The notes beneath the pieces are model-generated. The model did not search any database, had not been told where the DNA came from, and worked only from the letters and a program-made list of their open reading frames with translations. A stretch of DNA of 64,000 nt from Streptomyces sp. NBC_00162. Lineage in GTDB: Bacteria; Actinomycetota; Actinomycetes; Streptomycetales; Streptomycetaceae. The DNA lies in NCBI RefSeq assembly GCF_024611995.1, contig NZ_CP102509.1, positions 4,340,001 to 4,404,000 on the forward strand. Direction: 5' to 3'. The translations under genes and the position numbers were made by a program. Shown piece after piece: positions 1 through 64,000 of the stretch. Positions within the stretch are counted from its first letter, which is position 1, and each line of letters begins with the position of its first letter.

Positions 1-270
1 ATGCTGCGGTCCCAGACGGAGCGGCTGGCGCCGTTCCGCACCCGCCACCCCGACGTCCCGGTCATGCAGGCCGCCGTGCCCGGGGACGCGGCGGGCCGGC
101 TGGTCATGGCCTCCCGGTCGGCGGCGCTGGTCGTGGTGGGGCGCCACCATCCGCGGCGCAAGGCCATGTCGCTGCTGATCGGCTCGGTGGCGCACGCGGT
201 GCTCCAGCACGCGCACGGACCGGTGGCCGTGGTCCCGGCGCTCTCCGACGACGGCACGGACCCGGCCTGA
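1..270 (+). CDS. Universal stress protein, C-terminal part (5' truncated by window)
   Basis: This is the C-terminal ~89 residues of a UspA-family protein. The visible fold end has the pattern S-A-A-L-V-V-V-G-R followed by a basic loop, then LLIGSVAHAVLQHAHGPVAVVP. That matches the family's nucleotide-binding G-x(2)-G-x(9)-G(S/T) region and final beta strand, although the glycine pattern is relaxed here. The gene must begin upstream of base 1, so the first ATG in the window is probably internal. UspA proteins are cytosolic dimers induced by stress; the ligand of this one is unknown. No operon partner is visible downstream. Confidence 0.8.
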   Translation: MLRSQTERLAPFRTRHPDVPVMQAAVPGDAAGRLVMASRSAALVVVGRHHPRRKAMSLLIGSVAHAVLQHAHGPVAVVPALSDDGTDPA

Positions 271-361
271 CCGGTCTGACCTGCGATGGGGTGGCATCAA
301 ACGGCCCGTCCGGGGGAAGGTGGGTGCAGGGGGATGACCGACCAGCCCGGGGTGGTGGCCG

Positions 362-541
362 ATGCCCGACACGCAGCCGAGCGACGAGGTGCCGGAGACC
401 GCGGCGCAGCGCCGAGCACGCCGCGCGCAGTTCCTGCGCGACCTGATGGAGGCGCGCGAACTGCGCGACCGCGTCCAGCCCCGCCGCGCCCGCGCCGCCC
501 GCATGCGGCAGCAAATGCGCATGCGCACGTTCCGCTGGTAG
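362..541 (+). CDS. Small basic protein, 59 aa, unknown function
   Basis: A short ORF begins ATG CCC GAC ACG CAG at 362 and ends TAG at 539-541. The first 15 residues are acidic to neutral. The rest is strongly Arg-rich and likely helical, with the repeated pattern QRRARRAQFLRDLMEARELRDR and a tail RMRQQMRMRTFRW. There is no signal peptide or membrane segment. A purine stretch (AGGGGGATG about 30 bp upstream) is not well placed as a ribosome binding site. Small Arg-rich proteins of this kind sit upstream of the tadA module in some actinobacteria, but no function is recognised. The composition could suit a nucleic-acid-binding peptide, which is inference. Confidence 0.5.
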   Translation: MPDTQPSDEVPETAAQRRARRAQFLRDLMEARELRDRVQPRRARAARMRQQMRMRTFRW

Positions 542-891
542 CAATTTCAGCCCCGTCTGGGGGTACCCCCAGACGGAGTCTGGGGGAGTTTGAGGCGCGG
601 GGTCCGGGGCGGAGCCCCGGCAACGGCGCCGCACCGTTGCGACACGAGCGGCCCGCAGGGCAAGCGACACGGCCCCGCCACACCGACACGCCCCGGCGCC
701 ACAACCCCGCGCAGCCCCCGGCAGGGCACGGCACGGGACGACGCAAGCGCGGAAGACCTCTCGCAAAGCCGCCGTTTCTGCCACGATGCCGATTGGGCGG
801 GGCAGTACGGCGAGCACCACGGCCGTTCGACCCCATCCTCCGGCCGGGGGGACCTCCAACCGGCACGCCTAAGACCAGTGGGAGAGTCACG
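542..891. other. 350-bp intergenic region with REP-like hairpins
   Basis: No convincing gene is present. At 554-575 there is a perfect 22-bp palindrome with a TA centre (arms CGTCTGGGGG / CCCCCAGACG). It is followed by a third half copy, GTCTGGGGGAG (578-588), a GGGGCGGAGCCCC hairpin near 607-619, and a 7-bp stem hairpin at 620-640 (GCAACGG/CCGTTGC). The block looks like the GC-rich intergenic palindromes scattered through Streptomyces chromosomes and may act as a terminator for the upstream ORF. The remaining ~230 bp probably contains the promoter of the gene starting at 892. Confidence 0.6.
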
Positions 892-1443
892 GTGTATTTC
901 GCCGCACTGCTCGCGCGCACCGAAGACGGGTGGGAAGCGAGCGACATGGAACTCGACGACGTCGAGTCCCTCAGTGATCTGATCGATCTCGCCCGGTCCG
1001 CCGCTGTCGACGACGACACGGTGGTCGCCCTCATCGAGCAGGAGGACGCCTGGTTCGGCGTCGTCCGCGTGGACGGGGAGGAGGACCCGCGGTACTTCGT
1101 GTCGAACGCCTCCGCGGCCGCCCGCAGCTCCTACGGCTCGATGCTGACCAAAGAGCTGCTGGGCAGCGACGAGGAGGACGACGAACTCGACGAGCTGGAC
1201 CTGGACGGCACCGAAGACGGCGAGGAGGAACCCCTCACCGCCTTCGCCGACGAGACCGACGACGACGAGGACGAGCTGGGAGGGACCGGCGCGGAGCCGG
1301 TACCGGCCGGCCCGCTCGGCGACCCCCAGTTGCTGGACGACCTCGGCGTGACCCACAAACAACTGATGACCCTGGACGGGGACGCTCTCTCGGAGATCGC
1401 CGAGTCCCTCGGCGCCACCGAGGTCCTGGAGGCAGTCCGCTAG
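892..1443 (+). CDS. tRNA adenosine deaminase-associated protein (acidic, 183 aa)
   Basis: The GTG start at 892 follows GGGAGAG with good spacing; the much longer frame upstream is noise. The N-terminal ~85 residues look like a compact alpha/beta domain (VYFAALLARTEDGWEASDMEL...). A very acidic linker runs from about residue 84 to 128 (EEDDELDELDLDGTEDGEEE and similar), and a short helical C-terminus ends in SLGATEVLEAVR. This protein is regularly found immediately upstream of tadA in Streptomyces and is annotated on that basis. The TAG stop shares its final G with the GTG start of tadA (TAGTG at 1441-1445), so the two are probably translationally coupled. A biochemical role in tRNA editing is inferred from linkage only. 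Confidence 0.85.
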   Translation: MYFAALLARTEDGWEASDMELDDVESLSDLIDLARSAAVDDDTVVALIEQEDAWFGVVRVDGEEDPRYFVSNASAAARSSYGSMLTKELLGSDEEDDELDELDLDGTEDGEEEPLTAFADETDDDEDELGGTGAEPVPAGPLGDPQLLDDLGVTHKQLMTLDGDALSEIAESLGATEVLEAVR

Positions 1444-1976
1444 TGCTCCCTCCGCATGACACGCACCACACGCACGACACGCACGACACGCACGACACGC
1501 ATGACGCGCACGACCCCGATCCCGTACGGGACCCGTGGCGGGACTCCATGCGCCTGGCGCTCCAGGAGGCCGCCCGGGCGGTGCCGGCCGGCGATGTGCC
1601 GGTCGGCGCCGTCGTGCTCGGCCCCGACGGCACGGTCCTCGCCACCGGGTACAACGAGCGCGAGGCGACCGGCGACCCCACGGCGCACGCCGAGGTGGTC
1701 GCGCTGCGCCGGGCTGCGGCCGCAGTCGGGGAATGGCGGCTTCCGGGGTGCACCCTGGTGGTGACCCTGGAGCCGTGCGTGATGTGCGCGGGCGCGCTCG
1801 TACAGTCGCGCGTCGCCCGGGTCGTCTACGGCGCGGACGACGAGAAGGCGGGCGCGGCCGGCTCGCTCTGGGACCTCGTACGGGACCGCCGGCTCAACCA
1901 CCGGCCCGAGGTGATCCGCGGCGTCCTCGCCACGGAGTGCGCCGAGCTGCTGACGGACTTCTTCCGCGACCGGTGA
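1443..1976 (+). CDS. tadA: tRNA-specific adenosine deaminase TadA
   Basis: TadA converts adenosine 34 to inosine in the anticodon of tRNA-Arg(ACG); a matching tRNA-Arg(ACG) gene lies in this window at 18864-18936. The cytidine/deoxycytidylate deaminase zinc motif is complete: HAEVVALR with the catalytic H-A-E, and PCVMCAGA with the two Cys ligands. The substrate-loop region is followed by a helical C-terminus. The GTG start at 1443 overlaps the upstream stop. This gives an unusual His/Asp/Thr-rich N-terminal tail (residues 4-25) encoded by 9-bp tandem repeats. If translation instead starts at the internal Met at 1548, the tail is absent and the protein is about 142 aa, closer to the family's usual length. 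Confidence 0.93.
   Translation: MLPPHDTHHTHDTHDTHDTHDAHDPDPVRDPWRDSMRLALQEAARAVPAGDVPVGAVVLGPDGTVLATGYNEREATGDPTAHAEVVALRRAAAAVGEWRLPGCTLVVTLEPCVMCAGALVQSRVARVVYGADDEKAGAAGSLWDLVRDRRLNHRPEVIRGVLATECAELLTDFFRDR
1455..1514 (+). repeat. 9-bp tandem repeat in the 5' end of tadA
   Basis: Near-identical 9-mers of the form CGCACGACA run head to tail for about 60 bp. They are in frame with tadA and encode repeating H-D-T triplets. Copy number is likely variable by replication slippage without loss of frame, because the unit is a multiple of three. Confidence 0.75.
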
Positions 1977-2072
1977 CCCGACCGACTGACCCGACCGGCT
2001 GACGGGCCCCGCTGACCGGCCCGGCGGATTCCGATTTCAAAGAATGCGGCTCCTTAGGCTAGGATCCATCTC

Positions 2073-2157
2073 GGTAGTGTGTCCGAGTGGCCGAAGGAGC
2101 TCGCCTCGAAAGCGAGTATGGGGCAACCCATCGGGGGTTCAAATCCCTCCACTACCG
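2073..2157 (+). tRNA. tRNA-Ser(CGA)
   Basis: The 85-nt cloverleaf has acceptor arms GGTAGTG / CACTACC and G discriminator at 2157. The anticodon stem is CTCGC/GCGAG with loop CTCGAAA, giving anticodon CGA (reads UCG). It has the long variable arm of serine tRNAs and a TTC loop GGTTCAAATC. CCA is not encoded. Confidence 0.96.
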
Positions 2158-2267
2158 CTCCGATCGAGAGCCCCGCCCCGCAAGGGTCGGGGCTCTCGGC
2201 GTTCCACCCGCACGTCCCTACGGATGACGCCCGCGTGACCGCCCGCCCCCTCGGCCGTTGTCACGGC

Positions 2268-2555
2268 ATGACCAAGACCCAGCGCATGCTCGCCGCCTTC
2301 GCCCTCGCGGGGGCCGCCGCGGGCCTCGCCGCACCCGCCGCCTCCGCCGCGCCCCTGGCCCCCCTCACCCTCCCGGACCTCCCGACCGCCCCGGGCATGC
2401 CTGCGGGGGCCCAGCCCGCCTCCGTCCAGGAGATCGGCGCAAAGGTCGCCGAGGGCGCGAACCAGCTCAACCAGCTGATGGAAGTGGTGAACCAGACGCA
2501 GCAGCTGACCGCCCCCGTACAGCCCGCGGTGGACCTGCTCGGCGGTCTCGAGTAG
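2268..2555 (+). CDS. Small secreted protein, 95 aa
   Basis: The ATG at 2268 opens a Sec-type signal peptide (MTKTQRMLAAFALAGAAAGL, then APAASAA with cleavage near residue 29). The mature peptide of about 65 residues is Pro/Ala rich, then has an amphipathic helical stretch (VQEIGAKVAEGANQLNQLMEVVNQTQQL). No Cys is present and no family is recognised. Streptomyces carries several short secreted proteins of this type with unknown roles. It is monocistronic, followed by hairpins from 2582. The longer frame upstream overlaps the tRNA and is excluded. Confidence 0.7.
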   Translation: MTKTQRMLAAFALAGAAAGLAAPAASAAPLAPLTLPDLPTAPGMPAGAQPASVQEIGAKVAEGANQLNQLMEVVNQTQQLTAPVQPAVDLLGGLE

Positions 2556-2581
2556 CGGTACCGCGAGCGGGAGAACGCGAA

Positions 2582-2657
2582 GAAGGCCCCGACCGGGGTC
2601 GGGACCTTCCACGTGTGGACGGGGGAAGTGGCATCGGGGGGACAAGCCACTTCCCCC
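2582..2657. terminator. Two consecutive hairpins downstream of the 95-aa secreted protein gene
   Basis: The first hairpin (2583-2608) pairs AAGGCCCCGACC with GGTCGGGACCTT, with one mismatch and a very short loop. The second (2621-2657) has a perfect 12-bp stem, GGGGGAAGTGGC / GCCACTTCCCCC, with a 13-nt loop. Neither has a clear T-tract, as is common for Streptomyces terminators. Confidence 0.65.
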
Positions 2658-2924
2658 GATGAGGACGGAACCTGCCAGCCCGAGCCGCAGTCAGGGGGGA
2701 AGCTTGCGGCTCGGACCCCGCAGTGAGGTCCTGTCCCTCACCCGCCGATTTCCTGCCAGAACCGGTGGGCTCACACCAATCCTGCGCCCCCCGCAACCGC
2801 GGACGCACCGGCAAAGGACCCGGAGTACGGGGTCATTGGTCCTTAAAGGAAAGGTGAGTGTCCAAACATGACCGGTTAGACTCACCCGACTTTGCAGTAC
2901 CGGTTGGGGAGGCCGTCACCGCTC
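2658..2924. other. Intergenic region with an extra hairpin; likely promoter of the 53-aa ORF
   Basis: The stretch without a gene actually begins at 2556. In this part a 10-bp perfect inverted repeat (2680-2689 / 2705-2714, CCGAGCCGCA / TGCGGCTCGG) is separated by 15 nt. A 7-bp inverted repeat GGTGAGT / ACTCACC (2853-2859 / 2880-2886) lies just before the next ORF. No coding signal is seen. The region probably holds the promoter and leader of the ORF at 2925. Confidence 0.45.
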
Positions 2925-3086
2925 ATGGACACCAAGAAGCTCATCACGGGCGCCCTCACGGTCTTCGTGCTCTTCGTGATCATCACCCAGCCCAAGCGTG
3001 CGGCCGAGATGGTGGGAATAGGTTTCCAAGGCATATCGGATGCGGCCTCCGGCATCGGCGAGTTCATGACCGAACTGGTGCGCTGA
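2925..3086 (+). CDS. Small single-pass membrane protein, 53 aa
   Basis: ATG at 2925 opens MDTKKLITGALTVFVLFVII, a short charged N-terminus followed by a hydrophobic span (residues 6-21). A TQPKRAAEMVG segment and an amphipathic helix to the end follow. GGGGAGG about 15 bp upstream could serve as a ribosome binding site. A strong intrinsic terminator lies 35 bp after the stop, so this is a discrete transcription unit. The topology is predicted N-out/C-in or the reverse; function is not recognised. Confidence 0.65.
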   Translation: MDTKKLITGALTVFVLFVIITQPKRAAEMVGIGFQGISDAASGIGEFMTELVR

Positions 3087-3120
3087 ACCCGTACGCTGAA
3101 GCGGCTTCCGGATTCTCCGG

Positions 3121-3150
3121 CCCCCCACTCCGACGGGTGGGGGGTTTTTT
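3121..3150 (+). terminator. Intrinsic terminator with U-tract
   Basis: The stem CCCCCCAC / GTGGGGGG (3121-3128 / 3137-3144) is followed directly by six T (3145-3150). It terminates the 53-aa membrane-protein gene. Confidence 0.88.
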
Positions 3151-3287
3151 GCATACCCACCACTGGGCACAATGCCCCAGTATGCCCAACTTGCCCTCAA
3201 CACGGTGATATACGGTGCTTGCACACAGTGCACATCTCTTGTGATGCTATGACCGCTTTTGACGGATGAGTTGACTGAAGGGGTGGC

Positions 3288-4208
3288 GTGACCGTGCCGG
3301 CCAGTACAGCGCCTCAGGTGCCACCCCAGCAGGACCCGCAGCAGGACTCCCAGGTGCCGCCCCAGCAGGAGCCCCGACAGGAGCCGCGACAGGAGCCCTC
3401 CCCCGAGGAGCCCCCGGCCCCGCCCACGCCTCCGAGACCCCCGAGCAGGGGCGCGGACACCCGGGCCCTGACCCAGGTCCTCTTCGGGCAGCTGAAGGGG
3501 CTGCAGCCGGGCACCAGCGAGCACACCAGGGTGCGCGGGGCCCTCATCGAGGCCAACCTCCCGCTCGTCCGTTACGCGGCCGCCCGCTTCCGCAGCCGCA
3601 ACGAGCCGATGGAGGACGTGGTCCAGGTCGGCACCATCGGCCTGATCAACGCCATCGACCGGTTCGATCCGGACCGCGGGGTGCAGTTCCCGACCTTCGC
3701 GATGCCGACCGTCGTGGGCGAGATCAAGCGCTACTTCCGCGACAACGTCCGCACCGTCCACGTGCCCCGCCGCCTCCACGAGCTGTGGGTGCAGGTCAAC
3801 GCCGCCACCGAGGACCTCACCACCCTCCACGGCCGCACCCCGACCACCGCCGAGATCGCCGAGCGGCTGCGCATCACCGAGGACGAGGTCCTCTCCTGCA
3901 TCGAGGCCGGCCGGAGTTATCACGCAACTTCGCTCGAGGCCGCCCAGGAGGGCGACGGCATGCCCGGCCTCCTCGACCGCCTCGGATACGAGGACCCGGA
4001 GCTGGCCGGGGTCGAGCACCGCGACCTCGTCCGCCACCTCCTCGTGCAGCTGCCCGAGCGTGAACAAAGGATCCTGCTCCTGCGGTACTACAACAATCTG
4101 ACGCAGTCGCAGATCAGCGCCGAGCTCGGCGTCTCCCAGATGCACGTCTCCCGACTCCTCGCCCGGAGCTTCGCCCGACTGCGATCCGCAAACAGGATCG
4201 AGGCGTAA
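3288..4208 (+). CDS. sigF: RNA polymerase sigma factor SigF (SigB/SigF subfamily)
   Basis: This is a 306-aa group 3 sigma factor. A disordered Pro/Gln-rich N-terminus of about 55 residues is built from repeats of the type PPQQDPQQD. Region 2 follows ([20 protein letters not shown], then [19 protein letters not shown]), then region 3 ([14 protein letters not shown]) and region 4 with the helix-turn-helix [20 protein letters not shown]. In Streptomyces this factor is needed for late spore maturation. The GTG start at 3288 is used because it begins the Pro/Gln tail and follows GGGGTGG. No anti-sigma gene is adjacent, so control must come from a locus elsewhere. Its paralogue sigN follows after 230 bp. 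Confidence 0.92.
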
Positions 4209-4438
4209 CCGGAACGAGTGGAGATCATTCACGCGTTTCCCGACAGAACGGGCTGATCGCCCCCTGGCCTCGTCTGTCGCTGGAGATATATGTCGACTTG
4301 GCGCTACAGCGTGTTGCCGACATGTGACATTCTGCTTGAACCGCGTTTGCCGCAGCCCCGCCTCCGGTATTCAGGTGGAGGCTGCGTTCCTCCGACGGAC
4401 GCGCCGTACGCGACCGTCCGCGACCTCAAGGGGGTGGC

Positions 4439-5287
4439 ATGTCCGTAGACCAGGGCAGCTCCAAGGTGCTCACGCTCGTCAAGAGCGCGACGCCGGCAGC
4501 ACCGGCAGCGTCTGACCGCTCGGAAGCCATCGACACCCGCACCCTCTCCCGCTCCCTCTTCCATCGCCTTGCCGCCCTGGACGCGGACAGCCCCGACCGG
4601 GCGTACGTACGCGACACCCTGATCGAGCTGAACCTGCCCCTGGTCCGGTACGCCGCCGCGCGCTTCCGCAGCCGCAACGAGCCGATGGAAGACATCGTCC
4701 AGGTCGGCACCATCGGCCTGATCAAGGCGATCGACCGGTTCGACTGCGAACGCGGAGTGGAGTTCCCGACGTTCGCGATGCCGACGGTCGTGGGCGAGAT
4801 CAAACGATTCTTTAGGGACACCTCCTGGTCCGTCCGCGTCCCGCGGCGCCTCCAGGAGCTGCGCCTCGCGCTGACCAAGGCCAGCGACGAGCTCGCCCAG
4901 AAACTGGACCGCTCGCCGACCGTCCCCGAGCTCGCCGCCGTCCTGGGCGTCTCGGAGGAGGACGTCGTCGACGGCCTCGCCGTGGGCAACGCCTACACCG
5001 CCTCCTCGCTCGACTCGCCCTCCCCCGAGGACGAGGGCGGCGAGGGCTCGCTCGCGGACCGCCTCGGCTACGAGGACACCGCGCTCGAGGGTGTCGAGTA
5101 CCGCGAGTCCCTGAAGCCTCTGCTCGCCAAACTCCCGGCCCGGGAACGGCAGATCATCATGCTGCGGTTCTTCGCGAACATGACGCAGTCGCAGATCGGC
5201 GAGGAGGTCGGCATCTCCCAGATGCACGTCTCCCGGCTGCTCACCCGCACCCTCGCGCAGCTGCGCGTAGGCCTCATCGGCGAGTGA
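4439..5287 (+). CDS. sigN: RNA polymerase sigma factor SigN (SigB/SigF subfamily)
   Basis: This is a 282-aa group 3 sigma factor closely similar to the upstream SigF. Shared blocks include [39 protein letters not shown] and the region 4 helix [20 protein letters not shown]. The N-terminal extension is short (about 30 residues) and lacks the Pro/Gln repeats of SigF. In Streptomyces, SigN is a developmental sigma factor used in a sub-apical compartment of aerial hyphae. The ATG at 4439 follows AAGGGGG at good spacing. The 230-bp gap and its AT-richer block near 4280-4340 indicate an independent promoter. Confidence 0.92.
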   Translation: MSVDQGSSKVLTLVKSATPAAPAASDRSEAIDTRTLSRSLFHRLAALDADSPDRAYVRDTLIELNLPLVRYAAARFRSRNEPMEDIVQVGTIGLIKAIDRFDCERGVEFPTFAMPTVVGEIKRFFRDTSWSVRVPRRLQELRLALTKASDELAQKLDRSPTVPELAAVLGVSEEDVVDGLAVGNAYTASSLDSPSPEDEGGEGSLADRLGYEDTALEGVEYRESLKPLLAKLPARERQIIMLRFFANMTQSQIGEEVGISQMHVSRLLTRTLAQLRVGLIGE

Positions 5288-5337
5288 TCCGGGCGCACGG
5301 GCTTCCCAATTGACGGAGCGTCAGGAAAACTGGCGCG

Positions 5338-6078
5338 ATGCGAAAGGGACCTCGCGCGGCCATCCTCCTCGCCCTGTGCTGCACGGCCGCCGCCGGCCTC
5401 ACCGGCTGCGGCGGCCCGGCACGGGACGGCTATGTCGCCGTGGGCGCCGCGGCCCCGGGCCCCGAACGGGGCGCGGGGGAGAACGTGGCGCCGCAGGGCC
5501 AGGTGGAGTTCCAGCCGCTCGGCGGCCCGTCCGCGGCGGGCGGCTCCTCCATGTCGTCCAGTACGTCGGCCAGTACGCCTGGGTCCCAGGTGCCCGGCGG
5601 CTCCGCCCCTGGCGGAGGCACGACCACCGGACCCGGCGGCTCCGAACGCGCCCCGGGCACCGCACCCGGAGCCGGCCCGTCCACCACCGCACCCGGCAGC
5701 CCCGGCACGCCGAACACGCCGTCGAGCCCGCCCGCCAAGCCCGGCACCACGCCCCCGGCGCCGCCGGCCACTCCGGCGAAGCTGACGCTGTCCACCCCCG
5801 TCAGGGCGGCCGCGGACGACCGCTGGTGCGAGCGGGTCACCGTCACCTTCACCAACACCGGGACCGCCGCGGCCCGTTCGGGCACGGTCGGCTTCGCGAC
5901 GCACATCATCGGCGCCCTCGGCATCGACTGGGCCACGATCACCACTGCCCAGCCGCTGCCCGCACCCATCGCGGGCGGGGCCGCGAAGACGCAGACCTAC
6001 ACGGTGTGCGTGGAGGCGTGGCGGGTACCGCTGGGCATGCACGTGGAGACCCGGCAGGTCACGGCCACCTGGAACTGA
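5338..6078 (+). CDS. Secreted lipoprotein with disordered linker, 246 aa
   Basis: A lipoprotein signal peptide ends in the lipobox LTGC (Cys at about residue 24). A long low-complexity Gly/Pro/Ser/Thr linker (residues ~55-145) places the C-terminal domain away from the membrane. The last ~100 residues form a beta-rich domain (KLTLSTPVRAAADDRWCERV, TFTNTGTAAARSGTVGF, KTQTYTVCVEAWRVPLGM) with two Cys that could pair. It resembles the small extracellular immunoglobulin-like domains of Streptomyces surface proteins; ligand unknown. ATG at 5338 is close behind sigN (50 bp), so readthrough is possible. Confidence 0.78.
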   Translation: MRKGPRAAILLALCCTAAAGLTGCGGPARDGYVAVGAAAPGPERGAGENVAPQGQVEFQPLGGPSAAGGSSMSSSTSASTPGSQVPGGSAPGGGTTTGPGGSERAPGTAPGAGPSTTAPGSPGTPNTPSSPPAKPGTTPPAPPATPAKLTLSTPVRAAADDRWCERVTVTFTNTGTAAARSGTVGFATHIIGALGIDWATITTAQPLPAPIAGGAAKTQTYTVCVEAWRVPLGMHVETRQVTATWN

Positions 6079-6099
6079 GGCCGGAACCGGGACCTGGCG

Positions 6100-6156
6100 G
6101 GTCCGGGTCCGGGTCCGAGGTCCGGGTCCGGGTCCGAGGTCCGGGTCCGGGTCCGC
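6100..6156 (+). repeat. Three tandem 19-bp units built from GGGTCC
   Basis: Three head-to-tail copies of GGTCCGGGTCCGGGTCCGA occupy 6100-6118, 6119-6137 and 6138-6156; the last ends in C instead of A. The array fills the gap between two convergent stop codons (6078 plus, 6161 minus), where it may serve as a structured terminator. Confidence 0.85.
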
Positions 6157-6160
6157 GGGA

Positions 6161-6394
6161 TCAGTGCAGGACGACCCAGGCGGCCGCGCCGATCACCAGC
6201 ACCAGCGCGACGGCCAGCCCCAGCCACATGCCCTTCTTCGGGCCTGCGGCCTGCTGCTCCTCCTCGCGGCGCTGGCGACGGGTGGGGGTCTGCCGGGCCG
6301 GTGCGGCCTCCTCGACGAACGCTCGGAACATCTGGGTGCTGCCCGCGGGGTCGTAGTTGCCCTCGGGGCCCTGTGAGTTGTGGTTCGCAGCCAT
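6161..6394 (-). CDS. Small C-terminally anchored membrane protein, 77 aa
   Basis: The ATG at 6394 gives MAANHNSQGPEGNYDPAGST, then a charged region rich in Arg, Glu and Gln (RRQRREEEQQAAGPKKG). A single C-terminal transmembrane helix (MWLGLAVALVLVIGAAAWVV) ends two residues from the stop. The layout is that of a tail-anchored cytosolic peptide. It is transcribed away from the marR-MFS module, so the 118 bp between them is a divergent promoter region that includes the MarR-type operator. Function is not recognised. Confidence 0.72.
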   Translation of the reverse strand: MAANHNSQGPEGNYDPAGSTQMFRAFVEEAAPARQTPTRRQRREEEQQAAGPKKGMWLGLAVALVLVIGAAAWVVLH

Positions 6395-6459
6395 GGGGCA
6401 GGACCCTAGCCGGTTTTCCGATTCTTTTACCGCCCCACCCCCCGGATTCGTTTGCCTGT

Positions 6460-6494
6460 AGCAACCATCCGCTTCTATGGTTGCTCTAAGCAAC
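6460..6494. promoter_or_regulatory. Probable MarR operator (overlapping inverted repeats)
   Basis: The perfect 9-bp inverted repeat AGCAACCAT / ATGGTTGCT (6460-6468 / 6477-6485) overlaps a second palindrome, TTGCTctaAGCAA (6481-6493). All half-sites are variants of AGCAA. The position 20-50 bp before the MarR start, in a divergent intergenic region, fits autoregulation of the marR-MFS operon. Confidence 0.65.
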
Positions 6495-6512
6495 AAGATG
6501 GGGGGCTGTCCG

Positions 6513-6944
6513 GTGGGCACGCAGACGGCGGAGATCACGCGGTACGAGGAGCTGGCCCGCCAGCTCACCGGGATCGGCGCGGTCAAGCGCGACCTCGCCC
6601 GCAGCCTGCCCCCGGACTGCCCGCCCGGCGCCGCCGCCGTCCTCACCGTGCTCGACCGGCACGGAGAGATGCGGCTCAGCCGGCTGGCCGAGCTCATGGC
6701 CGTCGACATCTCGGTGACCAGCCGCCACGTCACCCACGTGGCCGAGCGCGGCTGGATCGGCCGCGAGGCCGACCCGGGGGACGGCCGCTGCCGGATCCTG
6801 CGGCTCACCCCGGCCGGGCGGGCGCTCCTCGCCGAGCTCGGCGCCCGCTACACGGCCGCGCTGGAAAGAGCGCTGGCCACGTGGTCCGCCCAGGACATCG
6901 ACGCACTCAACACCCTGCTGGCCCGACTCCGATCGAGCTTCTAG
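6513..6944 (+). CDS. MarR-family transcriptional regulator
   Basis: This is a winged-helix regulator of about 143 aa. Dimerisation helices at the N-terminus (ITRYEELARQLTGIGAVKRD) and C-terminus flank the wHTH (MRLSRLAELMAVDISVTSRH, wing DPGDGRCRILRLT). GTG at 6513 is preferred because it follows GGGGG with 7-nt spacing. The alternative ATG at 6477 lies inside the inverted-repeat operator. It is followed after 13 bp by an MFS exporter, the usual arrangement for a MarR repressor that is released by the exporter's substrate. The substrate is not predictable. Confidence 0.88.
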   Translation: MGTQTAEITRYEELARQLTGIGAVKRDLARSLPPDCPPGAAAVLTVLDRHGEMRLSRLAELMAVDISVTSRHVTHVAERGWIGREADPGDGRCRILRLTPAGRALLAELGARYTAALERALATWSAQDIDALNTLLARLRSSF

Positions 6945-6957
6945 CCAAAGGAAAGAC

Positions 6958-8613
6958 ATGGTTCAGTCGGAGACGACGAACGACAACCCGCCCCCGTCCG
7001 TGACCCCGCCCGCGACCGCGCCCGTGGCGACGGCCACGACCATGACCCACCCGCAGATCATGAAGGCCCTCTCCGGGCTGATGCTCGGCATGTTCGTGGC
7101 GATCCTGTCCTCCACGATCGTCTCCAACGCCCTGCCCCAGATCATCAGCGACCTCGGCGGCACGCAGTCCTCGTACACCTGGGTGGTCACCGCTGCCCTG
7201 CTGTCGATGACCGCGGCCACCCCGCTGTGGGGCAAGCTGTCCGACCTCTTCAGCAAGAAGCTGCTGGTCCAGATCTCCCTCGTGATCTACGTCCTCGGCT
7301 CCGTGGTCGCGGGCATGTCCCAGAACACCGGCACGCTGATCGCCTGCCGCGTGGTCCAGGGCATCGGCGTCGGCGGCCTGTCCGCCCTCGCGCAGATCGT
7401 GATGGCCGCGATGATCTCCCCGCGCGAGCGCGGCCGGTACAGCGGCTACCTCGGCGCGGTCTTCGCCGTCGCCACCGTCGGCGGTCCGCTGCTGGGCGGT
7501 GTCATCACCGACACCGAGTGGCTGGGCTGGCGCTGGTGCTTCTACGTCGGCGTGCCCTTCGCGATCATCGCCCTGATCGTGCTCCAGCGCACCCTGCACC
7601 TGCCGGTCGTACGCCGCGAGGTCAAGGTCGACTGGCTGGGCGCCTTCCTGATCAGCGGGGCCGTCTCGCTGCTGCTGATCTGGGTCACGCAGGCCGGCGA
7701 CTCGTACGAGTGGATCTCGTGGCAGACCTGGGCGATGACCGGTGGCGCGGTGGCGCTCGGCCTGCTCTTCGTCCTCGTGGAGTCCCGCGCGAGCGACCCG
7801 ATCATCCCGCTGCGGCTGTTCCGCAACAAGACCATCACCCTCGCCTCGGCGGCCTCGCTGTTCGTCGGTGTCGCGATGTTCTCGGGCACGGTGTTTTTCA
7901 GCCAGTTCTTCCAGCTGGCCCGCGGTGAGTCCCCCACGATGTCCGGAATCCTCACGATTCCGATGATCGGCGGGCTCTTCGTCTCCTCCACCGTTTCCGG
8001 TCAGGTGATCACCAAGACGGGTAAGTGGAAGGCCTGGCTCGTCGCCGGAGGCGTCCTGCTGACCGCCGGTCTGGGGCTGCTGGGCACCCTGCGGTACGAC
8101 ACCCCGTACTGGCACATCGCGATCTACATGGCGCTGACCGGCCTCGGCCTCGGCATGATGATGCAGAACCTGGTCCTCGCCACCCAGAACCAGGTGGCCC
8201 CCGAGGACCTGGGCGCGGCCAGCTCGGTCGTCACCTTCTTCCGCTCGCTCGGCGGCGCCATGGGCGTCTCGGCGCTCGGCGCGCTGATGGCGCACCAGGT
8301 CACCGGGTACGTGAAGGACGGCCTGGCCGCGCTCGGCCCGAAGGCCGCGGCGCTCGGCCACGGCGGCACGGGCGGCGGCGCCATCCCGGACCTCGACAAG
8401 CTGCCGGCCCCCGTCCGTACGGTCATCGAGTCGGCGTACGGGCACGGCGTGGGCGATGTCTTCCTCTACGCGGCGCCCACCGCGCTGCTCGCGCTGCTGC
8501 TCTGCCTGTTCATCAAGGAGGTCGCGCTGAAGTCGAAGCCCGAGGCCCACGCTCCGGCGGCCGGTTCCACCGAGGCGGCCGCCGCCCCCGCGGAGGTAGC
8601 GGCCAAGGCCTGA
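6958..8613 (+). CDS. MFS drug exporter, DHA2 (14-TMS) family
   Basis: This 551-aa multidrug/H+ antiporter-like protein has about 14 predicted membrane helices. Motif A is clear (GKLSDLFSKK), and the antiporter motif C is seen as AVATVGGPLLGGVI. The protein starts with MALSG-like helix 1 after a 30-residue Pro/Thr-rich cytosolic leader and ends in an Ala/Pro-rich tail. ATG at 6958 is preceded by AAAGGAAAG. It is co-transcribed with marR and convergent with the TetR gene 17 bp downstream. Relatives export antibiotics, dyes or endogenous metabolites. Confidence 0.92.
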   Translation: MVQSETTNDNPPPSVTPPATAPVATATTMTHPQIMKALSGLMLGMFVAILSSTIVSNALPQIISDLGGTQSSYTWVVTAALLSMTAATPLWGKLSDLFSKKLLVQISLVIYVLGSVVAGMSQNTGTLIACRVVQGIGVGGLSALAQIVMAAMISPRERGRYSGYLGAVFAVATVGGPLLGGVITDTEWLGWRWCFYVGVPFAIIALIVLQRTLHLPVVRREVKVDWLGAFLISGAVSLLLIWVTQAGDSYEWISWQTWAMTGGAVALGLLFVLVESRASDPIIPLRLFRNKTITLASAASLFVGVAMFSGTVFFSQFFQLARGESPTMSGILTIPMIGGLFVSSTVSGQVITKTGKWKAWLVAGGVLLTAGLGLLGTLRYDTPYWHIAIYMALTGLGLGMMMQNLVLATQNQVAPEDLGAASSVVTFFRSLGGAMGVSALGALMAHQVTGYVKDGLAALGPKAAALGHGGTGGGAIPDLDKLPAPVRTVIESAYGHGVGDVFLYAAPTALLALLLCLFIKEVALKSKPEAHAPAAGSTEAAAAPAEVAAKA

Positions 8614-8629
8614 GCACCCGGGCCGGGGT

Positions 8630-9250
8630 CTACGCCGCGGCCTTGGCCTCGATGCCCGCGATCAGGACGTCGAGCGCGAGGCAGAAGTCGCCCTCGGGCG
8701 CCCGCCGGGCCGCGCCCCCGCAGCCGTGCAGGAACTGCGAGACGGCCAGGTGGGCGCCGGTCCGGGCGGAGTCCGCGAGGCCCGTGGCGTCCAACAGCCG
8801 CTGGAGGGCGGCGTCGAAGGCCCGGGCGTGCGGGCCGATGTTCGGATAGGCCGCGGTGAGCGGGGCCACCCAGGGGTGGTCCGTCAGAAGCCGGCGGTAG
8901 CCCCGGGCCAGCGACCGCAGCCGGCCGGGCCAGCCCTCAGGGGCGGGCCCGGCCGACAGGGCCAGCTCGCCGAGCGCACGGTCCAGGGCGAGTTCGAGCA
9001 GCTCGTGCTTGGTGTCCACGTACCAGTACAGGGACATCGCGGTGACCCCGAGCCCGGCGGCGAGCCGCCGCATCGAGAACCGGGCCAGCCCCTCGGAGTC
9101 GAGCAGCCGCACGGTGGCGGCGGTGATCCGCTCCCGGTCGAGCCCGGAGGGCGCCTCGCTGCGGCGTCTGGCGGGTGCGGCGGGCCTGGCGGTCAGCCAC
9201 ACGCTGGACTCGACCGGTAGCGGATCACCGGAATCGGCCGCGATCACCAT
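8630..9250 (-). CDS. TetR/AcrR-family regulator with TetR-type C-terminal domain
   Basis: The protein is 206 aa. The N-terminal HTH runs from residue ~40 to 85 (ITAATVRLLDSEGLARFSMR, then RLAAGLGVTAMSLYWYVDTK, with the diagnostic YWYV recognition-helix end). The C-terminal ligand domain resembles that of tetracycline repressors (LARGYRRLLTDHPWVAPLTA). The first ~35 residues are an unstructured extension, so initiation could be at a downstream codon. It is convergent with the MFS gene, so its targets may include that exporter but need not. Confidence 0.87.
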   Translation of the reverse strand: MVIAADSGDPLPVESSVWLTARPAAPARRRSEAPSGLDRERITAATVRLLDSEGLARFSMRRLAAGLGVTAMSLYWYVDTKHELLELALDRALGELALSAGPAPEGWPGRLRSLARGYRRLLTDHPWVAPLTAAYPNIGPHARAFDAALQRLLDATGLADSARTGAHLAVSQFLHGCGGAARRAPEGDFCLALDVLIAGIEAKAAA

Positions 9251-9313
9251 GGAGGCACCCTCCTCACGCCAGGTGGATCAGCCCGGAATGCCCGGTCCGC
9301 CCTCTTGATGCTA

Positions 9314-9513
9314 GGGGGTGTGGCGCCTGTCGGGCCGGATCAGGCCGCGGCGTCTGGTGCGTGCGGCGGCAAGGCGGAGGAGGGAGTCGATGCGGAGCAT
9401 CGACGACCGACGAGAACGCAGCCGACGTGCGTGCCAGACGCCGCGGGCCCGGCGTGACAGGCGTCGCACCCCCTGTGGGGGTGTGGCGCCTGTCGGGCCG
9501 GATCAGGCCGCGG
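9314..9513. repeat. MITE-like composite palindromic repeat
   Basis: A 37-bp exact direct repeat lies at 9314-9350 and 9477-9513, beginning GGGGGTGTGGCGCCTGTCGG. Between the copies is an imperfect inverted arm: 9345-9357 CCGCGGCGTCTGG is the exact reverse complement of 9434-9446, and the similarity extends outward to 9473. An 8-bp stem hairpin GTCGATGC-gga-GCATCGAC sits at 9386-9404. The whole can fold as a long stem-loop. The right copy covers the last codons and stop of the GT39 gene. Confidence 0.75.
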
Positions 9514-11635
9514 GAGCCGTCAGGTCGTAGAAGGTGGCTCCGCCGACCGTGCCGGCCTTGAAGGTGGCCTTGATCCAGGTCTCGATGGCGGTGCCGGTGG
9601 CTCCGCCCGGGCCGCCCTGGCGCATGCCTCCGGCTGCTTCGCCGGTGCCGCCGCCAGTGGCTCCCCCGGTGCTGCCCTGGGCGATGAACCAGTGGATCTT
9701 CCCGTCCCGCACGTACTGCTTGAACTGCTCCAGGGTCGGCGAGGGGTCGCTGCCGTTGAAGCCGCCGATCGCCATCACCGGCGCACCGGTGGCCAGCTGG
9801 TAACTCGCCGCGTTCTGCGAGCCGATGGCCGCCGCCGCCCAGGTGTACCGGTCGGCGTCGGCGCTCAGGGCCGCCTTGGCCTCGGCGCTGACCTGGGTGC
9901 CGCCGAGCAGGCCGCCGGGTCCGCCCTGGCCGCCGCCGGCGCGCTCGAGGCCGCGCCCGGCCTGACCGCCCGCGCCGCCCGGTCCGCCGTCCTGACCCGC
10001 CTGGGGCGCCTGGCCCCCCGGCATGCCGCCCTGCGGCGGGGTGTTGCCGCCCTGCGGGGCGCCGCCCTGGCCCGCACCACCGGGGCCGCCCTGGGGCATC
10101 TCGCCGGCCCCGCCCGCACCGCGCATCATGCCGCCGGGTCCGCCCCGGCCGCCCGCCACCGCGGGCCCCGCCGTCACGATGGAGCCGGTGTGCCCGGTGC
10201 TCACGGTGGTCAGGCAGTACGCGAGCGGTCCCGCCAGCGCCGCGCCCAGCCCCAGCGCCGCTATGGCCAGCAGCACCCGGCGCCCGGCCCGCGCGGCGAA
10301 CGGCAGCGCGGCCGCTGCGAGCAGCCCGCCCACCAGCACCGCCCAGCGCAGCCACGGCAGATAGCCGGTGGCACGGCCGAGAAGCACGTACGACCAGACG
10401 GCGGTCAGGGCGAGCGTGCCGGACAGGGTGAGGAGCGCGGCCCGGGTGCCCCGCTCCTCCCACAGCACGGCGACGCCCATGCCGATCAGCGCGGCCACGA
10501 ACGGCGCCAGCGCCACGGTGTAGTACTCGTGGAAGATGCCCTGCATGTAGCTGAAGACGAGCGCGGTGATCAGCAGCGAACCGCCCCAGGCCAGGAAGGC
10601 CGCACGGGCCATGCCCTCCAGCGAGTCGGTGGCCCGGCGGGCCCGCCAGGTGACGACCAGCCCGGCCACGAGCAGCACCAGGGCCGCGGGTATCAGCCAG
10701 GAGATCTGACCGCCGATATTGGCCGAGAACAGCCGGTCGATGCCCGTCTCACCCCAGCCGCCGCCTCCGCCGCCTCCGCCGCCGCCGACGCTGCCCGTCT
10801 CGTTGCCGTTGATCCGCCCCAGCCCGTTGTAGCCGAGGGTCAGTTCCAGGAAGGAGTTGTTCTGCGAGCCGCCGATGTACGGGCGGGAGGAGGCTGGCCA
10901 CAGTTCCACGATGGCCACCCACCAGCCGCCGGCCACCACCATCGCGAGCCCGGCCAGCAGCAGCTGGCCCAGGCGCCTGCGCAGCGGGGTGGGCGCGCAG
11001 ACGGCGTACAGCACGGCGAGCGGCGGCAGGATGACGAAGGCCTGCAGGGTCTTGGTGAGGAAGGCGAACCCGACCGCGACACCGGCCCAGAGCAGCCACT
11101 TCGTACGCGCCCCGTCGAGGGCGCGCAGGACGCAGTACACGGTGACCGTGAGCAGCAGGGTCAGCAGCGCGTCGGGGTTGTTGAAGCGGAACATGAGCGC
11201 GGCGACGGGCGTGAGCGCGAAGGCGGCGCCGCTCAGCAGCGCGGCCCCCGGCCCGAACTGGCGTCGTACGGAGGCGTACAGCACGGCGGTCGTCGCGACG
11301 CCCATCAGGGCCTGCGGGACGAGAACCTGCCAGGAGCCGAGCCCGAACAGCCGGACCGACAGCATCATCGGCCACAGGGCAGCCGGGGGCTTGTCGACGG
11401 TGATGGAGTTCCCGGCGTCCGAGGAGCCGAAGAAGAAGGCCTTCCAGCTCTCGCTGCCCGCCTGCACGGCGGCGGAGTAGAAGGAGTTCGCGTAGCCGGA
11501 GGAGCCCAGGTCCCACAGCAGCAGGAGGGCCGTGGCGATCAGGAGCCCGGCGAACGCGGGCCGTTCCCAGCGGGGCCGGCCGGTTCGGGCCCGGGCCTCG
11601 GCGGCCGGGAAGAGCGGAAGTGCTGCCGTGGTCAT
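9503..11635 (-). CDS. GT39-type membrane glycosyltransferase (ArnT/YkcB-like)
   Basis: The protein is 710 aa. An N-terminal membrane domain with about 11 helices carries the GT-C features ITVDKPPAALWPM (acceptor loop) and FRFNNPDALLTLLLT, the donor-side acidic loop. A later loop has a run of ten Gly (around residue 295). The extracytoplasmic C-terminal part contains a Gly/Pro/Gln/Met-rich linker (residues ~500-590), then a compact domain (YTWAAAAIGSQNAASYQLAT, IHWFIAQG). Enzymes of this kind move a sugar from a polyprenyl phosphate to an envelope acceptor. Its ATG overlaps the stop of the GT2 gene (ATGA, 11632-11635), so the pair is coupled and probably functions together. Confidence 0.85.
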   Translation of the reverse strand: MTTAALPLFPAAEARARTGRPRWERPAFAGLLIATALLLLWDLGSSGYANSFYSAAVQAGSESWKAFFFGSSDAGNSITVDKPPAALWPMMLSVRLFGLGSWQVLVPQALMGVATTAVLYASVRRQFGPGAALLSGAAFALTPVAALMFRFNNPDALLTLLLTVTVYCVLRALDGARTKWLLWAGVAVGFAFLTKTLQAFVILPPLAVLYAVCAPTPLRRRLGQLLLAGLAMVVAGGWWVAIVELWPASSRPYIGGSQNNSFLELTLGYNGLGRINGNETGSVGGGGGGGGGGWGETGIDRLFSANIGGQISWLIPAALVLLVAGLVVTWRARRATDSLEGMARAAFLAWGGSLLITALVFSYMQGIFHEYYTVALAPFVAALIGMGVAVLWEERGTRAALLTLSGTLALTAVWSYVLLGRATGYLPWLRWAVLVGGLLAAAALPFAARAGRRVLLAIAALGLGAALAGPLAYCLTTVSTGHTGSIVTAGPAVAGGRGGPGGMMRGAGGAGEMPQGGPGGAGQGGAPQGGNTPPQGGMPGGQAPQAGQDGGPGGAGGQAGRGLERAGGGQGGPGGLLGGTQVSAEAKAALSADADRYTWAAAAIGSQNAASYQLATGAPVMAIGGFNGSDPSPTLEQFKQYVRDGKIHWFIAQGSTGGATGGGTGEAAGGMRQGGPGGATGTAIETWIKATFKAGTVGGATFYDLTAPAA

Positions 11636-12906
11636 CGACTGTCCTTGGGCGTAGGGAACTCGGGGCCGCGCCGGTCGGGAAAGACCCAGGCGCGGAAGAG
11701 CAGGAACCGCAGCACGGTGGCGGCGAGGTTGGCCGTGATCAGTACGGCCAGTTCGGTGCTGTGCGCGGGGTGGGCCGCGGCCGCCCCGAGGGCGGCGAGG
11801 GAACCGCTGGTCAGGGCCAGTCCGATGGCGAACACCACCAGCCCCTGGGCCTGGTGGCGCACGGCCCGGTCCCGGCCGCGCACACCGAAGGTGAGCCGGC
11901 GGTTGGCGGCGGTGTTGGCGACGGCGGAGAGCAGCAGGGCGGCGCCGTTGGCGACCTGCGGGCCGGTCCCGGCGCGGAAGGCGGAGTACAGCAGCAGGTA
12001 CAGCAGGGTCGACAGGGCTCCGACGGCGCAGAAGCCGAGGAGCTGGCGGGCCAGCCCTCGGTCCACCCCGGGCAGGGCGGCGCGGTCGCGCGGGTCGTCG
12101 CCGAAGGGGCGGGCAAGCCGGTCGAGCGGGAGCGCGCCGACGGCCAGGGCCCGGCCCACCCGCCAGACGCCCTTGAGGTCCTCGGTGGCGGTCCGGACGA
12201 TGTGAACGGTGGAATCGGGGTCGTCGACCCAGTCGACCGGCACCTCGTGGATCCGCAGCCCGGCGCGCTCGGCGAGCACGAGCAGCTCGGTGTCGAAGAA
12301 CCAGCCGGAGTCCTCCACCAGCGGCAGCAGCCGCTCGGCGACCTCCCGCCGGATGGCCTTGAACCCGCACTGGGCGTCGCTGAAGCGGGCGGCGAGGGAG
12401 GAGCGCAGGAGGAGGTTGTAGGCGCGGGAGACGAACTCCCGCTTCGCTCCCCGCACCACCCGGGAGGAGCGGGCGAGGCGGGTGCCGATGGCGAGGTCGG
12501 AATGACCGGAGATCAGCGGGGCGACCAGCGGCAGCAGGGCGTTCAGGTCGGTGGAGAGGTCCACGTCCATGTACGCGAGGACCGGCGCGTCGGAACCGGA
12601 CCAGACGGTGCGCAGGGCCCTGCCCCGGCCCTTCTCCTCCAGCCGGGTGCTGTGTACGCAGTCCAGTGCGGCGGCCAGCCCGGCCGCGACCTCGGGGGTG
12701 CGGTCGGTGCTCGCGTTGTCGGCGACCGTGATCCGGAAGGGGTAGGGGAAGGTCCGGGTCAGGTGCTCGTGCAGTCGGCGCACGCACGGGCCGAGGTCCT
12801 TCTCCTCGTTGAAGACCGGGATCACCACGTCGAGGACGGGCTCGCCGGGCACGGGCGCGAGGGGCGCCCGTGCCGGAAGGGCCCCGGGAGAGGTGTCGGT
12901 TCGCAT
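11632..12906 (-). CDS. GT2 glycosyltransferase fused to GtrA-like membrane domain
   Basis: The protein is 424 aa. Residues ~20-260 are a dolichol-phosphate-mannose-synthase-like GT2 domain with LDVVIPVFNEEKDL, VADNASTDRT, the DXD-type site YMDVDLSTDL and SDAQCGFKA. Residues ~285-410 form four membrane helices of the GtrA type (LLGFCAVGALSTLLYLLLYS). GT2 enzymes make polyprenyl-phosphate sugars and GtrA-like domains are proposed to help flip them, which would feed the GT39 enzyme encoded next. The start ATG at 12906 is 25 bp from the histidine kinase stop, so it belongs to the same minus-strand operon. Confidence 0.9.
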   Translation of the reverse strand: MRTDTSPGALPARAPLAPVPGEPVLDVVIPVFNEEKDLGPCVRRLHEHLTRTFPYPFRITVADNASTDRTPEVAAGLAAALDCVHSTRLEEKGRGRALRTVWSGSDAPVLAYMDVDLSTDLNALLPLVAPLISGHSDLAIGTRLARSSRVVRGAKREFVSRAYNLLLRSSLAARFSDAQCGFKAIRREVAERLLPLVEDSGWFFDTELLVLAERAGLRIHEVPVDWVDDPDSTVHIVRTATEDLKGVWRVGRALAVGALPLDRLARPFGDDPRDRAALPGVDRGLARQLLGFCAVGALSTLLYLLLYSAFRAGTGPQVANGAALLLSAVANTAANRRLTFGVRGRDRAVRHQAQGLVVFAIGLALTSGSLAALGAAAAHPAHSTELAVLITANLAATVLRFLLFRAWVFPDRRGPEFPTPKDSR

Positions 12907-12931
12907 GGTCCGACACTCGCCGGGCGGCCTG

Positions 12932-14545
12932 TCACCTCTGTGTGGTGAGCCTGTGGCCCGTCTTTGAATCCGGCTGCGGGTCCGGCTGCACGTCCGGCTT
13001 CGGGTCCGGCCGCGGGTCCTGCCGCGAGTCGACGGGCACCCGGCCCTCGGACTGGGCGCGCGGCAGCAGGACCTCGAAGCAGGTCCGCCCGGGCTCGCTC
13101 CGTACCCCGACCCGGCCGCCGTGCGCGGTGACGACGGCCTGGACGATGGCGAGTCCCAGGCCGGTGGAGCCCGCCGCCCGGGAGCGGGAGGCGTCGCCGC
13201 GGGCGAAGCGCTCGAAGACGTGGGGGAGCAGGGCGGGCGGGATGCCGGGCCCGTCGTCCTCGATCCGCAGCCGGACGACGCGTGTTTCACGTGAAACACG
13301 CGCGGTGACGGTGGTGCCGGGCGGGGTGTGGGTGCGGGCGTTGGCGAGGAGGTTGACCAGGACCTGCTGGATGCGGGCCGGGTCGCCGCGGACGGGCGCG
13401 GGCTCGTCGGGCAGGCACAGCCGCCAGTGGTGCTCGGGTCCGGCGGCCCGGGCATCGCTGACGGCGTCGATGACGAGGGGGGCCAGGTCGGTGTCGGTGT
13501 CCGTGTCGCCGGCGGTAAGCGGGCGGCCCGCGTCGAGCCGGGCCAGCAGCAGCAGGTCCTCGACCAGCCCGGTCATACGGGTGGCCTCGGACTCGATCCG
13601 GCCCAGCGCGTGCCGGGTGTCGGGGCCCGGCTCCTCCCGTCCCCGGCGGGTCAGTTCGGCGTAGCCGCGGATGGAGGCCAGCGGGGTGCGCAGTTCGTGG
13701 CTGGCGTCGGCGACGAACTGGCGGACCCGCGTCTCGCTCTGCTGGCGGGCCGTGAGGGCGGCGGAGACATGGCCCAGCATCCGGTTGATGGCCGCGCCGA
13801 CCTGGCCCACTTCGGTGCGGGGGTCGGCCTCGGCATCCGGAACCCGCTCGTGGAGAGCGGGTTCGCCCTTGTGCAGGGGCAGTTCGGAGACCCTCGTGGC
13901 GGTGGCGGCGACCCGGCGCAGCGGCCGCAGGGCGACCCCGACCAGGGCCTGCCCGGCGAGGGAGGCCGCGATCAGCCCCGCCAGGGTGACGCAGACCTCC
14001 ACCGCGATCAGGGTGCGAACGGTGGAGTCGACCTCGTGCAGCGGGAAGCCGAGGACGACGCTTCCGTCGGGCGCGGACAGCACCCGATACTCCCCGAGCC
14101 CCGGAAGGCTCAGGTTGACCGCGTCGGCCCTGCCCGGCCCGGCCGCGCGGGGAGCCTTGGCGAGGACGGCTGTCTGGGCCTCGGTGAGGGGCTGCTGGTT
14201 GCCGTGCTCGGGGTCTTCGGCGCGCACGCTGCGGTCGGCCCCGAACACCTTGCCGTCGGAGTCCATGCGGAATCCGACGGCGCCCAGCGGGGTGCCCGGG
14301 GAGCCGAGGACGGACTTCCCCTCCCTGAGCGCCTTCTGCATGCCCAGCGGCGAGGCGGCCATGTCGACCGAGATCCGCAGCTGCTCGTCGAGCTTGTCGA
14401 CGAGGTACGAGCGCAGGGCGAGGGTGGTGACGGACCCGATGGCCGCGCCCACCACGGCGATCAGTGCCACCGCCGAGACGACCAGCCGGGTCCGCAGCGA
14501 CCAGGGCCGACGGGCACGCGGTCGCCGGTTCGTGCGACGGGCCAC
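12932..14545 (-). CDS. Two-component sensor histidine kinase (HAMP, EnvZ/PhoR type)
   Basis: The protein is 537 aa. A Arg-rich N-terminus precedes TM1 (residues ~22-42), a ~125-residue extracytoplasmic sensor domain, TM2 (~170-195) and HAMP (LRPLRRVAATATRVSELPL). The H-box is FVADASHELRTPLASIRGY, the N-box VLVNLLANARTHT, and the G-boxes are EDDGPGIP and GSTGLGLAIVQAVV. A D/P-rich tail (DPRPDPKPDVQPDPQPD) follows the kinase domain. The GTG start at 14545 shares one base with the stop of the response regulator (TAGTG), showing coupling. A parS site is embedded at 13284-13297 and encodes VSRET. The kinase likely senses envelope conditions and controls the glycosyltransferase pair. Confidence 0.92.
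   Translation of the reverse strand: MARRTNRRPRARRPWSLRTRLVVSAVALIAVVGAAIGSVTTLALRSYLVDKLDEQLRISVDMAASPLGMQKALREGKSVLGSPGTPLGAVGFRMDSDGKVFGADRSVRAEDPEHGNQQPLTEAQTAVLAKAPRAAGPGRADAVNLSLPGLGEYRVLSAPDGSVVLGFPLHEVDSTVRTLIAVEVCVTLAGLIAASLAGQALVGVALRPLRRVAATATRVSELPLHKGEPALHERVPDAEADPRTEVGQVGAAINRMLGHVSAALTARQQSETRVRQFVADASHELRTPLASIRGYAELTRRGREEPGPDTRHALGRIESEATRMTGLVEDLLLLARLDAGRPLTAGDTDTDTDLAPLVIDAVSDARAAGPEHHWRLCLPDEPAPVRGDPARIQQVLVNLLANARTHTPPGTTVTARVSRETRVVRLRIEDDGPGIPPALLPHVFERFARGDASRSRAAGSTGLGLAIVQAVVTAHGGRVGVRSEPGRTCFEVLLPRAQSEGRVPVDSRQDPRPDPKPDVQPDPQPDSKTGHRLTTQR
13284..13297. other. parS site (ParB binding), within histidine kinase gene
   Basis: The exact 14-bp palindrome GTTTCACGTGAAAC is extended to a 20-bp palindrome (13281-13300). 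It matches the Streptomyces ParB-binding consensus. It lies in coding sequence and specifies V-S-R-E-T. Confidence 0.92.
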
Positions 14546-15312
14546 TATTCGGCCGGCTTGATCAGGTAGCCGGCTCCGCGCCGGGTGTGGATCAGCGGCG
14601 CCATTCCCGGCCCGCTCTCCAGCTTCCGCCGCAGGTAGGAGATGTACAGCTCGACCACATTGGCCTGGCCGCCGAAGTCGTAGGACCACACCCGGTCCAG
14701 GATCTGCGCCTTGCTGAGCACCCGGCGCGGGTTGCGCATCAGGTAGCGCAGCAGCTCGAACTCGGTGGCGGTCAGGTGGATCTCCCGCCCGGCGCGGACC
14801 ACCTCGTGGCTGTCCTCGTCGAGCCGCAGATCGCCGACGGCGAGCACCGAGCCGCCGCGCGCCGCCTGCGCCGCGCCCGAACGCCGGACCAGGCCGCGCA
14901 GCCGGGCCACGACCTCCTCCAGGCTGAACGGCTTGGTGACGTAGTCGTCGCCGCCCGCCGTCAGGCCCGCAATGCGGTCTTCCACGGAGTCCTTGGCGGT
15001 CAGGAAGAGCACCGGGACCTGCGGGAGCTCCCGGCGCAGCTGTCCCAGGACGGCGAGCCCGTCCATGTCGGGGAGCATGATGTCGAGGACCACGACGTCG
15101 GGCCGGAACTCCCGGGCCGCCCGTACCGCACCGGCCCCGTCACCGGCGCTGCGGACCTCGCAGCCCTCGTAGCGCAGGGCCATGGACAGCAGCTCGGAGA
15201 GCGAGGCCTCGTCGTCGACGACGAGGACCCGGCATGGCCCGCCGTCGGGCCGCACCAGGGCCGTGGGGTTGCTGGTGGACGTGGACGCGTGGGTGGTGGT
15301 CGTCGCAGTCAT
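14545..15312 (-). CDS. OmpR/PhoB-family response regulator
   Basis: The protein is 255 aa. The receiver domain spans residues ~27-140 with acidic pair DD (VLVVDDEAS), phosphoacceptor Asp in VVLDIMLPD, Thr in FLTAKD and Lys in VTKPFSL. A C-terminal OmpR-type winged helix follows (LTATEFELLRYLMRNPRRVL, RVWSYDFGGQANVVELYISY, HTRRGAGYLI). The N-terminal 25 residues are Thr/Ser-rich and disordered. It is the first gene of the operon that continues through the kinase and GT2/GT39 genes. The 88-bp upstream gap contains the operon promoter and the direct repeat CCTGAGA. Confidence 0.93.
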   Translation of the reverse strand: MTATTTTHASTSTSNPTALVRPDGGPCRVLVVDDEASLSELLSMALRYEGCEVRSAGDGAGAVRAAREFRPDVVVLDIMLPDMDGLAVLGQLRRELPQVPVLFLTAKDSVEDRIAGLTAGGDDYVTKPFSLEEVVARLRGLVRRSGAAQAARGGSVLAVGDLRLDEDSHEVVRAGREIHLTATEFELLRYLMRNPRRVLSKAQILDRVWSYDFGGQANVVELYISYLRRKLESGPGMAPLIHTRRGAGYLIKPAE

Positions 15313-15400
15313 GCATCCACGCTGTCCGGCGCCCCTGAGAGCGTTCTTGTCCCTTCCTGTGAATTTCCTGAGAAACGGAAGGAGCCCGCTGCGGCAGGAC

Positions 15401-16282
15401 TCAGCCGTCGAGCCGGAACAGCCGGGCGCCGTTGTCGTGGCAGACGGCCCGCAGCCAGTCGTCACCCAGGCCGAGCCGTTCGAGGGCGGCGAGCTGGTGC
15501 TCGTAGGGGTAGGGGATGTTCGGGAAGTCGGTGCCGAGCAGGATCCGGTCGCCGAGGTCGGCGAGCCGCCCGAGGTCGCTCTGCGGGAAGCCGCTCAGCC
15601 GTTCGGAGAAGTCGGTGAAGGCCATGGTGGTGTCGAGGCGCACCTCGGAGTACCGGTCGGCGAGGTCCAGGAAGTCGGCGTACTCGGGCATGCCCATGTG
15701 GGCCACGATCAGCGGCAGCCGCGGGTGGCGGGCCAGCAGCCGGGCGATCGGCTCGGGCCCGGTGTGCTTGCCCGGGGCGGGACCGGAGCCGCAGTGGATC
15801 ACGGTCGGGACGCCGGCCTCGGCGAGCAGCCCCCAGACGGGGTCGAGCCGGTCGTCGTTCGGGTCGAAGCCCCCGACCTGGAGGTGTGCCTTGAAGACCC
15901 GGGCCCCGGCGTCGAGGGCCTGGCGCACGTACGCGGTCACGCCCTCCTCCGGGAAGAAGGTCGCCGTGTGCAGGCAGTCGGGGGTCCGGGCGGCGAAATC
16001 GGCGGACCAGGCGTTGAGCCACGCCGCCATCGCCGGCTTGTGCGGATAGAGCATGGCGGTGAAGGCCCGGACCCCGAACTCCCGCAGGAGCGCGACGCGC
16101 TGCTCCTCCTCGTGCCGGTAGGTGATGGGCCACGCGACCCCGGTCAGCGGACCGACCGCGTCGAAGTAGTCCCACACCTTGTCCAGGACCCGCTCGGGCA
16201 TGAAGTGCGTGTGTACGTCGACCAGTCCGGGCAGCCCGAGCCGCTCCCGGAAGGCGCGGACCGCCTCAGCCGTTGCGGGCAA
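15401..16282 (-). CDS. Amidohydrolase-family metal-dependent hydrolase (amidohydro_2)
   Basis: The protein is 293 aa with a TIM-barrel amidohydrolase fold. Metal and catalytic motifs are in order: VDVHTHFMP (residue ~22), KAHLQVGGF, VIHCGSGPAPGKHTG, LIVAHMGMPEY and LLGTDFPNIPY. The family includes ACMSD-like decarboxylases and 2-pyrone/lactone hydrolases; the substrate cannot be read from sequence. No in-frame ATG or GTG precedes the HTH metal motif, so a TTG start at 16282 is inferred. It overlaps the upstream monooxygenase gene by 17 nt, indicating co-translation. The pairing suggests breakdown of a small aromatic or quinone-like compound, which is inference. Confidence 0.82.
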   Translation of the reverse strand: MPATAEAVRAFRERLGLPGLVDVHTHFMPERVLDKVWDYFDAVGPLTGVAWPITYRHEEEQRVALLREFGVRAFTAMLYPHKPAMAAWLNAWSADFAARTPDCLHTATFFPEEGVTAYVRQALDAGARVFKAHLQVGGFDPNDDRLDPVWGLLAEAGVPTVIHCGSGPAPGKHTGPEPIARLLARHPRLPLIVAHMGMPEYADFLDLADRYSEVRLDTTMAFTDFSERLSGFPQSDLGRLADLGDRILLGTDFPNIPYPYEHQLAALERLGLGDDWLRAVCHDNGARLFRLDG

Positions 16283-16604
16283 AGCCGTGGCTCCGCTCGA
16301 CGGTCGCGACGTGCAGGGTGTAGCTCTCGTACCAGCCCTCGCGGCCCTGCTTGATGGCGGCCTGGTGCTCCAGGTCCTCCCGCCATGCCCTGAGGGACTC
16401 GTGGTCGCGGAAGTAGGCGACGGTGATCCCGAGGCCTCCCGGGTTACGCGCGGACTCGTAGCCGAGAAAGCCCGGGTTCGCCGAGACGATCTCGTTCATC
16501 CGTGCCAGGGTCTGCGGGTAACCGCTGTCGTCGTCGGTGCGGACATTGCTGAAAACGGCCATCAGGTAGGGCGGTTCGAAGGCCGGTACGGGCTGAATGC
16601 TCAT
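16266..16604 (-). CDS. Antibiotic biosynthesis monooxygenase-like (ABM) protein
   Basis: The protein is 112 aa with a dimeric ferredoxin-like (ABM) fold. Key segments are AVFSNVRTDDDSGYPQTLAR, NPGFLGYESARNPGGLGITV and YFRDHESLRAWREDLEHQAA, followed by WYESYTLHVATVERSHGF. Family members are cofactor-free oxygenases, heme-degrading enzymes or small ligand-binding proteins. ATG at 16604 follows GGTGGTGGGC; two in-frame GTG codons lie just upstream. Its end overlaps the amidohydrolase gene by 17 nt, so the two form an operon. Confidence 0.83.
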   Translation of the reverse strand: MSIQPVPAFEPPYLMAVFSNVRTDDDSGYPQTLARMNEIVSANPGFLGYESARNPGGLGITVAYFRDHESLRAWREDLEHQAAIKQGREGWYESYTLHVATVERSHGFARNG

Positions 16605-16717
16605 GCCCACCACCCTGTGCGGCGCGCCCCGGCATGTCCATCGGAATCAGCCCCGGCAGGCCAAAGGGATCCAACTTTTGACCATGCCCGGCCAGGCCCG
16701 CCAAGCGGCGGCACTCC

Positions 16718-17608
16718 TCAGAACAGCCCGTCCTGCTCGGCCGGAGGGTGTACCGCGGCAGACGGGATCTCCGCCACCGGCACCGAGGTCACGGCGGCCT
16801 CGTCCACCGGGGCCACGAGCTCCCACCCGGCCAGCAGGCGGGTGTCCACCACCAGCCCGCCCGCGAAGTGCAGATCGGGACCGGCCGCACCCACCAGCTG
16901 CCCCACGACCACCCCGCCGGGAACCATCTCGGTGATCACCCGGGCGGGATCCGGCAGCCCCTCGAGCCCGAACTCTCCTGCGTGGTCGGCGACTTCGCAT
17001 CCCACCCGTTCCAGCGAGTCCGGCCAGCCGGGCAGCGCGGCGGCCCGTGCGTGCAGCTCGGCGACCTCCCGGGCCCGTTCCGGCGCAGCCGGCAGGTGTG
17101 CCCGTACGGCGCGCTTACGGGCGTAGGCGATCCGGTCGGGCACCCCGAGCGCCGCCCGCAGCAGCTCCTCGGTGCGCCGGGTGGCCATCAGCGGCCCGCG
17201 CCCCAGCCAGGCCCAGGCCACGGCACCCTGCTCCAGCAGCCGTGCCCGGCCGCGCTCCTCGGCGGTGATGCCGACCTTGACCATCCCGGGCCCGAACCAC
17301 GCCAGGTAGACCCGGTAGGTGCGCGGATCGGCGGCATTGGTGTCGGCGGCCACGGAGAACGACCGGTCGAGCCGCGCGCATTCGGGACACTGCGCGTTCC
17401 CGGCGCGGCCGGGCACGGTGGCGCCGGTGGGGCAGGGCGTCCGCTTCCCGGCCCGCCGCACTCCGAGGCAGCGCCGCTCCCCCCGGGCGACGAAGGCCAG
17501 CCGCTGCCCGTAGGTGAGCAGGCTCGCCCGCTCGCCGCGCCGCTCGCCGTACCAACCGATGGCGGGCTGCCCGTCGTTCCACCGGATTCCGGTGCACCAC
17601 CAGCTCAC
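16718..17608 (-). CDS. DUF2797-like protein, possible GIY-YIG-type nuclease relative
   Basis: The protein is 296 aa. An N-terminal region carries Cys pairs suggestive of a zinc ribbon (RRCLGV, RTPCPTG, AQCPECARLDRS). The central block is YRVYLAWFGPGMVKVGIT, then ERGRARLLEQGAVAWAWL and an acidic helix (ATRRTEELLRAALG). The Y-x-x-Y-L-A then K-V-G-I-T then R pattern recalls GIY-YIG and T5orf172 domains; that link is inference. The GTG start at 17608 overlaps the Lrp stop by 4 nt (GTGA), so the two are co-translated. No function is established. Confidence 0.78.
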   Translation of the reverse strand: MSWWCTGIRWNDGQPAIGWYGERRGERASLLTYGQRLAFVARGERRCLGVRRAGKRTPCPTGATVPGRAGNAQCPECARLDRSFSVAADTNAADPRTYRVYLAWFGPGMVKVGITAEERGRARLLEQGAVAWAWLGRGPLMATRRTEELLRAALGVPDRIAYARKRAVRAHLPAAPERAREVAELHARAAALPGWPDSLERVGCEVADHAGEFGLEGLPDPARVITEMVPGGVVVGQLVGAAGPDLHFAGGLVVDTRLLAGWELVAPVDEAAVTSVPVAEIPSAAVHPPAEQDGLF

Positions 17609-18039
17609 AGCGGGAGCGGCCGCTCGAAGAAGGTGTCCAGGACGACGGTGGCGTGTGTACCGCTGACCCCCTCGATGGCGTAGAGGCGCCGCAGGACGTC
17701 CTGCAACTGCCCGGTCGAGGCCGTGCGCACCTTGACCAGCACCGACGCGCTGCCCGCGATGATGTGCGCCTCCTGGATCTCGGGGATCGCCGCGAACGCG
17801 GCGGCGGACTCGCCCATCCAGGCGTTGGAGTCGACCATCACGTAGGCGAGCACCCCGCTGCCGACGGCCGCCGGATCCACCTCGACGGTGGTCCGCCGGA
17901 TCACCCCGCGCTCGCGCAGTTTGCGGACCCGCTCGTGGGTCGCCCCCGCCGAGAGCCCCACGGCCGCGCCGAGCGCGGCGTACGACTGGCCGGCGTCCTC
18001 CTGCAGGCGCAGGACGAGCGCCCGGTCGATGTCGTCCAC
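17605..18039 (-). CDS. Lrp/AsnC-family transcriptional regulator
   Basis: The protein is 144 aa. The N-terminal HTH is DDIDRALVLRLQEDAGQSYA, then LGAAVGLSAGATHERVRKLR. The C-terminal RAM ligand-binding domain contains GVLAYVMVDSNAWMGES and IAGSASVLVKVRTASTGQL. GTG at 18039 is chosen over the longer frame because it follows GGGAGGAAG at ideal spacing. Lrp proteins form dimers to octamers and respond to amino acids. Divergently upstream lies only a decayed gluconolactonase fragment, so its original target may be lost. It is coupled to the DUF2797 gene. Confidence 0.9.
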   Translation of the reverse strand: MDDIDRALVLRLQEDAGQSYAALGAAVGLSAGATHERVRKLRERGVIRRTTVEVDPAAVGSGVLAYVMVDSNAWMGESAAAFAAIPEIQEAHIIAGSASVLVKVRTASTGQLQDVLRRLYAIEGVSGTHATVVLDTFFERPLPL

Positions 18040-18144
18040 GCGATCTTCCTCCCATGGGCCCGTCGGCCCTCGCGAAGACGGTACCTGATCCTGCAATCCC
18101 ACCATCAAACCGAACAAAATTCGGCAATCTACTCTCATGTGGAA

Positions 18145-18300
18145 TGCTGTCAAGTACAGCCGACCTCACCTTGTACGAGATCCTGAACGAACCCCGCAAG
18201 ACCGGCCGCTACCCCAACGGCAACACCCTGGACCCTGAAGGCCGCCTGATCACCCGTGAGCAGGGCAACCGGCACGGCGCCCGGCTACCGGGCGACGAAC
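18145..18300 (+). pseudogene. Relic of an SMP-30/gluconolactonase-type gene
   Basis: A plus-strand segment with normal Streptomyces GC3 encodes TLYEILNEPRKTGRYPNGNT, followed by LDPEGRLITREQGNRHGARL. This matches the family's P-x-G-x-x-N-G-x-T-L-D-x-x-G-R-L-x-x-x-E-x-G-x-R signature, although the usual Cys before E/H is Arg here. The reading frame then runs antisense into the convergent PH-domain gene and no downstream domain exists. It appears to be a truncated fragment of a lactonase gene that once stood divergent to lrp. Confidence 0.5.
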
Positions 18301-18650
18301 TGCGTCAGGATCGCCTGCACCTCGTAGATGTCGACACCCTTGGTGAAGGTCTTCTCGATCGGCGCCGAGCTCCCGGATATCCAGATCTTGAGCTCTGCGT
18401 CGAGATCGAAGTGACCGGCGGTCTCCACGGAGAAGTGCGTGATGCTCCGGTAGGGCACGGAGTGGTACTCGACCTTCTTCCCCGTGAGCCCCTGCTTGTC
18501 GATGAGCACCAGCCGCCGGTCGGTGAACAGGATCGTGTCCCGGATCAGCAGATACGCGGCATGCACCTGCTCGCCCTGCCCCAGCAGCCGCGCGTAGTCC
18601 CGCTGCGCCGACCCCGGATCCACACTGTGCGCGTTTCCGAACAGTCCCAT
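18285..18650 (-). CDS. PH-domain protein (bacterial PH_1 type), 121 aa
   Basis: A single bacterial PH-like domain fills the whole protein. It has the pattern RDYARLLGQGEQVHAAYLLI, then DTILFTDRRLVLIDKQGLTG, then KKVEYHSVPYRSITHFSVET, and a terminal helix YEVQAILTQFVAR. These domains form small beta-barrel oligomers in the cytosol; ligands are mostly unknown. There is no signal peptide or TM. ATG at 18650 is clear. It stands alone and its 3' end runs into the lactonase relic on the other strand. Confidence 0.85.
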   Translation of the reverse strand: MGLFGNAHSVDPGSAQRDYARLLGQGEQVHAAYLLIRDTILFTDRRLVLIDKQGLTGKKVEYHSVPYRSITHFSVETAGHFDLDAELKIWISGSSAPIEKTFTKGVDIYEVQAILTQFVAR

Positions 18651-18822
18651 GAGAGCCCCCCGTGTTCCGGTTTCCGATTCGAGCGATCTTCAAGAACCGT
18701 ACGGAAGCCGGCCCGTAACCCGCGTCCCTCTCCAGAGCCATCTCACCCCTGACCACCCACGGGGTACGCCCTCCCCACAAAGGAGGAGACCCGCACCGCC
18801 CGGCTCCGCCAGGGCATACGAC

Positions 18823-18854
18823 AAAGGCCCCCAGGATTTCTCCTGGGGGCCTTT
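18823..18854 (-). terminator. Terminator of tRNA-Arg gene
   Basis: A perfect 14-bp stem (AAAGGCCCCCAGGA / TCCTGGGGGCCTTT) with a TTTC loop lies 9 bp beyond the tRNA 3' end. The ends are T-rich on both strands, so it may be bidirectional. Confidence 0.9.
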
Positions 18855-18863
18855 GCCCTGCTG

Positions 18864-18936
18864 TGCACTCGGCAGGATTCGAACCTGCAACCTTCTGATC
18901 CGTAGTCAGATGCTCTATCCGTTAAGCTACGAGTGC
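18864..18936 (-). tRNA. tRNA-Arg(ACG)
   Basis: The 73-nt gene is read on the minus strand. The acceptor is GCACTCG / CGAGTGC with A discriminator, and the anticodon loop is CTACGGA (anticodon ACG). The A34 of this tRNA is the expected TadA substrate. CCA is not encoded. Confidence 0.96.
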
Positions 18937-19176
18937 TTGGCTGCTGGGGTTTTGCGCCCCGTTGGCCTTGCGAGAACAACAATACATGGACCTCGCCGGG
19001 ACGCGAAATCCATTAGCCAAACCACTTCTGACCTGCGGAAACGCTCTGGAAGAAGATCATCCGGTTGGGCCCGGGAAACCCCGGGCGAACCCGCGCGCGG
19101 CCACCCCTGCGACGTTCGGGACGCTTCGGAGGTCGCACAGACATCGGAACGGACGAAGCGGGCGCCCGAACGCACC

Positions 19177-19206
19177 GAAGCCCCGGTCCGCATGGACCGG
19201 GGCTTC
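19177..19206 (-). terminator. Terminator of tRNA-Ser(GCT)
   Basis: The 13-bp stem GAAGCCCCGGTCC / GGACCGGGGCTTC with loop GCAT lies 9 bp beyond the tRNA 3' end on the minus strand. Confidence 0.88.
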
Positions 19207-19214
19207 GTGAAGTG

Positions 19215-19305
19215 CGGAGGCGGAGGGATTTGAACCCTCGATGGGGTGTAAGCCCCAAACCGCATTAGCAGTGCGGCGCCATAGACCGGACTAGGCGACG
19301 CCTCC
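19215..19305 (-). tRNA. tRNA-Ser(GCT)
   Basis: The 91-nt gene is on the minus strand. The acceptor is GGAGGCG / CGCCTCC with G discriminator. The anticodon stem CCGCA/TGCGG holds loop CTGCTAA (anticodon GCT, reads AGC/AGU). The long class II variable arm is present. Confidence 0.96.
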
Positions 19306-19491
19306 AGCACACCCTCGCGTACGAAGGTGCGTGCAGATGATGACACAGGCGCAGGGCCCCTCACCAATCCGCTCCCACGGTACTAGGAGGGGCGGGCGGA
19401 GGGCAAAGCCTTAAACCCCCCTCGGCACGCAACGTCGGCGGACCCACGTCGTTGGTCAGGCGTACGACGTACGGACGACCTGGAGTGCCTC

Positions 19492-19923
19492 ATGCTGCGT
19501 CTCGCCGCTTTCGCCGTCACCTCCGCCCTGGCCGCCGCGGCCGCCGGGCCACTGCCCCCGCTGCCCGAGCCCCTGGGCCGGCTGCTCTCGACGCCCGACC
19601 GCCTGACGATCACCATGTCCAACACCGGCAACCGGCAGATGGACCGCAAGTACCAACTCGAATGCGGCCCCGCGGGCGGCGACCATCCCTCCGCGGAGCA
19701 GGCCTGCGCGAAGCTGGACCGGCTCGCCCAGGAGGGGAAGGATCCCTTCGCGCCCGTCTCCAAGCGGCAGATCTGCTCCGAGCAGTACGGGGGCCCGGCC
19801 ACCGCCGAGATCACCGGCACCTGGCAGGGGCGCAAAGTGGACGCGCGCTTCAGCCGGACGGACGGCTGCGAGATCAGCCGCTGGCAGGAGTTGGAACCTC
19901 TGCTTCCGCCGGGGCGTTCCTGA
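19492..19923 (+). CDS. Subtilisin inhibitor-like (SSI) secreted protein
   Basis: The protein is 143 aa with an N-terminal signal peptide (about 20-28 residues). The SSI fold is recognisable: ECGPAGGDHPSAEQACAKLD (first Cys pair), QICSEQYGGPATAEITGTWQ (second Cys and reactive loop), then GRKVDARFSRTDGCEISRW. Aligned to classical SSI (CPMVYDP), the P1 residue is Glu (C-S-E-Q-Y), not the usual Met/Lys/Arg. Mature SSI proteins are extracellular dimers that block subtilisin- or trypsin-like proteases. ATG at 19492 follows TGGAG. It is monocistronic. Confidence 0.85.
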   Translation: MLRLAAFAVTSALAAAAAGPLPPLPEPLGRLLSTPDRLTITMSNTGNRQMDRKYQLECGPAGGDHPSAEQACAKLDRLAQEGKDPFAPVSKRQICSEQYGGPATAEITGTWQGRKVDARFSRTDGCEISRWQELEPLLPPGRS

Positions 19924-20042
19924 CCTGGGAGGATGCGCGTGACGGGTGGTATCCGCCACACATCGTCCACCTTCCCGGGGGACTGTGGCCTTAGACTCCT
20001 CCCGTGACATGCCGGTAGTTGTGGTCAGGGAGGAAGCTCGTC

Positions 20043-23000
20043 GTGAGCAGCAGGCCATCCCGAGGCGCTGCTCGCCTCGCAGCAATACTCGACGCTCTTC
20101 CGGACGCGCTGTTGCTCGTCAACGCCAACGGCACTGTCGTCAACGCGAATTCGATCGCTCTCGAGGTCATGGAGAGCCCGGGCACCGGGCTCGTCGGCCG
20201 CGGCGTGCTCGACCTCCTGCCCGAATTCGACTCCAAGCTGATCCCCGGCTCCATGCGCCGGCCCGGCGAGGACGAGGGCGGCCGGGCCAAGCCCGCACGG
20301 ATGATCGGGCGCCGCACCGACGGCACCGAGTTCCCCGTCGAGGTCACCAGCGCCCACCTCGACGGGCGCGACGCCTACCGCGAGCCGCAGCCCGCCTACA
20401 CCGGTGACGAGCTGCTGATGCTCGTCGTACGGGACCTCTCGCAGACCGTGGACACCGAGGCCGAGCTGGCCCGCTCCCAGCGTCAGACCGAGATGATCCT
20501 GCGGGCCGCCGCCGAAGGCGTCGTCGGCACCGACACCGACGGACGGGTGGTGCTGGTCAATCCGGCCGCCGCCCAGATCCTCGGCTACCGCGCCACCGAC
20601 CTCGGCAACCGCGAACTGCACGGGCTGGTCCTGCACTCGCGCGCCGACGGCTCGCCGTTCCCCTTCGAGGAGTCCCCGCTCGCCGACACCCTGCGCAGCG
20701 GACGCAAGCACCGCGTACGCGGCCAGGTGCTGTGGAACAAGGCCGGGCAGCCGGTCGCCGTGGACCTCACCACCTCGCCCGTACGGGACGGGGAGCAGCT
20801 CGTCGGCGCCGTCATGACCTTCACCGACCGGCGGCGCTACGACGCCCTCGCCGCGCGCCACGCACAGCTGCTGGCCGTGCTCGGCGAATCGCTGCGCGGG
20901 CCGCTGGACGAGCTGCGCGGGGAACTGGCGACGCTGGCCGCCGATGACGCGGGGCAGCTGTGGCCCGAGGCCAATCAGCTGCTGCACCACCTGGCCGCCG
21001 GGTACTCCCGGATGACCACGCTGGTGGACAACGTGCTCGGGTTCCAGCGCCTGGACTCCGGTACCGACCGGCTCAAGAAGAAGAAAGTCCTGATCAACGG
21101 CGTGGTCACGGCTGGCGTCGACGGCGCCGTCGAGCTGATCGGCCCGGGCCGCGCGCAGTTCGCCGTCCACGCGCCGACGATCGAGGCCGAGATCGACGCG
21201 GACCGGATCGCGACCGCTCTCGCGCACCTGGTCGCGGACGTCGCCGGGGTGGACGCCACCGGCAAGACGCGTCAGGGCAGCGGGTACAGCGACTCGACGA
21301 TCGTGGTGGCCGCCGCGCAGCGCGGCGATGTCGTACGCATCGAGGTGCGCGGGCCGTACGAGGGCGGGAACCCGGTCCACGAGCCGATCGTACGAGGGAT
21401 CGTGGCCGCGCACGGAGGCGTGCTGCAGACGGTGGAGGTGCCGGGCGCGCCCGGCGGTGCGTATGTGCTGGAGCTCCCGCTGGGCGCGGGCGCGGGGACG
21501 GTCACCCTGCCCGAGCCGCCGGAGGAGCCTCCGGCCGAAACGGCCGCCGCGGGCCGGGTCTCCGGAGGACGGCGGGCCCGTCGCGGCGTGGACGCGTTCC
21601 TGGAGGACGAGGTCGGCGGTTCCGGCGCGCCCGGGGCCGATAAGGCCGCCGAGGGCGGCGCCGCGCTGGCGCTGCCGTCCGGGCGACGCCGCGCCGGTGA
21701 GGCCGGGGCCGAGACGGGGCCGGAGCTCGCGCAGTCCCCGGTGAACCCGGCGGGGCTGGGCACCGGCCGGCGCCGTGGCCGCGCCGGTGACGGCAGCGGC
21801 GAAGGCGGCCCGGGGCAGCCCGTGCCCCCGCAGGGCACCGCCATGCCCGCGCTGCCTCCCGTTCCCACCGTGCCCCCGGTGCCGCTGATGGAGCATCCCG
21901 CCGGGCGGCGGCGCGCGCTGGGTACGGCCGGTCCGGCGCAGCCCGGCGGTCCCGTGCCGGCGACCGGGCTCGGGCCGACGCCCGCTCCCGCCCAGGCTCC
22001 CGCGCGGCCCATCGCCCCCGAGGGCGGCTTCGCCCTGCCCGCCGGCCCGACCACCTCTTCCACGGCTCCGCAGGATCCCGTGATGGCCGGTTCCGCCCCC
22101 GCTCCCGCCGAAGCCGAGTCCGAGGCCCCCGGCGGGCGGCGCGGACGCCGGGTGCTGGGCGCGCCCAGCACCGAGGACGAAGCCCCCGCCGTGCCGTCGG
22201 CCGCGGCCGAGGGGGACCCCGTACATCCCACCGGGCGGCGCCGGGCGCTGGCGAACGCGCCGGCCTGGCCGGTTCCGGCGGCGCGGACCGCTCCGGAGGA
22301 CGACGAGGCCGCCTCCGGCCAGGTCGCGGTTCCCGGGGCCAGGCAGCCGCAGGACGCCCCGGCGGAGGGCCAGGCCGCGCAGCCGATCAGCGTGCGTGCC
22401 CTCGGCACCCTCGGACAGGGCATCTCCGTGGACCCCGGCGGTTCGGGCTCCGGGCGTCGCCGCCGGCTCTCCGAGCCCGCTCCCCAGGGACGGGCCTTCG
22501 CCATAGGAGCCCCCGAGGCGGGCTCCGACGAGGGCCCGGAGCCGCTGGACGGCCCCGGCGGAGCCGTCGAGGTGGTCAACCGACCCGTGCCGCGGCCCGT
22601 CGACGACGAGCTGCCGCCCGAGCCGCTGGACAACCCGCGACGGCTGCTGGTGTGGCCCGCACCCGACGTGCAGACGCAGCAGGCGCTCAGCGACCGCGGC
22701 TACCGCCCGGTGATCGTGCACTCCCGCGAGGAGGTGGACGCTCAGATCGCCGCGTTCCCCGCCGCGCTGTTCGTCGATCCGCTGACCGGGCCGATCACCC
22801 GGACCGCCCTGCAGTCCCTGCGCCAGGCCGCGGTGGCCGCCGAGGTGCCCGTGCTGGTCACGGCCGGGCTGGGGCACGCCACGCGCGAAGCGGCGTACGG
22901 CGCCGATCCGGCCGTCCTGCTGAAGGCGCTCGCTCCGCGTGACAGCGAGCAGCACCCCTCCCGGGTCCTGCTGATCGAGGAGCACGACGAGATCGCGACC

Positions 23001-23336
23001 GCCCTGACCGCCGCGCTGGAGCGGCGCGGCCTCCAGGTCGCGCGGGCGGGCGCCGACACCGACGCCGTGGAACTGGCGACGCGGATACGGCCCAACCTGG
23101 TCGTCATGGACCTGATGCAGGTGCGCCGTCGGCGGGCCGGGATCGTGGACTGGCTGCGTGCCAACGGGCAGCTGAACCACACCCCGCTGGTCGTCTACAC
23201 GACGACCGGCATCGAGCCGTCCGAACTGCCGCGGCTGGCGTCCGGCGAAAGCGTGCTCTTCCTCGCCGAACGGGCCACGACGGCGGACGTACAGGGCCGC
23301 ATCGTGGACCTGCTGGCCAAGATCGGCACCAACTAG
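20043..23336 (+). CDS. Large PAS / pseudo-histidine-kinase / receiver-like signalling protein, 1097 aa
   Basis: GTG at 20043 follows AGGGAGG. Domains in order are: PAS 1 (residues ~8-140, AAILDALPDALLLVNANGTV), PAS 2 (~148-265, ILRAAAEGVVGTDTDGRVVL), a kinase-like DHp/ATPase pair (~270-490), and a Pro/Ala/Gly-rich linker (~490-860) with repeated G-R-R-R motifs. A degenerate receiver-like domain (~870-975) and a second receiver (~980-1095, RVLLIEEHDEIATAL, phosphoacceptor Asp in VVMDLMQVRR) follow. The H-box is GESLRGPLDELRG, with no His at the phosphoacceptor position, and the N-box is also altered. It is therefore probably a scaffold or phosphorelay sink rather than an active kinase. No TM is present, so it is cytosolic. 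Confidence 0.82.
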   Translation: MSSRPSRGAARLAAILDALPDALLLVNANGTVVNANSIALEVMESPGTGLVGRGVLDLLPEFDSKLIPGSMRRPGEDEGGRAKPARMIGRRTDGTEFPVEVTSAHLDGRDAYREPQPAYTGDELLMLVVRDLSQTVDTEAELARSQRQTEMILRAAAEGVVGTDTDGRVVLVNPAAAQILGYRATDLGNRELHGLVLHSRADGSPFPFEESPLADTLRSGRKHRVRGQVLWNKAGQPVAVDLTTSPVRDGEQLVGAVMTFTDRRRYDALAARHAQLLAVLGESLRGPLDELRGELATLAADDAGQLWPEANQLLHHLAAGYSRMTTLVDNVLGFQRLDSGTDRLKKKKVLINGVVTAGVDGAVELIGPGRAQFAVHAPTIEAEIDADRIATALAHLVADVAGVDATGKTRQGSGYSDSTIVVAAAQRGDVVRIEVRGPYEGGNPVHEPIVRGIVAAHGGVLQTVEVPGAPGGAYVLELPLGAGAGTVTLPEPPEEPPAETAAAGRVSGGRRARRGVDAFLEDEVGGSGAPGADKAAEGGAALALPSGRRRAGEAGAETGPELAQSPVNPAGLGTGRRRGRAGDGSGEGGPGQPVPPQGTAMPALPPVPTVPPVPLMEHPAGRRRALGTAGPAQPGGPVPATGLGPTPAPAQAPARPIAPEGGFALPAGPTTSSTAPQDPVMAGSAPAPAEAESEAPGGRRGRRVLGAPSTEDEAPAVPSAAAEGDPVHPTGRRRALANAPAWPVPAARTAPEDDEAASGQVAVPGARQPQDAPAEGQAAQPISVRALGTLGQGISVDPGGSGSGRRRRLSEPAPQGRAFAIGAPEAGSDEGPEPLDGPGGAVEVVNRPVPRPVDDELPPEPLDNPRRLLVWPAPDVQTQQALSDRGYRPVIVHSREEVDAQIAAFPAALFVDPLTGPITRTALQSLRQAAVAAEVPVLVTAGLGHATREAAYGADPAVLLKALAPRDSEQHPSRVLLIEEHDEIATALTAALERRGLQVARAGADTDAVELATRIRPNLVVMDLMQVRRRRAGIVDWLRANGQLNHTPLVVYTTTGIEPSELPRLASGESVLFLAERATTADVQGRIVDLLAKIGTN

Positions 23337-23349
23337 TAATCCTGGCCCG

Positions 23350-23925
23350 ATGGCCATGACCCACACGACCGAGCACACCGTCCCCGCCGACAACGGGGAG
23401 GTGAACCTGCTGATCGCACGGCAGGTGGAGCCGGGGCACGAGGAGAACTTCGAGGCCTGGGCCCACGGGATCCTGGAGACGGCCGCGCGTTTCCCGGATC
23501 ACCTCGGGTACGGGCTGTTCCGCCCGGCGGCCGAGGGCGGTCCGTGGTTCCTCGTCCACCGCTTCCGCAACCAGGCGGCGTTCCAGCGCTGGCAGGACTC
23601 CGCGGAGCGGGCGGAGTGGTTCTCGAACTGCCTCGGACACCACCACACGGAGATAGCCCGCCGCGAACTGCACGGCATGGAGACGTGGTTCGCCAAGCCG
23701 GGTACGACCCGGCCCGCGCCGCCGCGGTGGAAGATGGCGATCAGCTCGGGGCTGGCCATCTTCCCGATCTCGCTGATCGGCAACGCGGTGCTCGGGCCGT
23801 ACCTGGTGGATCTGCACTTCGTGGCGCGGACGGCAGCCTTCGCCGTCGTCTTCAGCACCCTAATGACCTATGTGGCCATGCCCGCCGTCAGCAAGCTGCT
23901 GCGGCCATGGCTCACCAAGGGCTGA
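23350..23925 (+). CDS. ABM-domain protein with C-terminal membrane helices
   Basis: The protein is 191 aa. Residues ~15-115 are an antibiotic biosynthesis monooxygenase-like domain (NLLIARQVEPGHEENFEAWA, FPDHLGYGLFRPAAEGGPWF, ELHGMETWFAK). Residues ~128-185 carry two hydrophobic segments (MAISSGLAIFPISLIGNAVL, TAAFAVVFSTLMTYVAMPAV). This soluble-plus-TM arrangement is a known widespread conserved family with no assigned reaction. It begins 14 bp after the big PAS protein gene, so co-transcription is likely. It is convergent with the acyl-CoA ligase gene, 6 bp away. Confidence 0.85.
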   Translation: MAMTHTTEHTVPADNGEVNLLIARQVEPGHEENFEAWAHGILETAARFPDHLGYGLFRPAAEGGPWFLVHRFRNQAAFQRWQDSAERAEWFSNCLGHHHTEIARRELHGMETWFAKPGTTRPAPPRWKMAISSGLAIFPISLIGNAVLGPYLVDLHFVARTAAFAVVFSTLMTYVAMPAVSKLLRPWLTKG

Positions 23926-23931
23926 GGGCGG

Positions 23932-25581
<1,650 letters not shown>

Positions 25582-25687
25582 AGCGTCCTCCCGGTGAGCG
25601 CTGCGGCGCTGCGGCGGCTACGGATGCTGCCGATTCTGCGCACGTACCGGTCGGCATGTCACTACCCGGGAGTAGAAACCGCGCTGT

Positions 25688-25701
25688 GTTTCACGTGAAA
25701 C
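25688..25701. other. parS site
   Basis: Exact GTTTCACGTGAAAC. It is intergenic, in the promoter region upstream of the acyl-CoA ligase, 22 bp from a second parS. Confidence 0.93.
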
Positions 25702-25709
25702 ATCCTCTC

Positions 25710-25723
25710 GTTTCACGTGAAAC
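25710..25723. other. parS site
   Basis: Exact GTTTCACGTGAAAC, centre to centre 22 bp from the site at 25688 (two helical turns). It lies between the ECF sigma factor stop (25747) and the ligase gene. Confidence 0.93.
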
Positions 25724-25746
25724 ATCGCCCGGCTCAAACGTCATGC

Positions 25747-26280
25747 TCACCTGACCGGGGTGAGCTCAGGGTCCTCTCGGAGCTTGCCCAGCGCGCGGGA
25801 GACGGCGCTCTTCACCGTGCCGACCGAGACCCCCAGCAGCTCGGCGGTCTGCACCTCACTGAGGTCCTCGTAGTAGCGCAGGACGACCATGGCCCGCTGC
25901 CGGTCGGGCAGCCGGGTCACCGCGCGCCACATCGCGTCGCGCAGGGCCTGCGCCTCCGCGGGGTCGGCGGCCGGGGCATCCTCGGTCTCCGGGAGCTCGT
26001 CGCAGGCGAACTCGTCCACCTTGCGCTTGCGCCACTGGGAGGTACGGGTGTTGACGAGGGCGCGCCGGACGTATCCGTCGAGGGCGCGGTGGTCCTCGAT
26101 GCGGTCCCAGGCCATGTACGTCTTCGCGAGGGCCGTCTGGAGCAGGTCCTCCGCATCGCACGGGTTGGCGGTGAGGGAGCGCGCGGTGCGCATCAGGACC
26201 GTGCCGCGGGTCCGGACGTACGCCGAGAACGACGGGTACGGCGTCGGGTTCGAGGCGAGCGTGCACACAGGCGTGGTCAT
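25747..26280 (-). CDS. ECF sigma factor, SigE family (sigma-70 region 2/4)
   Basis: The protein is 177 aa. Sigma region 2 is VRTRGTVLMRTARSLTANPC, then DAEDLLQTALAKTYMAWDRI. Region 4 is AVTRLPDRQRAMVVLRYYED, then LSEVQTAELLGVSVGTVKSA. No anti-sigma gene is adjacent: downstream are parS sites and fadD, upstream the thiolase gene. The 'SigE family' of actinobacterial ECF factors usually directs small extracytoplasmic regulons. ATG at 26280 is used (MTTPVCTLASN). Confidence 0.9.
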   Translation of the reverse strand: MTTPVCTLASNPTPYPSFSAYVRTRGTVLMRTARSLTANPCDAEDLLQTALAKTYMAWDRIEDHRALDGYVRRALVNTRTSQWRKRKVDEFACDELPETEDAPAADPAEAQALRDAMWRAVTRLPDRQRAMVVLRYYEDLSEVQTAELLGVSVGTVKSAVSRALGKLREDPELTPVR

Positions 26281-26415
26281 GCCTCCACGCTAGGAGCGCC
26301 CGCCCGCCCTGGGATCGGCCGCAAGTGCCGAAGGGGGATCCGCCTCAGGTTGTAGGAGTAGGGCAAACCCCACCCTCTGAAGGTGGAGAAGGCAGGGCCC
26401 GGCGGAAGGCCGGTC

Positions 26416-27582
26416 TCAGCCGTCGGCTCCGAGGATCAGCCCGGAGGTCGGCACGCCGGTACCGGCTGTGACCAGTACGTGCTCCGCCCCCGCGACCTGG
26501 TTGACGGAGCTGCCGCGCAGCTGGCGGACGGCCTCGGCGATGCCGTTCATGCCGTGCAGGTAGGCCTCGCCCAGCTGGCCGCCGTGGGTGTTGAGCGGTA
26601 GTGCGTCCGCAGCCACGAAATCGCCGGCCTCGCCCGGCTTGCAGAAGCCGAACTCCTCCAGCTGCATGAGCACGAACGGGGTGAAGTGGTCGTAGAGGAT
26701 GCCGACGTCGATGTCCGAGGGCCGCAGCCCGCTGGTCCGCCACAGCTGGCGCGCGACCACGTCCATTTCGGGCAGCCCGGTGAGGTCGTCGCGGTAGAAG
26801 GAGGTCATGCCCTCCTGGCGGCGGCCGGCGCCCTGCGCGGCAGCGGTGATCACGGCGGGCGCGTGCCGCAGGTCGCGTGCCCGCTCGGCCGTGGTGACGA
26901 CGAGGGCCTGGCCGCCGTCGGTCTCCTGGCAGCAGTCCAGCAGCCGCAGCGGCTCCACGATCCAGCGCGAGGCGGCGTGGTCGGCGAGGGTGATGGACCT
27001 GCCGTGGAAGTACGCGGCGGGATTGTTCGCGGCGTGCCGGCGGTCGGTGACCGCGACGTGCCCGAAGGCCTCCGGGGTGAGGTTGTACGTGTGCAGGTAG
27101 CGCTGGGCCGTCATGGCCACCCACGAGGCGGGCGTGAGCAGCCCCCAGGGCAGTGACCAGCCGAGCGCCGCGCCCTCGGCCGAGGGCTCGCGCTGCTGGA
27201 CTCCGGAGCCGAAGCGGCGGCCGGAGCGCTCGTTGAAGGCGCGGTAGCAGACCACGACCTCGGCGACCCCGGTGGCGACGGCGAGGGCGGCCTGCTGGAT
27301 GGTCGCGCAGGCCGCGCCGCCGCCGTAGTGGATGCGGGAGAAGAAGGACAGGTCCCCGATGCCGGCCGCCTGGGCGACGGTGATCTCGGGGCTGGTGTCC
27401 ATCGTGAACGTGACCATGCCGTCGACGTCGGCGGGGGTGAGCCCGGCGTCGTCGAGGGCGGCGTGCACGGCCTCGACGGCGAGCTTGAGCTCACTGCGGC
27501 CGGAATCCTTGGAGAACTCGGTGGCGCCGATGCCGGCGATGGCGGCGCGGCCGCCGAGTTCGTCGCGCGTGCGGACGCTCAT
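26416..27582 (-). CDS. Thiolase/lipid-transfer protein (Ltp2-like aldolase)
   Basis: The protein is 388 aa with a thiolase fold of the SCP-x/lipid-transfer subgroup. It has RAAIAGIGATEFSKDSGRSE, ALDDAGLTPADVDGMVTFTM, SRIHYGGGAACATIQQAALA (replacing the catalytic-Cys loop of true thiolases), the C-terminal CQETDGGQALVVT, HGGQLGEAYLHGMNGIAEAV and GTGVPTSGLILG. In Mycobacterium and relatives the Ltp2 member is a retro-aldolase that removes the last propionyl unit from the sterol side chain, working with a DUF35 partner. Such a partner is encoded here at 28990-29946. Its ATG overlaps the MaoC stop (ATGA at 27579-27582). It is the last gene of the operon. Confidence 0.88.
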   Translation of the reverse strand: MSVRTRDELGGRAAIAGIGATEFSKDSGRSELKLAVEAVHAALDDAGLTPADVDGMVTFTMDTSPEITVAQAAGIGDLSFFSRIHYGGGAACATIQQAALAVATGVAEVVVCYRAFNERSGRRFGSGVQQREPSAEGAALGWSLPWGLLTPASWVAMTAQRYLHTYNLTPEAFGHVAVTDRRHAANNPAAYFHGRSITLADHAASRWIVEPLRLLDCCQETDGGQALVVTTAERARDLRHAPAVITAAAQGAGRRQEGMTSFYRDDLTGLPEMDVVARQLWRTSGLRPSDIDVGILYDHFTPFVLMQLEEFGFCKPGEAGDFVAADALPLNTHGGQLGEAYLHGMNGIAEAVRQLRGSSVNQVAGAEHVLVTAGTGVPTSGLILGADG

Positions 27583-27962
27583 GCCGGCACCTCCGCGGTG
27601 ACGGTTCCCGTCACGTGGTGGCCGATGCCGTTGGCGCCGACCACGCGGATCTCGACCGTGGTCCCGGCCACGGCGGTGACGGTGCCCGTCAGGATCATCG
27701 TGTCGCCGGGGTAGTTGGGGGCGCCCAGCCGGATCGCCACCCCGCGCAGCACGGCGTGCGGCCCGAGGTGGTCGGTGACGTAGCGGCCGACCAGGCCGTT
27801 CGTCGTCAGGATGTTCATGAAGATGTCCGGTGATCCCTTCTCGCGCGCCAGCGCCGCGTCGTGGTGCACGTCCTGGTAGTCGCGGGAGGCGATCGCACCC
27901 GCCACGATCAGCGTGCGGGTGACCGGGATCTCCAGCGGCGGCAGTGTGTCGCCGACCTTCAT
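27579..27962 (-). CDS. MaoC-like enoyl-CoA hydratase subunit (ChsH1-like)
   Basis: The 127-aa single hot-dog domain has SRDYQDVHHDAALAREKGSP, with the D-x-x-x-x-H hydratase motif, followed by IFMNILTTNGLVGRYVTDHL. In the igr pathway, ChsH1 pairs with the MaoC domain of ChsH2 to hydrate a steroid enoyl-CoA; the same pairing is expected here. It overlaps both neighbours by 4 nt (ATGA): the upstream ACAD stop and the downstream thiolase start. Confidence 0.88.
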   Translation of the reverse strand: MKVGDTLPPLEIPVTRTLIVAGAIASRDYQDVHHDAALAREKGSPDIFMNILTTNGLVGRYVTDHLGPHAVLRGVAIRLGAPNYPGDTMILTGTVTAVAGTTVEIRVVGANGIGHHVTGTVTAEVPA

Positions 27963-28990
27963 GCGTGTTCCCCCTCGGCTATCGAAGCTCCCAGCTCGGC
28001 CAGCAGCTCGCTGCCGCAGCCCAGATACGCGTCCAGCTGGCGCCCCCACAGGAAGTGCCGGTGGACGGGGTGGTCCAGATCGGCGCCCATTCCGCCGTGC
28101 AGGTGCTGGCCCGCGTGCACGACCCGCTTTCCCGCCTCCGAGGCCCACCAGGCCGCCGTCAGCGCGTGTTCGCGCGCCGGAAGCCCCTCGTCGATGCGCC
28201 AGGCCGCCTCGTACGCGGTGACCCGGATCGCCTCGGTGTCCATGTACGCGTCGGCCGCGCGCAGCATGACCCCCTGGTTGGTGGAGAGCGGCCTGCCGAA
28301 CTGCTCGCGGGTCGAGGTGTACTCCACCGCCCGGGCCAGCGAGCCCGCGCAGACGCCCGCCTGGAGACCGGCGAAGGCGGTTCGGGCAGCGGCGAGGACC
28401 TCGTCGTAGGCCTGTTCGGCGCCGATCCGTTCCGCCTGGGCGCCGGTCAGGGTCAGCCGTCCCGCCGACCAGGGGGCGGTGGTCTCCACCGGGGAGGTCC
28501 GTACGCCGGGCGCGTCCGTCCGTACGATCCACAGCGCCCGGTCCGCGTCCGGGACCAGCACGTGCGTGGCCTCGCGCAGCCAGGGCACGGTGGGGGCGGT
28601 CCCGGTGAGCCTGCCGTCCTCCGCGGTGATCCGGCCGCGGGCCGGGAAGGCCCCGGTGGCCACCGCCTCGCCGGTCTCCAGGGCGGGCAGCAGCCGGGCG
28701 CGCTGCTCGGCGCTGCCGTGCGCGGCCAGCGGGAGCATCCCGTACACGCAGGTGGCGGCGTACGGGACCTGCGCGGTGGTGCGGCCCTGTTCCTCCAGCA
28801 GCAGGACCAGTCCCAGCAGGCCGACGTCCTGGACGGCGGCGATCAGCCCGGAGGCGGTGAGGGCCTTCCACAGCTCGGCGTCGCTGCCGGTGCCGGCCGC
28901 GGCGAGGCGTTCGTGGGTGGCGAGGTCGCGGAAGATGCGGGCGGCGAGACCGGCCGCGGCTGCCTGCTCCTCGGTGGGGTGGAAGTCCAT
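27959..28990 (-). CDS. Acyl-CoA dehydrogenase subunit, short type (343 aa)
   Basis: This is an acyl-CoA dehydrogenase fold with a shortened, divergent middle domain. It has DVGLLGLVLLLEEQGRTTAQ, a flavin-contact region around RAVEYTSTREQFGRPLSTNQ, and C-terminal HAGQHLHGGMGADLDHPVHR. The usual catalytic Glu position is not obvious. In actinobacterial sterol pathways such proteins form alpha2beta2 heterotetramers with a second ACAD, only one partner of which is catalytic; the operon's other ACAD (29943-31148) is the likely partner. ATG at 28990 shares one base with the upstream stop (TGATG), and the 3' end overlaps MaoC by 4 nt. Confidence 0.88.
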   Translation of the reverse strand: MDFHPTEEQAAAAGLAARIFRDLATHERLAAAGTGSDAELWKALTASGLIAAVQDVGLLGLVLLLEEQGRTTAQVPYAATCVYGMLPLAAHGSAEQRARLLPALETGEAVATGAFPARGRITAEDGRLTGTAPTVPWLREATHVLVPDADRALWIVRTDAPGVRTSPVETTAPWSAGRLTLTGAQAERIGAEQAYDEVLAAARTAFAGLQAGVCAGSLARAVEYTSTREQFGRPLSTNQGVMLRAADAYMDTEAIRVTAYEAAWRIDEGLPAREHALTAAWWASEAGKRVVHAGQHLHGGMGADLDHPVHRHFLWGRQLDAYLGCGSELLAELGASIAEGEHA

Positions 28991-29946
28991 CAGCCCTCGC
29001 CCCCGCGGAAGACGGGGAGTTCGAGGTCGTCGTCGACGCGCAGGAACTCCAGTTGGACGGGCAGGCCGATGCGCACCTTGTCGTAGGGGACGCCGGTGAT
29101 GTTGCTGACCATCCGGACCCCTTCGGCGAGTTCGACGAGCGCCACGGCGTAAGGGCCCCCCGCGGCAGCGGGATCTTCGTGCGCAGTGAAGGCGGGGAAC
29201 GGCGGATGGTGCATGACGACGTAGCTGAAGACCGTGCCTGCGCCGGAGGCCTCGACGGTGTCCCAGTCGGGTGAGGCGCAGGCGTTGCAGCCGGGGAGCC
29301 AGGGGAATCGGAGGGTGGCGCAGGCGGTGCAGCGCTGGATCAACAGCTTGTGGTCCCGGACCCCGTCCCAGAATCCCTCGTTGTCGCGGTTGATCACCGG
29401 ACGGGGGCGCTGGGCCTTGGGCTTCTTCTGCGGTCGGGCGGCCGGCGCGTACTTGAGGATCCGGAAGCGGTGGGTGCCGGCGAGCTCCCCGTCCGCGTGG
29501 ATGTCCATACGGGTGGTCACGAAGTGGCCGGTGCCGAGCTTGGTCGTCTTGCACGGCGACACGGACTCGATGACGGCGTCGAAGGTGATCGCGTCGCCGG
29601 GGCGCAGCGGGCGCAGGTACTCCTGCTCGCAGTCGGTGGCGACGACGGAGGTGAAACCGGCGGCGTCGAGGAGCGCGAAGAGCTCGTCGTAGGCGGAGGA
29701 GCGGTCCGTGTGGCCGGAGAGGCCGCCCATCGTCCAGGCCTGGAGCATGGTGGGCGGAGCGATGGCGTCCGGGCCGGTGTAGGCGGGGTTGGCGTCGCCC
29801 ATCGCCTCGCACCAGTGGCGGATCATCGGCTGGTTGACCACGTCCTTGCCCCGGCCCGCGGTGGCGGCGGGCTGCCCCTCGAAGGCCGTGAGCAGGGTGT
29901 GGAACCGGCCTGCCTCCTCGGCTGTGCCGGCAGCGTCTGCCGTCAT
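28990..29946 (-). CDS. MaoC-like / DUF35 (OB-fold, zinc ribbon) fusion, ChsH2-like
   Basis: The protein is 318 aa. The N-terminal hot-dog domain (residues ~12-175) has NQPMIRHWCEAMGDANPAYT, APPTMLQAWTMGGL and DCEQEYLRPLRPGDAITFDA. The C-terminal DUF35 has the rubredoxin-like zinc ribbon CTAC (RCTACATLRFPWLPGCNACA), followed by an OB-fold with FSYVVMHHPPFPAF. This exact domain fusion occurs in mycobacterial ChsH2, whose DUF35 part binds the Ltp2 aldolase. It overlaps the upstream ACAD by 4 nt (ATGA at 29943-29946) and the downstream ACAD by 1 nt. Confidence 0.88.
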   Translation of the reverse strand: MTADAAGTAEEAGRFHTLLTAFEGQPAATAGRGKDVVNQPMIRHWCEAMGDANPAYTGPDAIAPPTMLQAWTMGGLSGHTDRSSAYDELFALLDAAGFTSVVATDCEQEYLRPLRPGDAITFDAVIESVSPCKTTKLGTGHFVTTRMDIHADGELAGTHRFRILKYAPAARPQKKPKAQRPRPVINRDNEGFWDGVRDHKLLIQRCTACATLRFPWLPGCNACASPDWDTVEASGAGTVFSYVVMHHPPFPAFTAHEDPAAAGGPYAVALVELAEGVRMVSNITGVPYDKVRIGLPVQLEFLRVDDDLELPVFRGGEG

Positions 29947-31148
29947 CGCTTCCTTCCCTTCATGCCGAGCCGCATCATGGCGACGATCTCCCGCTGGACC
30001 TCGCTGACCCCGCCGCCGAAGGTGTTGATCTGGGCGGCCCGGTTCATCCGTTCCAGCTCGCCGCCCGCGAAGGCCGTGGGCCCGCGGACGAGGGCCTCCT
30101 CGCCCACCACCTCCTGGCACATCCGGTACACCTCGACGGTGGATTCGGTGCCGAGGAACTTCACGCCGCTGGCGTCGCCGGGGGCCAGGGTGCCGCCGCC
30201 CACGTCCTGGACGAGGCGCCAGTTGAGGAGGCGTACGGCGGCCAGCCGGGCGTGCGCCTCGGCGAGCCGGGACCGCACCCAGGGGAGGTCGGCGGGGCGG
30301 TCGCCGGTGACCGGGTCCGGGGTGCGGGCATGGGCGAGGGCCGCCTCGTAGAAGTCCTCGGCCTGCATGCCGATGGCGGCGAGGGCCACGCGCTCGTGGT
30401 TGAGCTGGTTGGTGATCAGGCCCCAGCCGCCGTGCTCGGGGCCGACGAGGTTGCCGGCCGGCACGCGCACGGAGTCGTAGTACGTCGCCGTGGTCGTGAG
30501 CCCGCCGACGGTGTCGATGGGGGTCCAGGAGAAGCCGGGGGCGTCGGTGGGGACCAGGATGATCGAGATGCCCTTGTGCTTGGGGGCGTCGGGGTCGGTG
30601 CGGCAGGCGAGCCAGATCCAGTCCGCGTTCTGGGCGTTGGAGGTGAAGATCTTCTGCCCGTCGATGACCCAGTCGCGGCCATCACCGCCGCCGTCGCCGT
30701 CCCTGCCGTCACTGCCGTCGTTGCCCTCATCGCCCTCGCGGACGGCGCGGGTGCGCAGGGCCGCGAGGTCGGTGCCGGCCTCGGGCTCGGAGTAGCCGAT
30801 GGCGAAGACGATCTCGCCCTTGAGGATCCGGGGCAGGAAGTAGTCCTTCTGCTCCTGGGTCCCGTACTTCATCAAGGTCGGGCCGACCGTGTTGAGCGTG
30901 ACCATCGAGACGGGTGCACCGGCCCGGTAGGCCTCGTCGAAGAAGACGAACTGTTCGTCGGGGCCCCGCCCTTGGCCCCCGTACTCGACAGGCCAGCCGA
31001 GACCGAGCAGTTCGTCGGCGCCGATGCGGCGCAGCAGTTCGCGCTGGCGGGCCGGGTCCTCGGGGGCCCCGTCCGGCAGCAGATCCTGGAAGTACTCCCG
31101 CAGTTCGGCGCGCAGCCGCAACTGGCCTTCGGTCGGGGCGAGGTGCAC
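29943..31148 (-). CDS. Acyl-CoA dehydrogenase (401 aa), first gene of igr-like operon
   Basis: This is a full-length ACAD. It has LGLGWPVEYGGQGRGPDEQF, the flavin/substrate motif FAIGYSEPEAGTDLAALRT, DWVIDGQKIFTSNAQNADWI and C-terminal QINTFGGGVSEVQREIVAMM. A ~22-residue Gly/Asp/Arg-rich insert (residues ~137-158) interrupts the middle beta domain. The GTG start at 31148 is followed by HLAPTEGQLRL. A near-perfect 27-bp palindrome at 31179-31205 upstream is a likely repressor operator for the whole five-gene operon. Confidence 0.9.
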   Translation of the reverse strand: MHLAPTEGQLRLRAELREYFQDLLPDGAPEDPARQRELLRRIGADELLGLGWPVEYGGQGRGPDEQFVFFDEAYRAGAPVSMVTLNTVGPTLMKYGTQEQKDYFLPRILKGEIVFAIGYSEPEAGTDLAALRTRAVREGDEGNDGSDGRDGDGGGDGRDWVIDGQKIFTSNAQNADWIWLACRTDPDAPKHKGISIILVPTDAPGFSWTPIDTVGGLTTTATYYDSVRVPAGNLVGPEHGGWGLITNQLNHERVALAAIGMQAEDFYEAALAHARTPDPVTGDRPADLPWVRSRLAEAHARLAAVRLLNWRLVQDVGGGTLAPGDASGVKFLGTESTVEVYRMCQEVVGEEALVRGPTAFAGGELERMNRAAQINTFGGGVSEVQREIVAMMRLGMKGRKR

Positions 31149-31178
31149 GGCGCTGGCCTCCCGGCATCACATCATCGA

Positions 31179-31205
31179 GTGAACCTGACTGTCCGTCAGA
31201 TTCAC
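31179..31205. promoter_or_regulatory. Palindromic operator upstream of igr-like operon
   Basis: Arms GTGAAcCTGAC and GTCAGaTTCAC are separated by 5 nt and match at 10 of 11 positions. The core CTGAC-N5-GTCAG is typical of TetR-family sites. It begins 31 bp upstream of the ACAD GTG start. The cognate regulator is not adjacent. Confidence 0.7.
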
Positions 31206-31246
31206 CTGTGGTGTCAAGGTCGGGGAGTGGCTGGGCGGGCATGCGC

Positions 31247-31298
31247 GAGGGCGCCTGCGCTACCGGACCCCAGCCGGTCCGGTCGCACAGGCGCCCTC
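31247..31298 (-). terminator. Compound hairpin terminator
   Basis: The outer stem GAGGGCGCCTG / CAGGCGCCCTC (11 bp) encloses an inner 8-bp stem ACCGGACC / GGTCCGGT. It lies 27 bp after the stop of the small secreted protein (31325-31636, minus), insulating the igr-like operon. Confidence 0.85.
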
Positions 31299-31324
31299 AT
31301 CAGTCGGAACCGCTCAGGCCGCGG

Positions 31325-31636
31325 CTACCACCAGGGGTGGAAGTTGACGGCGACGTTCGAGTTGGACTGGTCGATCGCGGTGAAGGCCGAGCCGTTGACC
31401 TGCGCGGTGTTGTTCTGGTTGGAGGCGCCGGAACCGGTGGCCACCTGCTGCGATGTGGACGAGTTGCCGTTGTTGTTGCCGCCCACGCCGCTGCCGATGA
31501 TGCTGGCGACGCTCGCATTCGATCCGTCGTTCGCGAAGGAGCCGTTGTCGGCCGAGGCCACCCCGCCGAACAGGGCGACGGCGAGGGGGAGCGCGGCGAC
31601 GGCGGCGATGACGCGGGCGGTACGGATGCTTGCCAT
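31325..31636 (-). CDS. Small secreted Asn/Ser/Gly-rich protein, 103 aa
   Basis: ATG at 31636 starts a Sec signal peptide (MASIRTARVIAAVAALPLAV, then ALFGGVASA with cleavage near residue 29). The mature ~74 residues are rich in Asn, Ser, Gly and Val and end in FHPWW. Segments include SIIGSGVGGNNNGNSSTSQQ and VATGSGASNQNNTAQVNGSA. No Cys is present. The composition resembles small surface or amyloid-like proteins of aerial hyphae, but it is not a chaplin (no paired Cys) or a recognisable rodlin. AGGATTC upstream provides a ribosome binding site. Confidence 0.75.
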   Translation of the reverse strand: MASIRTARVIAAVAALPLAVALFGGVASADNGSFANDGSNASVASIIGSGVGGNNNGNSSTSQQVATGSGASNQNNTAQVNGSAFTAIDQSNSNVAVNFHPWW

Positions 31637-32207
31637 GTCTGAATCCTCCAGAAAACCGAAGTGGGACTTGCTCCAAGGCAGTTGGCCGACCGCCTCGGTC
31701 GTTCTGCGTGCTGACGACGTCGCGAGATCAGAGTTGCCCACCGAATCCCCGGCGAACCACCCCGGAGTCTGCGATTCCCCCTCAAGCATGAGCAACATCG
31801 GATAAACCCCCTTCGCGCCCCCGGCGCCCCAGATCAGCACTCAGGAACCTGCTGCAACGCCTGCCCCACAAGGGATGAAGCGTTCCACCAAACCGCCGTG
31901 TCCCGGACATGCCGAAAAGGGCCGCGCCGTCCGGGAACCCCACCGTCTCCCGGGCTTGCGGCCCTGCAATACCAAGCTTTGCGCCCCCTGCACGCCCCCG
32001 GCGCCCGCCGGGGCAATCCATCCGTGCCCCGCTCCGGGGCACCACGCGGCGCGATCCTCGGTCACACGTGACCGGGCTCCAGCGCCTGTTCCGACTGTTC
32101 TGCCCGGAGGCGGCGCGTACGCCGGCGAATCCGGATCCCGCGACTGCCGCGGGACAAGTACGAGTACGGGTACGGGTACGGGTACGGGCCTACGCCTACG
32201 CCTGCGC
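31637..32207. other. 571-bp region without a clear gene; tandem hexamers at its end
   Basis: Small ORFs here lack ribosome binding sites and convincing codon bias. The first ~160 bp probably holds the promoter of the minus-strand secreted protein gene. An 8-bp inverted repeat AGGGCCGC / GCGGCCCT (around 31918-31967) could be a hairpin. At 32158-32200 hexamers of the type GGGTAC and CCTACG/CCTGCG are repeated, ending at the TAG of the next minus-strand gene. Confidence 0.5.
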
Positions 32208-32609
32208 CTACGCGGCGAGCGCGAGCACTTCCCGGGCGGCTCCGGCGGGAACTCCGGCGGTGGCTCCGGTCGGGGCGCCGACCTGGGTCAGGGCTCGGGC
32301 GGCGGTTCCCGGTCCGGCACCCATGGCCGCGGCAGTGGTCGAGCGACGGACGGACGGGGTCTTGCCGTGCGCCTCGGCACGGATCCGCTGCTTGATGGTC
32401 GGCGGCAGCGATCCGCCCCGCATCATCGCCCTCCAGGTCCGCCGGGCCGTGAAGGCCGGACGGCGCACAGCAGCGACCGGGGCGGCGGGGGCAGAGACGG
32501 AAGCGGCGGCCGGAGCGGCCTTCCCACCGAAACCGAGGGAGCCGAGCAGAGCCACGAGGGCTGCGAGGACGGAGGTCCAGATCGAGGTGAGGATGCTGCG
32601 CTGAGCCAT
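32208..32609 (-). CDS. Small membrane-anchored protein, 133 aa (DUF6344-like)
   Basis: ATG at 32609 begins MAQRSILTSIWTSVLAALVA followed by LLGSLGFGGKAAPAAA, i.e. one N-terminal hydrophobic helix (residues 8-27). An Ala/Pro linker, a basic segment (RRPAFTARRTWRAMMRGG, TIKQRIRAEAHGK) and an Ala/Gly/Thr-rich tail follow. It resembles a Streptomyces-restricted family of short proteins of unknown role; that assignment is from memory of the pattern. It stands alone and its last codons overlap the hexamer repeats. Confidence 0.68.
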   Translation of the reverse strand: MAQRSILTSIWTSVLAALVALLGSLGFGGKAAPAAASVSAPAAPVAAVRRPAFTARRTWRAMMRGGSLPPTIKQRIRAEAHGKTPSVRRSTTAAAMGAGPGTAARALTQVGAPTGATAGVPAGAAREVLALAA

Positions 32610-33044
32610 GACGGGGTGCCTCGTTTCAAGATGTTGCGACGGGCGGATCTGAATACATTCGTCATGATGTGCCCGCAACTGCACCACCCCCACAACCCGC
32701 GCCGATCTTCCGACAAACACCACTCGGAAGGACCAGCCATCGGAGTCGTCTCCAGCGGAGAAGAAGCGCCTCCGCGGTACCCGGAACCATCCTGACCTGC
32801 GCCTTCATGCCACGTCAGGGCCCGGAATCCCACAGCAGCACGCGCCTGGCACGTCGGCAAGTCGGAAAATACGTCGCGCGTCTTACCCCCTGGCGGGGAA
32901 CGCTTCCGGCGAGGGGGACGGAATTGCACGGGTTCCTCGTTCGTCTGGAAGTGTTGCGGGGGCCGGGGTGCACCGACCTCTCACGGGGCTGGGGGCGGTG
33001 CTCGGGCGGCGCTGGGCGTTCGTCGCCACGGGAGGGAGAGGGAT
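32610..33044. other. 435-bp divergent intergenic region
   Basis: It separates the minus-strand 133-aa gene and the plus-strand AraC gene. A longer plus frame through 32669-33106 lacks a start signal and typical composition and is not called. The part before 33045 has GGGAGGGAGAGG as the AraC ribosome binding site. No repeats or tRNA are seen. Confidence 0.5.
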
Positions 33045-33917
33045 ATGCCGGTGATCGGAAGCACGGGCATGACCGGTCGGGGAGTCGAGATGACTCGGGT
33101 GGGTGATCGGTGGCGGGTGACCCGGCCGTGGCCTCCCCAGTTGCGCCCGTTTGTGCACAGCTACGCCGGCTACTGGGAGGCGGCGGCCTCGCCCTATCGG
33201 GTGCGGCTGGTGCCCACGGGCCGAGCCGTCGTGGTGATCAGCCTCGGGGAACCGTTCGCCCAGGTCCGCCGGCTGGGGGACGCGAGCCCGAACAGCCTGG
33301 TGACCGGCTCGCTGGTCGCGGGTCTGGAGGACGGGCCCCGGGTGTGTGACCATCCTGGCGGCCAGGAGGCGATTCGGCTCGAACTGACCCCGCTGGGCGC
33401 CTTTCGGCTGTTCGCCGTGCCGATGAGCGAGTTGACCAACAGGGTGGTCGAGCTCTGCGACGTCCTTGGACCCCAGACCGCAATGCTGGTGGAGCAGCTG
33501 GAAGCCACCAGCGACTGGGGAGCCCGGTTCGACCTCCTGGACATGGCTCTGTCGGCCCGGCTGGCGCATGGCCCGGATCCCGCGCCCGAGGTGAGCCATG
33601 CCTGGCACCTGCTGGCCCGCGCCGGCGGGGCGATCCCGGTCGGCCGTATCGCGGCCGAAGTCGGCTGGAGCCAGGGCTACCTCGTCCGCCGGTTCACCGA
33701 ACAGATCGGCCTGACACCCAAGATGTCCGCCCGCGTGCTGCGCTTCCACCGTGCCGTGAGGCTGCTCACGCGCGAGGACGCGAACCTCACCGAAGTGAGC
33801 GCTGCCTGTGGCTTCTACGACCAGGCCCACCTCAACCGCGAGTTCCGCGCCCTGGCCGAGACCACCCCCGGCCAGATGGCCGCCGCCCGCGTGGCGGAGG
33901 GAGCCCTCGCCCTGTGA
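33045..33917 (+). CDS. AraC-family transcriptional regulator
   Basis: The protein is 290 aa. An N-terminal ~165-residue domain has beta-strand features (RPFVHSYAGYWEAAASPYRV, LVPTGRAVVVISLGEPFAQV, LELTPLGAFRLFAVPMSEL). This DUF6597-like sensor type is common in actinobacterial AraC proteins. The C-terminal double HTH is IPVGRIAAEVGWSQGYLVRR, FTEQIGLTPKMSARVLRFH, then LTEVSAACGFYDQAHLNREF. ATG at 33045 follows GGGAGGGAGAGG. No target gene is obvious beside it. The next ORF is a tiny membrane protein 84 bp on. Confidence 0.9.
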   Translation: MPVIGSTGMTGRGVEMTRVGDRWRVTRPWPPQLRPFVHSYAGYWEAAASPYRVRLVPTGRAVVVISLGEPFAQVRRLGDASPNSLVTGSLVAGLEDGPRVCDHPGGQEAIRLELTPLGAFRLFAVPMSELTNRVVELCDVLGPQTAMLVEQLEATSDWGARFDLLDMALSARLAHGPDPAPEVSHAWHLLARAGGAIPVGRIAAEVGWSQGYLVRRFTEQIGLTPKMSARVLRFHRAVRLLTREDANLTEVSAACGFYDQAHLNREFRALAETTPGQMAAARVAEGALAL

Positions 33918-34001
33918 GAGGCGAGGTCAAATTTGTCCAAGCCAGGCCGCCCGCACGTCGATAGTGTCCCCGTTCGTAGTTGCCCAGAGGGGGAGTACTC
34001 G

Positions 34002-34124
34002 ATGGAAGACCTGCTGCGCATCCTTGTGTCCGGCGCGATCACCGGCGGCTTGATCGGTTTGGCGGGAGCCCTCGGCGCTCGCAGGCGCAGGCGTCGAGAG
34101 GGCGGTGACGCCAACGGCCGCTGA
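34002..34124 (+). CDS. Very small membrane protein, 40 aa
   Basis: ATG at 34002, preceded by GAGGGGGAG, gives MEDLLRILVSGAITGGLIGL, then AGALGARRRRRREGGDANGR. It has one hydrophobic helix with Gly-zipper character (GAITGGLIGLAGALG) followed by a six-residue Arg run, so the C-terminus should be cytosolic. Function is unknown. A 16-bp-stem hairpin follows at 34174, consistent with a real transcription unit. Confidence 0.55.
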   Translation: MEDLLRILVSGAITGGLIGLAGALGARRRRRREGGDANGR

Positions 34125-34173
34125 GGTCCCGCTCGCGGCCTGGGCGTGTCGGCTGCTTCCTGGCCCATATGCA

Positions 34174-34214
34174 CTGGTCAGCGCCGGGACGCGGGGGATC
34201 CCGGCGCTGACCAG
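34174..34214 (+). terminator. Strong hairpin, 16-bp stem
   Basis: CTGGTCAGCGCCGGGA (34174-34189) pairs perfectly with 34199-34214 around a 9-nt loop. It probably terminates the 40-aa ORF. Its first bases overlap sequence related to the right end of the integrated element (see 35721-35740). Confidence 0.75.
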
Positions 34215-34225
34215 GATGAACGCAG

Positions 34226-34257
34226 AGGGCGGGCCCCCGGATCGGGGACCCGCCCCC
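34226..34257 (-). terminator. Former tRNA-Ser(TGA) terminator, left copy
   Basis: An imperfect hairpin (AGGGCGGG...CCCGCCC with CCCCG/CGGGG inside) stands 27 bp beyond the partial tRNA at 34284. It is the counterpart of the hairpin at 35783-35818. Confidence 0.7.
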
Positions 34258-34283
34258 TGACCGGTCAGTTCTCTGACCTGCTG

Positions 34284-34337
34284 CGGTGGGTGTGGGATTT
34301 GAACCCACGGTGACTCGCGCCACGACGGTTTTCAAGA
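34284..34337 (-). pseudogene. Partial tRNA-Ser 3' fragment (att site of integrated element)
   Basis: The 3' part of a serine tRNA (acceptor 3' strand, T arm GGTTCAAATCC, variable arm and up to the anticodon loop) matches the intact tRNA-Ser(TGA) at 35841-35927. Identity includes the 19-bp block GCCACGACGGTTTTCAAGA (34319-34337 and 35878-35896). The 5' half is missing. The variable arm differs slightly from the intact copy. Confidence 0.88.
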
Positions 34338-34410
34338 GGGTTCCGGATGCCGCACCCGCATTGGCCATGACCTGCGCCGGAGGCAGCTGGCGGCGATCCT
34401 GGGGAACCTC

Positions 34411-34782
34411 TTGGCCCACAGATGGCCCACAGATGGGCAACACTCGATACAGATCGCGCAGTTCGGGGTGGCCGCCGACGGCCGGCTGTTCCGGGCATCC
34501 CGCGGTGGGCGAGTGCGGTCCACGGAGTACTGCGAACTCTGGGATGCCGCCAGAGTCATGGCGCTGTCTCCGCAAGAGGCCGAGTCCCCGCTGGCGGACG
34601 TGCCGTACTCGCTCAGGCACGCCGGCGTGTCCCTGTGGATCAACTTGGGGGTCGACCCGGTGGAAGTGGCCCGCCGAGCCGGGCACAGCCTGACGGTCCT
34701 GTTCCGTTTCTACGCCAAGATCCTCAGGGGCCAGCATTCGCGTGCGAACGAACTGATCGAGCACGGCCTCAGCGGCGGGTAG
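34411..34782 (+). pseudogene. Tyrosine site-specific integrase, C-terminal remnant
   Basis: Only the last ~110 residues of a Streptomyces-type integrase remain. They have GVAADGRLFRASRGGRVRST, then the catalytic box VPYSLRHAGVSLWINLGVDP, then EVARRAGHSLTVLFRFYAKI with the nucleophilic Tyr. The SAM-like arm domain and the first catalytic Arg are missing. The intact enzyme would have used the tRNA-Ser(TGA) att site. The start drawn here is arbitrary. Confidence 0.85.
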
Positions 34783-34890
34783 GGCAATGTCCTGCACATC
34801 TTGCCGACCCTGGAAGGAAGTCAGGCCTCGGCCGGACCTCGACCTGTCGCTGGGCAGAACAGCTTGCGAGATCAACCCGTATGGGGATCC

Positions 34891-35676
34891 ATGCCTCGGC
34901 AAGATGTGCGAATGGACAGAGCATTCGACATGATCAAGAACAACCCCGAGGTGTTCGCTGCGCTGGTAGCTGCGATCGCCATCGTAGGCGGAGTCTTCGG
35001 AAACTGGATATCGGCCAAGGTGCAGGCATCAGGCGGGAAGGCTCAGGCCAACGCCGCAGTGGATGCAGCCCGGATCAGCACCGAGGCACAGCGCATGAGT
35101 GCTCTGCGTGAGGACCGGCGGGTGCAGATCGCCGCCTTCATCCGGCATGCCCGAGAGATCCTGAAGGAATGCGACTTGATGTTCCTGGAGGAGGGACACG
35201 AGCCGTCAGCCAGGTCCGCCTATGAGGAACTGCTCCAGCTGGAAGGACAGCTCGAACTTGTCTCTCCGGAGAGCGTCCTAGCACCAGCTGAACGAGTAAT
35301 GGATGCTGTCCAGAACAGCCTGGAATTTGGGCTTCTCCGTGGACCGGCGGCTCGTGCACGGCGGACCCTGTCCCGCGGGCGAGCAGGCGACAGTGGCTAC
35401 GAGGCTGCCCATGAGGCATGGAACCGCCTTGAGGAACTAAAGGCTGCGTACGTTGGCGACGACGATGAGGCACAACGGCAGGCCTGCCGCACAGCGGCGA
35501 GTTCCGCACTCGACAACGTCCCGGCACTCACAGCTCAGCAGCGGAAGACTCTGGTGTTCGATGCAGCGTTGCCGCCACTAGCTGACGCCCAGTTCGAGAT
35601 TGGTGCACAGCGAAACTCGGCGGTGAGGGATCTCGTGACCGAGGCTCGGTCGGTCCTGGGGGCAGATGCAGCCTGA
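34891..35676 (+). CDS. Cargo protein of the integrated element: N-terminal TM plus coiled-coil, 261 aa
   Basis: ATG at 34891 (or 34912) precedes one membrane helix, EVFAALVAAIAIVGGVFGNW (residues ~20-39). A long helical, Ala/Gln/Arg-rich region follows (KVQASGGKAQANAAVDAARI, REDRRVQIAAFIRHAREIL) with coiled-coil character, then a helical C-terminal domain (YEAAHEAWNRLEELKAAYVG, FEIGAQRNSAVRDLVTEARS). Codon use is less GC3-biased than in neighbouring genes, consistent with transfer. Short single-TM proteins with cytosolic helical domains are common accessory genes on Streptomyces elements; no function is recognised, and a defence or exclusion role would be speculation. Confidence 0.72.
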   Translation: MPRQDVRMDRAFDMIKNNPEVFAALVAAIAIVGGVFGNWISAKVQASGGKAQANAAVDAARISTEAQRMSALREDRRVQIAAFIRHAREILKECDLMFLEEGHEPSARSAYEELLQLEGQLELVSPESVLAPAERVMDAVQNSLEFGLLRGPAARARRTLSRGRAGDSGYEAAHEAWNRLEELKAAYVGDDDEAQRQACRTAASSALDNVPALTAQQRKTLVFDAALPPLADAQFEIGAQRNSAVRDLVTEARSVLGADAA

Positions 35677-35782
35677 TCAATACGGAGCACGGCCACACAG
35701 CCCTCCTCCTGGCCCACAGATGGCCCATACGTGCTGGTCAACAGCGAGATACGAGTGGTCCAGGGTGAGACAGGCTGAGCAG

Positions 35783-35818
35783 AGAGGGCGGGCACCCGGT
35801 TCGGGTACCCGCCCTCTG
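35783..35818 (-). terminator. Terminator of tRNA-Ser(TGA)
   Basis: Stem AGAGGGCGGG...CCCGCCCTCT with inner ACCCG/CGGGT lies 23 bp beyond the tRNA 3' end on the minus strand. It resembles the left copy at 34226-34257. Confidence 0.82.
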
Positions 35819-35840
35819 ACCTGCTACTTCTCTGACCTGG

Positions 35841-35927
35841 CGGTGGGTGTGGGATTTGAACCCACGGTGACATCGCTGCCACGACGGTTTTCAAGACCGT
35901 TCCCTTAGGCCGCTCGGGCAACCCACC
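35841..35927 (-). tRNA. tRNA-Ser(TGA), intact
   Basis: The 87-nt gene is on the minus strand. The acceptor is GGTGGGT / ACCCACC with G discriminator. The anticodon stem ACGGT/ACCGT holds loop CTTGAAA, anticodon TGA (reads UCA). A long variable arm is present. Its 3' part was probably supplied by the integrating element. Confidence 0.96.
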
Positions 35928-35952
35928 TGGCCGGTACAGAGTACCGGCCAGG
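35926..35952 (-). terminator. Terminator of the trypsin-like protease gene
   Basis: The perfect 12-bp stem CCTGGCCGGTAC / GTACCGGCCAGG with loop AGA starts 26 bp after the protease stop and abuts the tRNA-Ser 5' end. Confidence 0.85.
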
Positions 35953-35977
35953 CGGGGATGGCGGGTGCGGGTGAGGG

Positions 35978-36928
35978 TCAGGCGGTCTGGGCCTTGTCGT
36001 AGGCGGCCTTCGCCTCGTTGCCGAAGTACGGGCCGTACATCCGGTTCGGCAGGAAGGTGTAGCCGAAGCTGTTCACCGAGACCTGGGTGCCGAGGCCGGT
36101 GCTCTCGTTGAAGTCCTGGAACCAGGGGCCGCCGCTGGAGCCGCCGGTCATGTTGCAGGCCAGGCTGTGGTCCTTGGTCAGCAGGAAGTCCTTGCCGCTG
36201 TTGCCGCTGCAGTAGACGAGCTTGGTGCCGTCGTACGGGGCCGCCGCGGGGAAGCCGAAGGAGTACATCTTCTTGTTGTAGCCACCGTTGAAGAGGATGC
36301 CCTGGGCGCCGACGGCCTGGCTCAGGGTCTGGCCGTTCAGCGGGGCGACGACGGCGAGGCCGACGTCCATGTTCATGTCCTCGCTGGCGGCCCACTGGTC
36401 GGTGGCGAAGGTCTTGGTGGCCGACCACTGGCCGTAGGGCGCGCTGCCGTTGTTGTAGGCGGGGACGAAGACCCAGTTGGTGTGCCAGGCCCCCTGGTAC
36501 TTCACGCAGTGGCCGGCCGTGATGACCGTGCTGCCGTTCGCGCTGGTGACCGAGTCGCCGGAGCAGGAAGCGGTCCGGTCTCCCATGGTGAAGAAGACCC
36601 GGCCCGAGGTCTTCACCACCGCTCCGGCGCCCGTCCAGGCGCCGCCCGCCTGCGGGAAGGCGGTGGGGGACGCGGAGGCGGCCGTCGGGGCGATGTGGGT
36701 GGGGGCGGCCGTGGTGGCGACCGGCGTACGGGCCGCGCCGGGGGCCGCCGTGACGTCGAGCGGGGTCGCGCCCCGCATCCGCTCGGCGGTCCAGAAGCCC
36801 TGGGTGTGCTGCTGCCGGAAGGACGCGGGGGTGTCTGCCGCGACCGAGGGGGAGGCCGCGGTCAGGACCCCCGCGATCAGGGCGCCTGCCGATAAGAGGA
36901 CCGATGCGGCAATGCGATGACGATTCAC
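35978..36928 (-). CDS. Secreted trypsin-like/V8-like serine protease
   Basis: The protein is 316 aa. It has a signal peptide (MNRHRIAASVLLSAGALIAG, then VLTAASPSVAA) and a ~70-residue propeptide-like region (FRQQHTQGFWTAERMRGATP). An S1-family catalytic domain follows: His in STVITAGHCVKYQGAWH, Asp in DMNMDVGLAVV, Ser in NMTGGSSGGPWFQDF. The Cys pairs CSG...HC and YCS...ACN are likely disulfides. It resembles glutamyl/V8-like endopeptidases of actinobacteria, but specificity cannot be fixed. ATG at 36928. It is monocistronic with a clear terminator. Confidence 0.9.
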   Translation of the reverse strand: MNRHRIAASVLLSAGALIAGVLTAASPSVAADTPASFRQQHTQGFWTAERMRGATPLDVTAAPGAARTPVATTAAPTHIAPTAASASPTAFPQAGGAWTGAGAVVKTSGRVFFTMGDRTASCSGDSVTSANGSTVITAGHCVKYQGAWHTNWVFVPAYNNGSAPYGQWSATKTFATDQWAASEDMNMDVGLAVVAPLNGQTLSQAVGAQGILFNGGYNKKMYSFGFPAAAPYDGTKLVYCSGNSGKDFLLTKDHSLACNMTGGSSGGPWFQDFNESTGLGTQVSVNSFGYTFLPNRMYGPYFGNEAKAAYDKAQTA

Positions 36929-37058
36929 GCATGACTCCTTCTGCCGTGCCCGGTCCGGTCCTGTCGGTCGGACCAGGGCAGGGTGGGGGTGAAGAACGGT
37001 CGGTGCGGATCGGCTGTGCGGTGTGCCGGGTGCGCTGTGCGGTGTGTGCCGTGCGCTG

Positions 37059-37085
37059 TGCGCTCTGCGCTCTGCGCTCTGCGCT
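37059..37085 (+). repeat. 7-bp tandem repeat TGCGCTC
   Basis: Nearly four head-to-tail copies of TGCGCTC are preceded by looser TGTGCGG/TGCGCTG units from about 37010. The array lies in the 257-bp gap upstream of the protease gene. No function is evident. Confidence 0.75.
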
Positions 37086-37185
37086 TGCCGGGCAGAGTGG
37101 CACGGCCGCGCGTCATTGTCAGGGGGCAGTCAGAACGTTCGGTCGGTTCCGGCCATGAAATGGCCAACTCCCTTCCTTCCCACGG

Positions 37186-38259
37186 TCATGCCGTGAGCAG
37201 CACGCCCGCGTACGAGACCCCCGCGACCACCACCCAGGCGCCGAGTCCGAGCACCGCGGCCCGCCCGCCGGTCCGGGCCAAGGTCGGCAGGTGCACCGCG
37301 CTGCCCAGACCGAACAGGGCCGCCGCGAGCAGGGCCTCCTGCGCGGTGTGCGCCCACTCCAGTGCCAGGTCGGGCAGTGCTCCCGTGGCGCGCAGGGCCG
37401 CCGCGGCCAGGAACCCGGCCACGAACAGCGGCACCGGGGCAGGCCGGCGACCCGAGGCCGTGCGCACGCCGCGCCGCCGGGCCCGTACGGAGAAGGCGAC
37501 GGCCGCCACCAGCGGGGCGAGCAACGCCACCCGCATCAGCTTGACCAGCACCGCCTCGCCGAGGGCACCCGGGCCTGCGGTCTGCGCGGTGGCCACCACC
37601 TGGCCGACGTCGTGGACGCTCGCGCCGACCCAGCGCCCGAAGGCGAGGTCGGAGAGCCCCAGGGGCCCTTGCAGCAGGGGAAGCACCGCGATGGCGAGCG
37701 TCCCGCACAGGGTCACCAGCGCCACCGATGCGGCCACGTCCTCCTCGTCGCTGCCCGACACCTCGCTCACGGCGCCGATCGCCGAGGCCCCGCAGATCGA
37801 GTACCCGGTGGCGATCAACAACGGCTGGTCGCCGGGGAGTCCGAGGCGACGCCCGAGCCAGAGGGTGCCGAAGAAAGTGGCCGCGACCACCCCGGCCACC
37901 ATGGCGACCGTCGCCCAGCCGAGCCGGAGGACCTGGTCCAGCCCCAGACCGAGGCCGAGCAGGACGATGCCGATCCGCATCAGCCGCCGCCCCGCCAGGG
38001 AGAGGCCAGGACGGGCGGTTCCCCGTACGTAGCCCCGCAGCCCGGGGAGATGCGCCACGGCGATGCCCAGTACCACCGACGCGGTCAGCATGGGCACGGC
38101 GGGCACCACCCGGTGGATGCACCAGGCCGCCAGCGCTCCGCCCGCGGCCGCCGCCAACCCCGGCCAGACGGTGGATGTTTCTCCCCCAGCTACCGCTGGG
38201 GGTTCCCCCAGTGAAACATGCCGGACCGCCGCGCTCTGGGGGCGGTGGAGGAGCGCCAT
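37186..38259 (-). CDS. YeiH/UPF0324-family membrane protein (putative sulfate exporter)
   Basis: The protein is 357 aa with about 10 membrane helices. Signature parts are GIVLLGLGLGLDQVLRLGW, ATGYSICGASAIGAVSEVSG (family motif GxSICGxSAI) and RWVGASVHDVGQVVATAQTA. Members are annotated as putative sulfate/sulfite-related exporters. ATG at 38259 shares one base with the stop of the cysteine dioxygenase (TGATG), so export of oxidised sulfur from cysteine is plausible. The N-terminal segment VSLGEPPAVAGGETS is encoded by the hairpin-interrupted parS at 38175-38219. Confidence 0.87.
   Translation of the reverse strand: MALLHRPQSAAVRHVSLGEPPAVAGGETSTVWPGLAAAAGGALAAWCIHRVVPAVPMLTASVVLGIAVAHLPGLRGYVRGTARPGLSLAGRRLMRIGIVLLGLGLGLDQVLRLGWATVAMVAGVVAATFFGTLWLGRRLGLPGDQPLLIATGYSICGASAIGAVSEVSGSDEEDVAASVALVTLCGTLAIAVLPLLQGPLGLSDLAFGRWVGASVHDVGQVVATAQTAGPGALGEAVLVKLMRVALLAPLVAAVAFSVRARRRGVRTASGRRPAPVPLFVAGFLAAAALRATGALPDLALEWAHTAQEALLAAALFGLGSAVHLPTLARTGGRAAVLGLGAWVVVAGVSYAGVLLTA
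38175..38219. repeat. Split parS: parS arms flanking a GC hairpin element
   Basis: ATGTTTC (38175-38181) and GAAACAT (38213-38219) are the two halves of an extended parS whose central ACGT is replaced by 31 bp. The insert contains the hairpin CCCCCAGC-tacc-GCTGGGGG and a further CCCCC run. Net gain is 27 bp, which keeps the yeiH frame. Confidence 0.72.
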
Positions 38260-38837
38260 CAGCCGACGGGGAGCGTGTAGACGCGGCGGATGCTGGTGCC
38301 CAGCCGGGAGACGTCGGCTCCGTACACGTGCAGGGATATCGCCTTCGTACGACAGGAGTTGCGCACCTTGTGGATGTCGCCGGGCGGGGCGAATCCGCAG
38401 ACCTCGCCCTGTCCGTTGACCACGTCCTCGGTGGCCACCAGCCGGGCGGCGTCCGGTCCGGGCGAGAGCCGGTAACGGCGTTCGCTCTCCTCGCCCTGGT
38501 GCACCCCGGCCACGCACCACGACACGTGGTCGTGGATGCAGGTCTCCTGGCCCGGCAGCCAGACCAGCGCCACCACCGAGAAGCTGCCGTCGGACTCTGC
38601 GTGCAGGACGTGCTGCCGGTACCGTTCCGGGTCGCCTTCCTGCTGCGCCGGGGTCAGCAGGTCGGGCGCGCCCAGATGCGGGGCAAGGCGTTCGCCCACC
38701 AGGTACGCGGTGAGGTCGGGAGCCAGGCCCCGGTCCACGACCGTGCGGATCTCACTGACGAGGGCGGCCATCCTCGTGGTCGTACGGGCCGGCGTGCTGG
38801 TGGTGGTCATACCGGCAGCGTCCTGCTGCCGTTTCAT
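38259..38837 (-). CDS. Cysteine dioxygenase (cupin)
   Basis: The protein is 192 aa from the ATG at 38837; TTG at 38846 and ATG at 38810 are alternatives. Type I cysteine dioxygenase oxidises L-cysteine to cysteine sulfinate with non-heme iron. The three-His site is visible: ETCIHDHVSWCVAGVHQGEE (H-x-H) and PPGDIHKVRN (third His). The cupin strands RYRQHVLHAESDGSFSVVAL and CGFAPPGD surround it. It lies between a LysR regulator (52 bp upstream) and yeiH (1-nt overlap) in one minus-strand operon for cysteine sulfur disposal. Confidence 0.9.
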   Translation of the reverse strand: MKRQQDAAGMTTTSTPARTTTRMAALVSEIRTVVDRGLAPDLTAYLVGERLAPHLGAPDLLTPAQQEGDPERYRQHVLHAESDGSFSVVALVWLPGQETCIHDHVSWCVAGVHQGEESERRYRLSPGPDAARLVATEDVVNGQGEVCGFAPPGDIHKVRNSCRTKAISLHVYGADVSRLGTSIRRVYTLPVG

Positions 38838-38889
38838 CACGTCCAACGACAGTTCTGACCCAAAATCCCAAGCTCTGCTTATGGGTTGG

Positions 38890-39795
38890 TCAGCAGCCGA
38901 CCCGGTTCGCGGCCACGCTCTTCAGTGCGCCGAGCACCACGGCCGTCGCCGGAACCCGCAGGTGGTCGCGGTAGACGTAGGCGGCGATGTGGCGGCGGGC
39001 GGCGGGCTGGAGCGCCCGCCCGCAGACGCGGTTCAGCGAGAGCGAGGGAAGCACCAGTGCGGGCATCATGGCCACGCCCAGCCCCTGTCCGACCAGGCTC
39101 TGCACGACCAGGTTGTCGTCGGTGGCGAACCGGATGTCGGGCACGAAGCCCAGTTCCGCGCACTCGTGCAGCAGGTTGGCCCGGCACCGCGGGCAGCCGG
39201 CGATCCACTGCTCCTCGGCGAGGTCGGCCAGGTGTACGGCACGGCGACGGGCCAGCGGGTGCCCGGTCGGGAGCAGCACCGTCAGCTGGTCCTCCAGCAG
39301 CCTGACCTCGGCGACCTCCTCCGGGATCTCCTCGTGCAGTCCGGGATAGGTGAAGGCCAGGGTGATGTCGCACTCCCCGCGCTCCAGCCGGCGCAGCGAC
39401 TCCGGAGGTTCCCCCTCCAGCAACTCCACCTGCACGCCCGGATGATCCTTGGCCAGGCCGCTCAAGGCCTCCGGGACGAGGGTGACGTTGGCGCTGGGAA
39501 ATCCGCACAGCCGGACCCGCCCGGTGCGCAGGCGTGCGTACGCCTTCAGCTGCGCCTCGGCGGCGGAGAGGCTGCCGAGGATGGTCTCGGCGTGCCGCGA
39601 CAGGGACTCCCCGGCCTCGGTGAGCTGCATCTTCCGGCCCACGCGCGTGAACAGCGGGGTTCCGACGGCGCGTTCGAGCGCCTTCATCTGCTGGGTGATG
39701 GCGGGCTGGGTGTACCCCAGCACGCGGGCGGCCGCCGAGTAGGAGCCGGAGGCGACCACGGTGTGGAACGTCCGAATGTGCCGGGAATCGAACAC
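38890..39795 (-). CDS. LysR-family transcriptional regulator
   Basis: The protein is 301 aa. The N-terminal HTH is HIRTFHTVVASGSYSAAARV, LGYTQPAITQQMKALERAVG, TPLFTRVGRKMQLTEAGE. The periplasmic-binding-like effector domain has VRLCGFPSANVTLVPEALSG and IRFATDDNLVVQSLVGQGLG, with two Cys in GCPRCRANLLHEC. GTG at 39795 is the start. It is upstream of, and on the same strand as, the cysteine dioxygenase and yeiH genes. A LysR protein (YeiE) accompanies yeiH in other bacteria, so regulation of sulfur overflow is likely. Confidence 0.9.
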   Translation of the reverse strand: MFDSRHIRTFHTVVASGSYSAAARVLGYTQPAITQQMKALERAVGTPLFTRVGRKMQLTEAGESLSRHAETILGSLSAAEAQLKAYARLRTGRVRLCGFPSANVTLVPEALSGLAKDHPGVQVELLEGEPPESLRRLERGECDITLAFTYPGLHEEIPEEVAEVRLLEDQLTVLLPTGHPLARRRAVHLADLAEEQWIAGCPRCRANLLHECAELGFVPDIRFATDDNLVVQSLVGQGLGVAMMPALVLPSLSLNRVCGRALQPAARRHIAAYVYRDHLRVPATAVVLGALKSVAANRVGC

Positions 39796-39817
39796 CTCTG
39801 AAGCATAAGCGGACGTT

Positions 39818-39857
39818 GGGAGGGGCCGTAGGCGGAATCCCGCCCACGGCCCCTCCC
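39818..39857 (-). terminator. Terminator of the HtrA gene
   Basis: The perfect 12-bp stem GGGAGGGGCCGT / ACGGCCCCTCCC encloses an inner GGCGG/CCGCC-type pairing. It lies 28 bp after the htrA stop and 22 bp upstream of the LysR start. Confidence 0.85.
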
Positions 39858-39885
39858 CATCAAGCCAGTCCGCGCTGCGCGGCCG

Positions 39886-41406
39886 TTACTTGTCTCCGAC
39901 CCGCGAGCCGAGGGTGATGTCGACCGTGCTCGGCTTTCCGCCGCGCAGGTACGTCAGCTTCACCGTGTCGCCGGGCTTGTACGTCCAGATCATGCTGATG
40001 AGGGTCGGGCCGCTGTCGACCGGCTTGCCGCCGAACTCGGTGATGATGTCGCCGGGCTTGAGACCCGCCTTGCCGGCCGGGCCGTTCGGGTCGACCAGGT
40101 CGTTGGCGGCCGCGCCCTGCTCGGAGATCTTGGCGCCCTCGGCCTTGGACTGGAGGTCCACGGAGACCGAGATCACCGGGTAGACGGGCTTGCCCGTCTT
40201 GATCAGCGACTCGGCGACGTTCTTCGCCTGGTTGATCGGGATGGCGAAGCCGAGGCCGATCGAACCGGCCTGACCGCCGCCGAAGCCGCCGTTGCCCGCC
40301 GACTGGATCGCGGAGTTGATGCCGATGACGGCGCCGCGCCCGTCGAGGAGGGGGCCGCCGGAGTTGCCCGGGTTGATCGAGGCGTCCGTCTGGAGCGCGC
40401 TCATGTACGAGTTCTTGCCGCCGGAGCCGTCCCCGGAGGCGACCGGGCGGTTCTTGGCGCTCACGATGCCGGTGGTGACCGTGTTGGACAGGCCGAAGGG
40501 GGCGCCGATCGCAATGGTCGAGTCGCCGACCGCGACCTTTTCGGAGTCGCCGAGCGGCAGCGGCTTGAGGCCGGCGGGCGGGTTCTTCAGCTTCAGGACG
40601 GCGACGTCGTAGCCCTGGGCCCGGCCCACCACCTCGGCGTCGTACTTCTTGCCGTCGGAGAAGGTGGCGGTGAGCTTGCCGCCGTTCGCGGCGGAGGCCA
40701 CGACGTGGTTGTTGGTGAGGATGTGGCCCTGCTGGTCGTAGACGAACCCGGTGCCGGTTCCGCCCTCGCCGTCGCCGGCCGAGGCCTCGATGGTGACCAC
40801 GCTGGGCAGCGCGCCCGCGGCGAGCCCCGCGATGGAGCCGGCATCCCGCTTGAGTTCCTTCGGGGTGTTGCCCGCGCTGATCGTGGTCGAGCCGGCGCCG
40901 CCGTTGCTCCGGTCGGCGGCCCAGTAGCCCACGCCTCCGCCGATGCCGCCGGCCAGGAGTGCCGCCACGAGCACGGCCGCGATCAGGCCGCCCTTGCCCT
41001 TCGGCTTGGCCGGCAGGGCGCCGTCCGCACCGAGGGGAGCGCCCCAGGCGCCGCCTCCGTGGCCGCCGCCCGCACCGTAAGCGGGCATCGTGGGCGGCGG
41101 GGGCGGCCAGCCCTCGGCTCCGTGGGCGGCCGGGGCCTGAGCCGCCGCGGGGGACTGACCGTACGCCGGAGCAGGAGCCGCGGCCGGAGCAACCGGAGCG
41201 GCCGGAGCCGCGGCCGGGGGCTCCGGATCGTGCGGAATCTGCTGGGTCGGCTCGGTTCCGGGCGCCGCCGTATGCGGCAGCTGCTGGGTCACCGGCTCGG
41301 CGGCGGGCGCCTGTCCGGCCGCCTGCGTCTCGGAGGCCGGAGCAGGGGGTGCGGACGGGGCCGCGGGGGGTGTGGGGGCCGCGGTGCCCTCGTTCTCGGT
41401 GCTCAC
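39886..41406 (-). CDS. HtrA/DegP-like trypsin-PDZ serine protease
   Basis: The protein is 506 aa from a GTG start. It has a cytosolic Pro/Ala-rich N-terminus (~135 residues, with QQLPHTAAPGTEPTQQIPHD repeats) and one TM (GGLIAAVLVAALLAGGIGGG, residues ~138-160). The extracytoplasmic protease domain has catalytic His in HILTNNHVVASA, Asp in GYDVAVLKLKN and Ser in SINPGNSGGPLLDG. The C-terminal PDZ is NGPAGKAGLKPGDIITEFGG. HtrA proteases handle misfolded exported proteins. It is monocistronic with its own terminator, and upstream sequence (41407-41632) is a divergent promoter shared with the GDPD gene. Confidence 0.93.
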   Translation of the reverse strand: MSTENEGTAAPTPPAAPSAPPAPASETQAAGQAPAAEPVTQQLPHTAAPGTEPTQQIPHDPEPPAAAPAAPVAPAAAPAPAYGQSPAAAQAPAAHGAEGWPPPPPTMPAYGAGGGHGGGAWGAPLGADGALPAKPKGKGGLIAAVLVAALLAGGIGGGVGYWAADRSNGGAGSTTISAGNTPKELKRDAGSIAGLAAGALPSVVTIEASAGDGEGGTGTGFVYDQQGHILTNNHVVASAANGGKLTATFSDGKKYDAEVVGRAQGYDVAVLKLKNPPAGLKPLPLGDSEKVAVGDSTIAIGAPFGLSNTVTTGIVSAKNRPVASGDGSGGKNSYMSALQTDASINPGNSGGPLLDGRGAVIGINSAIQSAGNGGFGGGQAGSIGLGFAIPINQAKNVAESLIKTGKPVYPVISVSVDLQSKAEGAKISEQGAAANDLVDPNGPAGKAGLKPGDIITEFGGKPVDSGPTLISMIWTYKPGDTVKLTYLRGGKPSTVDITLGSRVGDK

Positions 41407-41632
41407 AGCGCTCTCTCCTCGTCACACACGGCTTCAGAAATCTCTGGCGTATCGGGCCGACTGAACGTTCGACGTACCGCACAAGTTCCTGGGCAAAGCC
41501 TTTCCCATGGCCCGTCAGAGCACTGTAAGCCGGACCTGTGCATCTCCTGCCATTCTTTATATCCGGCATTTCGGACGCATCCGCAGGACCTGGTCTCGAC
41601 GTCGGCCTGCCTGTCGGTGGCACCATGACCCA

Positions 41633-42433
41633 GTGACCCACGCAACGCCGCGCCCCATCCAGGTCGTCGCCCACCGAGGTGCCTCGGAGGATGCCCCCGA
41701 GCACACCCTGGCCGCCTACCGCAAAGCCATCGAGGACGGTGCCGATGCCCTCGAATGCGATGTCCGGCTCACCGCCGACGGCCATCTGGTCCTGGTCCAC
41801 GACCGCCGGGTGAACCGCACCTCCAACGGCCGCGGCGCCGTCTCCGCCCTGGAGCTGGCCGATCTCGCCGCCCTCGACTTCGGCTCCTGGAGGGACCGCG
41901 AGGAGTCCCCCGACTGGGACGCGGACCCCGAGCTCACCTCCGTCCTCACCCTGGAACGTCTGCTGGAGCTGACATCCGATGCCGGACGGCCGGTGCAGCT
42001 CGCGATCGAGACGAAGCATCCGACCCGCTGGGCCGGACAGGTGGAGGAGCGCCTCCTCTTCCTGCTCAAGCGCTTCGGCCTGGACGCCCCCGCCGCCGAG
42101 GGCCCGCACCCGGTGCGGGTGATGAGCTTCTCGGCCCGCTCCCTGCACCGGGTACGGGCGGCCGCCCCGACGATCCCGACCGTGTACCTGATGCAGTTCA
42201 TCTCGCCCCGGATGCGCGACGGCCGACTGCCCGCCGGAGTGAAGATCGCCGGCCCTGGAATGCGGATCGTGCGCAACCACCCCGGCTTCATCCGCAAGCT
42301 CCAGGGCGCGGGCCATTCCGTACACGTATGGACAGTGAACGATCCCGAAGACGTTCAGCTGTGCGCTGATCTGGGTGTAGAAGCGATCATCACGAACAGA
42401 CCGCGTCAGGTTCTGTCCCAACTGGGGCGCTGA
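41633..42433 (+). CDS. Glycerophosphodiester phosphodiesterase
   Basis: The 266-aa TIM-barrel GDPD hydrolyses glycerophosphodiesters to glycerol-3-phosphate and an alcohol. Motifs are VVAHRGASEDAPEHTLAAYR (catalytic His and Arg, E-N-T variant H-T), DALECDVRLTADGHLVLVHD (Glu, Asp and second His), LAIETKHP and VHVWTVNDPEDVQLCADLG. There is no signal peptide, so it is cytosolic. GTG at 41633 gives VTHATPRP and is preferred over the longer frame, which lacks typical composition. Confidence 0.92.
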   Translation: MTHATPRPIQVVAHRGASEDAPEHTLAAYRKAIEDGADALECDVRLTADGHLVLVHDRRVNRTSNGRGAVSALELADLAALDFGSWRDREESPDWDADPELTSVLTLERLLELTSDAGRPVQLAIETKHPTRWAGQVEERLLFLLKRFGLDAPAAEGPHPVRVMSFSARSLHRVRAAAPTIPTVYLMQFISPRMRDGRLPAGVKIAGPGMRIVRNHPGFIRKLQGAGHSVHVWTVNDPEDVQLCADLGVEAIITNRPRQVLSQLGR

Positions 42434-42604
42434 CGTCCCGCTTTGCCCACCAGCCCCCCGCGCACCGCTGGTAACAGGGTGTGCCCCGGCGCATCCGCTC
42501 CGCATCCGGTCGGCACGAATGCGTCAGGGGGCTCCACTTCGACGGTTTCCGGTCCAGGCCATTGGGGCATCCAGACCATGCGTGGGGCTAAGGAGGTTCC
42601 GGGG

Positions 42605-43120
42605 GTGGCGTTGGTGGTGGCACAGGAAGTGCCCACGTCGTCGTGCATGGATGTACGCCATGGTCCTGCGGGCGTGGGCGAGGCGAGACACCGGATGCGT
42701 GAGCAGTTGCGCATCAGCGGGGTGTCCGAATCGGTCGTGGACGATGCCGTACTGATCCTTTCCGAACTGCTCAGCAACGCTTGTCGACACGGCAGGCCAC
42801 TGGGCGCGCGGGAAGTCGGGGACGGGGAGATACGCGCCGCATGGCGCGTCGACATAGCGGGGCGACTGACGGTCGAGGTCACGGACGGGGGCGGACCCAC
42901 CCGCCCGGTCCCGGCCACGCCTTCGGTCACCGCGCGCGGCGGCCGGGGGCTGAACATCATCAGCGCGCTGGCCCAGGACTGGGGTGTCCGGGATGGAGCG
43001 GCGGGTGAGGTCACCGTGTGGGTGATCGTTGCCTGTGGGCCCCGGCACGACGATTTCGCTACGCGCGTTGCGCCCCCGGCGATCGACTTCAGTACGGCGT
43101 TCGACGACCTGGATCCGTGA
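42605..43120 (+). CDS. RsbW/SpoIIAB-like ATP-binding protein
   Basis: The 171-aa HATPase_c_2 domain protein has the N-box [18 protein letters not shown] and G-boxes [12 protein letters not shown] and [17 protein letters not shown]. These anti-sigma-factor-type or orphan kinase-like proteins are numerous in Streptomyces. The GTG at 42605 is chosen because AAGGAGG precedes it by 8 nt; the ATG at 42578 lies upstream of that site. No sigma factor or anti-anti-sigma gene is adjacent. Confidence 0.88.
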
Positions 43121-43138
43121 ACTCGGGATCCCCGACCG

Positions 43139-43196
43139 CGAACCGCACGACAAGCGAACCGCACGACAATCGAACATCACGACATACGAAGATCAC
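43139..43196 (+). repeat. 16-bp tandem repeat, about 3.6 units
   Basis: CGAACCGCACGACAAG, CGAACCGCACGACAAT, CGAACATCACGACATA and CGAAGATCAC follow head to tail just after the stop of the ATPase gene. The array lies in the 224-bp spacer before the SEC-C gene. Confidence 0.85.
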
Positions 43197-43344
43197 CACA
43201 GCAGTACCGGGCATCGCAGAGGCGGCCGTCCGGGAGCGCACGCCGACCGTGCTCCCGGCCGCACCCCACCGGTTCCGGCGGTACGAACGGCTAGGCTCGC
43301 GCCCAGACAAGACGCCGTACCGCCGCAACCGGGAGACACGCACG

Positions 43345-44319
43345 ATGGCCAAGAAGCGCCCCGCAGCCAAGACTGCAAAGCCGCAGCTCAACAACGGTGA
43401 AATCCCGGTGGTGGGCGCACGCGAGCCCTGCCCCTGCGGATCCGGGCGCCGCTACAAGGCCTGCCACGGCGCAGCCGCCGCACACGCCGTCACCGAGCAC
43501 GTACGCCGCCCCTTCGAGGGCCTGCCGGGCGAGTGCGACTGGGTCGCGCTGCGCGAGCTCGTGCCCGCGGCCACCGTCCCGCTGTCCCTCAAGGGCGGCC
43601 TGCCCGAGGGCGTCCCCTCCGTCACGCTGGTCACCGTGCTCCCCATGGCCTGGCCGGCGCTGCGCCGCGAGGACGGCTCCGTCCTCCTCGGCCTGCAGAA
43701 CGACTCCTCCACCGGGGACCTCGGCCGCGACATGGCCGACACCCTGGAGCGTGCGCTCGTAGCGGAGCCGGGTACTCCGGTTCCGGCGCGCCGGGTTCCG
43801 GCCGAGGGGCCGCGACTTCAGGATCTCCTGGACACCGACGGCGTTTTCGAGCCGGTTGTGCACAGCGGCTTCGAATTCTGGATTCCGGAATCGGAGAGCG
43901 CCCAGAGCGCTTCCCCGGAGATCGCCGCCTCGCTGGAACGCGCCAACGCGGCCGCCATCCCCACCGTCAAGCTGACGGGCGTGGACGCGTCCTACTGGTG
44001 CGAGACCCCGGAGAAGAACCACCTGCGCTGGGTCATGCCGCACCCCGAGGAGAAGCTGCTCGACGCCCTCGCGCGGCTGCACGCGGCCGGCACGTCCTCG
44101 CTCGGCGAGGGCACGAAGCTCGTCGGTTCCTTCCGCGCGCACGGCCTGATGGTTCCGGTCTGGGACCTGCCCACCGGCGTCACGGCCGACGATGTCGAGA
44201 AGCCCGCCGCGGAGTTCGCTGAGCGGCTGGCCACGGCTCTGGCCTCGGACGCCCCGCTGACCACGGAAGAGCGCCGGGCGCGCGGCGGGCTCACCAACCG
44301 CCAGGTGACCCTCAGCTGA
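43345..44319 (+). CDS. SEC-C zinc-motif protein (DUF5926 type)
   Basis: The protein is 324 aa. A Lys/Ala-rich N-terminus is followed at residues ~27-42 by [17 protein letters not shown], the SEC-C zinc-binding motif of SecA and SecA-like accessory proteins. The remaining ~270 residues form a conserved actinobacterial domain ([52 protein letters not shown]). The domain's function is unknown. ATG at 43345 follows GGGAG. The convergent next gene is separated by a strong hairpin. Confidence 0.88.
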
Positions 44320-44440
44320 CCTGCACCCACGCGCTGATCCGGTGACAGGAGTCACAACTCCCGCTAACCGTCTGCAAATCGGTGTCTGAATATCAGAGAT
44401 CGAATTTGCGTAGAGGCGATCTCTTGTTACCGTTCTTGTA

Positions 44441-44480
44441 GCCCGGTCGCTGGTGCATCCCCCGTCGCCAGCGACCGGGC
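44441..44480. terminator. Bidirectional terminator between convergent genes
   Basis: The perfect 13-bp stem GCCCGGTCGCTGG / CCAGCGACCGGGC with a 14-nt loop lies between stops at 44319 (plus) and 44501 (minus). Confidence 0.88.
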
Positions 44481-44500
44481 CCTTCCAATTCCGGCGGTAC

Positions 44501-45085
44501 TCAACCGCCACCCGGTGCCGGTGCGTTGCTCCCGGACCGCAGGAGCAGCTGCCCTTCATCATCCGGAACTGCAAATTCCGCTACGGCCGAGTAACTGTCC
44601 GGCTCCCCCGCCGAGTCCTCTTTCGGCGTCTCGCACAGACCGGGCTCGTCGCCCTCGCCGACCGCGCAACGGATCTGCACCGTACGCCCGGCGGGCCCCA
44701 TCACCGTCAGCACGGCATCCAGCGCGCGGCCACTCGTGTTTCGGTAGTAACTCCGGCCCCACGTCCGGCCCTCACCCACCAGAATGCAAGTCTGCGCCTC
44801 CACACCGTGGGGCGAGGACAGCTCGGGACCGCACCGGGAATCCGTACGGGGCTGCTCGACGGGGCCGGGCTGCTCGGGCCCGGCCGCCGGTCCCTCCGGC
44901 GCCGCAGGACGGGCGGGCGCCGTGGGAGACGTACGCGAAGAGTCCGAAAGCCCGAGGGCCGAGAACAGGCCGCTGCCTTTTCCGTCATCCTGACCGGCGA
45001 AATCCGGCCTGGCGATCGCTCCTGCGAGCGGGAGCGACAAGATGATCAGCACACCGGTGCCGATACCGATCAGGCGGAGATTCAT
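44501..45085 (-). CDS. Exported or membrane-anchored protein of unknown function, 194 aa
   Basis: ATG at 45085 opens MNLRLIGIGTGVLIILSLPL, an uncleaved anchor or signal. A ~50-residue Pro/Ala/Glu linker follows, then a ~110-residue beta-rich domain (SRCGPELSSPHGVEAQTCIL, TWGRSYYRNTSGRALDAVLT, GPAGRTVQIRCAVGEGDEPG) with four Cys likely forming two disulfides. The pattern suits an extracytoplasmic Ig-like domain. No family is recognised. It is monocistronic and convergent with the SEC-C gene. Confidence 0.75.
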   Translation of the reverse strand: MNLRLIGIGTGVLIILSLPLAGAIARPDFAGQDDGKGSGLFSALGLSDSSRTSPTAPARPAAPEGPAAGPEQPGPVEQPRTDSRCGPELSSPHGVEAQTCILVGEGRTWGRSYYRNTSGRALDAVLTVMGPAGRTVQIRCAVGEGDEPGLCETPKEDSAGEPDSYSAVAEFAVPDDEGQLLLRSGSNAPAPGGG

Positions 45086-45219
45086 TCGCCGAAGATAGCG
45101 ATGCGGGAATGGGGCACGGAGATCCCCGCGCCCAATTCCCTTGGAAACCCGTCCCACTGGCACCCGTACGAGTGATCCGCACAAGCGCCGCGCACCGGTG
45201 ATCCGCCGAATCGGGCAGG

Positions 45220-45942
45220 TCAGTACGCGAGTCTGCTGCCGCCGCCGGGTGCGCCGCTGCTCGCCTCGACGAGCGCGTCCACGACCGCTTCCACCTGCGG
45301 GAGCCAGAGATCCGGCGCGCCCGCAGGCCCGGCCGGCCCCGAAGACGGCTCCCTTTCCCACCGGACCTGGCCACCGCTGGAGGCGGCGGAGGGCGGCAGC
45401 AGGAGATAGCCGCCTTCACCGTGGAAGCGCAGCGAGGACGGCACGTGATCCTTTGCGTAAAGGAGTTCGCCGAGCCGTTCCAGCGAATACGGCGACACCA
45501 GCAGCGACCACCGGGTGGGCGTCGCCACGACCGGCCCGAGCCGCATGCCTTGCGCGTCCAGCCGTACGAGCGCCCGCGCGGCCGCGGCGGCCGGGAGGCT
45601 CACCGCGCACGGAGCGGTCCCGCCGGTGGCCATCAGTACAGGTGCGGTGGGCCGGTTGGTCCACCACCAGGTCACCATCCGGGGATCGGTGGTGGCCGCG
45701 AGGAGCCCGGGGTCGAAGGGGTGCGCGCCGGGGACGACGCAGTCGGGGTCGGGGCAGGCGCAGCGCGAGCCGTCCGCGGCGGACCGGCCGACGCCGGGCA
45801 GCACGGGCCACTGCCAACGGGTGGCGCAGGTGAGCGCCGCGTCGAGGAGAGCCGGCGTGGCGCCGGTCTGTCCGGGGGTGGGGCGCAGGGATTGAAAGCG
45901 ATCGCGGAGCCGCTGGAGACGCCTTCCGAGGATCTCGCGCAT
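45220..45942 (-). CDS. Bifunctional DNA primase/polymerase-like (Prim-Pol N domain) protein
   Basis: The 240-aa protein matches the N-terminal prim-pol type of archaeo-eukaryotic primases. It has LLDAALTCATRWQWPVLPGV, the Cys-rich loop SRCACPDPDCVVPGAHPFDP, then TTDPRMVTWWWTNRPTAPVL, and a C-terminal GEGGYLLLPPSAASSGGQVR. The N-terminal region carries the Zn-like CxCPxxxC and the W-W-W motif typical of these proteins. No helicase or plasmid genes are nearby, so it is a chromosomal orphan, as in many Streptomyces. ATG at 45942 is preceded by AAAGGAAC. Confidence 0.8.
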   Translation of the reverse strand: MREILGRRLQRLRDRFQSLRPTPGQTGATPALLDAALTCATRWQWPVLPGVGRSAADGSRCACPDPDCVVPGAHPFDPGLLAATTDPRMVTWWWTNRPTAPVLMATGGTAPCAVSLPAAAAARALVRLDAQGMRLGPVVATPTRWSLLVSPYSLERLGELLYAKDHVPSSLRFHGEGGYLLLPPSAASSGGQVRWEREPSSGPAGPAGAPDLWLPQVEAVVDALVEASSGAPGGGSRLAY

Positions 45943-46394
45943 GAGCGCTCGTTCCTTTCCGTTGAACGCCGAGGGCCACATCACACCATGTAAGGGGTGT
46001 CTCACCACACGTACACGTTTCGCGTCACTGTCCGCTATAAGCAGGTTCACACGGTTCGTGCAGTTTTCTTACAGGTCCATCAAACGTCCGGCGGGGCTGG
46101 AGCGCGACCCGCACAGTTTGCCGAGCCGGTTCGATACCGGCTGCCGCCGCTAAGGACGACGGCCCGCGCCGAACGGTTCCCGGCCCCCCGCCGGGCAGGT
46201 CGCACGCCGCACCGAAGCAGTACCGGAACCGCGCCAACTGGCCCCGGGTGCTACCGATTACGTACCCGGCCCCCTTGTGAAGCCCGTCCAGTCGACCGCA
46301 AAAACCGCCCGCTTCCAGCTTTTTCCGGCCAAGTTCTAGCCTTGGCTGGACAGTGAGTTGCCGTCCCACGGACACCAGGATTCCCACCTGGGCA
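45943..46394. other. 452-bp divergent intergenic region
   Basis: It separates the Prim-Pol gene (minus) from the PP2C-like gene (plus). It is somewhat AT-richer between 46000 and 46080. No hairpin of note and no tRNA are seen. A GTG at 46353 in frame with the PP2C-like gene could extend that gene by 14 codons. Confidence 0.5.
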
Positions 46395-47924
46395 ATGCTG
46401 GACATGCATCCGTGTGTGCGTGTAGATGTGGATTCCTTGATGGCGGCGCAGCACGATCTGGGGGTTTGCGATGCTATTTGGCGAATCGCACCAGGTGGAA
46501 AGGCGGACGCCATGAGCGCCCCGCATCTGCCGAAAGTGGCTGGAATCGATCCAGCAGTTACGACGTCACCGCACACTGTGGCGCCCCCGCCCGCCCGGAC
46601 CACCCCCGACCCGGTCCCGGCACCCGGACCGGGCAGTCTCATCCAGGACCGGCTGGCAGGCATGGTCTCGGACCTCACCACCCTCCACGAACTCACCGAG
46701 CGCCTGGCCCGCGCCGACGATCTCGACTCCTCCCTCCACGAGTTCCTGCGCGCCGGTGCCGCACTCGTCGGCGCCCGCCGCGGCCTGATCGTCCTGGAGC
46801 CCTCCGACGGACTCGGCCCCACGACCACGATCGGCCTCGGCCTCGGCCACGCCGACCTCGGCCACATCGAGACCGTGCCGCGCAGCGCGACCTCGTACGG
46901 CCGCATCCTCGACGGGCTCCCCGACGCCCACGGCGGCTCCGAGATGCTCCCCGAACCGGGCGAGCCTCCCGGCGCCGGAGGTTTCGCCGCCCCCGTCGAT
47001 CCCCGCCACCGCGAGGTGGCCGCCCGCCTCGGATACGCCGCCAGCTACGCGCTCCCGCTGACCGCCGAGGCCACCGGCCGGCTCGGCGCGGCCGTCTGGC
47101 TCTACGACGAGCAGGCCGAGCCCAGCGACCGCCAGCGCGACCTCGCCGGGCTGTACGTACGGCACGCCGCCGAGCACCTGGCCCGGATGCTCGAGGTGGA
47201 GCGCTCCCGATCGCGCCTGGCCACCCTCACCGAGGAACTGCTGCCCAGCCGGCTCCCCCGGGTCGCCGGGGTACAGCTCGCCGCCCGCCACCACACCGGG
47301 CCGCGCGGCGGGGGCGACTGGTACGACGCCCTGCCACTGCCCGAGGGCGCCCTGGGGCTGGCCGTCGGGTCCGTCACGGGTTCCGGGCCCAGCGCCGTCG
47401 CCGCCATGGGCCGGCTGCGGGCCTCGCTGCGGGCCTACGCCGTGATGGAGGGCGAGGACCCGGTCGCCGTCCTGTCTGACCTGGAGCTGCTGCTGCGCCT
47501 GACCGAACCGGCGCGCTCGGCCACCGCGCTCTTCGCCTACTGCGAGCCCGCCCAGCAGAAGATCATCCTGGCCGGCGCCGGGCACGCCCCGCCGCTGCTC
47601 ATCGGCGAGCGCCGCACCGAGTACGTGGAGACCTCGCTCTCCGCGCCGCTGGGGATGCTGTCCTGCTGGGAGGCGCCGAGCGTGGAGATCGAGCCCGCAC
47701 CCGGAGAAACGGTGCTGCTGTACACGGACGGCCTGCTGCGCCGCACCGGCGACCCGATGGACCGGGCCTACGCCCGGCTGCACGCGGCGGCCGCGGCGGT
47801 CCCCCGTGCAGCCCGGGAAGACCCGGCCACCCTCTGCGACCACATCCTGCGGACCGTACTGCCCGAAGGGGAGCCGGCCGACCTCCCCGAGGACATCGTC
47901 CTGCTCGCCGCCCGGTTTGAGTGA
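46395..47924 (+). CDS. GAF-SpoIIE (PP2C-type) protein with an altered metal site
   Basis: The protein is about 509 aa. The N-terminal ~90 residues are divergent. A GAF-like domain (LTERLARADDLDSSLHEFLR, GARRGLIVLEP, YAASYALPLTAEATGRLGAA) is followed by a SpoIIE/RsbU-type phosphatase domain from ~residue 275 (TEELLPSRLPRVAGVQLAAR). Conserved parts are RGGGDWYDALPLPEGALGLA, LLYTDGLLRRT and EDIVLLAARFE. The second metal motif G-D-V-x-G-x-G appears as GSVTGSGPSA, so the Asp is Ser and activity is doubtful. Such proteins usually dephosphorylate anti-anti-sigma factors. The start is uncertain (46353, 46395 or 46404). Confidence 0.85.
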   Translation: MLDMHPCVRVDVDSLMAAQHDLGVCDAIWRIAPGGKADAMSAPHLPKVAGIDPAVTTSPHTVAPPPARTTPDPVPAPGPGSLIQDRLAGMVSDLTTLHELTERLARADDLDSSLHEFLRAGAALVGARRGLIVLEPSDGLGPTTTIGLGLGHADLGHIETVPRSATSYGRILDGLPDAHGGSEMLPEPGEPPGAGGFAAPVDPRHREVAARLGYAASYALPLTAEATGRLGAAVWLYDEQAEPSDRQRDLAGLYVRHAAEHLARMLEVERSRSRLATLTEELLPSRLPRVAGVQLAARHHTGPRGGGDWYDALPLPEGALGLAVGSVTGSGPSAVAAMGRLRASLRAYAVMEGEDPVAVLSDLELLLRLTEPARSATALFAYCEPAQQKIILAGAGHAPPLLIGERRTEYVETSLSAPLGMLSCWEAPSVEIEPAPGETVLLYTDGLLRRTGDPMDRAYARLHAAAAAVPRAAREDPATLCDHILRTVLPEGEPADLPEDIVLLAARFE

Positions 47925-48048
47925 GCTGGGACTGTTGCGACGAAACCGGCTGTTTGTGCGATAAAGCACACGGGCCTCCTGGCGCTCGCACATACGATGG
48001 ACGAGGGCCCCACCCCGGTCCGTGCCTGTCGTAGCTGAGGAGAATGAC

Positions 48049-49515
48049 GTGGCTGACGAGCTCACCCCGGAGACCCCGGAAGAAGAGCAGCCCAAGAAGA
48101 CGCACAAGCAGCGCAAGAACGGTCTGTACCCGGGCGTCAGCGACGAACTCGCCGAGAGCATGCGCACCGGCTGGGCCGACACAGAGCTGCGCGGGCTGGA
48201 GCCCATCGCCCAGGCCTCGTACACCGCCGCCCGCCGAGCCGCGCTGTCCGCGCGCTTCCCCGGCGAGCGCCTCGTCGTCCCCGCGGGTCGCCTGAAGACC
48301 CGCTCGAACGACACCGAGTACCCCTTCCGCGCCTCGACCGAGTACGCGTACCTCACCGGCGACCAGACCGAGAACGGCGTCCTGGTCCTGGAGCCCACCG
48401 GGGAGACCGGCCACACGGCCACCGTCTACCTGCTGCCGCGCTCCAACCGTGAGAACGGCGAGTTCTGGCTGTCCGGTCAGGGCGAGCTGTGGGTCGGCCG
48501 GCGCCACTCCCTCACCGAGGCCGAGCAGCTCCTGGGCATTCCCGCCAAGGACGTCCGCGAACTCGCCGAGGCCCTCACCGAGGCCGAGGGCCCGGTCCGG
48601 AACGTCCGCGGCCACGACTCCCTCATCGAGTCCGCCCTCACCGACAAGGTGACCAAGGAGCGCGACGAGGAACTGCGCGTCTACCTCTCCGAGGCCCGCG
48701 CCGTGAAGGACGACTTCGAGATCGGCGAGCTGCAGAAGGCCGTCGACTCCACCGTCCGCGGCTTCGAGGACGTCGTGAAGGTCCTCGACAAGGCCGAGGC
48801 CACCTCCGAGCGCTACATCGAGGGCACTTTCTTCCTGCGTGCCCGCGTCGAGGGCAACGACGTCGGCTACGGCTCCATCTGCGCCGCCGGCCCGCACGCC
48901 TGCACCCTGCACTGGGTCCGCAACGACGGCGACGTCCGCTCCGGCGACCTGCTGCTGCTCGACGCCGGCGTGGAGACCCACTCCCTCTACACCGCCGACG
49001 TCACGCGCACGCTGCCGATCAACGGCACGTACACCGACATCCAGCGCAAGATCTACGACGCGGTCTACGAGTCCCAGGAAGCCGGCATCGCCGCCGTCAA
49101 GCCGGGTGCCAAGTTCCGCGACTTCCACGACGCCTCCCAGCACGTCCTGGCCGAGAAGCTCGTCGAGTGGGGCCTGCTGGAGGGCCCGGTCGAGCGCGTC
49201 CTGGAGCTCGGCCTGCAGCGCCGCTGGACCCTGCACGGCACCGGCCACATGCTCGGCATGGACGTCCACGACTGCGCCGCCGCGCGCACCGAGGCGTACG
49301 TCGACGGCACCCTGGAGCCGGGTATGTGCCTCACCGTCGAGCCGGGTCTGTACTTCCAGGCCGACGACCTGACCGTGCCCGAGGAGTACCGCGGCATCGG
49401 CGTCCGGATCGAGGACGACATCATCGTCACCGAGGACGGCAACCGGAACCTGTCGGCCGGACTGCCCCGCACCTCGGACGAGGTCGAGGCATGGATGGCG
49501 CGCCTCAAGGGCTGA
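48049..49515 (+). CDS. pepP: Aminopeptidase P family protein (Xaa-Pro aminopeptidase)
   Basis: The 488-aa pita-bread metalloenzyme removes N-terminal residues preceding Pro. An N-terminal non-catalytic domain (residues ~30-215) is followed by the catalytic domain. Metal ligands are Asp in GDLLLLDAGVE, Asp in YTADVTRTLPI, His in LHGTGHMLGMDVHDC, Glu in LTVEPGLYFQ and Glu in GVRIEDDIIVT. GTG at 48049 follows GAGGAGA. It is cytosolic, monocistronic, and convergent with the RsbW-like ATPase gene, with a hairpin between. Confidence 0.93.
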   Translation: MADELTPETPEEEQPKKTHKQRKNGLYPGVSDELAESMRTGWADTELRGLEPIAQASYTAARRAALSARFPGERLVVPAGRLKTRSNDTEYPFRASTEYAYLTGDQTENGVLVLEPTGETGHTATVYLLPRSNRENGEFWLSGQGELWVGRRHSLTEAEQLLGIPAKDVRELAEALTEAEGPVRNVRGHDSLIESALTDKVTKERDEELRVYLSEARAVKDDFEIGELQKAVDSTVRGFEDVVKVLDKAEATSERYIEGTFFLRARVEGNDVGYGSICAAGPHACTLHWVRNDGDVRSGDLLLLDAGVETHSLYTADVTRTLPINGTYTDIQRKIYDAVYESQEAGIAAVKPGAKFRDFHDASQHVLAEKLVEWGLLEGPVERVLELGLQRRWTLHGTGHMLGMDVHDCAAARTEAYVDGTLEPGMCLTVEPGLYFQADDLTVPEEYRGIGVRIEDDIIVTEDGNRNLSAGLPRTSDEVEAWMARLKG

Positions 49516-49538
49516 CGAGCGAGTCTCGACGCCGTGAT

Positions 49539-49567
49539 GGGCGGGGTCCCGGTGGGGGGTCCCGCCC
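49539..49567. terminator. Hairpin between convergent pepP and ATPase genes
   Basis: GGGCGGG / CCCGCCC with a 15-nt loop, between stops at 49515 and 49600. Confidence 0.7.
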
Positions 49568-49599
49568 GTCGGTGTTCCTGCGGCGTTTCCCGCGGTGTT

Positions 49600-50043
49600 C
49601 TACGACACCTTCAGCAGCGCGTCGTCGCGCCACTTCAGCATCTTGTCGAAGCTCACGACCGCGCCGCGGCCGGGCCGGTTGCGGAAGCGGACGTGGTCGG
49701 CGAGTTCCTCGATCAGATGCAGGCCACGGCCGTGCTCGGCCAGCGAGGGTCTGAGACGGGCCACCGTCGAGGGCGGGAACCCCGGGCCCGAATCGGTCAC
49801 CTCGATGCGGCAGCAGTCCCCGTCCAGATAGGCCGTGACGTGGTACGCCTCGGCCTGGTCCGGGAATCCGCCGCACCCGCCGTGCTCCACCGCGTTCGCA
49901 CACGCCTCGCTCAGCGCCACCGAGAGATCGTAGGAGATGTCCGGGTCCACCCCCGCGGTCTCCATCGTCCCGAGCAGCAGTCGCCTGGCGAGCGGCACGC
50001 TCGCGGCTTCGCGCCTCAAGTGGAGAGACCACCAGATGCTCAT
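49600..50043 (-). CDS. SpoIIAB/RsbW-like ATP-binding protein
   Basis: The 147-aa HATPase_c_2 protein has the N-box VALSEACANAVEHGG, G1 RIEVTDSGPGFPP and G2 AEHGRGLHLIEELADHV. It starts at ATG 50043 (MSIWWSLHLRREAASVPLAR), an opening typical of this actinobacterial group. It is the second orphan ATPase of this type in the window. Partner proteins are not encoded nearby. Candidates for substrates are STAS-domain proteins elsewhere. Confidence 0.88.
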   Translation of the reverse strand: MSIWWSLHLRREAASVPLARRLLLGTMETAGVDPDISYDLSVALSEACANAVEHGGCGGFPDQAEAYHVTAYLDGDCCRIEVTDSGPGFPPSTVARLRPSLAEHGRGLHLIEELADHVRFRNRPGRGAVVSFDKMLKWRDDALLKVS

Positions 50044-50266
50044 ACGGTTACCTATTGCCGCCCATGAGGGCCCGTAAGCACGCGGAGGGCCTCCGAGAGC
50101 TCCATTGCCCTCGTTCGGCCGATGCGGCTCTCCGGGATCCGGTATATGCGACGGTGGCCACCGCCATACTCGGGCAACCCGCCGGACCAGGTCCCATGAC
50201 GGACTCATGGGACCTTCCGGACCTGCCGTATGGAGGGCCTAAGCGCAGTGCGATGATGGCCCGGCC

Positions 50267-51109
50267 ATGACTGACCCCCACGCGACGCACGCTGGAGCCG
50301 GCCTCCGGCTCATCCGGGCCGCGGTGTTCACCGCGGTCTGTGTCGTGCTGTCCGCGGCGGGGCACGCCCTGGCATCCTGCGCCACCGTGCCGTGGTGGTC
50401 CCTGTGTCTCGGCTTCCTGGCCGTCTTCGCGGTCGCCGCGCCGCTCGCCGGACGTCGGCGCTCGCTGCCCGGCATCGCCGCCGGGCTGACCGCCGGACAG
50501 CTCGCGCTGCACGTGGTGTTCGGCCTCGGCCAGCACAACGCCGCGGCCGCGTCGGCGGCCCCTGCACCGGCCACCGCTGCCGACAGCTCGCTCGCCGAGC
50601 TCGCCGCCCGGCTGGTGTGCGGGGGCAACTCCGTACCGCTCAGCCCGGCGGACGCCCGGCAGATCCTGACGACCGCCGGGCTGGACCCGGCTGCCCTGGC
50701 CGCGGAGGCCTCTCAGGCCGGACAACTCGCCGCACAGGGCCACGGCGCGCACGTCCACGTGGCCCAGGTCGCCACCGAGGCCCCCTCGACCGGGCTGTTC
50801 AGCCCGGCCATGCTGCTCGGCCACCTGCTGGCGGCACTGGCCGTCGGCTGGCTTCTCGGCCGCGGCGACGCCGCGCTCTTCCGGCTCGTCGAACTGTCCC
50901 GGCTCTCCGCCGAAGCCGCCCCGGTACGCCCGTTGCGGGCCGCGCTGGCCTTCGTACGCGCCCTCGGTACCGGACTCCCGGGCGCGCCCGCCGGTACCCC
51001 GCAGGCCCTGCGGACCTCGGGCGTCCCCGCCGCTGCCACCGGCCGGGAAGCACTCCAGCACACGGTCATCAGGCGCGGGCCGCCCACGGCTCTCGCACTC
51101 GCAGCCTGA
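50267..51109 (+). CDS. Integral membrane protein, His-containing loop, start of copper gene cluster
   Basis: The protein is 280 aa with about five membrane helices (LIRAAVFTAVCVVLSAAGHA, LCLGFLAVFAVAAPLAG, LPGIAAGLTAGQLALHVVFG, AMLLGHLLAALAVGWLLG). A large loop contains HGAHVHVAQV. The spread of His residues and position 108 bp before ycnI suggest a role in copper handling, but no family is named. The C-terminus is Pro/Ala-rich and cytosolic. ATG at 50267. Confidence 0.78.
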   Translation: MTDPHATHAGAGLRLIRAAVFTAVCVVLSAAGHALASCATVPWWSLCLGFLAVFAVAAPLAGRRRSLPGIAAGLTAGQLALHVVFGLGQHNAAAASAAPAPATAADSSLAELAARLVCGGNSVPLSPADARQILTTAGLDPAALAAEASQAGQLAAQGHGAHVHVAQVATEAPSTGLFSPAMLLGHLLAALAVGWLLGRGDAALFRLVELSRLSAEAAPVRPLRAALAFVRALGTGLPGAPAGTPQALRTSGVPAAATGREALQHTVIRRGPPTALALAA

Positions 51110-51217
51110 GGCGGCACCCTCCTCCCCGGACACGCCGGGAGCACCGGTGCCGCGCAACTCCGCGCGCGCCCGTGCGCGGAGCGACCGTCACCCCTGCTTC
51201 CGTGGAGTGTTTCTGCC

Positions 51218-51934
51218 ATGAAGACCTCTCGCGTCTCCTTCGCCGCCGCCCTCGCCGCCGGTACCGTCCTCGTCCTCTCCGGTCCGGCCTTCGCCCATGT
51301 CAGCGTGCAGCCCGGCGAAGCCGCCAAGGGCGGTTACGCGACGATCAACTTCAAGGTCCCCAACGAGCGCGACAACGCGGCGACCACCCAGCTGGAGGTC
51401 AACTTCCCGGTCGACCAGCCGCTCACGTCCGTCATGCCGCAGGACGTTCCCGGCTGGACCGTGAACGTCGAGAAGACCAAGCTCGACAAGCCGCTGACCG
51501 TGCACGGCAAGCAGATCAACGAGGCCGTCACCAAGGTCACCTGGTCCGGCGGCAAGATCGAGAGCGGCAAGTTCCAGCAGTTCCCGCTCGCCGTGGGCAA
51601 GCTCCCCGAGAACGTCGACCAGATGGTCTTCAAGGCGGTCCAGACCTACGACAACGGCGAGGTCGTCCGCTGGATCGAAGAGGCCAAGGAAGGCGCCGCG
51701 GAACCGCAGAACCCGGCGCCCGTCCTGAAGCTGACCGCCGCCAAGGGCGCCGACCACCACGATGTCGGCGACAAGAACGCCGACAAGAACGCCAAGGACG
51801 CGCAGCACGGCCACGACCAGGCCGACGCCAAGCACGGCTCCGACACGACCGCGCGTGCCCTCGGCATCGCCGGCATCGTCATCGGTCTCGGCGGTGTCGC
51901 CTTCGGCGTCGCCTCGCGCCGTCGCTCCGCCTGA
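51218..51934 (+). CDS. ycnI: YcnI/DUF1775 copper-binding protein
   Basis: The protein is 238 aa. A signal peptide ends PAFA, leaving His as the first mature residue (HVSVQPGEAAKGGYATINFK), the histidine-brace copper ligand of this family. A beta-sandwich DUF1775 domain runs to about residue 165. A His/Asp/Lys-rich linker (HHDVGDKNADKNAKDAQHGH) and a C-terminal TM plus Arg anchor (GIAGIVIGLGGVAFGVASRR) follow. YcnI proteins sit with copper transporters and chaperones in actinobacteria and firmicutes. ATG at 51218. It is the first secreted component of the copper operon. Confidence 0.9.
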   Translation: MKTSRVSFAAALAAGTVLVLSGPAFAHVSVQPGEAAKGGYATINFKVPNERDNAATTQLEVNFPVDQPLTSVMPQDVPGWTVNVEKTKLDKPLTVHGKQINEAVTKVTWSGGKIESGKFQQFPLAVGKLPENVDQMVFKAVQTYDNGEVVRWIEEAKEGAAEPQNPAPVLKLTAAKGADHHDVGDKNADKNAKDAQHGHDQADAKHGSDTTARALGIAGIVIGLGGVAFGVASRRRSA

Positions 51935-52003
51935 CCGGCCGCGCCCCGACGCCCTGCCGTTCCCGAACGTCCGTCACATCCCCGATCCCAGGGACATCTC
52001 TCC

Positions 52004-52657
52004 ATGCGCACCACACGCGTGACGGTCGCCGCACTCCTCGCGGCGGCCGCACTCACCCTGACCGCCTGCGGCGGCGAACCCGCCAAGACCGGCTCGGTCA
52101 CCCAGATCGCCGGCGGCCAGAGCAAGAACAAGGCCGCCACCGTGCTGGACCGCCCGTTCACCAAGCCGGAGCTGGTCCTCACCGACACCACGGGCAAGCC
52201 GTGGAACCTGCGCGAGCAGACCAAGGGCAAGCCGACGCTCATCTACTTCGGCTACACCAACTGCCCCGACGTGTGCCCGCTGACGATGAGCAACATCGCC
52301 GTCGCCAAGAAGGCACTCCCGAAGGCCGACCAGGACAATCTCCAGGTCGTCTTCGTCACCACCGACCCCGAACGGGACACTCCCGACTCCCTCGGCGCGT
52401 GGCTCAGGTCCCAGGACCCGTCCTTCACCGGGCTCACCGGGGACTTCGCCACCATCCAGGCCGCCGCGCGCTCGCTCGGCATCGGCATCGAGGCCGCCAA
52501 GAAGGAGGCCGACGGCAGCGTCGTCTCCATGCACGGCGCCCAGGTCATCGCGTTCTCGCCCAAGACCGACGAGGGCTACCTCCTCTACGGCGAGGGCACC
52601 ACCGTCGACGACTACGCCAAGGACCTGCCGAAGCTCATCAAGGGAGAGAACCCGTGA
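52004..52657 (+). CDS. sco: SCO1/SenC-type copper chaperone lipoprotein
   Basis: The 217-aa lipoprotein (lipobox LTAC at about residue 21) has a thioredoxin-like domain carrying the copper-binding CPDVC (YFGYTNCPDVCPLTMSN) and the distant His (VVSMHGAQVIAFSP). In Streptomyces lividans the orthologous Sco protein passes copper to cytochrome c oxidase and influences development. It ends in GTGA, overlapping the next start by 4 nt. Confidence 0.92.
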   Translation: MRTTRVTVAALLAAAALTLTACGGEPAKTGSVTQIAGGQSKNKAATVLDRPFTKPELVLTDTTGKPWNLREQTKGKPTLIYFGYTNCPDVCPLTMSNIAVAKKALPKADQDNLQVVFVTTDPERDTPDSLGAWLRSQDPSFTGLTGDFATIQAAARSLGIGIEAAKKEADGSVVSMHGAQVIAFSPKTDEGYLLYGEGTTVDDYAKDLPKLIKGENP

Positions 52658-53163
52658 ACGCCCGCACCACCCGCACCCTCGCCGCCGCTCTCTCCCTGAC
52701 GGCAGCGCTCGCCATATCCGGCTGTTCCGGCTCCTCAGGCTCCTCCGGCTCCAAGGACGACGCGTCCAAGCCCGCGCCGACGGTCGGCGACGCCTTCATG
52801 CCCCAGCCGGTCAACGACAAGATGGCCGGCGCGTTCATGGTCATCAAGAACGACTCCAAGACCGCCGACAAGCTCACCGGAGTCACCTCCACGCTCTCCG
52901 ACGATCTGCAGATCCACGAGACCAAGGACCAGAAGATGCAGCAGGTCCCGTCCCTGAACGTGCCCGCCAACGGCGAGCTGAAGCTGGAGCGCGGCGGCAC
53001 CCACATCATGTTCATGGGGCTCAAGAGCACTCCGAAGGTCGGCGACAAGGTCACCGTCGAGCTGCGCTTCGAGAAGGCCGACCCGGTCAAGGTCGAGCTC
53101 GACGTGAAGGAACGGACGTACACCGGGCAGGCTCCGACATCCGCCGCCGGCAACGCCCACTGA
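52654..53163 (+). CDS. ecuC: PCuAC-type extracellular copper chaperone
   Basis: The 169-aa lipoprotein (ISGC lipobox) has a Ser/Gly linker (SGSSGSSGSKDDASK) and a PCuA(C) domain. Copper ligands follow the family H-x(n)-M-x(n)-H-x-M pattern: QIHETKDQKMQQVPSL and RGGTHIMFMGLK. In S. lividans the equivalent ECuC delivers Cu(I) to Sco. The GTG start at 52654 overlaps the sco stop (GTGA), so the chaperone pair is co-translated. Confidence 0.9.
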   Translation: MNARTTRTLAAALSLTAALAISGCSGSSGSSGSKDDASKPAPTVGDAFMPQPVNDKMAGAFMVIKNDSKTADKLTGVTSTLSDDLQIHETKDQKMQQVPSLNVPANGELKLERGGTHIMFMGLKSTPKVGDKVTVELRFEKADPVKVELDVKERTYTGQAPTSAAGNAH

Positions 53164-53185
53164 CGGACCGAGGAAGCGACACGCC

Positions 53186-55207
53186 ATGACGGCCACCGCC
53201 CCCGCCCCATCCACGGCCCACGCCCGGGTCGCGGCACTTCTGCCGCGGCTGGTGCTGGTCCTCGCAGCCCTGCTGGCAACCCTGTTCACCGCGGCCGCCC
53301 CGGCCTCGGCACACGCCGCACTCACCGCGAGCGACCCCAAGGACGGGGCGGTGGTCGCCACGGCCCCCGCCCAGGTCACTCTCTCCTTCTCGGAGCAGGT
53401 CGCCCTGGGCGACGACTCCATCCGCGTGCTGGACCCCCAGGGCAAGCGCGTGGACACCGGCGAACTGCGCGACATGTGCAGCGGGAACACCATCCGCTAC
53501 GGCACCGCGCTGCACTCCGGTCTCCCCAACGGCACGTACACCGTCGCCTGGCAGGCCGTCTCCGCCGACAGTCACCCGATCTCCGGCGCCTTCACCTTCT
53601 CCATCGGAGCCCCCTCGGCGACCGATGTCACCCTGCCCACCGGGCAGGCGGGCGGCGGGCCCGTCGGCATCGCGTACGGGATCGCCCGCTACGCCGCCTA
53701 CGCCGGCTTCACCGTCCTCGTCGGCGGCGCCGCCTTCATCCTGCTGTGCTGGCGCCGGGGAGCCGCCGAACAGCCGCTCCAGAAGCTCGTCGTACGCGCC
53801 TGGGTGACCCTGACGGCCGCCACCCTCGCCATGCTCGTGCTCCGCGCCCCCTACACCGGGTCCGGGAAGTTCGCCGACGTCTTCGACCTCGAGGGCCTGA
53901 AGGCCGTCCTGGAGACCAAGACCGGCGCCTCGCTGATCTCCCGGCTGCTCCTGCTGGGCGCCGCGGCCCTCTTCATCGCGGTCCTCTTCGGCGTCTACGC
54001 ACGCCGGCAGGGCTCCGCGGCCACGGAGGAGGACGCGGAAGAGGGTTCGACGAAGGACGCGGAGGAGGACGGCGACACCGAGGCCAGGGACACCAGCGAC
54101 CTCACCTTCGGCCTGGGCATCGGCGGGGCCGTGGTGTCCGCCGGTATCGCCGCCACCTGGGCCCTGTCCGAACACGCCTCCACGGGCGTCCAGCCCGGCA
54201 TCGCCATGCCCGCCGACATCCTGCACCTGCTGGCCGTCGCCACCTGGCTCGGCGGGCTCGCCGCGCTGCTCGTCGCCCTGCACAAGATCCCCGGGATCGA
54301 GCGGGCGGCCGTCCGGCGCTTCTCCCAGGTCGCCTTCGTCAGTGTGCTGGTGCTCGCCGTCACCGGCGTCTACCAGTCCTGGCGCCAGCTCGGCAGCTGG
54401 TCGGCACTCACCGGCACCTCGTACGGACAGCTGCTGCTCCTGAAGGTCGGCCTGGTCGCCGTCCTCGTCGGCATCGCGTACGTGTCCCGGAAGTGGACCG
54501 CACGGCTCGCCGACGCCCCCGCGGGCAGCGTCGATGTTTCACGTGAAACATCGACCGCCGCAGCCCATGTTTCTCCCCCAGCTACCGCTGGGGGTGCCCC
54601 CGGTGAGACATCGCCGGTGACCGTACCTGCCGACCCGCAGCGCGCCGCTCAGCTCGCCCGGCAGCGCGCCGCCCTGGAGAGCGCACGCGAGAAGCGGGTC
54701 CGTGACGCCGACCCGGACCGCGCGGGCCTGCGCCGCTCCGTCCTCGCCGAGGCCGGTGTCGCCGTCGCCCTCCTCGCCGTCACCACCGTGCTCACGAGCA
54801 CCGAGCCCGGACGCACCGTGGAACGGGAGGCGTCCCGCGGCTCCACCTCCACGGCCGTTCCCGACCGCGCCGTGAAGATCACCCTGCCTTTCGACACCGG
54901 CGGCCAGAACGGCAAGGGGAACGTCCGGCTCGAACTCGACCCGGGGCGGGTCGGCGCCAACACCCTTCATCTCTGGGCCGACTCCGCCGATGGCACGCCC
55001 CTCGACCTCCCCGAGGTCAAGGTGTCCTTCACCCTCCCGGCGAAGGACATCGGCCCCCTGCCCCTCCTGCCCGAACGTGCCGCCCCCGGGCACTGGACGG
55101 CGTCCGGTGTCCAGCTGCCGCTCGCCGGCGAATGGCGCATCGACGTGACCGTGCGTACCTCCGACATCGACCAGACGACCGTCCAGAAGACCGTGAAGAT
55201 CGGCTGA
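53186..55207 (+). CDS. CopC-CopD fusion copper protein with C-terminal YtkA-like domain
   Basis: The protein is 673 aa. A signal peptide precedes the CopC domain, whose mature N-terminus starts with His after ASA (AHAALTASDPKDGAVVATAP). The second site is SADSHPISGAFTFSI. The CopD membrane domain has eight helices (from ~residue 155), interrupted by an acidic cytosolic loop (EEDAEEGSTKDAEEDGDTEA). A linker encoded by a parS and a split parS (DVSRETSTAAAHVSPPATAG) is followed by a TM and a beta-rich C-terminal domain (VKITLPFDTGGQNGKGNVRL). It probably moves copper across the membrane. It is 22 bp after ecuC. Confidence 0.9.
   Translation: MTATAPAPSTAHARVAALLPRLVLVLAALLATLFTAAAPASAHAALTASDPKDGAVVATAPAQVTLSFSEQVALGDDSIRVLDPQGKRVDTGELRDMCSGNTIRYGTALHSGLPNGTYTVAWQAVSADSHPISGAFTFSIGAPSATDVTLPTGQAGGGPVGIAYGIARYAAYAGFTVLVGGAAFILLCWRRGAAEQPLQKLVVRAWVTLTAATLAMLVLRAPYTGSGKFADVFDLEGLKAVLETKTGASLISRLLLLGAAALFIAVLFGVYARRQGSAATEEDAEEGSTKDAEEDGDTEARDTSDLTFGLGIGGAVVSAGIAATWALSEHASTGVQPGIAMPADILHLLAVATWLGGLAALLVALHKIPGIERAAVRRFSQVAFVSVLVLAVTGVYQSWRQLGSWSALTGTSYGQLLLLKVGLVAVLVGIAYVSRKWTARLADAPAGSVDVSRETSTAAAHVSPPATAGGAPGETSPVTVPADPQRAAQLARQRAALESAREKRVRDADPDRAGLRRSVLAEAGVAVALLAVTTVLTSTEPGRTVEREASRGSTSTAVPDRAVKITLPFDTGGQNGKGNVRLELDPGRVGANTLHLWADSADGTPLDLPEVKVSFTLPAKDIGPLPLLPERAAPGHWTASGVQLPLAGEWRIDVTVRTSDIDQTTVQKTVKIG
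54536..54549. other. parS site within copCD
   Basis: GTTTCACGTGAAAC lies inside a 24-bp perfect palindrome (54531-54554). It is coding, encoding V-S-R-E-T of the CopD linker, and lies 18 bp before a split parS. Confidence 0.93.
54567..54611. repeat. Split parS: parS arms flanking a GC hairpin element (second copy)
   Basis: ATGTTTC (54567-54573) and GAGACAT (54605-54611, one mismatch to GAAACAT) flank a 31-bp insert. The insert shares TCCCCCAGCTACCGCTGGGG with the copy at 38175-38219. Total length is again 45 bp. It is in frame within the CopD linker. Confidence 0.72.
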
Positions 55208-55212
55208 CCAGC

Positions 55213-56490
55213 GTGACCGAGAGCAACCCCGACATCGAGATTTCCCGCCGCCGGCTGCTGGGCACCGTCGGCGCCGCAGGCGCCGCCGGGCTCGCGCTGG
55301 GCGCCGCCGGTGGCGCCCTCGCGCACTCCGCGCTCGCCGACTCCGGGAGCGGTTCCGCCTCCGGGGCCGCCGCCCGCTTGTCCTCCCTCGGCGCCACCGA
55401 GGTCGCCTTCCACGGCGACCACCAGGCCGGCATCACCACGCCCTTGCAGGCCAAGGGGCACCTCGTCGCCTTCGACCTCGCGGCAGGAGCGGGCCGCACG
55501 GAGGCCGCCGCACTGCTGCGGCGCTGGTCCGAGACCTCCCGTCGGCTGATGGCGGGCGAGACCACCTCGTCCGATGACACCGGCATCGCCCTCGACGCCG
55601 GTCCGTCCTCCCTGACCGTCACCTTCGGCTTCGGCCACTCCTTCTTCGAGCGCACCGGCCTCACCGCCCGCCGCCCCTCCGCCCTGGACCCACTGCCGGA
55701 CTTCTCCTCGGACAGGCTCGACGCCCAGCGCAGCAACGGCGACCTGTGGGTCCAGATCGGCGCGGACGACGGGCTCGTCGCGTTCCACGCCCTGCGCGCC
55801 CTCCAGAAGGACGCCGGGGACGCGGCCCGCGTCCGCTGGCAGATGAACGGCTTCAATCGGTCCCCCGGCGCCACCGCCTCCCCGATGACCGCCCGCAACC
55901 TCATGGGCCAGATCGACGGCACCGGCAACCCGAAGCCCTCGGAGCCCGACTTCGACAAAAGGCTCTTCGTGCCCGCGGCCGGCCCCGGGCCCGCCGAGCA
56001 CGCCTGGATGGCGGGGGGCTCGTACGCCGTCGTCCGGCGCATCCGGATGCTCCTCGACGACTGGGACAAGCAGTCCCTCGCCCAGCAGGAGCAGGTGATA
56101 GGCCGTACCAAGGCCACCGGGGCCCCGCTGACCGGCGGCGGCGAGACCACCGAGATGGCGCTCGACAAGATCGGCGCCGACGGCAAGCCGGTGATCCCGT
56201 CCAATGCCCATGCCCGGATCTCCGCCCCCGAGCAGAACGGCGGAGCCGCCATGCTGCGACGCCCCTTCTCCTTCCACGACGGGATCGGCGCGGACGGTAC
56301 GCCCGACGCAGGACTCCTCTTCGTCTGCTGGCAGGCCGATCCGCTGCGCGGGTTCGTCCCCGTCCAGCGCAAGCTCGACCGCGGTGACGCACTGTCGTCC
56401 TTCATCCGGCACGAGTCCAGCGGCCTCTACGCGGTTCCGCCCGGTCCCCGCACCGGCGAGTACGTGGGGCAGCGGCTGCTCGAAGGGTGA
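55213..56490 (+). CDS. dtpA: Dye-decolorising heme peroxidase (DyP, A type), Tat-exported
   Basis: The 425-aa enzyme has a Tat signal SRRRLLGTVGAAGAAGLALG. Heme-binding features are the distal motif GxxDG (NLMGQIDGTGNPKPS) with distal Asp, the proximal His in IPSNAHARISAPEQNG, and the distal Arg in MLRRPFSFHDG. In S. lividans the orthologue DtpA is needed, with Sco and ECuC, for maturation of the copper radical oxidase GlxA and for aerial growth; the same neighbourhood is seen here. GTG at 55213 lies 5 bp after the copCD stop. Confidence 0.92.
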   Translation: MTESNPDIEISRRRLLGTVGAAGAAGLALGAAGGALAHSALADSGSGSASGAAARLSSLGATEVAFHGDHQAGITTPLQAKGHLVAFDLAAGAGRTEAAALLRRWSETSRRLMAGETTSSDDTGIALDAGPSSLTVTFGFGHSFFERTGLTARRPSALDPLPDFSSDRLDAQRSNGDLWVQIGADDGLVAFHALRALQKDAGDAARVRWQMNGFNRSPGATASPMTARNLMGQIDGTGNPKPSEPDFDKRLFVPAAGPGPAEHAWMAGGSYAVVRRIRMLLDDWDKQSLAQQEQVIGRTKATGAPLTGGGETTEMALDKIGADGKPVIPSNAHARISAPEQNGGAAMLRRPFSFHDGIGADGTPDAGLLFVCWQADPLRGFVPVQRKLDRGDALSSFIRHESSGLYAVPPGPRTGEYVGQRLLEG

Positions 56491-56532
56491 ACAGCACCCC
56501 GGCGGGCAGCACCCCGGCATTAGGCTGACCGC

Positions 56533-57468
56533 ATGTCGGCCACCCGCTTCACGTATCTCGGTCCCGAGGGCACTTTCACCGAAGCCGCCCTGCGCACACT
56601 GCCGGAAGCAGCCACCCGGGAGCTCATCCCGATGGTGTCGGTACCGGCCGCCCTGGACGCCGTGCGCAACGGCGAGGCCGCTGCCGCCCTGGTCCCGATC
56701 GAGAACTCGGTGGAGGGCGGTGTCACCGCCACCCTCGACGAGCTGGCTTCCGGCGAGCCGCTGATGATCTACCGCGAGGTGCTGCTGCCCATCGCCTTCG
56801 CGCTCCTCGTCCGCCCCGGTACCGCCCTCTCGGACGTCAAGACGGTCACCGGGCACCCGGTGGCCCAGCCCCAGGTGCGGAACTGGCTGCGGGCGAACCT
56901 GCCCGACGCCGTGTGGGAGTCGGCCGCCTCGAACGCCGACGGCGCCCGGCTGGTCCAGGAAGGCCGCTTCGACGCGGCCTTCGCCGGTGAGTTCGCCGCC
57001 GCCACCTACGGGCTCGTCCCGCTGGTCACCGAGATCCACGACGCGGAGAACGCCGAGACCCGGTTCGTGCTCGTCGGACGCCCCGCCCGGCCCGCCGCCC
57101 CGACCGGTGCCGACAAGACCTCCGTCGTGCTGTGGCTCGGCGACGACCACCCCGGTGCGCTGCTCGAGCTCCTCCAGGAGTTCGCCGTGCGCGGGGTCAA
57201 CCTGATGCTGATCCAGTCGCGGCCGACGGGCGAGGGCATCGGCAACTACTGCTTCGCGGTCGATGCCGAGGGCCACATCTCCGACCGTCGCGTCAGCGAG
57301 GCCCTCATGGGCCTCAAGCGCACCTGCCCCCAGGTCCGCTTCCTCGGGTCCTATCCGCGTGCGGGCGTCGCTCAGAGTGACGTCCGGGCTCCGCGGCCGG
57401 GCACCTCCGACGGCGACTTCACGGCCGCGTCCGACTGGCTGACGCGCTGCCTCGACGGCCGGGCCTGA
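56533..57468 (+). CDS. pheA: Prephenate dehydratase
   Basis: The 311-aa enzyme converts prephenate to phenylpyruvate in phenylalanine synthesis. The catalytic domain (residues 1-180) has TYLGPEGTFTEAALRTLPEA, LVPIENSVEGGVTATLDELA and the active-site ETRFVLVGR (T-R-F). The C-terminal ACT domain GALLELLQEFAVRGVNLMLI, QSRPTGEGIGNYCFAVDAEG mediates Phe feedback inhibition. ATG at 56533, 42 bp after dtpA. There is no terminator between them, so co-transcription is possible. Confidence 0.95.
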   Translation: MSATRFTYLGPEGTFTEAALRTLPEAATRELIPMVSVPAALDAVRNGEAAAALVPIENSVEGGVTATLDELASGEPLMIYREVLLPIAFALLVRPGTALSDVKTVTGHPVAQPQVRNWLRANLPDAVWESAASNADGARLVQEGRFDAAFAGEFAAATYGLVPLVTEIHDAENAETRFVLVGRPARPAAPTGADKTSVVLWLGDDHPGALLELLQEFAVRGVNLMLIQSRPTGEGIGNYCFAVDAEGHISDRRVSEALMGLKRTCPQVRFLGSYPRAGVAQSDVRAPRPGTSDGDFTAASDWLTRCLDGRA

Positions 57469-57995
57469 GGCTTCGTCCACTGTCCACAGAGTTATCCACA
57501 GGCCGAGATGGGGACCTGGGGACAAGTCGACAGAGTGGCACGACAAGGTCGACAAATCGGTCGCAGGGCACAGGTTTCGCGCTGGGGAGCGGAAGGTGAA
57601 CGGCGTCACCCCCGTATCGCGGATCAACTCTTTGGGGCGAGTCATTCCCACCCGAATGAGTGTGTGAGGGTGGTTTGAACCCCGATTCACCCCCGCCTCC
57701 CGCCGGTCGGTAATGATCTATTTCCGTGTCCACAGATGCGGCGCACAGCCTGTGGATAAGATCTGAGGGAAGGTAATTCCTGTGGACAAGGAACCCCCTC
57801 CCGCCCTGCTCAGAGGCTGCACGCCGACTGACACTGTGCCCCTTTTCGGCGAATGGGCCCGCTTTTATTGACCACCCGAGAAGAGCCACTTCCGGCCAGC
57901 CGCCAAGACTTATCCATTTGCGGCAATTAGGACATAGCGACACGCAGCGTGATATCGGTGTGATCCCAGGAACCCCAGCCCGGTAGCCTGGAGGG
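57469..57995. other. 527-bp gene-free region with a cluster of DnaA-box-like sequences
   Basis: No ORF here has coding signs. Sequences matching or close to the DnaA box TTGTCCACA are: CTGTCCACA (57480-57488), TTATCCACA (57492-57500), GTGTCCACA (57726-57734), TGTGGATAA (57751-57759, reverse), TGTGGACAA (57781-57789, reverse, exact) and TTATCCATT (57910-57918). The region is markedly AT-richer than its neighbours. It also contains the serS promoter and leader. No T-box or terminator hairpin is evident. Confidence 0.7.
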
Positions 57996-59273
57996 GTGAT
58001 TGACCTCCGGCTGCTCCGTGAAGACCCTGACCGTGTCCGCGCCTCGCAGCGCGCCCGTGGAGAGGACGTCGAACTCGTCGACGCACTGCTCTCCGCCGAC
58101 GAGCGCCGCAGGTCCTCAGGCATGCGCTTCGACGAACTGCGCAATGAGCAGAAGTCGCTCGGCAAGCTCATCCCGAAGGCCTCTCCGGAGGAGCGGGCGG
58201 AGCTCCTGAAAAAGGCCGAGCAGCTCAAGCAGGACGTCAAGGCGGCCGAGAGCGAGCAGAACGAGGCGGACGAAGCCGCCAAGAAGCTTCTTCTCCAGCT
58301 GGGCAACATCGTCCACGAGGACGTCCCGGTCGGCGGCGAGGAAGACTTCACCGTCCTGGAGACCCACGGCACCATCCGTGACTTCGCCGCCGAGGGCTTC
58401 GAGCCCAAGGACCACCTGGAGCTCGGCGAGTCGCTGGGCGCCATCGACGTCGAGCGCGGCGCCAAGGTGTCGGGCTCGCGCTTCTACTACCTGACCGGGG
58501 TGGGCGCGCTGCTCGAGCTGGCGCTGGTCAACGCGGCCATCGCCCAGGCCACCGAGGCCGGTTTCATCCCGATGCTGACTCCGGCGCTGGTCCGTCCGCG
58601 CGCCATGGAGGGCACCGGCTTCCTCGGCCAGGCCGCGGAGAACGTGTACCACCTGGAGAAGGACGACTACTACCTGGTCGGCACCTCCGAGGTCCCGCTC
58701 GCCGCGTACCACATGGACGAGATCATCGAGGCCGACAAGCTGCCGCTGCGTTACGCCGGCTTCTCGCCGTGCTTCCGCCGCGAGGCCGGCACGTACGGCA
58801 AGGACACCCGCGGCATCTTCCGCGTCCACCAGTTCGACAAGGTCGAGATGTTCTCGTACGTCGCGCCGGAGGAGGCCGAGGCCGAGCACCAGCGCCTCCT
58901 CGAGTGGGAGAAGCAGTGGCTGACGAGCCTGGAGCTGCCGTTCCAGGTGATCGACGTCGCCACCGGTGACCTCGGTTCCTCCGCCTCGCGCAAGTTCGAC
59001 TGCGAGGCCTGGATCCCGACCCAGGGCAAGTACCGCGAGCTGACCTCCGCCTCGAACTGCGACGGCTTCCAGGCCCGCCGCCTGTCGATCCGCTACCGCG
59101 ACGGCAAGAAGACCCAGCCGCTGTCCACGCTGAACGGCACGCTGTGCGCCGTGCCGCGCACGATCGTCGCGATCCTGGAGAACCACCAGCAGGCCGACGG
59201 TTCGGTGCGCGTGCCCCAGGTACTCCGTCCGTACCTCGGCGGCCGCGAGGTCCTGGAGCCGATCACCAAGTGA
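57996..59273 (+). CDS. serS: Seryl-tRNA synthetase
   Basis: The 425-aa class II synthetase charges tRNA-Ser. The N-terminal coiled-coil arm (residues ~30-105, [20 protein letters not shown]) contacts the long variable arm of tRNA-Ser. Catalytic motif 2 is [20 protein letters not shown] and motif 3 [20 protein letters not shown]; Ser-specific YFRELTS-type text appears as [20 protein letters not shown]. The GTG start at 57996 is followed by [14 protein letters not shown], the normal N-terminus. The stop overlaps the HAD gene start (GTGA). Three tRNA-Ser genes lie in the window. Confidence 0.97.
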
Positions 59274-60082
59274 GCCCGGCCCCGTTCCCGTACAAGCTCG
59301 TCGCGACCGATCTCGACGGCACGCTGCTGCGTGGCGACGACACCGTCTCGGAACGCACCCGTGAAGCGCTCGTCGCGGCCACCGCGGCGGGCGCGGCGCA
59401 CATCATCGTCACCGGCCGTGCCGTGCCCTGGACCCGGCACGTACTGGACGATCTCGGCTACAAGGGGATCGCCGTCTGCGGGCAGGGCGCGCAGGTCTAC
59501 GACGCGGGCGCGCACCGGCTGCTGACGTCGGTGACGCTGGACCGGCAGCTCGCCGGTCTGGCGCTGTCGAAGCTCGAGGCCGAGATCGGTCCGCTGGCGC
59601 TGGCGGCCAGCCGGGACGGCGTGGACGGCGAGGTCCTGTTCGGGCCCGGCTACCAGGTGCAGGAGGGCCTCCCGGCCGTCTACCTGAAGGACACCGCCGC
59701 GGTGTGGACGGCCCCGCTGAACAAGCTGTACATCCAGCACCCGGGCCTGGGCGACGACGAGCTCGTCAAGGTGGCCCGGGAGACGGTGGGCAGTCTGGTC
59801 GACATCGTGATGGCCGGTCCCGGGATCGTGGAGATCCTGCCGCTGGGGCTGACCAAGGCCACCGGCCTCTCCCTGGCCGCGCGCCGGCTCGGGGTGAAGG
59901 CGGCGGAGACGATCGCTTTCGGCGACATGCCCAACGACATCCCGATGTTCGGCTGGGCGGCGCACGGGGTGGCCATGGCCAATGCCCACGCGGAGCTCAA
60001 GGCGGTGGCCGACGAGGTGACGACCTCCAACGAGGAGGACGGCATCGCGGTGGTGCTGGAGCGTCTGCTGGGCGCCGCGTAG
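59270..60082 (+). CDS. HAD-superfamily hydrolase, Cof-type (subfamily IIB)
   Basis: The 270-aa phosphatase has motif [12 protein letters not shown] (nucleophile Asp), motif [12 protein letters not shown] (Thr-Gly), motif III Lys in [13 protein letters not shown] and motif [16 protein letters not shown]. It has a C2-type cap domain between motifs II and III. The family dephosphorylates sugar phosphates, FMN-like and other metabolites; substrate unknown. GTG at 59270 overlaps the serS stop by 4 nt, so it is translated from the serS mRNA. A strong terminator follows at 60104. Confidence 0.92.
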
Positions 60083-60103
60083 CGCGCACGACGTACGTAC
60101 GAG

Positions 60104-60160
60104 AGGTCCGGGGCAGCCCGCGCCAGACGGCGCGCTCGAAGTGGCTGCCCCGGACCTTTT
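60104..60160 (+). terminator. Terminator of the serS-HAD operon
   Basis: The perfect 15-bp stem AGGTCCGGGGCAGCC (60104-60118) / GGCTGCCCCGGACCT (60143-60157), with a 24-nt loop, is followed by TTT (the last T of the stem plus three). Confidence 0.92.
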
Positions 60161-60223
60161 GTTGCTCCCCGCACGACTCACTCTGCCCCGGCCGGAATCC
60201 CCTTACCAGCGATTTTCCGTGCA

Positions 60224-60766
60224 TCAGCCGTGGATGCGACGGCGGCGCCAGTAGGCGGCGGTCACGACCGCGAGGAGCGGGCCCCACAGCAGCAGCGGCG
60301 CGTAGCAGAGGGTCATCAGCCACCAGTAGGACCCGGTGGGGGATCCCGGCGCCGCCATGTTGGCGGACCAGTTGAAGATGCCGAGGACACCGGTCAAGGT
60401 GACGGCGGTGGCCCCGAGGGCGGCGGGTATGACGGCCGCGAGGGGTGGGATCCGCCGACCGCCCAGCCGCGGGATCCAGCTCGGCACCACCTCTCCCCAG
60501 CGCTGTACGAGGCCGAGGGTGAGCAGGCCGAGGCCTTCGGCGAAGGCACTGAGGGCCACCAGGTAGAAGGACCACACACCGGGGAAGAGCTCTGCCTCCA
60601 GTCCGCTGCCCGCTCCCCAGCCGACGGGTATGCCGACCGCGATCGCGACGCGCCACAGGCCGCTGGGGAGCAGGGTGAGGGCGGCCGCGTGGGCGGCCCA
60701 GTGGATGGGCCGGCTGACGGCAGGGGCGGCGGCGGGTACAGCGTGTGCGGCAGTGAGTGTGGTCAT
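60224..60766 (-). CDS. Four-helix integral membrane protein, 180 aa
   Basis: Four hydrophobic spans are visible: AAALTLLPSGLWRVAIAVGI, VWSFYLVALSAFAEGLGLLT, PPLAAVIPAALGATAVTLTG and YAPLLLWGPLLAVVTAAYWR. The C-terminus is Arg-rich and cytosolic (RRRRIHG). No motif or family is recognised. It is divergent from the histidine kinase gene at 60929, so its promoter lies in the 162-bp gap and could be a target of that two-component system (inference). Confidence 0.8.
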   Translation of the reverse strand: MTTLTAAHAVPAAAPAVSRPIHWAAHAAALTLLPSGLWRVAIAVGIPVGWGAGSGLEAELFPGVWSFYLVALSAFAEGLGLLTLGLVQRWGEVVPSWIPRLGGRRIPPLAAVIPAALGATAVTLTGVLGIFNWSANMAAPGSPTGSYWWLMTLCYAPLLLWGPLLAVVTAAYWRRRRIHG

Positions 60767-60928
60767 CGTCCAAGTCCTGTTCTGGAGACGGTGGGTGATG
60801 CCTCAAGCCTGGTCGGACGGGCCCTGCGGAACCATCCGCCGATCGGCAGGCCGGGCGGTGCCCGGGACCGGCCGGTCTCTGCCGAACGGCAGATGGCCGG
60901 TGTCCAAGGGGGCTCGTAGGGTCGGGGC

Positions 60929-61915
60929 GTGACCTTGAAACCGAGCGCGCTGTACGCCCCCGTGCTGGCCGCGGCGGCCCTGCTCTCCCTGGTCGGTACG
61001 GCCGTGGGCATCCCCGACACGTGGACGCTGGCGGGGACGGCGGTACTGCTGCCGCTGCTGGCCCTGGTGGCGCGCTCGTCGCCTGTGCGTTCGGGGACCA
61101 TGGCCGGCGCCCTGGGCGTGGCAGCGGTGATGCTGTGGCCGGTCCCGCTGGTGTGGGCCGACGGATCGTGGCTGGAGATCGCGGGGGCGGCGGCGTTCTG
61201 GGCGGTGCCGGCCTTCGGCGCGGTGGCCGTCGGCGGCTACCTGCGCCGCCAGGCGGGCCGGATGCGGCAGGCCGTCCGGGACGCGCGACGCGACCAGCAG
61301 CTCGAACTGGCCCGCGATCTGCACGACTTCGTGGCGCACGATGTGAGCGCGATCGTGGTGCAGGCGCAGGCGGCGCGGTTCGTGGCCGCGCAGGACCCCG
61401 GGCAGGCGGTGCGTGCGCTGGAGCGGATCGAGGCCTCGGGGCTGAGCGCTCTGGAGTCGATGGACCGCACCGTGCACGCCCTGCAGGAGGCCGCGGGCGG
61501 ACCGACCACTCCGGTACCGGGACTGGCGCAACTGCCGGAGCTGGTGGACCGGTTCGAGGGCGGGACGCTCGATGCCGACCCGGCGGCCGTACGGGAGCTG
61601 TCGCGTGAGGCGGACACCACGGCGTACCGGGTGGCCGTCGAGGCCCTGACGAACGTACGCCGCCACGCGCCCGGGGCGGTGGCGCGGGTCTCCGTACGCC
61701 GGGCCGGGGCCGACGTAGAGGTCAGCGTGGCCAACGCCGCGGCCCCCCGTGGCGCGGGCGGGCGGCTGCCCCGCATGCGGCGGAGCGGGACCGGACTGGC
61801 CGGACTGCGCGGGCGGGTGGAGGCGGCGGGCGGGACGCTGCGGGCCGGAGCGGACGCGGACGGCGGATGGCGGGTTTGCGCGGTCTTCCCGGCGCGGGAG
61901 CGCCCTCTCGGGTGA
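60929..61915 (+). CDS. NarL/LiaS-type sensor histidine kinase
   Basis: The protein is 328 aa. Four TM helices lie in the first ~115 residues. HisKA_3 has the H-box ELARDLHDFVAHDVSAIVVQ, and a HATPase follows with ALTNVRRHAPGAVARVSVRR and GTGLAGLRGRVEAAGG. Between them is a short dimerisation region. GTG at 60929 gives VTLKPSALYAPV. It is followed 10 bp later by the response regulator gene. Confidence 0.92.
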   Translation: MTLKPSALYAPVLAAAALLSLVGTAVGIPDTWTLAGTAVLLPLLALVARSSPVRSGTMAGALGVAAVMLWPVPLVWADGSWLEIAGAAAFWAVPAFGAVAVGGYLRRQAGRMRQAVRDARRDQQLELARDLHDFVAHDVSAIVVQAQAARFVAAQDPGQAVRALERIEASGLSALESMDRTVHALQEAAGGPTTPVPGLAQLPELVDRFEGGTLDADPAAVRELSREADTTAYRVAVEALTNVRRHAPGAVARVSVRRAGADVEVSVANAAAPRGAGGRLPRMRRSGTGLAGLRGRVEAAGGTLRAGADADGGWRVCAVFPARERPLG

Positions 61916-61925
61916 TCATGGCGGC

Positions 61926-62582
61926 GTGACCACACGCATCCTGATAGCCGATGACCAAGAGGACATCCGCAGCGGTTTCCGGCTGATCCTCGACTCACAG
62001 CCGGACATGACCGTGGTGGGCGAGGCAGCGGACGGGGAGAGCGCGGTGGCGCTGGCCCGGGAGCTGCGCCCCGACGTGGTGCTGGCGGACATCCGGATGC
62101 CCCGCCTGGACGGGCTGGAGGTGACCCGGCTGCTGGCACCGCAGACGCGGGTCGTGGTGGTGACCACCTTCGACCTGGACGAGTACGTGCACACCGCACT
62201 GCGCAACGGAGCCTGCGGTTTTCTGCTGAAGCGGTCGGGGCCGGCGCTGCTCATCGAAGGGGTGCGGGCGGCGATGGCCGGGGACACGCTGATCAGTCCG
62301 CAGATCACGGTGCGGCTGCTGAGCAAGATCGCCGAGGCGGGGCCGGCCGTCACCGCGCCGCGGGCGCCCCAGCCGCATCCGCTGACCGGCCGCGAGCTGG
62401 ACATCGTGCGGCTGGTGGCGCGGGGGCTCACCAATGCCGAGATCGGCGCGGAGCTGTTCATCAGCGCGGGGACGGCCAAGACCCACATCGCGAACGTCCA
62501 GGCGAAGCTCGGGGCCCGCAACCGGGTGGGGATCGCCGCGTGGGCGTGGGAGCACGGCGTGGCGAAAGCGGAAGCCGATTAG
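61926..62582 (+). CDS. NarL/LuxR-type response regulator
   Basis: The protein is 218 aa. The receiver has acidic pair DD in ILIADDQEDIRSGFRLILDS, phosphoacceptor Asp in VVLADIRMPRLDG, Thr in VVVTTFDLDEY and Lys in GFLLKRSG. The LuxR HTH is LTGRELDIVRLVARGLTNAE, then IGAELFISAGTAKTHIANVQ. GTG at 61926. Its last 4 bp overlap the convergent rhomboid-like gene. Confidence 0.93.
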   Translation: MTTRILIADDQEDIRSGFRLILDSQPDMTVVGEAADGESAVALARELRPDVVLADIRMPRLDGLEVTRLLAPQTRVVVVTTFDLDEYVHTALRNGACGFLLKRSGPALLIEGVRAAMAGDTLISPQITVRLLSKIAEAGPAVTAPRAPQPHPLTGRELDIVRLVARGLTNAEIGAELFISAGTAKTHIANVQAKLGARNRVGIAAWAWEHGVAKAEAD

Positions 62583-63238
62583 TCACGTTTCACGTGAAAC
62601 AGGGGTCGTGTTTCACGTGAAACGTGGCGGGTGAGCGGCCAGGCGAGCAGGCCGACGGAGAGCGCGATGGCGTGCCCGAGGTCGGTGAAGGTGCCGCCGG
62701 TGAGGAGAGGGAGCCCGAAGAAGGCGACGGCGCCCGCGAGGTAGAGCCACCGCCAGGGGCTGGGGAGCCGGTAGGTGAGGACTCCGACGGCGGCCGCGAT
62801 TCCGTAGCTGACGCCGATGTCGACGACATGGGTCATGGTGCGCGGGGCGCGGTGGTCCTGGATGGCCATCAGGAGGACCTTCTGGCTGACCAGTGTCGCG
62901 ACGATGTGGGCGGTCGCGACGATCAGGAGCCAGCGCAGGGTGCCGAGCCAGCGTTCGACGGGGGCCTGGAACAGCTCGAAGAGCACGGCGTAGAGAGCGA
63001 GCGAGGCCGGGTTCTCGATCCAGAAGGCACTGCTGAGAAGCGCCCTGACGGGGTATTTGACCAGCTGGTGGATGTTGCTGCTGTTGCGGTGGAGCAGGAT
63101 GTGCTCGACTCGGTCGGGCGCGATCACGACGACGATGCTGGTGATCGCGATGATCAGCAGCCAGATGTGCGTTCCGGGCGAGGAGCGTATCCAGGACCGC
63201 AGGGGCCTGGACGGCTCAGGCTCGGGGTGCTCGATCAT
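62579..63238 (-). CDS. Rhomboid-like integral membrane protein, 219 aa
   Basis: About six TM helices are predicted (IWLLIIAITSIVVVIAP, LALYAVLFELFQAPVERWLG, LRWLLIVATAHIVATLVSQK, HVVDIGVSYGIAAAVGVLTY, YLAGAVAFFGLPLLTGGTFT, GHAIALSVGLLAWPLTRHVS). Rhomboid features are E-R-W-L-G in the loop and the GxxH-like end of the last helices (DLGHAIAL). The catalytic G-x-S-G is absent (DIGVSYGIA), so proteolytic activity is unlikely. The C-terminal tail HVSRETRPLFHVKRD is encoded by two parS sites. Its stop overlaps the response regulator end by 4 bp. Confidence 0.82.
   Translation of the reverse strand: MIEHPEPEPSRPLRSWIRSSPGTHIWLLIIAITSIVVVIAPDRVEHILLHRNSSNIHQLVKYPVRALLSSAFWIENPASLALYAVLFELFQAPVERWLGTLRWLLIVATAHIVATLVSQKVLLMAIQDHRAPRTMTHVVDIGVSYGIAAAVGVLTYRLPSPWRWLYLAGAVAFFGLPLLTGGTFTDLGHAIALSVGLLAWPLTRHVSRETRPLFHVKRD
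62587..62600. other. parS site at 3' end of the rhomboid-like gene
   Basis: Exact GTTTCACGTGAAAC, 23 bp from the next copy and a few bases beyond the response regulator stop. Confidence 0.93.
62610..62623. other. parS site at 3' end of the rhomboid-like gene
   Basis: Exact GTTTCACGTGAAAC. Together with 62587-62600 it encodes the last 15 or so residues of the rhomboid-like protein. Confidence 0.93.
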
Positions 63239-63251
63239 GCACCGATGATGA

Positions 63252-63307
63252 CGCGCGAAGCTGTGCCCCGCCTGGCCGGTGGGCCGGGCGGGGCACAGCT
63301 TCGCGCG
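63252..63307 (-). terminator. Very strong terminator hairpin (21-bp stem)
   Basis: 63252-63272 and 63287-63307 are perfect reverse complements (begin CGCGCGAAGCTGTGCC) with a 14-nt loop. It lies 28 bp after the ABC permease stop and 14 bp before the rhomboid-like gene start. Confidence 0.92.
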
Positions 63308-63334
63308 GAGCGTGCCATGGGTCGGCGAGCGGGT

Positions 63335-64000
63335 CTACTCCTCGCCGGCCAGGGTGAGGCGGCGCAGCTTCTGGCCCGCGTAGACGGTGGCGCCGACGGT
63401 GACCACGATGAGCAGGACCGCGGCGGTGGGCAGGCCGACGGTGGCATCGACGTATCCCTCGCCCGCGACCTTCTCGGCCAGGGACAGGGCCCACTGCTGG
63501 ACGCTGAGGGTCTTGGCACCGGAGACCAGGCTGCCGAAGAGGGATTCCCAGATCAGGGCGTAGACCAGGCCGAAGACGACCGCGTGCCGGCTGACGGTGC
63601 CCAGCAGCAGGAACAGCGCGCTGTAGGCGATCGAGGCCACGAGGGCGGCGATGGTGTAGGCGACGGCGATCTGCTGCCCGTTGCCGTTGAGGATGAAGCC
63701 GGCGATCAGGGTGGGGATCGCGGAGAAGGCCATGGTGACGGCGATCGCCACGATCAGCTTGGTCATGATGATCGTCGGCCGCTTCACCGGCTTGGAGAGC
63801 AGGTAGACGATCGATCCGTCATCGATCTCGGGGCCGATGGCGCCCGTGCCCGCGATGACTCCGATCAGCGGGACCATCGTCGCGAGGGCGAAACCGCCGA
63901 GCAGGTCGGCGGCGACCTTGTCGTCCACACCCGTGAGGGCGCGGACGGCGATGGCGATCACGATCAGCAGGGCGGGCAGCAGGAAGAGGATCAGCGCCCG
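63335..64000 (-). CDS. ABC-2 type transporter permease, C-terminal part (runs off window)
   Basis: About 220 residues with five or so TM helices are visible. They include LADLLGGFALATMVPLIGV-type segments (ALATMVPLIGVIAGTGAIGP, then EIDDGSIVYLLSKPVKRPTI), the family loop E-x-D-x-G-T/S-x-x-x-L-x-x-P-x-x-R. TAAVLLIVVTVGATVYAGQK follows near the C-terminus. The start is outside the window. ABC-2 permeases export lipids, antibiotics or polysaccharides with a partner ATPase, expected upstream on the minus strand beyond 64000. Confidence 0.9.
   Translation of the reverse strand, partial: RALILFLLPALLIVIAIAVRALTGVDDKVAADLLGGFALATMVPLIGVIAGTGAIGPEIDDGSIVYLLSKPVKRPTIIMTKLIVAIAVTMAFSAIPTLIAGFILNGNGQQIAVAYTIAALVASIAYSALFLLLGTVSRHAVVFGLVYALIWESLFGSLVSGAKTLSVQQWALSLAEKVAGEGYVDATVGLPTAAVLLIVVTVGATVYAGQKLRRLTLAGEE

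Follow-up and report, generated by a model that had tools for sequence, protein, structure and literature searches.

Sequence comparison across Streptomyces shows that parS sites are genuinely and repeatedly interrupted, at one exact position, by a dispersed palindromic repeat, which occupies five non-orthologous parS loci in three Streptomyces species. Two of these loci lie in the window analysed here, a 64,000-nt stretch (C1:4340001-4404000) of the 9.02 Mb assembly of Streptomyces sp. NBC_00162. The insert is almost certainly a copy of the repeat residing in a former parS. The explanation that best covers the observations as a whole, with a probability of roughly 0.6, is that the repeat took the place of the central CACG when it entered a parS, with loss of ParB nucleation, and was then copied from one parS to another.

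Interrupted parS sites of NBC_00162

The NBC_00162 genome displays 25 exact GTTTCACGTGAAAC sites within ~331 kb (4353284-4684285), and the window lies at one end of this cluster. A search of the window for GTTTCACGTGAAAC with up to two mismatches returned six places, all exact, against a mean of 0.04 in shuffled sequence. Neither interrupted site is among the parS matches at up to two mismatches, in the window or in the genome, as both lack the contiguous 14-bp palindrome. Two tandem parS pairs, at 25688-25723 and 62587-62623, present start-to-start spacings of 22 and 23 bp, respectively. The second member of the latter pair, the intact parS at 62610-62623, is the counterpart of a site interrupted by the same repeat in S. 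bambusae (L157, which aligns with the window). The window also contains long imperfect direct repeats at a spacing of ~1.08 kb (3531-3821 and 4607-4897, 79%; 4038-4183 and 5120-5265, 73%), perhaps paralogous genes, while a peptide motif that we take to be from DnaA is located at ~4484708 of the genome.

The first interrupted site (38175-38219, forward strand) comprises ATGTTTC (38175-38181), a 31-nt GC-rich insert and GAAACAT (38213-38219), read directly from the sequence. The preliminary description of this DNA had reported parS halves split here by a hairpin-forming insert, and both the halves and the hairpin are present. The site is located in frame in a gene of the reverse strand (37186-38259) whose product matches the PF03601 profile (E 5e-60); the name yeiH was given in the preliminary description, and the ATG at 38259 is our choice of start inside a longer open frame. 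The insert lies in the N-terminal part of the protein, which reads VS-LGEPPAVAGG-ETS. At the corresponding position, two relatives (G042 and G039) have ATGTTTCACGTGAAACAT with matching flanks and are exactly 27 bp shorter, so that the PF03601 gene of NBC_00162 has gained nine codons and remains in frame, as previously proposed. An intact parS is also found at this locus in G038, G012, G070 and G046, giving 6 of the 20 relatives' loci scanned (L097-L102); it is absent from the other 14, which belong mostly to more distant relatives. Orthologues without a parS had been named as evidence against an interruption, and the closest relatives do carry one. Thus a parS that the nearest relatives retain was interrupted in frame in NBC_00162. 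The parS centre has been lost, although not exactly as the proposed replacement of ACGT: the best junction converts CACG into a 31-nt CT...AG segment or, equally well, AC into 29 nt. Compared with the empty sites, neither this locus nor the second one, described below, shows a target duplication, 2-4 bp having been lost instead.

The copy of the repeat, CTCCCCCAGCTACCGCTGGGGGTTCCCCCAG, extends over 31 nt (38181-38211, forward strand) and has GGGGGTT where the canonical 32-nt form, CTCCCCCAGCTACCGCTGGGAGGTGCCCCCAG, has GGGAGGTG. Its computed fold is a hairpin, CCCCCAGC-TACC-GCTGGGGG (38183-38202, forward strand), of -10.3 kcal/mol as single-stranded DNA (z -4.7; as stable in 0 of 200 shuffles), while the canonical form has a hairpin z of -2.5. 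A third arm, CCCCCAG (38205-38211), repeats the first, and the middle arm could pair with the third instead. The two ends of the repeat thus have the same orientation (CCCCCAG...CCCCCAG), and only the arm between them is inverted.

A second interrupted parS (54567-54611, forward strand), overlooked in the preliminary description, is 93% identical to the first over 45 nt. It is arranged as ATGTTTC-repeat-GTGAGACAT, is likewise in frame with a gain of 27 bp, and has a right half changed from GAAAC to GAGAC. Its host is a CopC-CopD (YcnJ-like) gene of the forward strand (53186-55207), in which it directly follows the stretch that encodes the CopD domain match. The same gene carries, just upstream, an intact ATGTTTCACGTGAAACAT (54534-54551) encoding VSRET in frame. 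Four of the eight relatives' loci aligned (L127-L130) have an intact parS at the point of insertion and the other four have none; S. bambusae displays one intact parS at its own CopC-CopD locus. The GAGAC half fits loss of function or relaxed constraint, although only one base has changed.

The repeat and its likeness to known families

The NBC_00162 genome has 39 copies of the 20-nt core of the repeat (up to two mismatches), which lie on either strand and in diverse surroundings. The exact 18-nt core is present in 945 copies, distributed over 102 of 392 Streptomyces genomes, with the highest numbers per genome including 78, 55, 51 and 47. The insert is thus, as judged from sequence, a copy of a dispersed REP-like Streptomyces repeat, of a general kind that is already known. 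The earlier reading of a small palindromic sequence that entered an existing parS is borne out by the empty site in relatives and by the same arrangement at another four parS loci, the five being spread over three species. The repeat is not specific to parS: 37 of the 39 copies in NBC_00162 lie outside parS, although per base parS is hit ~100-fold or more above expectation. Equal frequency outside parS, which the preliminary description regarded as contrary evidence, is accordingly largely borne out in raw counts (941 of the 945 exact-core copies in 392 genomes are, by pattern, not between parS halves) but not per base.

Several other arrangements of the repeat were observed. The same insert is present in some copies of a larger Streptomyces repeat, GCGCCTCAAACGCCGGCGGGGCTGG, and missing from others, which gives filled and empty pairs with ~3 bp lost (empty in L038, L051 and L198; filled in L039, L042, L045, L046, L048, L051, L062, L063, L190 and L217). 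At about position 1500 of two loci (L071 of G051 and L075 of G068), a shortened form of the repeat sits at the tip of long terminator-like hairpins, and in L080 (G031) copies are arranged in tandem with a 66-bp period.

The repeat resembles the REP elements associated with RAYT/TnpA-REP enzymes in its length (20-40 bp), palindromic character, tens of copies and presence in both orientations. In REP families GTAG, or a similar tetranucleotide, is conserved at the hairpin foot. GTAG is present in the repeat on the reverse strand, GCGGTAGC, but is located within the hairpin loop and arm rather than at the foot. A further difference is that a Y1 transposase was not found beside a repeat copy at 30 loci. 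Intragenic REPs have been described (PMC3733652), and the main text of that article, as far as it was accessible, mentions neither Streptomyces nor entry into parS.

MITEs, non-autonomous derivatives of insertion sequences, are short, dispersed and non-coding, with terminal inverted repeats and target-site duplication. Similar to these, the repeat is short, dispersed and devoid of coding capacity, and is presumably moved in trans. In contrast, its ends are direct rather than inverted, and the parS sites of the PF03601 and CopC-CopD genes carry no target duplication. The interrupted sites themselves are related to the Streptomyces parS in that relatives carry the canonical GTTTCACGTGAAAC at the interrupted points, but their halves stand 27-29 bp further apart and give no match at up to two mismatches.

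A search for a mobilising enzyme with PF01797 gave a match in 14 of 28 repeat-rich genomes (at least 10 exact-core copies) and 7 of 28 repeat-free genomes, both sets picked by hand (P 0.10; divergent enzymes could escape the profile). The repeat core was absent from the ~1.5-kb flanks of the 30 PF01797 loci examined among the 40 matches listed. The sole match in NBC_00162, at C1:7596446, adjoins a TnpB-like ORF and appears to be the remnant of an IS605-type element. In the literature searched, consisting mostly of papers available without subscription, neither the repeat strings AGCGGTAGCTGGGGG, AGCTACCGCTGGG and GGTAGCTGGGGGAG nor a description of recurrent replacement of parS centres was found.

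Interrupted parS in other species and possible routes of the repeat into parS

Three further interrupted parS, two in S. bambusae SK60 and one in Streptomyces sp. ISL-87, were identified in a scan for a single exact pattern in one genome per species, a set from which the NBC_00162 genome itself was possibly left out. Besides L157, the S. bambusae sites include L158, which lies next to genes that we take to be rplI and a MATE transporter gene and aligns with an intact parS pair of NBC_00162 (4453305/4453339), clearly on the right half and its flank. The ISL-87 site (L156) is flanked by genes that are presumably a sensor kinase gene and phoX. Seven of the 12 related loci scanned have a parS; in L219, L223 and L225 it aligns with the left half of the ISL-87 site in the same intergenic gap, and the corresponding NBC_00162 locus (L222) has none. 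Thus an intact parS is present in at least one relative, although not in every relative, at all five interrupted sites. All five also share the junctions GTTT-CT...(A/G)G-TGA(A/G)AC (hyphens mark the junctions), and in each the parS halves are pushed apart by 27-29 extra bp. The third arm of the repeat differs between the two S. bambusae copies, while ISL-87 has the canonical arm.

A pattern scan of 392 genomes, in which parS halves could stand 0-8 nt to the left of the exact core and 5-22 nt to its right, found 4 of the 945 exact-core copies between parS halves, two in NBC_00162 and two in G355, all with one left offset; the scan sees an insertion only if GTTTC and GARAC are preserved close to an exact core, so that insertions at outer bases of parS escape it. 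G355 is a S. bambusae genome, its locus L163 being 100% identical to L158 over 3043 nt. The more open pattern TGTTTCBN{15,38}GTGAAACA, which is blind to the second NBC_00162 site because of its GAGAC half, matched in 43 of the 392 genomes, among which inspection by eye recognised the repeat in NBC_00162 and G355 only. The remaining matches looked, by eye, like tandem parS variants or chance, with no other type of repeat inside parS. One candidate of another kind, ATGTTTCGTTCGCCTACGCTCCGAAACAT in G019 (L011), was rejected as an interrupted parS: it overlaps what we read as the start codon of a hydrolase-like gene and has no BLAST similarity to the window.

In the proposed route, a copy of the repeat would first replace the central CACG of one parS. 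The resulting parS-repeat composite would then spread by copying to other parS of that chromosome, with the identical half-sites serving for short-homology recombination or template switching. Preservation of the reading frame by the 31-bp form, with its net gain of 27 bp, may be what allowed the two intragenic copies to survive. Such copying between parS, judged on its own, falls a little short of an even chance and is slightly favoured over repeated targeted insertion. Copying through the half-sites would explain both the identical junctions and the paired occurrence. The four cases of the pattern scan fall in two genomes, two in each (P 0.008 for no more than two genomes if independent), and the flanks outside the interrupted parS remain orthologue-like. 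Among 190 distinct exact-core copies, a convenience sample partly chosen from listed places, the subtype GGGGGT(T/G)CCCCC accounts for 3 of the 5 parS copies and 13 of the 185 others (P 0.004). In NBC_00162 this subtype comprises both parS copies and none of the 37 others (P 0.002 against 0 of 32 exact-core copies). Frame selection alone could explain the +27 subtype shared within NBC_00162, because the canonical form would add 28 bp. Two further points weigh against copying: one S. bambusae copy of the subtype is located outside parS (C23), and the half-sites, at 7 and 9 bp, offer very little length for homologous recombination. The differing S. bambusae third arms, together with the canonical arm of ISL-87, also imply that the five copies are not all recent copies of one. 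The stronger proposition, that the repeat uses parS half-sites as homing arms, copying itself between parS at single-base precision and so eroding the parS array of the chromosome, is possible but somewhat doubtful.

Independent targeted insertion is the closest competitor, and a credible one even if the odds are about two to one against it. Here an enzyme that spreads the repeat would prefer parS, or an AT-rich ATGTTT beside a C..G step, and would convert CACG into CT...AG anew each time. The single junction in five of five cases and the differing third arms of the two S. bambusae copies and ISL-87 are consistent with this, as is a mild AT enrichment on the left side of the repeat, at positions -5 to -3 (by our own arithmetic TTT is favoured ~7-fold; the tally covers 65 of the 67 target families among the 190 copies, each with one representative, the two with a left flank ending in GTTTCT being left out). 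That preference still predicts just 0.019 matches at the junction. Moreover, the repeat-richest genomes, with 78, 55, 51 and 47 exact-core copies, display no parS insertion by pattern whereas two genomes have two each, and the PF01797 search of 28 repeat-rich and 28 repeat-free genomes found no such enzyme.

Capture of hairpin tips, in which the repeat would take over the loops of palindromes or hairpins in general and parS would be just one such target, is improbable. It is suggested by filled and empty pairs such as CTCAAAC[GCC]GGCGGGG and by the two terminator-like hairpins mentioned above. Against it, the two flanks in the 67 families are not more complementary than mismatched pairs of flanks, the mean run being 1.88 compared with 1.80 in the mismatched pairs (P 0.24) and a second score 2.34 compared with 2.34 (P 0.51). 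Runs of at least six occurred in two families, one of them the parS family, where 0.42 were expected (P 0.06). As a general target rule, hairpin tips are not supported by this test. Chance, namely a common repeat landing in parS occasionally and being found because many genomes were searched, is slightly less probable again. The repeat is indeed common (945 exact-core copies in 392 genomes) and redundant parS would tolerate insertions, but with 25 parS assumed per 8.6 Mb genome about 0.01-0.04 copies (0.014-0.036) are expected between parS halves, compared with the four observed at a single offset; counted as two independent events, P is ~1e-4 to 6e-4.

ParB nucleation and the redundancy of parS

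Each ParB subunit reads one parS half-site. With 27-29 extra bp between the halves, ParB clamps should not nucleate, and the interrupted parS has probably lost ParB nucleation, as far as sequence allows a prediction. Weak ParB binding at these sites is possible, since P. aeruginosa ParB is reported to bind an isolated half-parS (PMC10419367). This binding, and the ability of the whole 45 nt to fold through pairing of the half-sites in single-stranded form, could also suggest a functional composite in which parS and hairpin together act as a terminator or as an altered loading site for ParB or SMC, a very unlikely proposition given the sporadic distribution over non-orthologous sites of three species, the altered right half of one site and the in-frame translation of two copies. 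In S. venezuelae, 16 parS, and one in addition, are bound by ParB (PMC12511625).

The insert would be tolerated in NBC_00162 because many parS remain, 25 of them exact, and the loss of 2 of ~27 parS is probably neutral. The repeat thus probably inactivates individual parS within a redundant set.

Chromosomal centromere sites are usually regarded as conserved fixtures. The recurrent replacement of parS centres offers a natural series of interruptions for testing how many parS a Streptomyces chromosome needs, and the five comparisons of empty and filled sites provide a way to understand the movement of very short palindromic repeats. If copying between parS sites is real, a few bp of common sequence can serve as homing arms.
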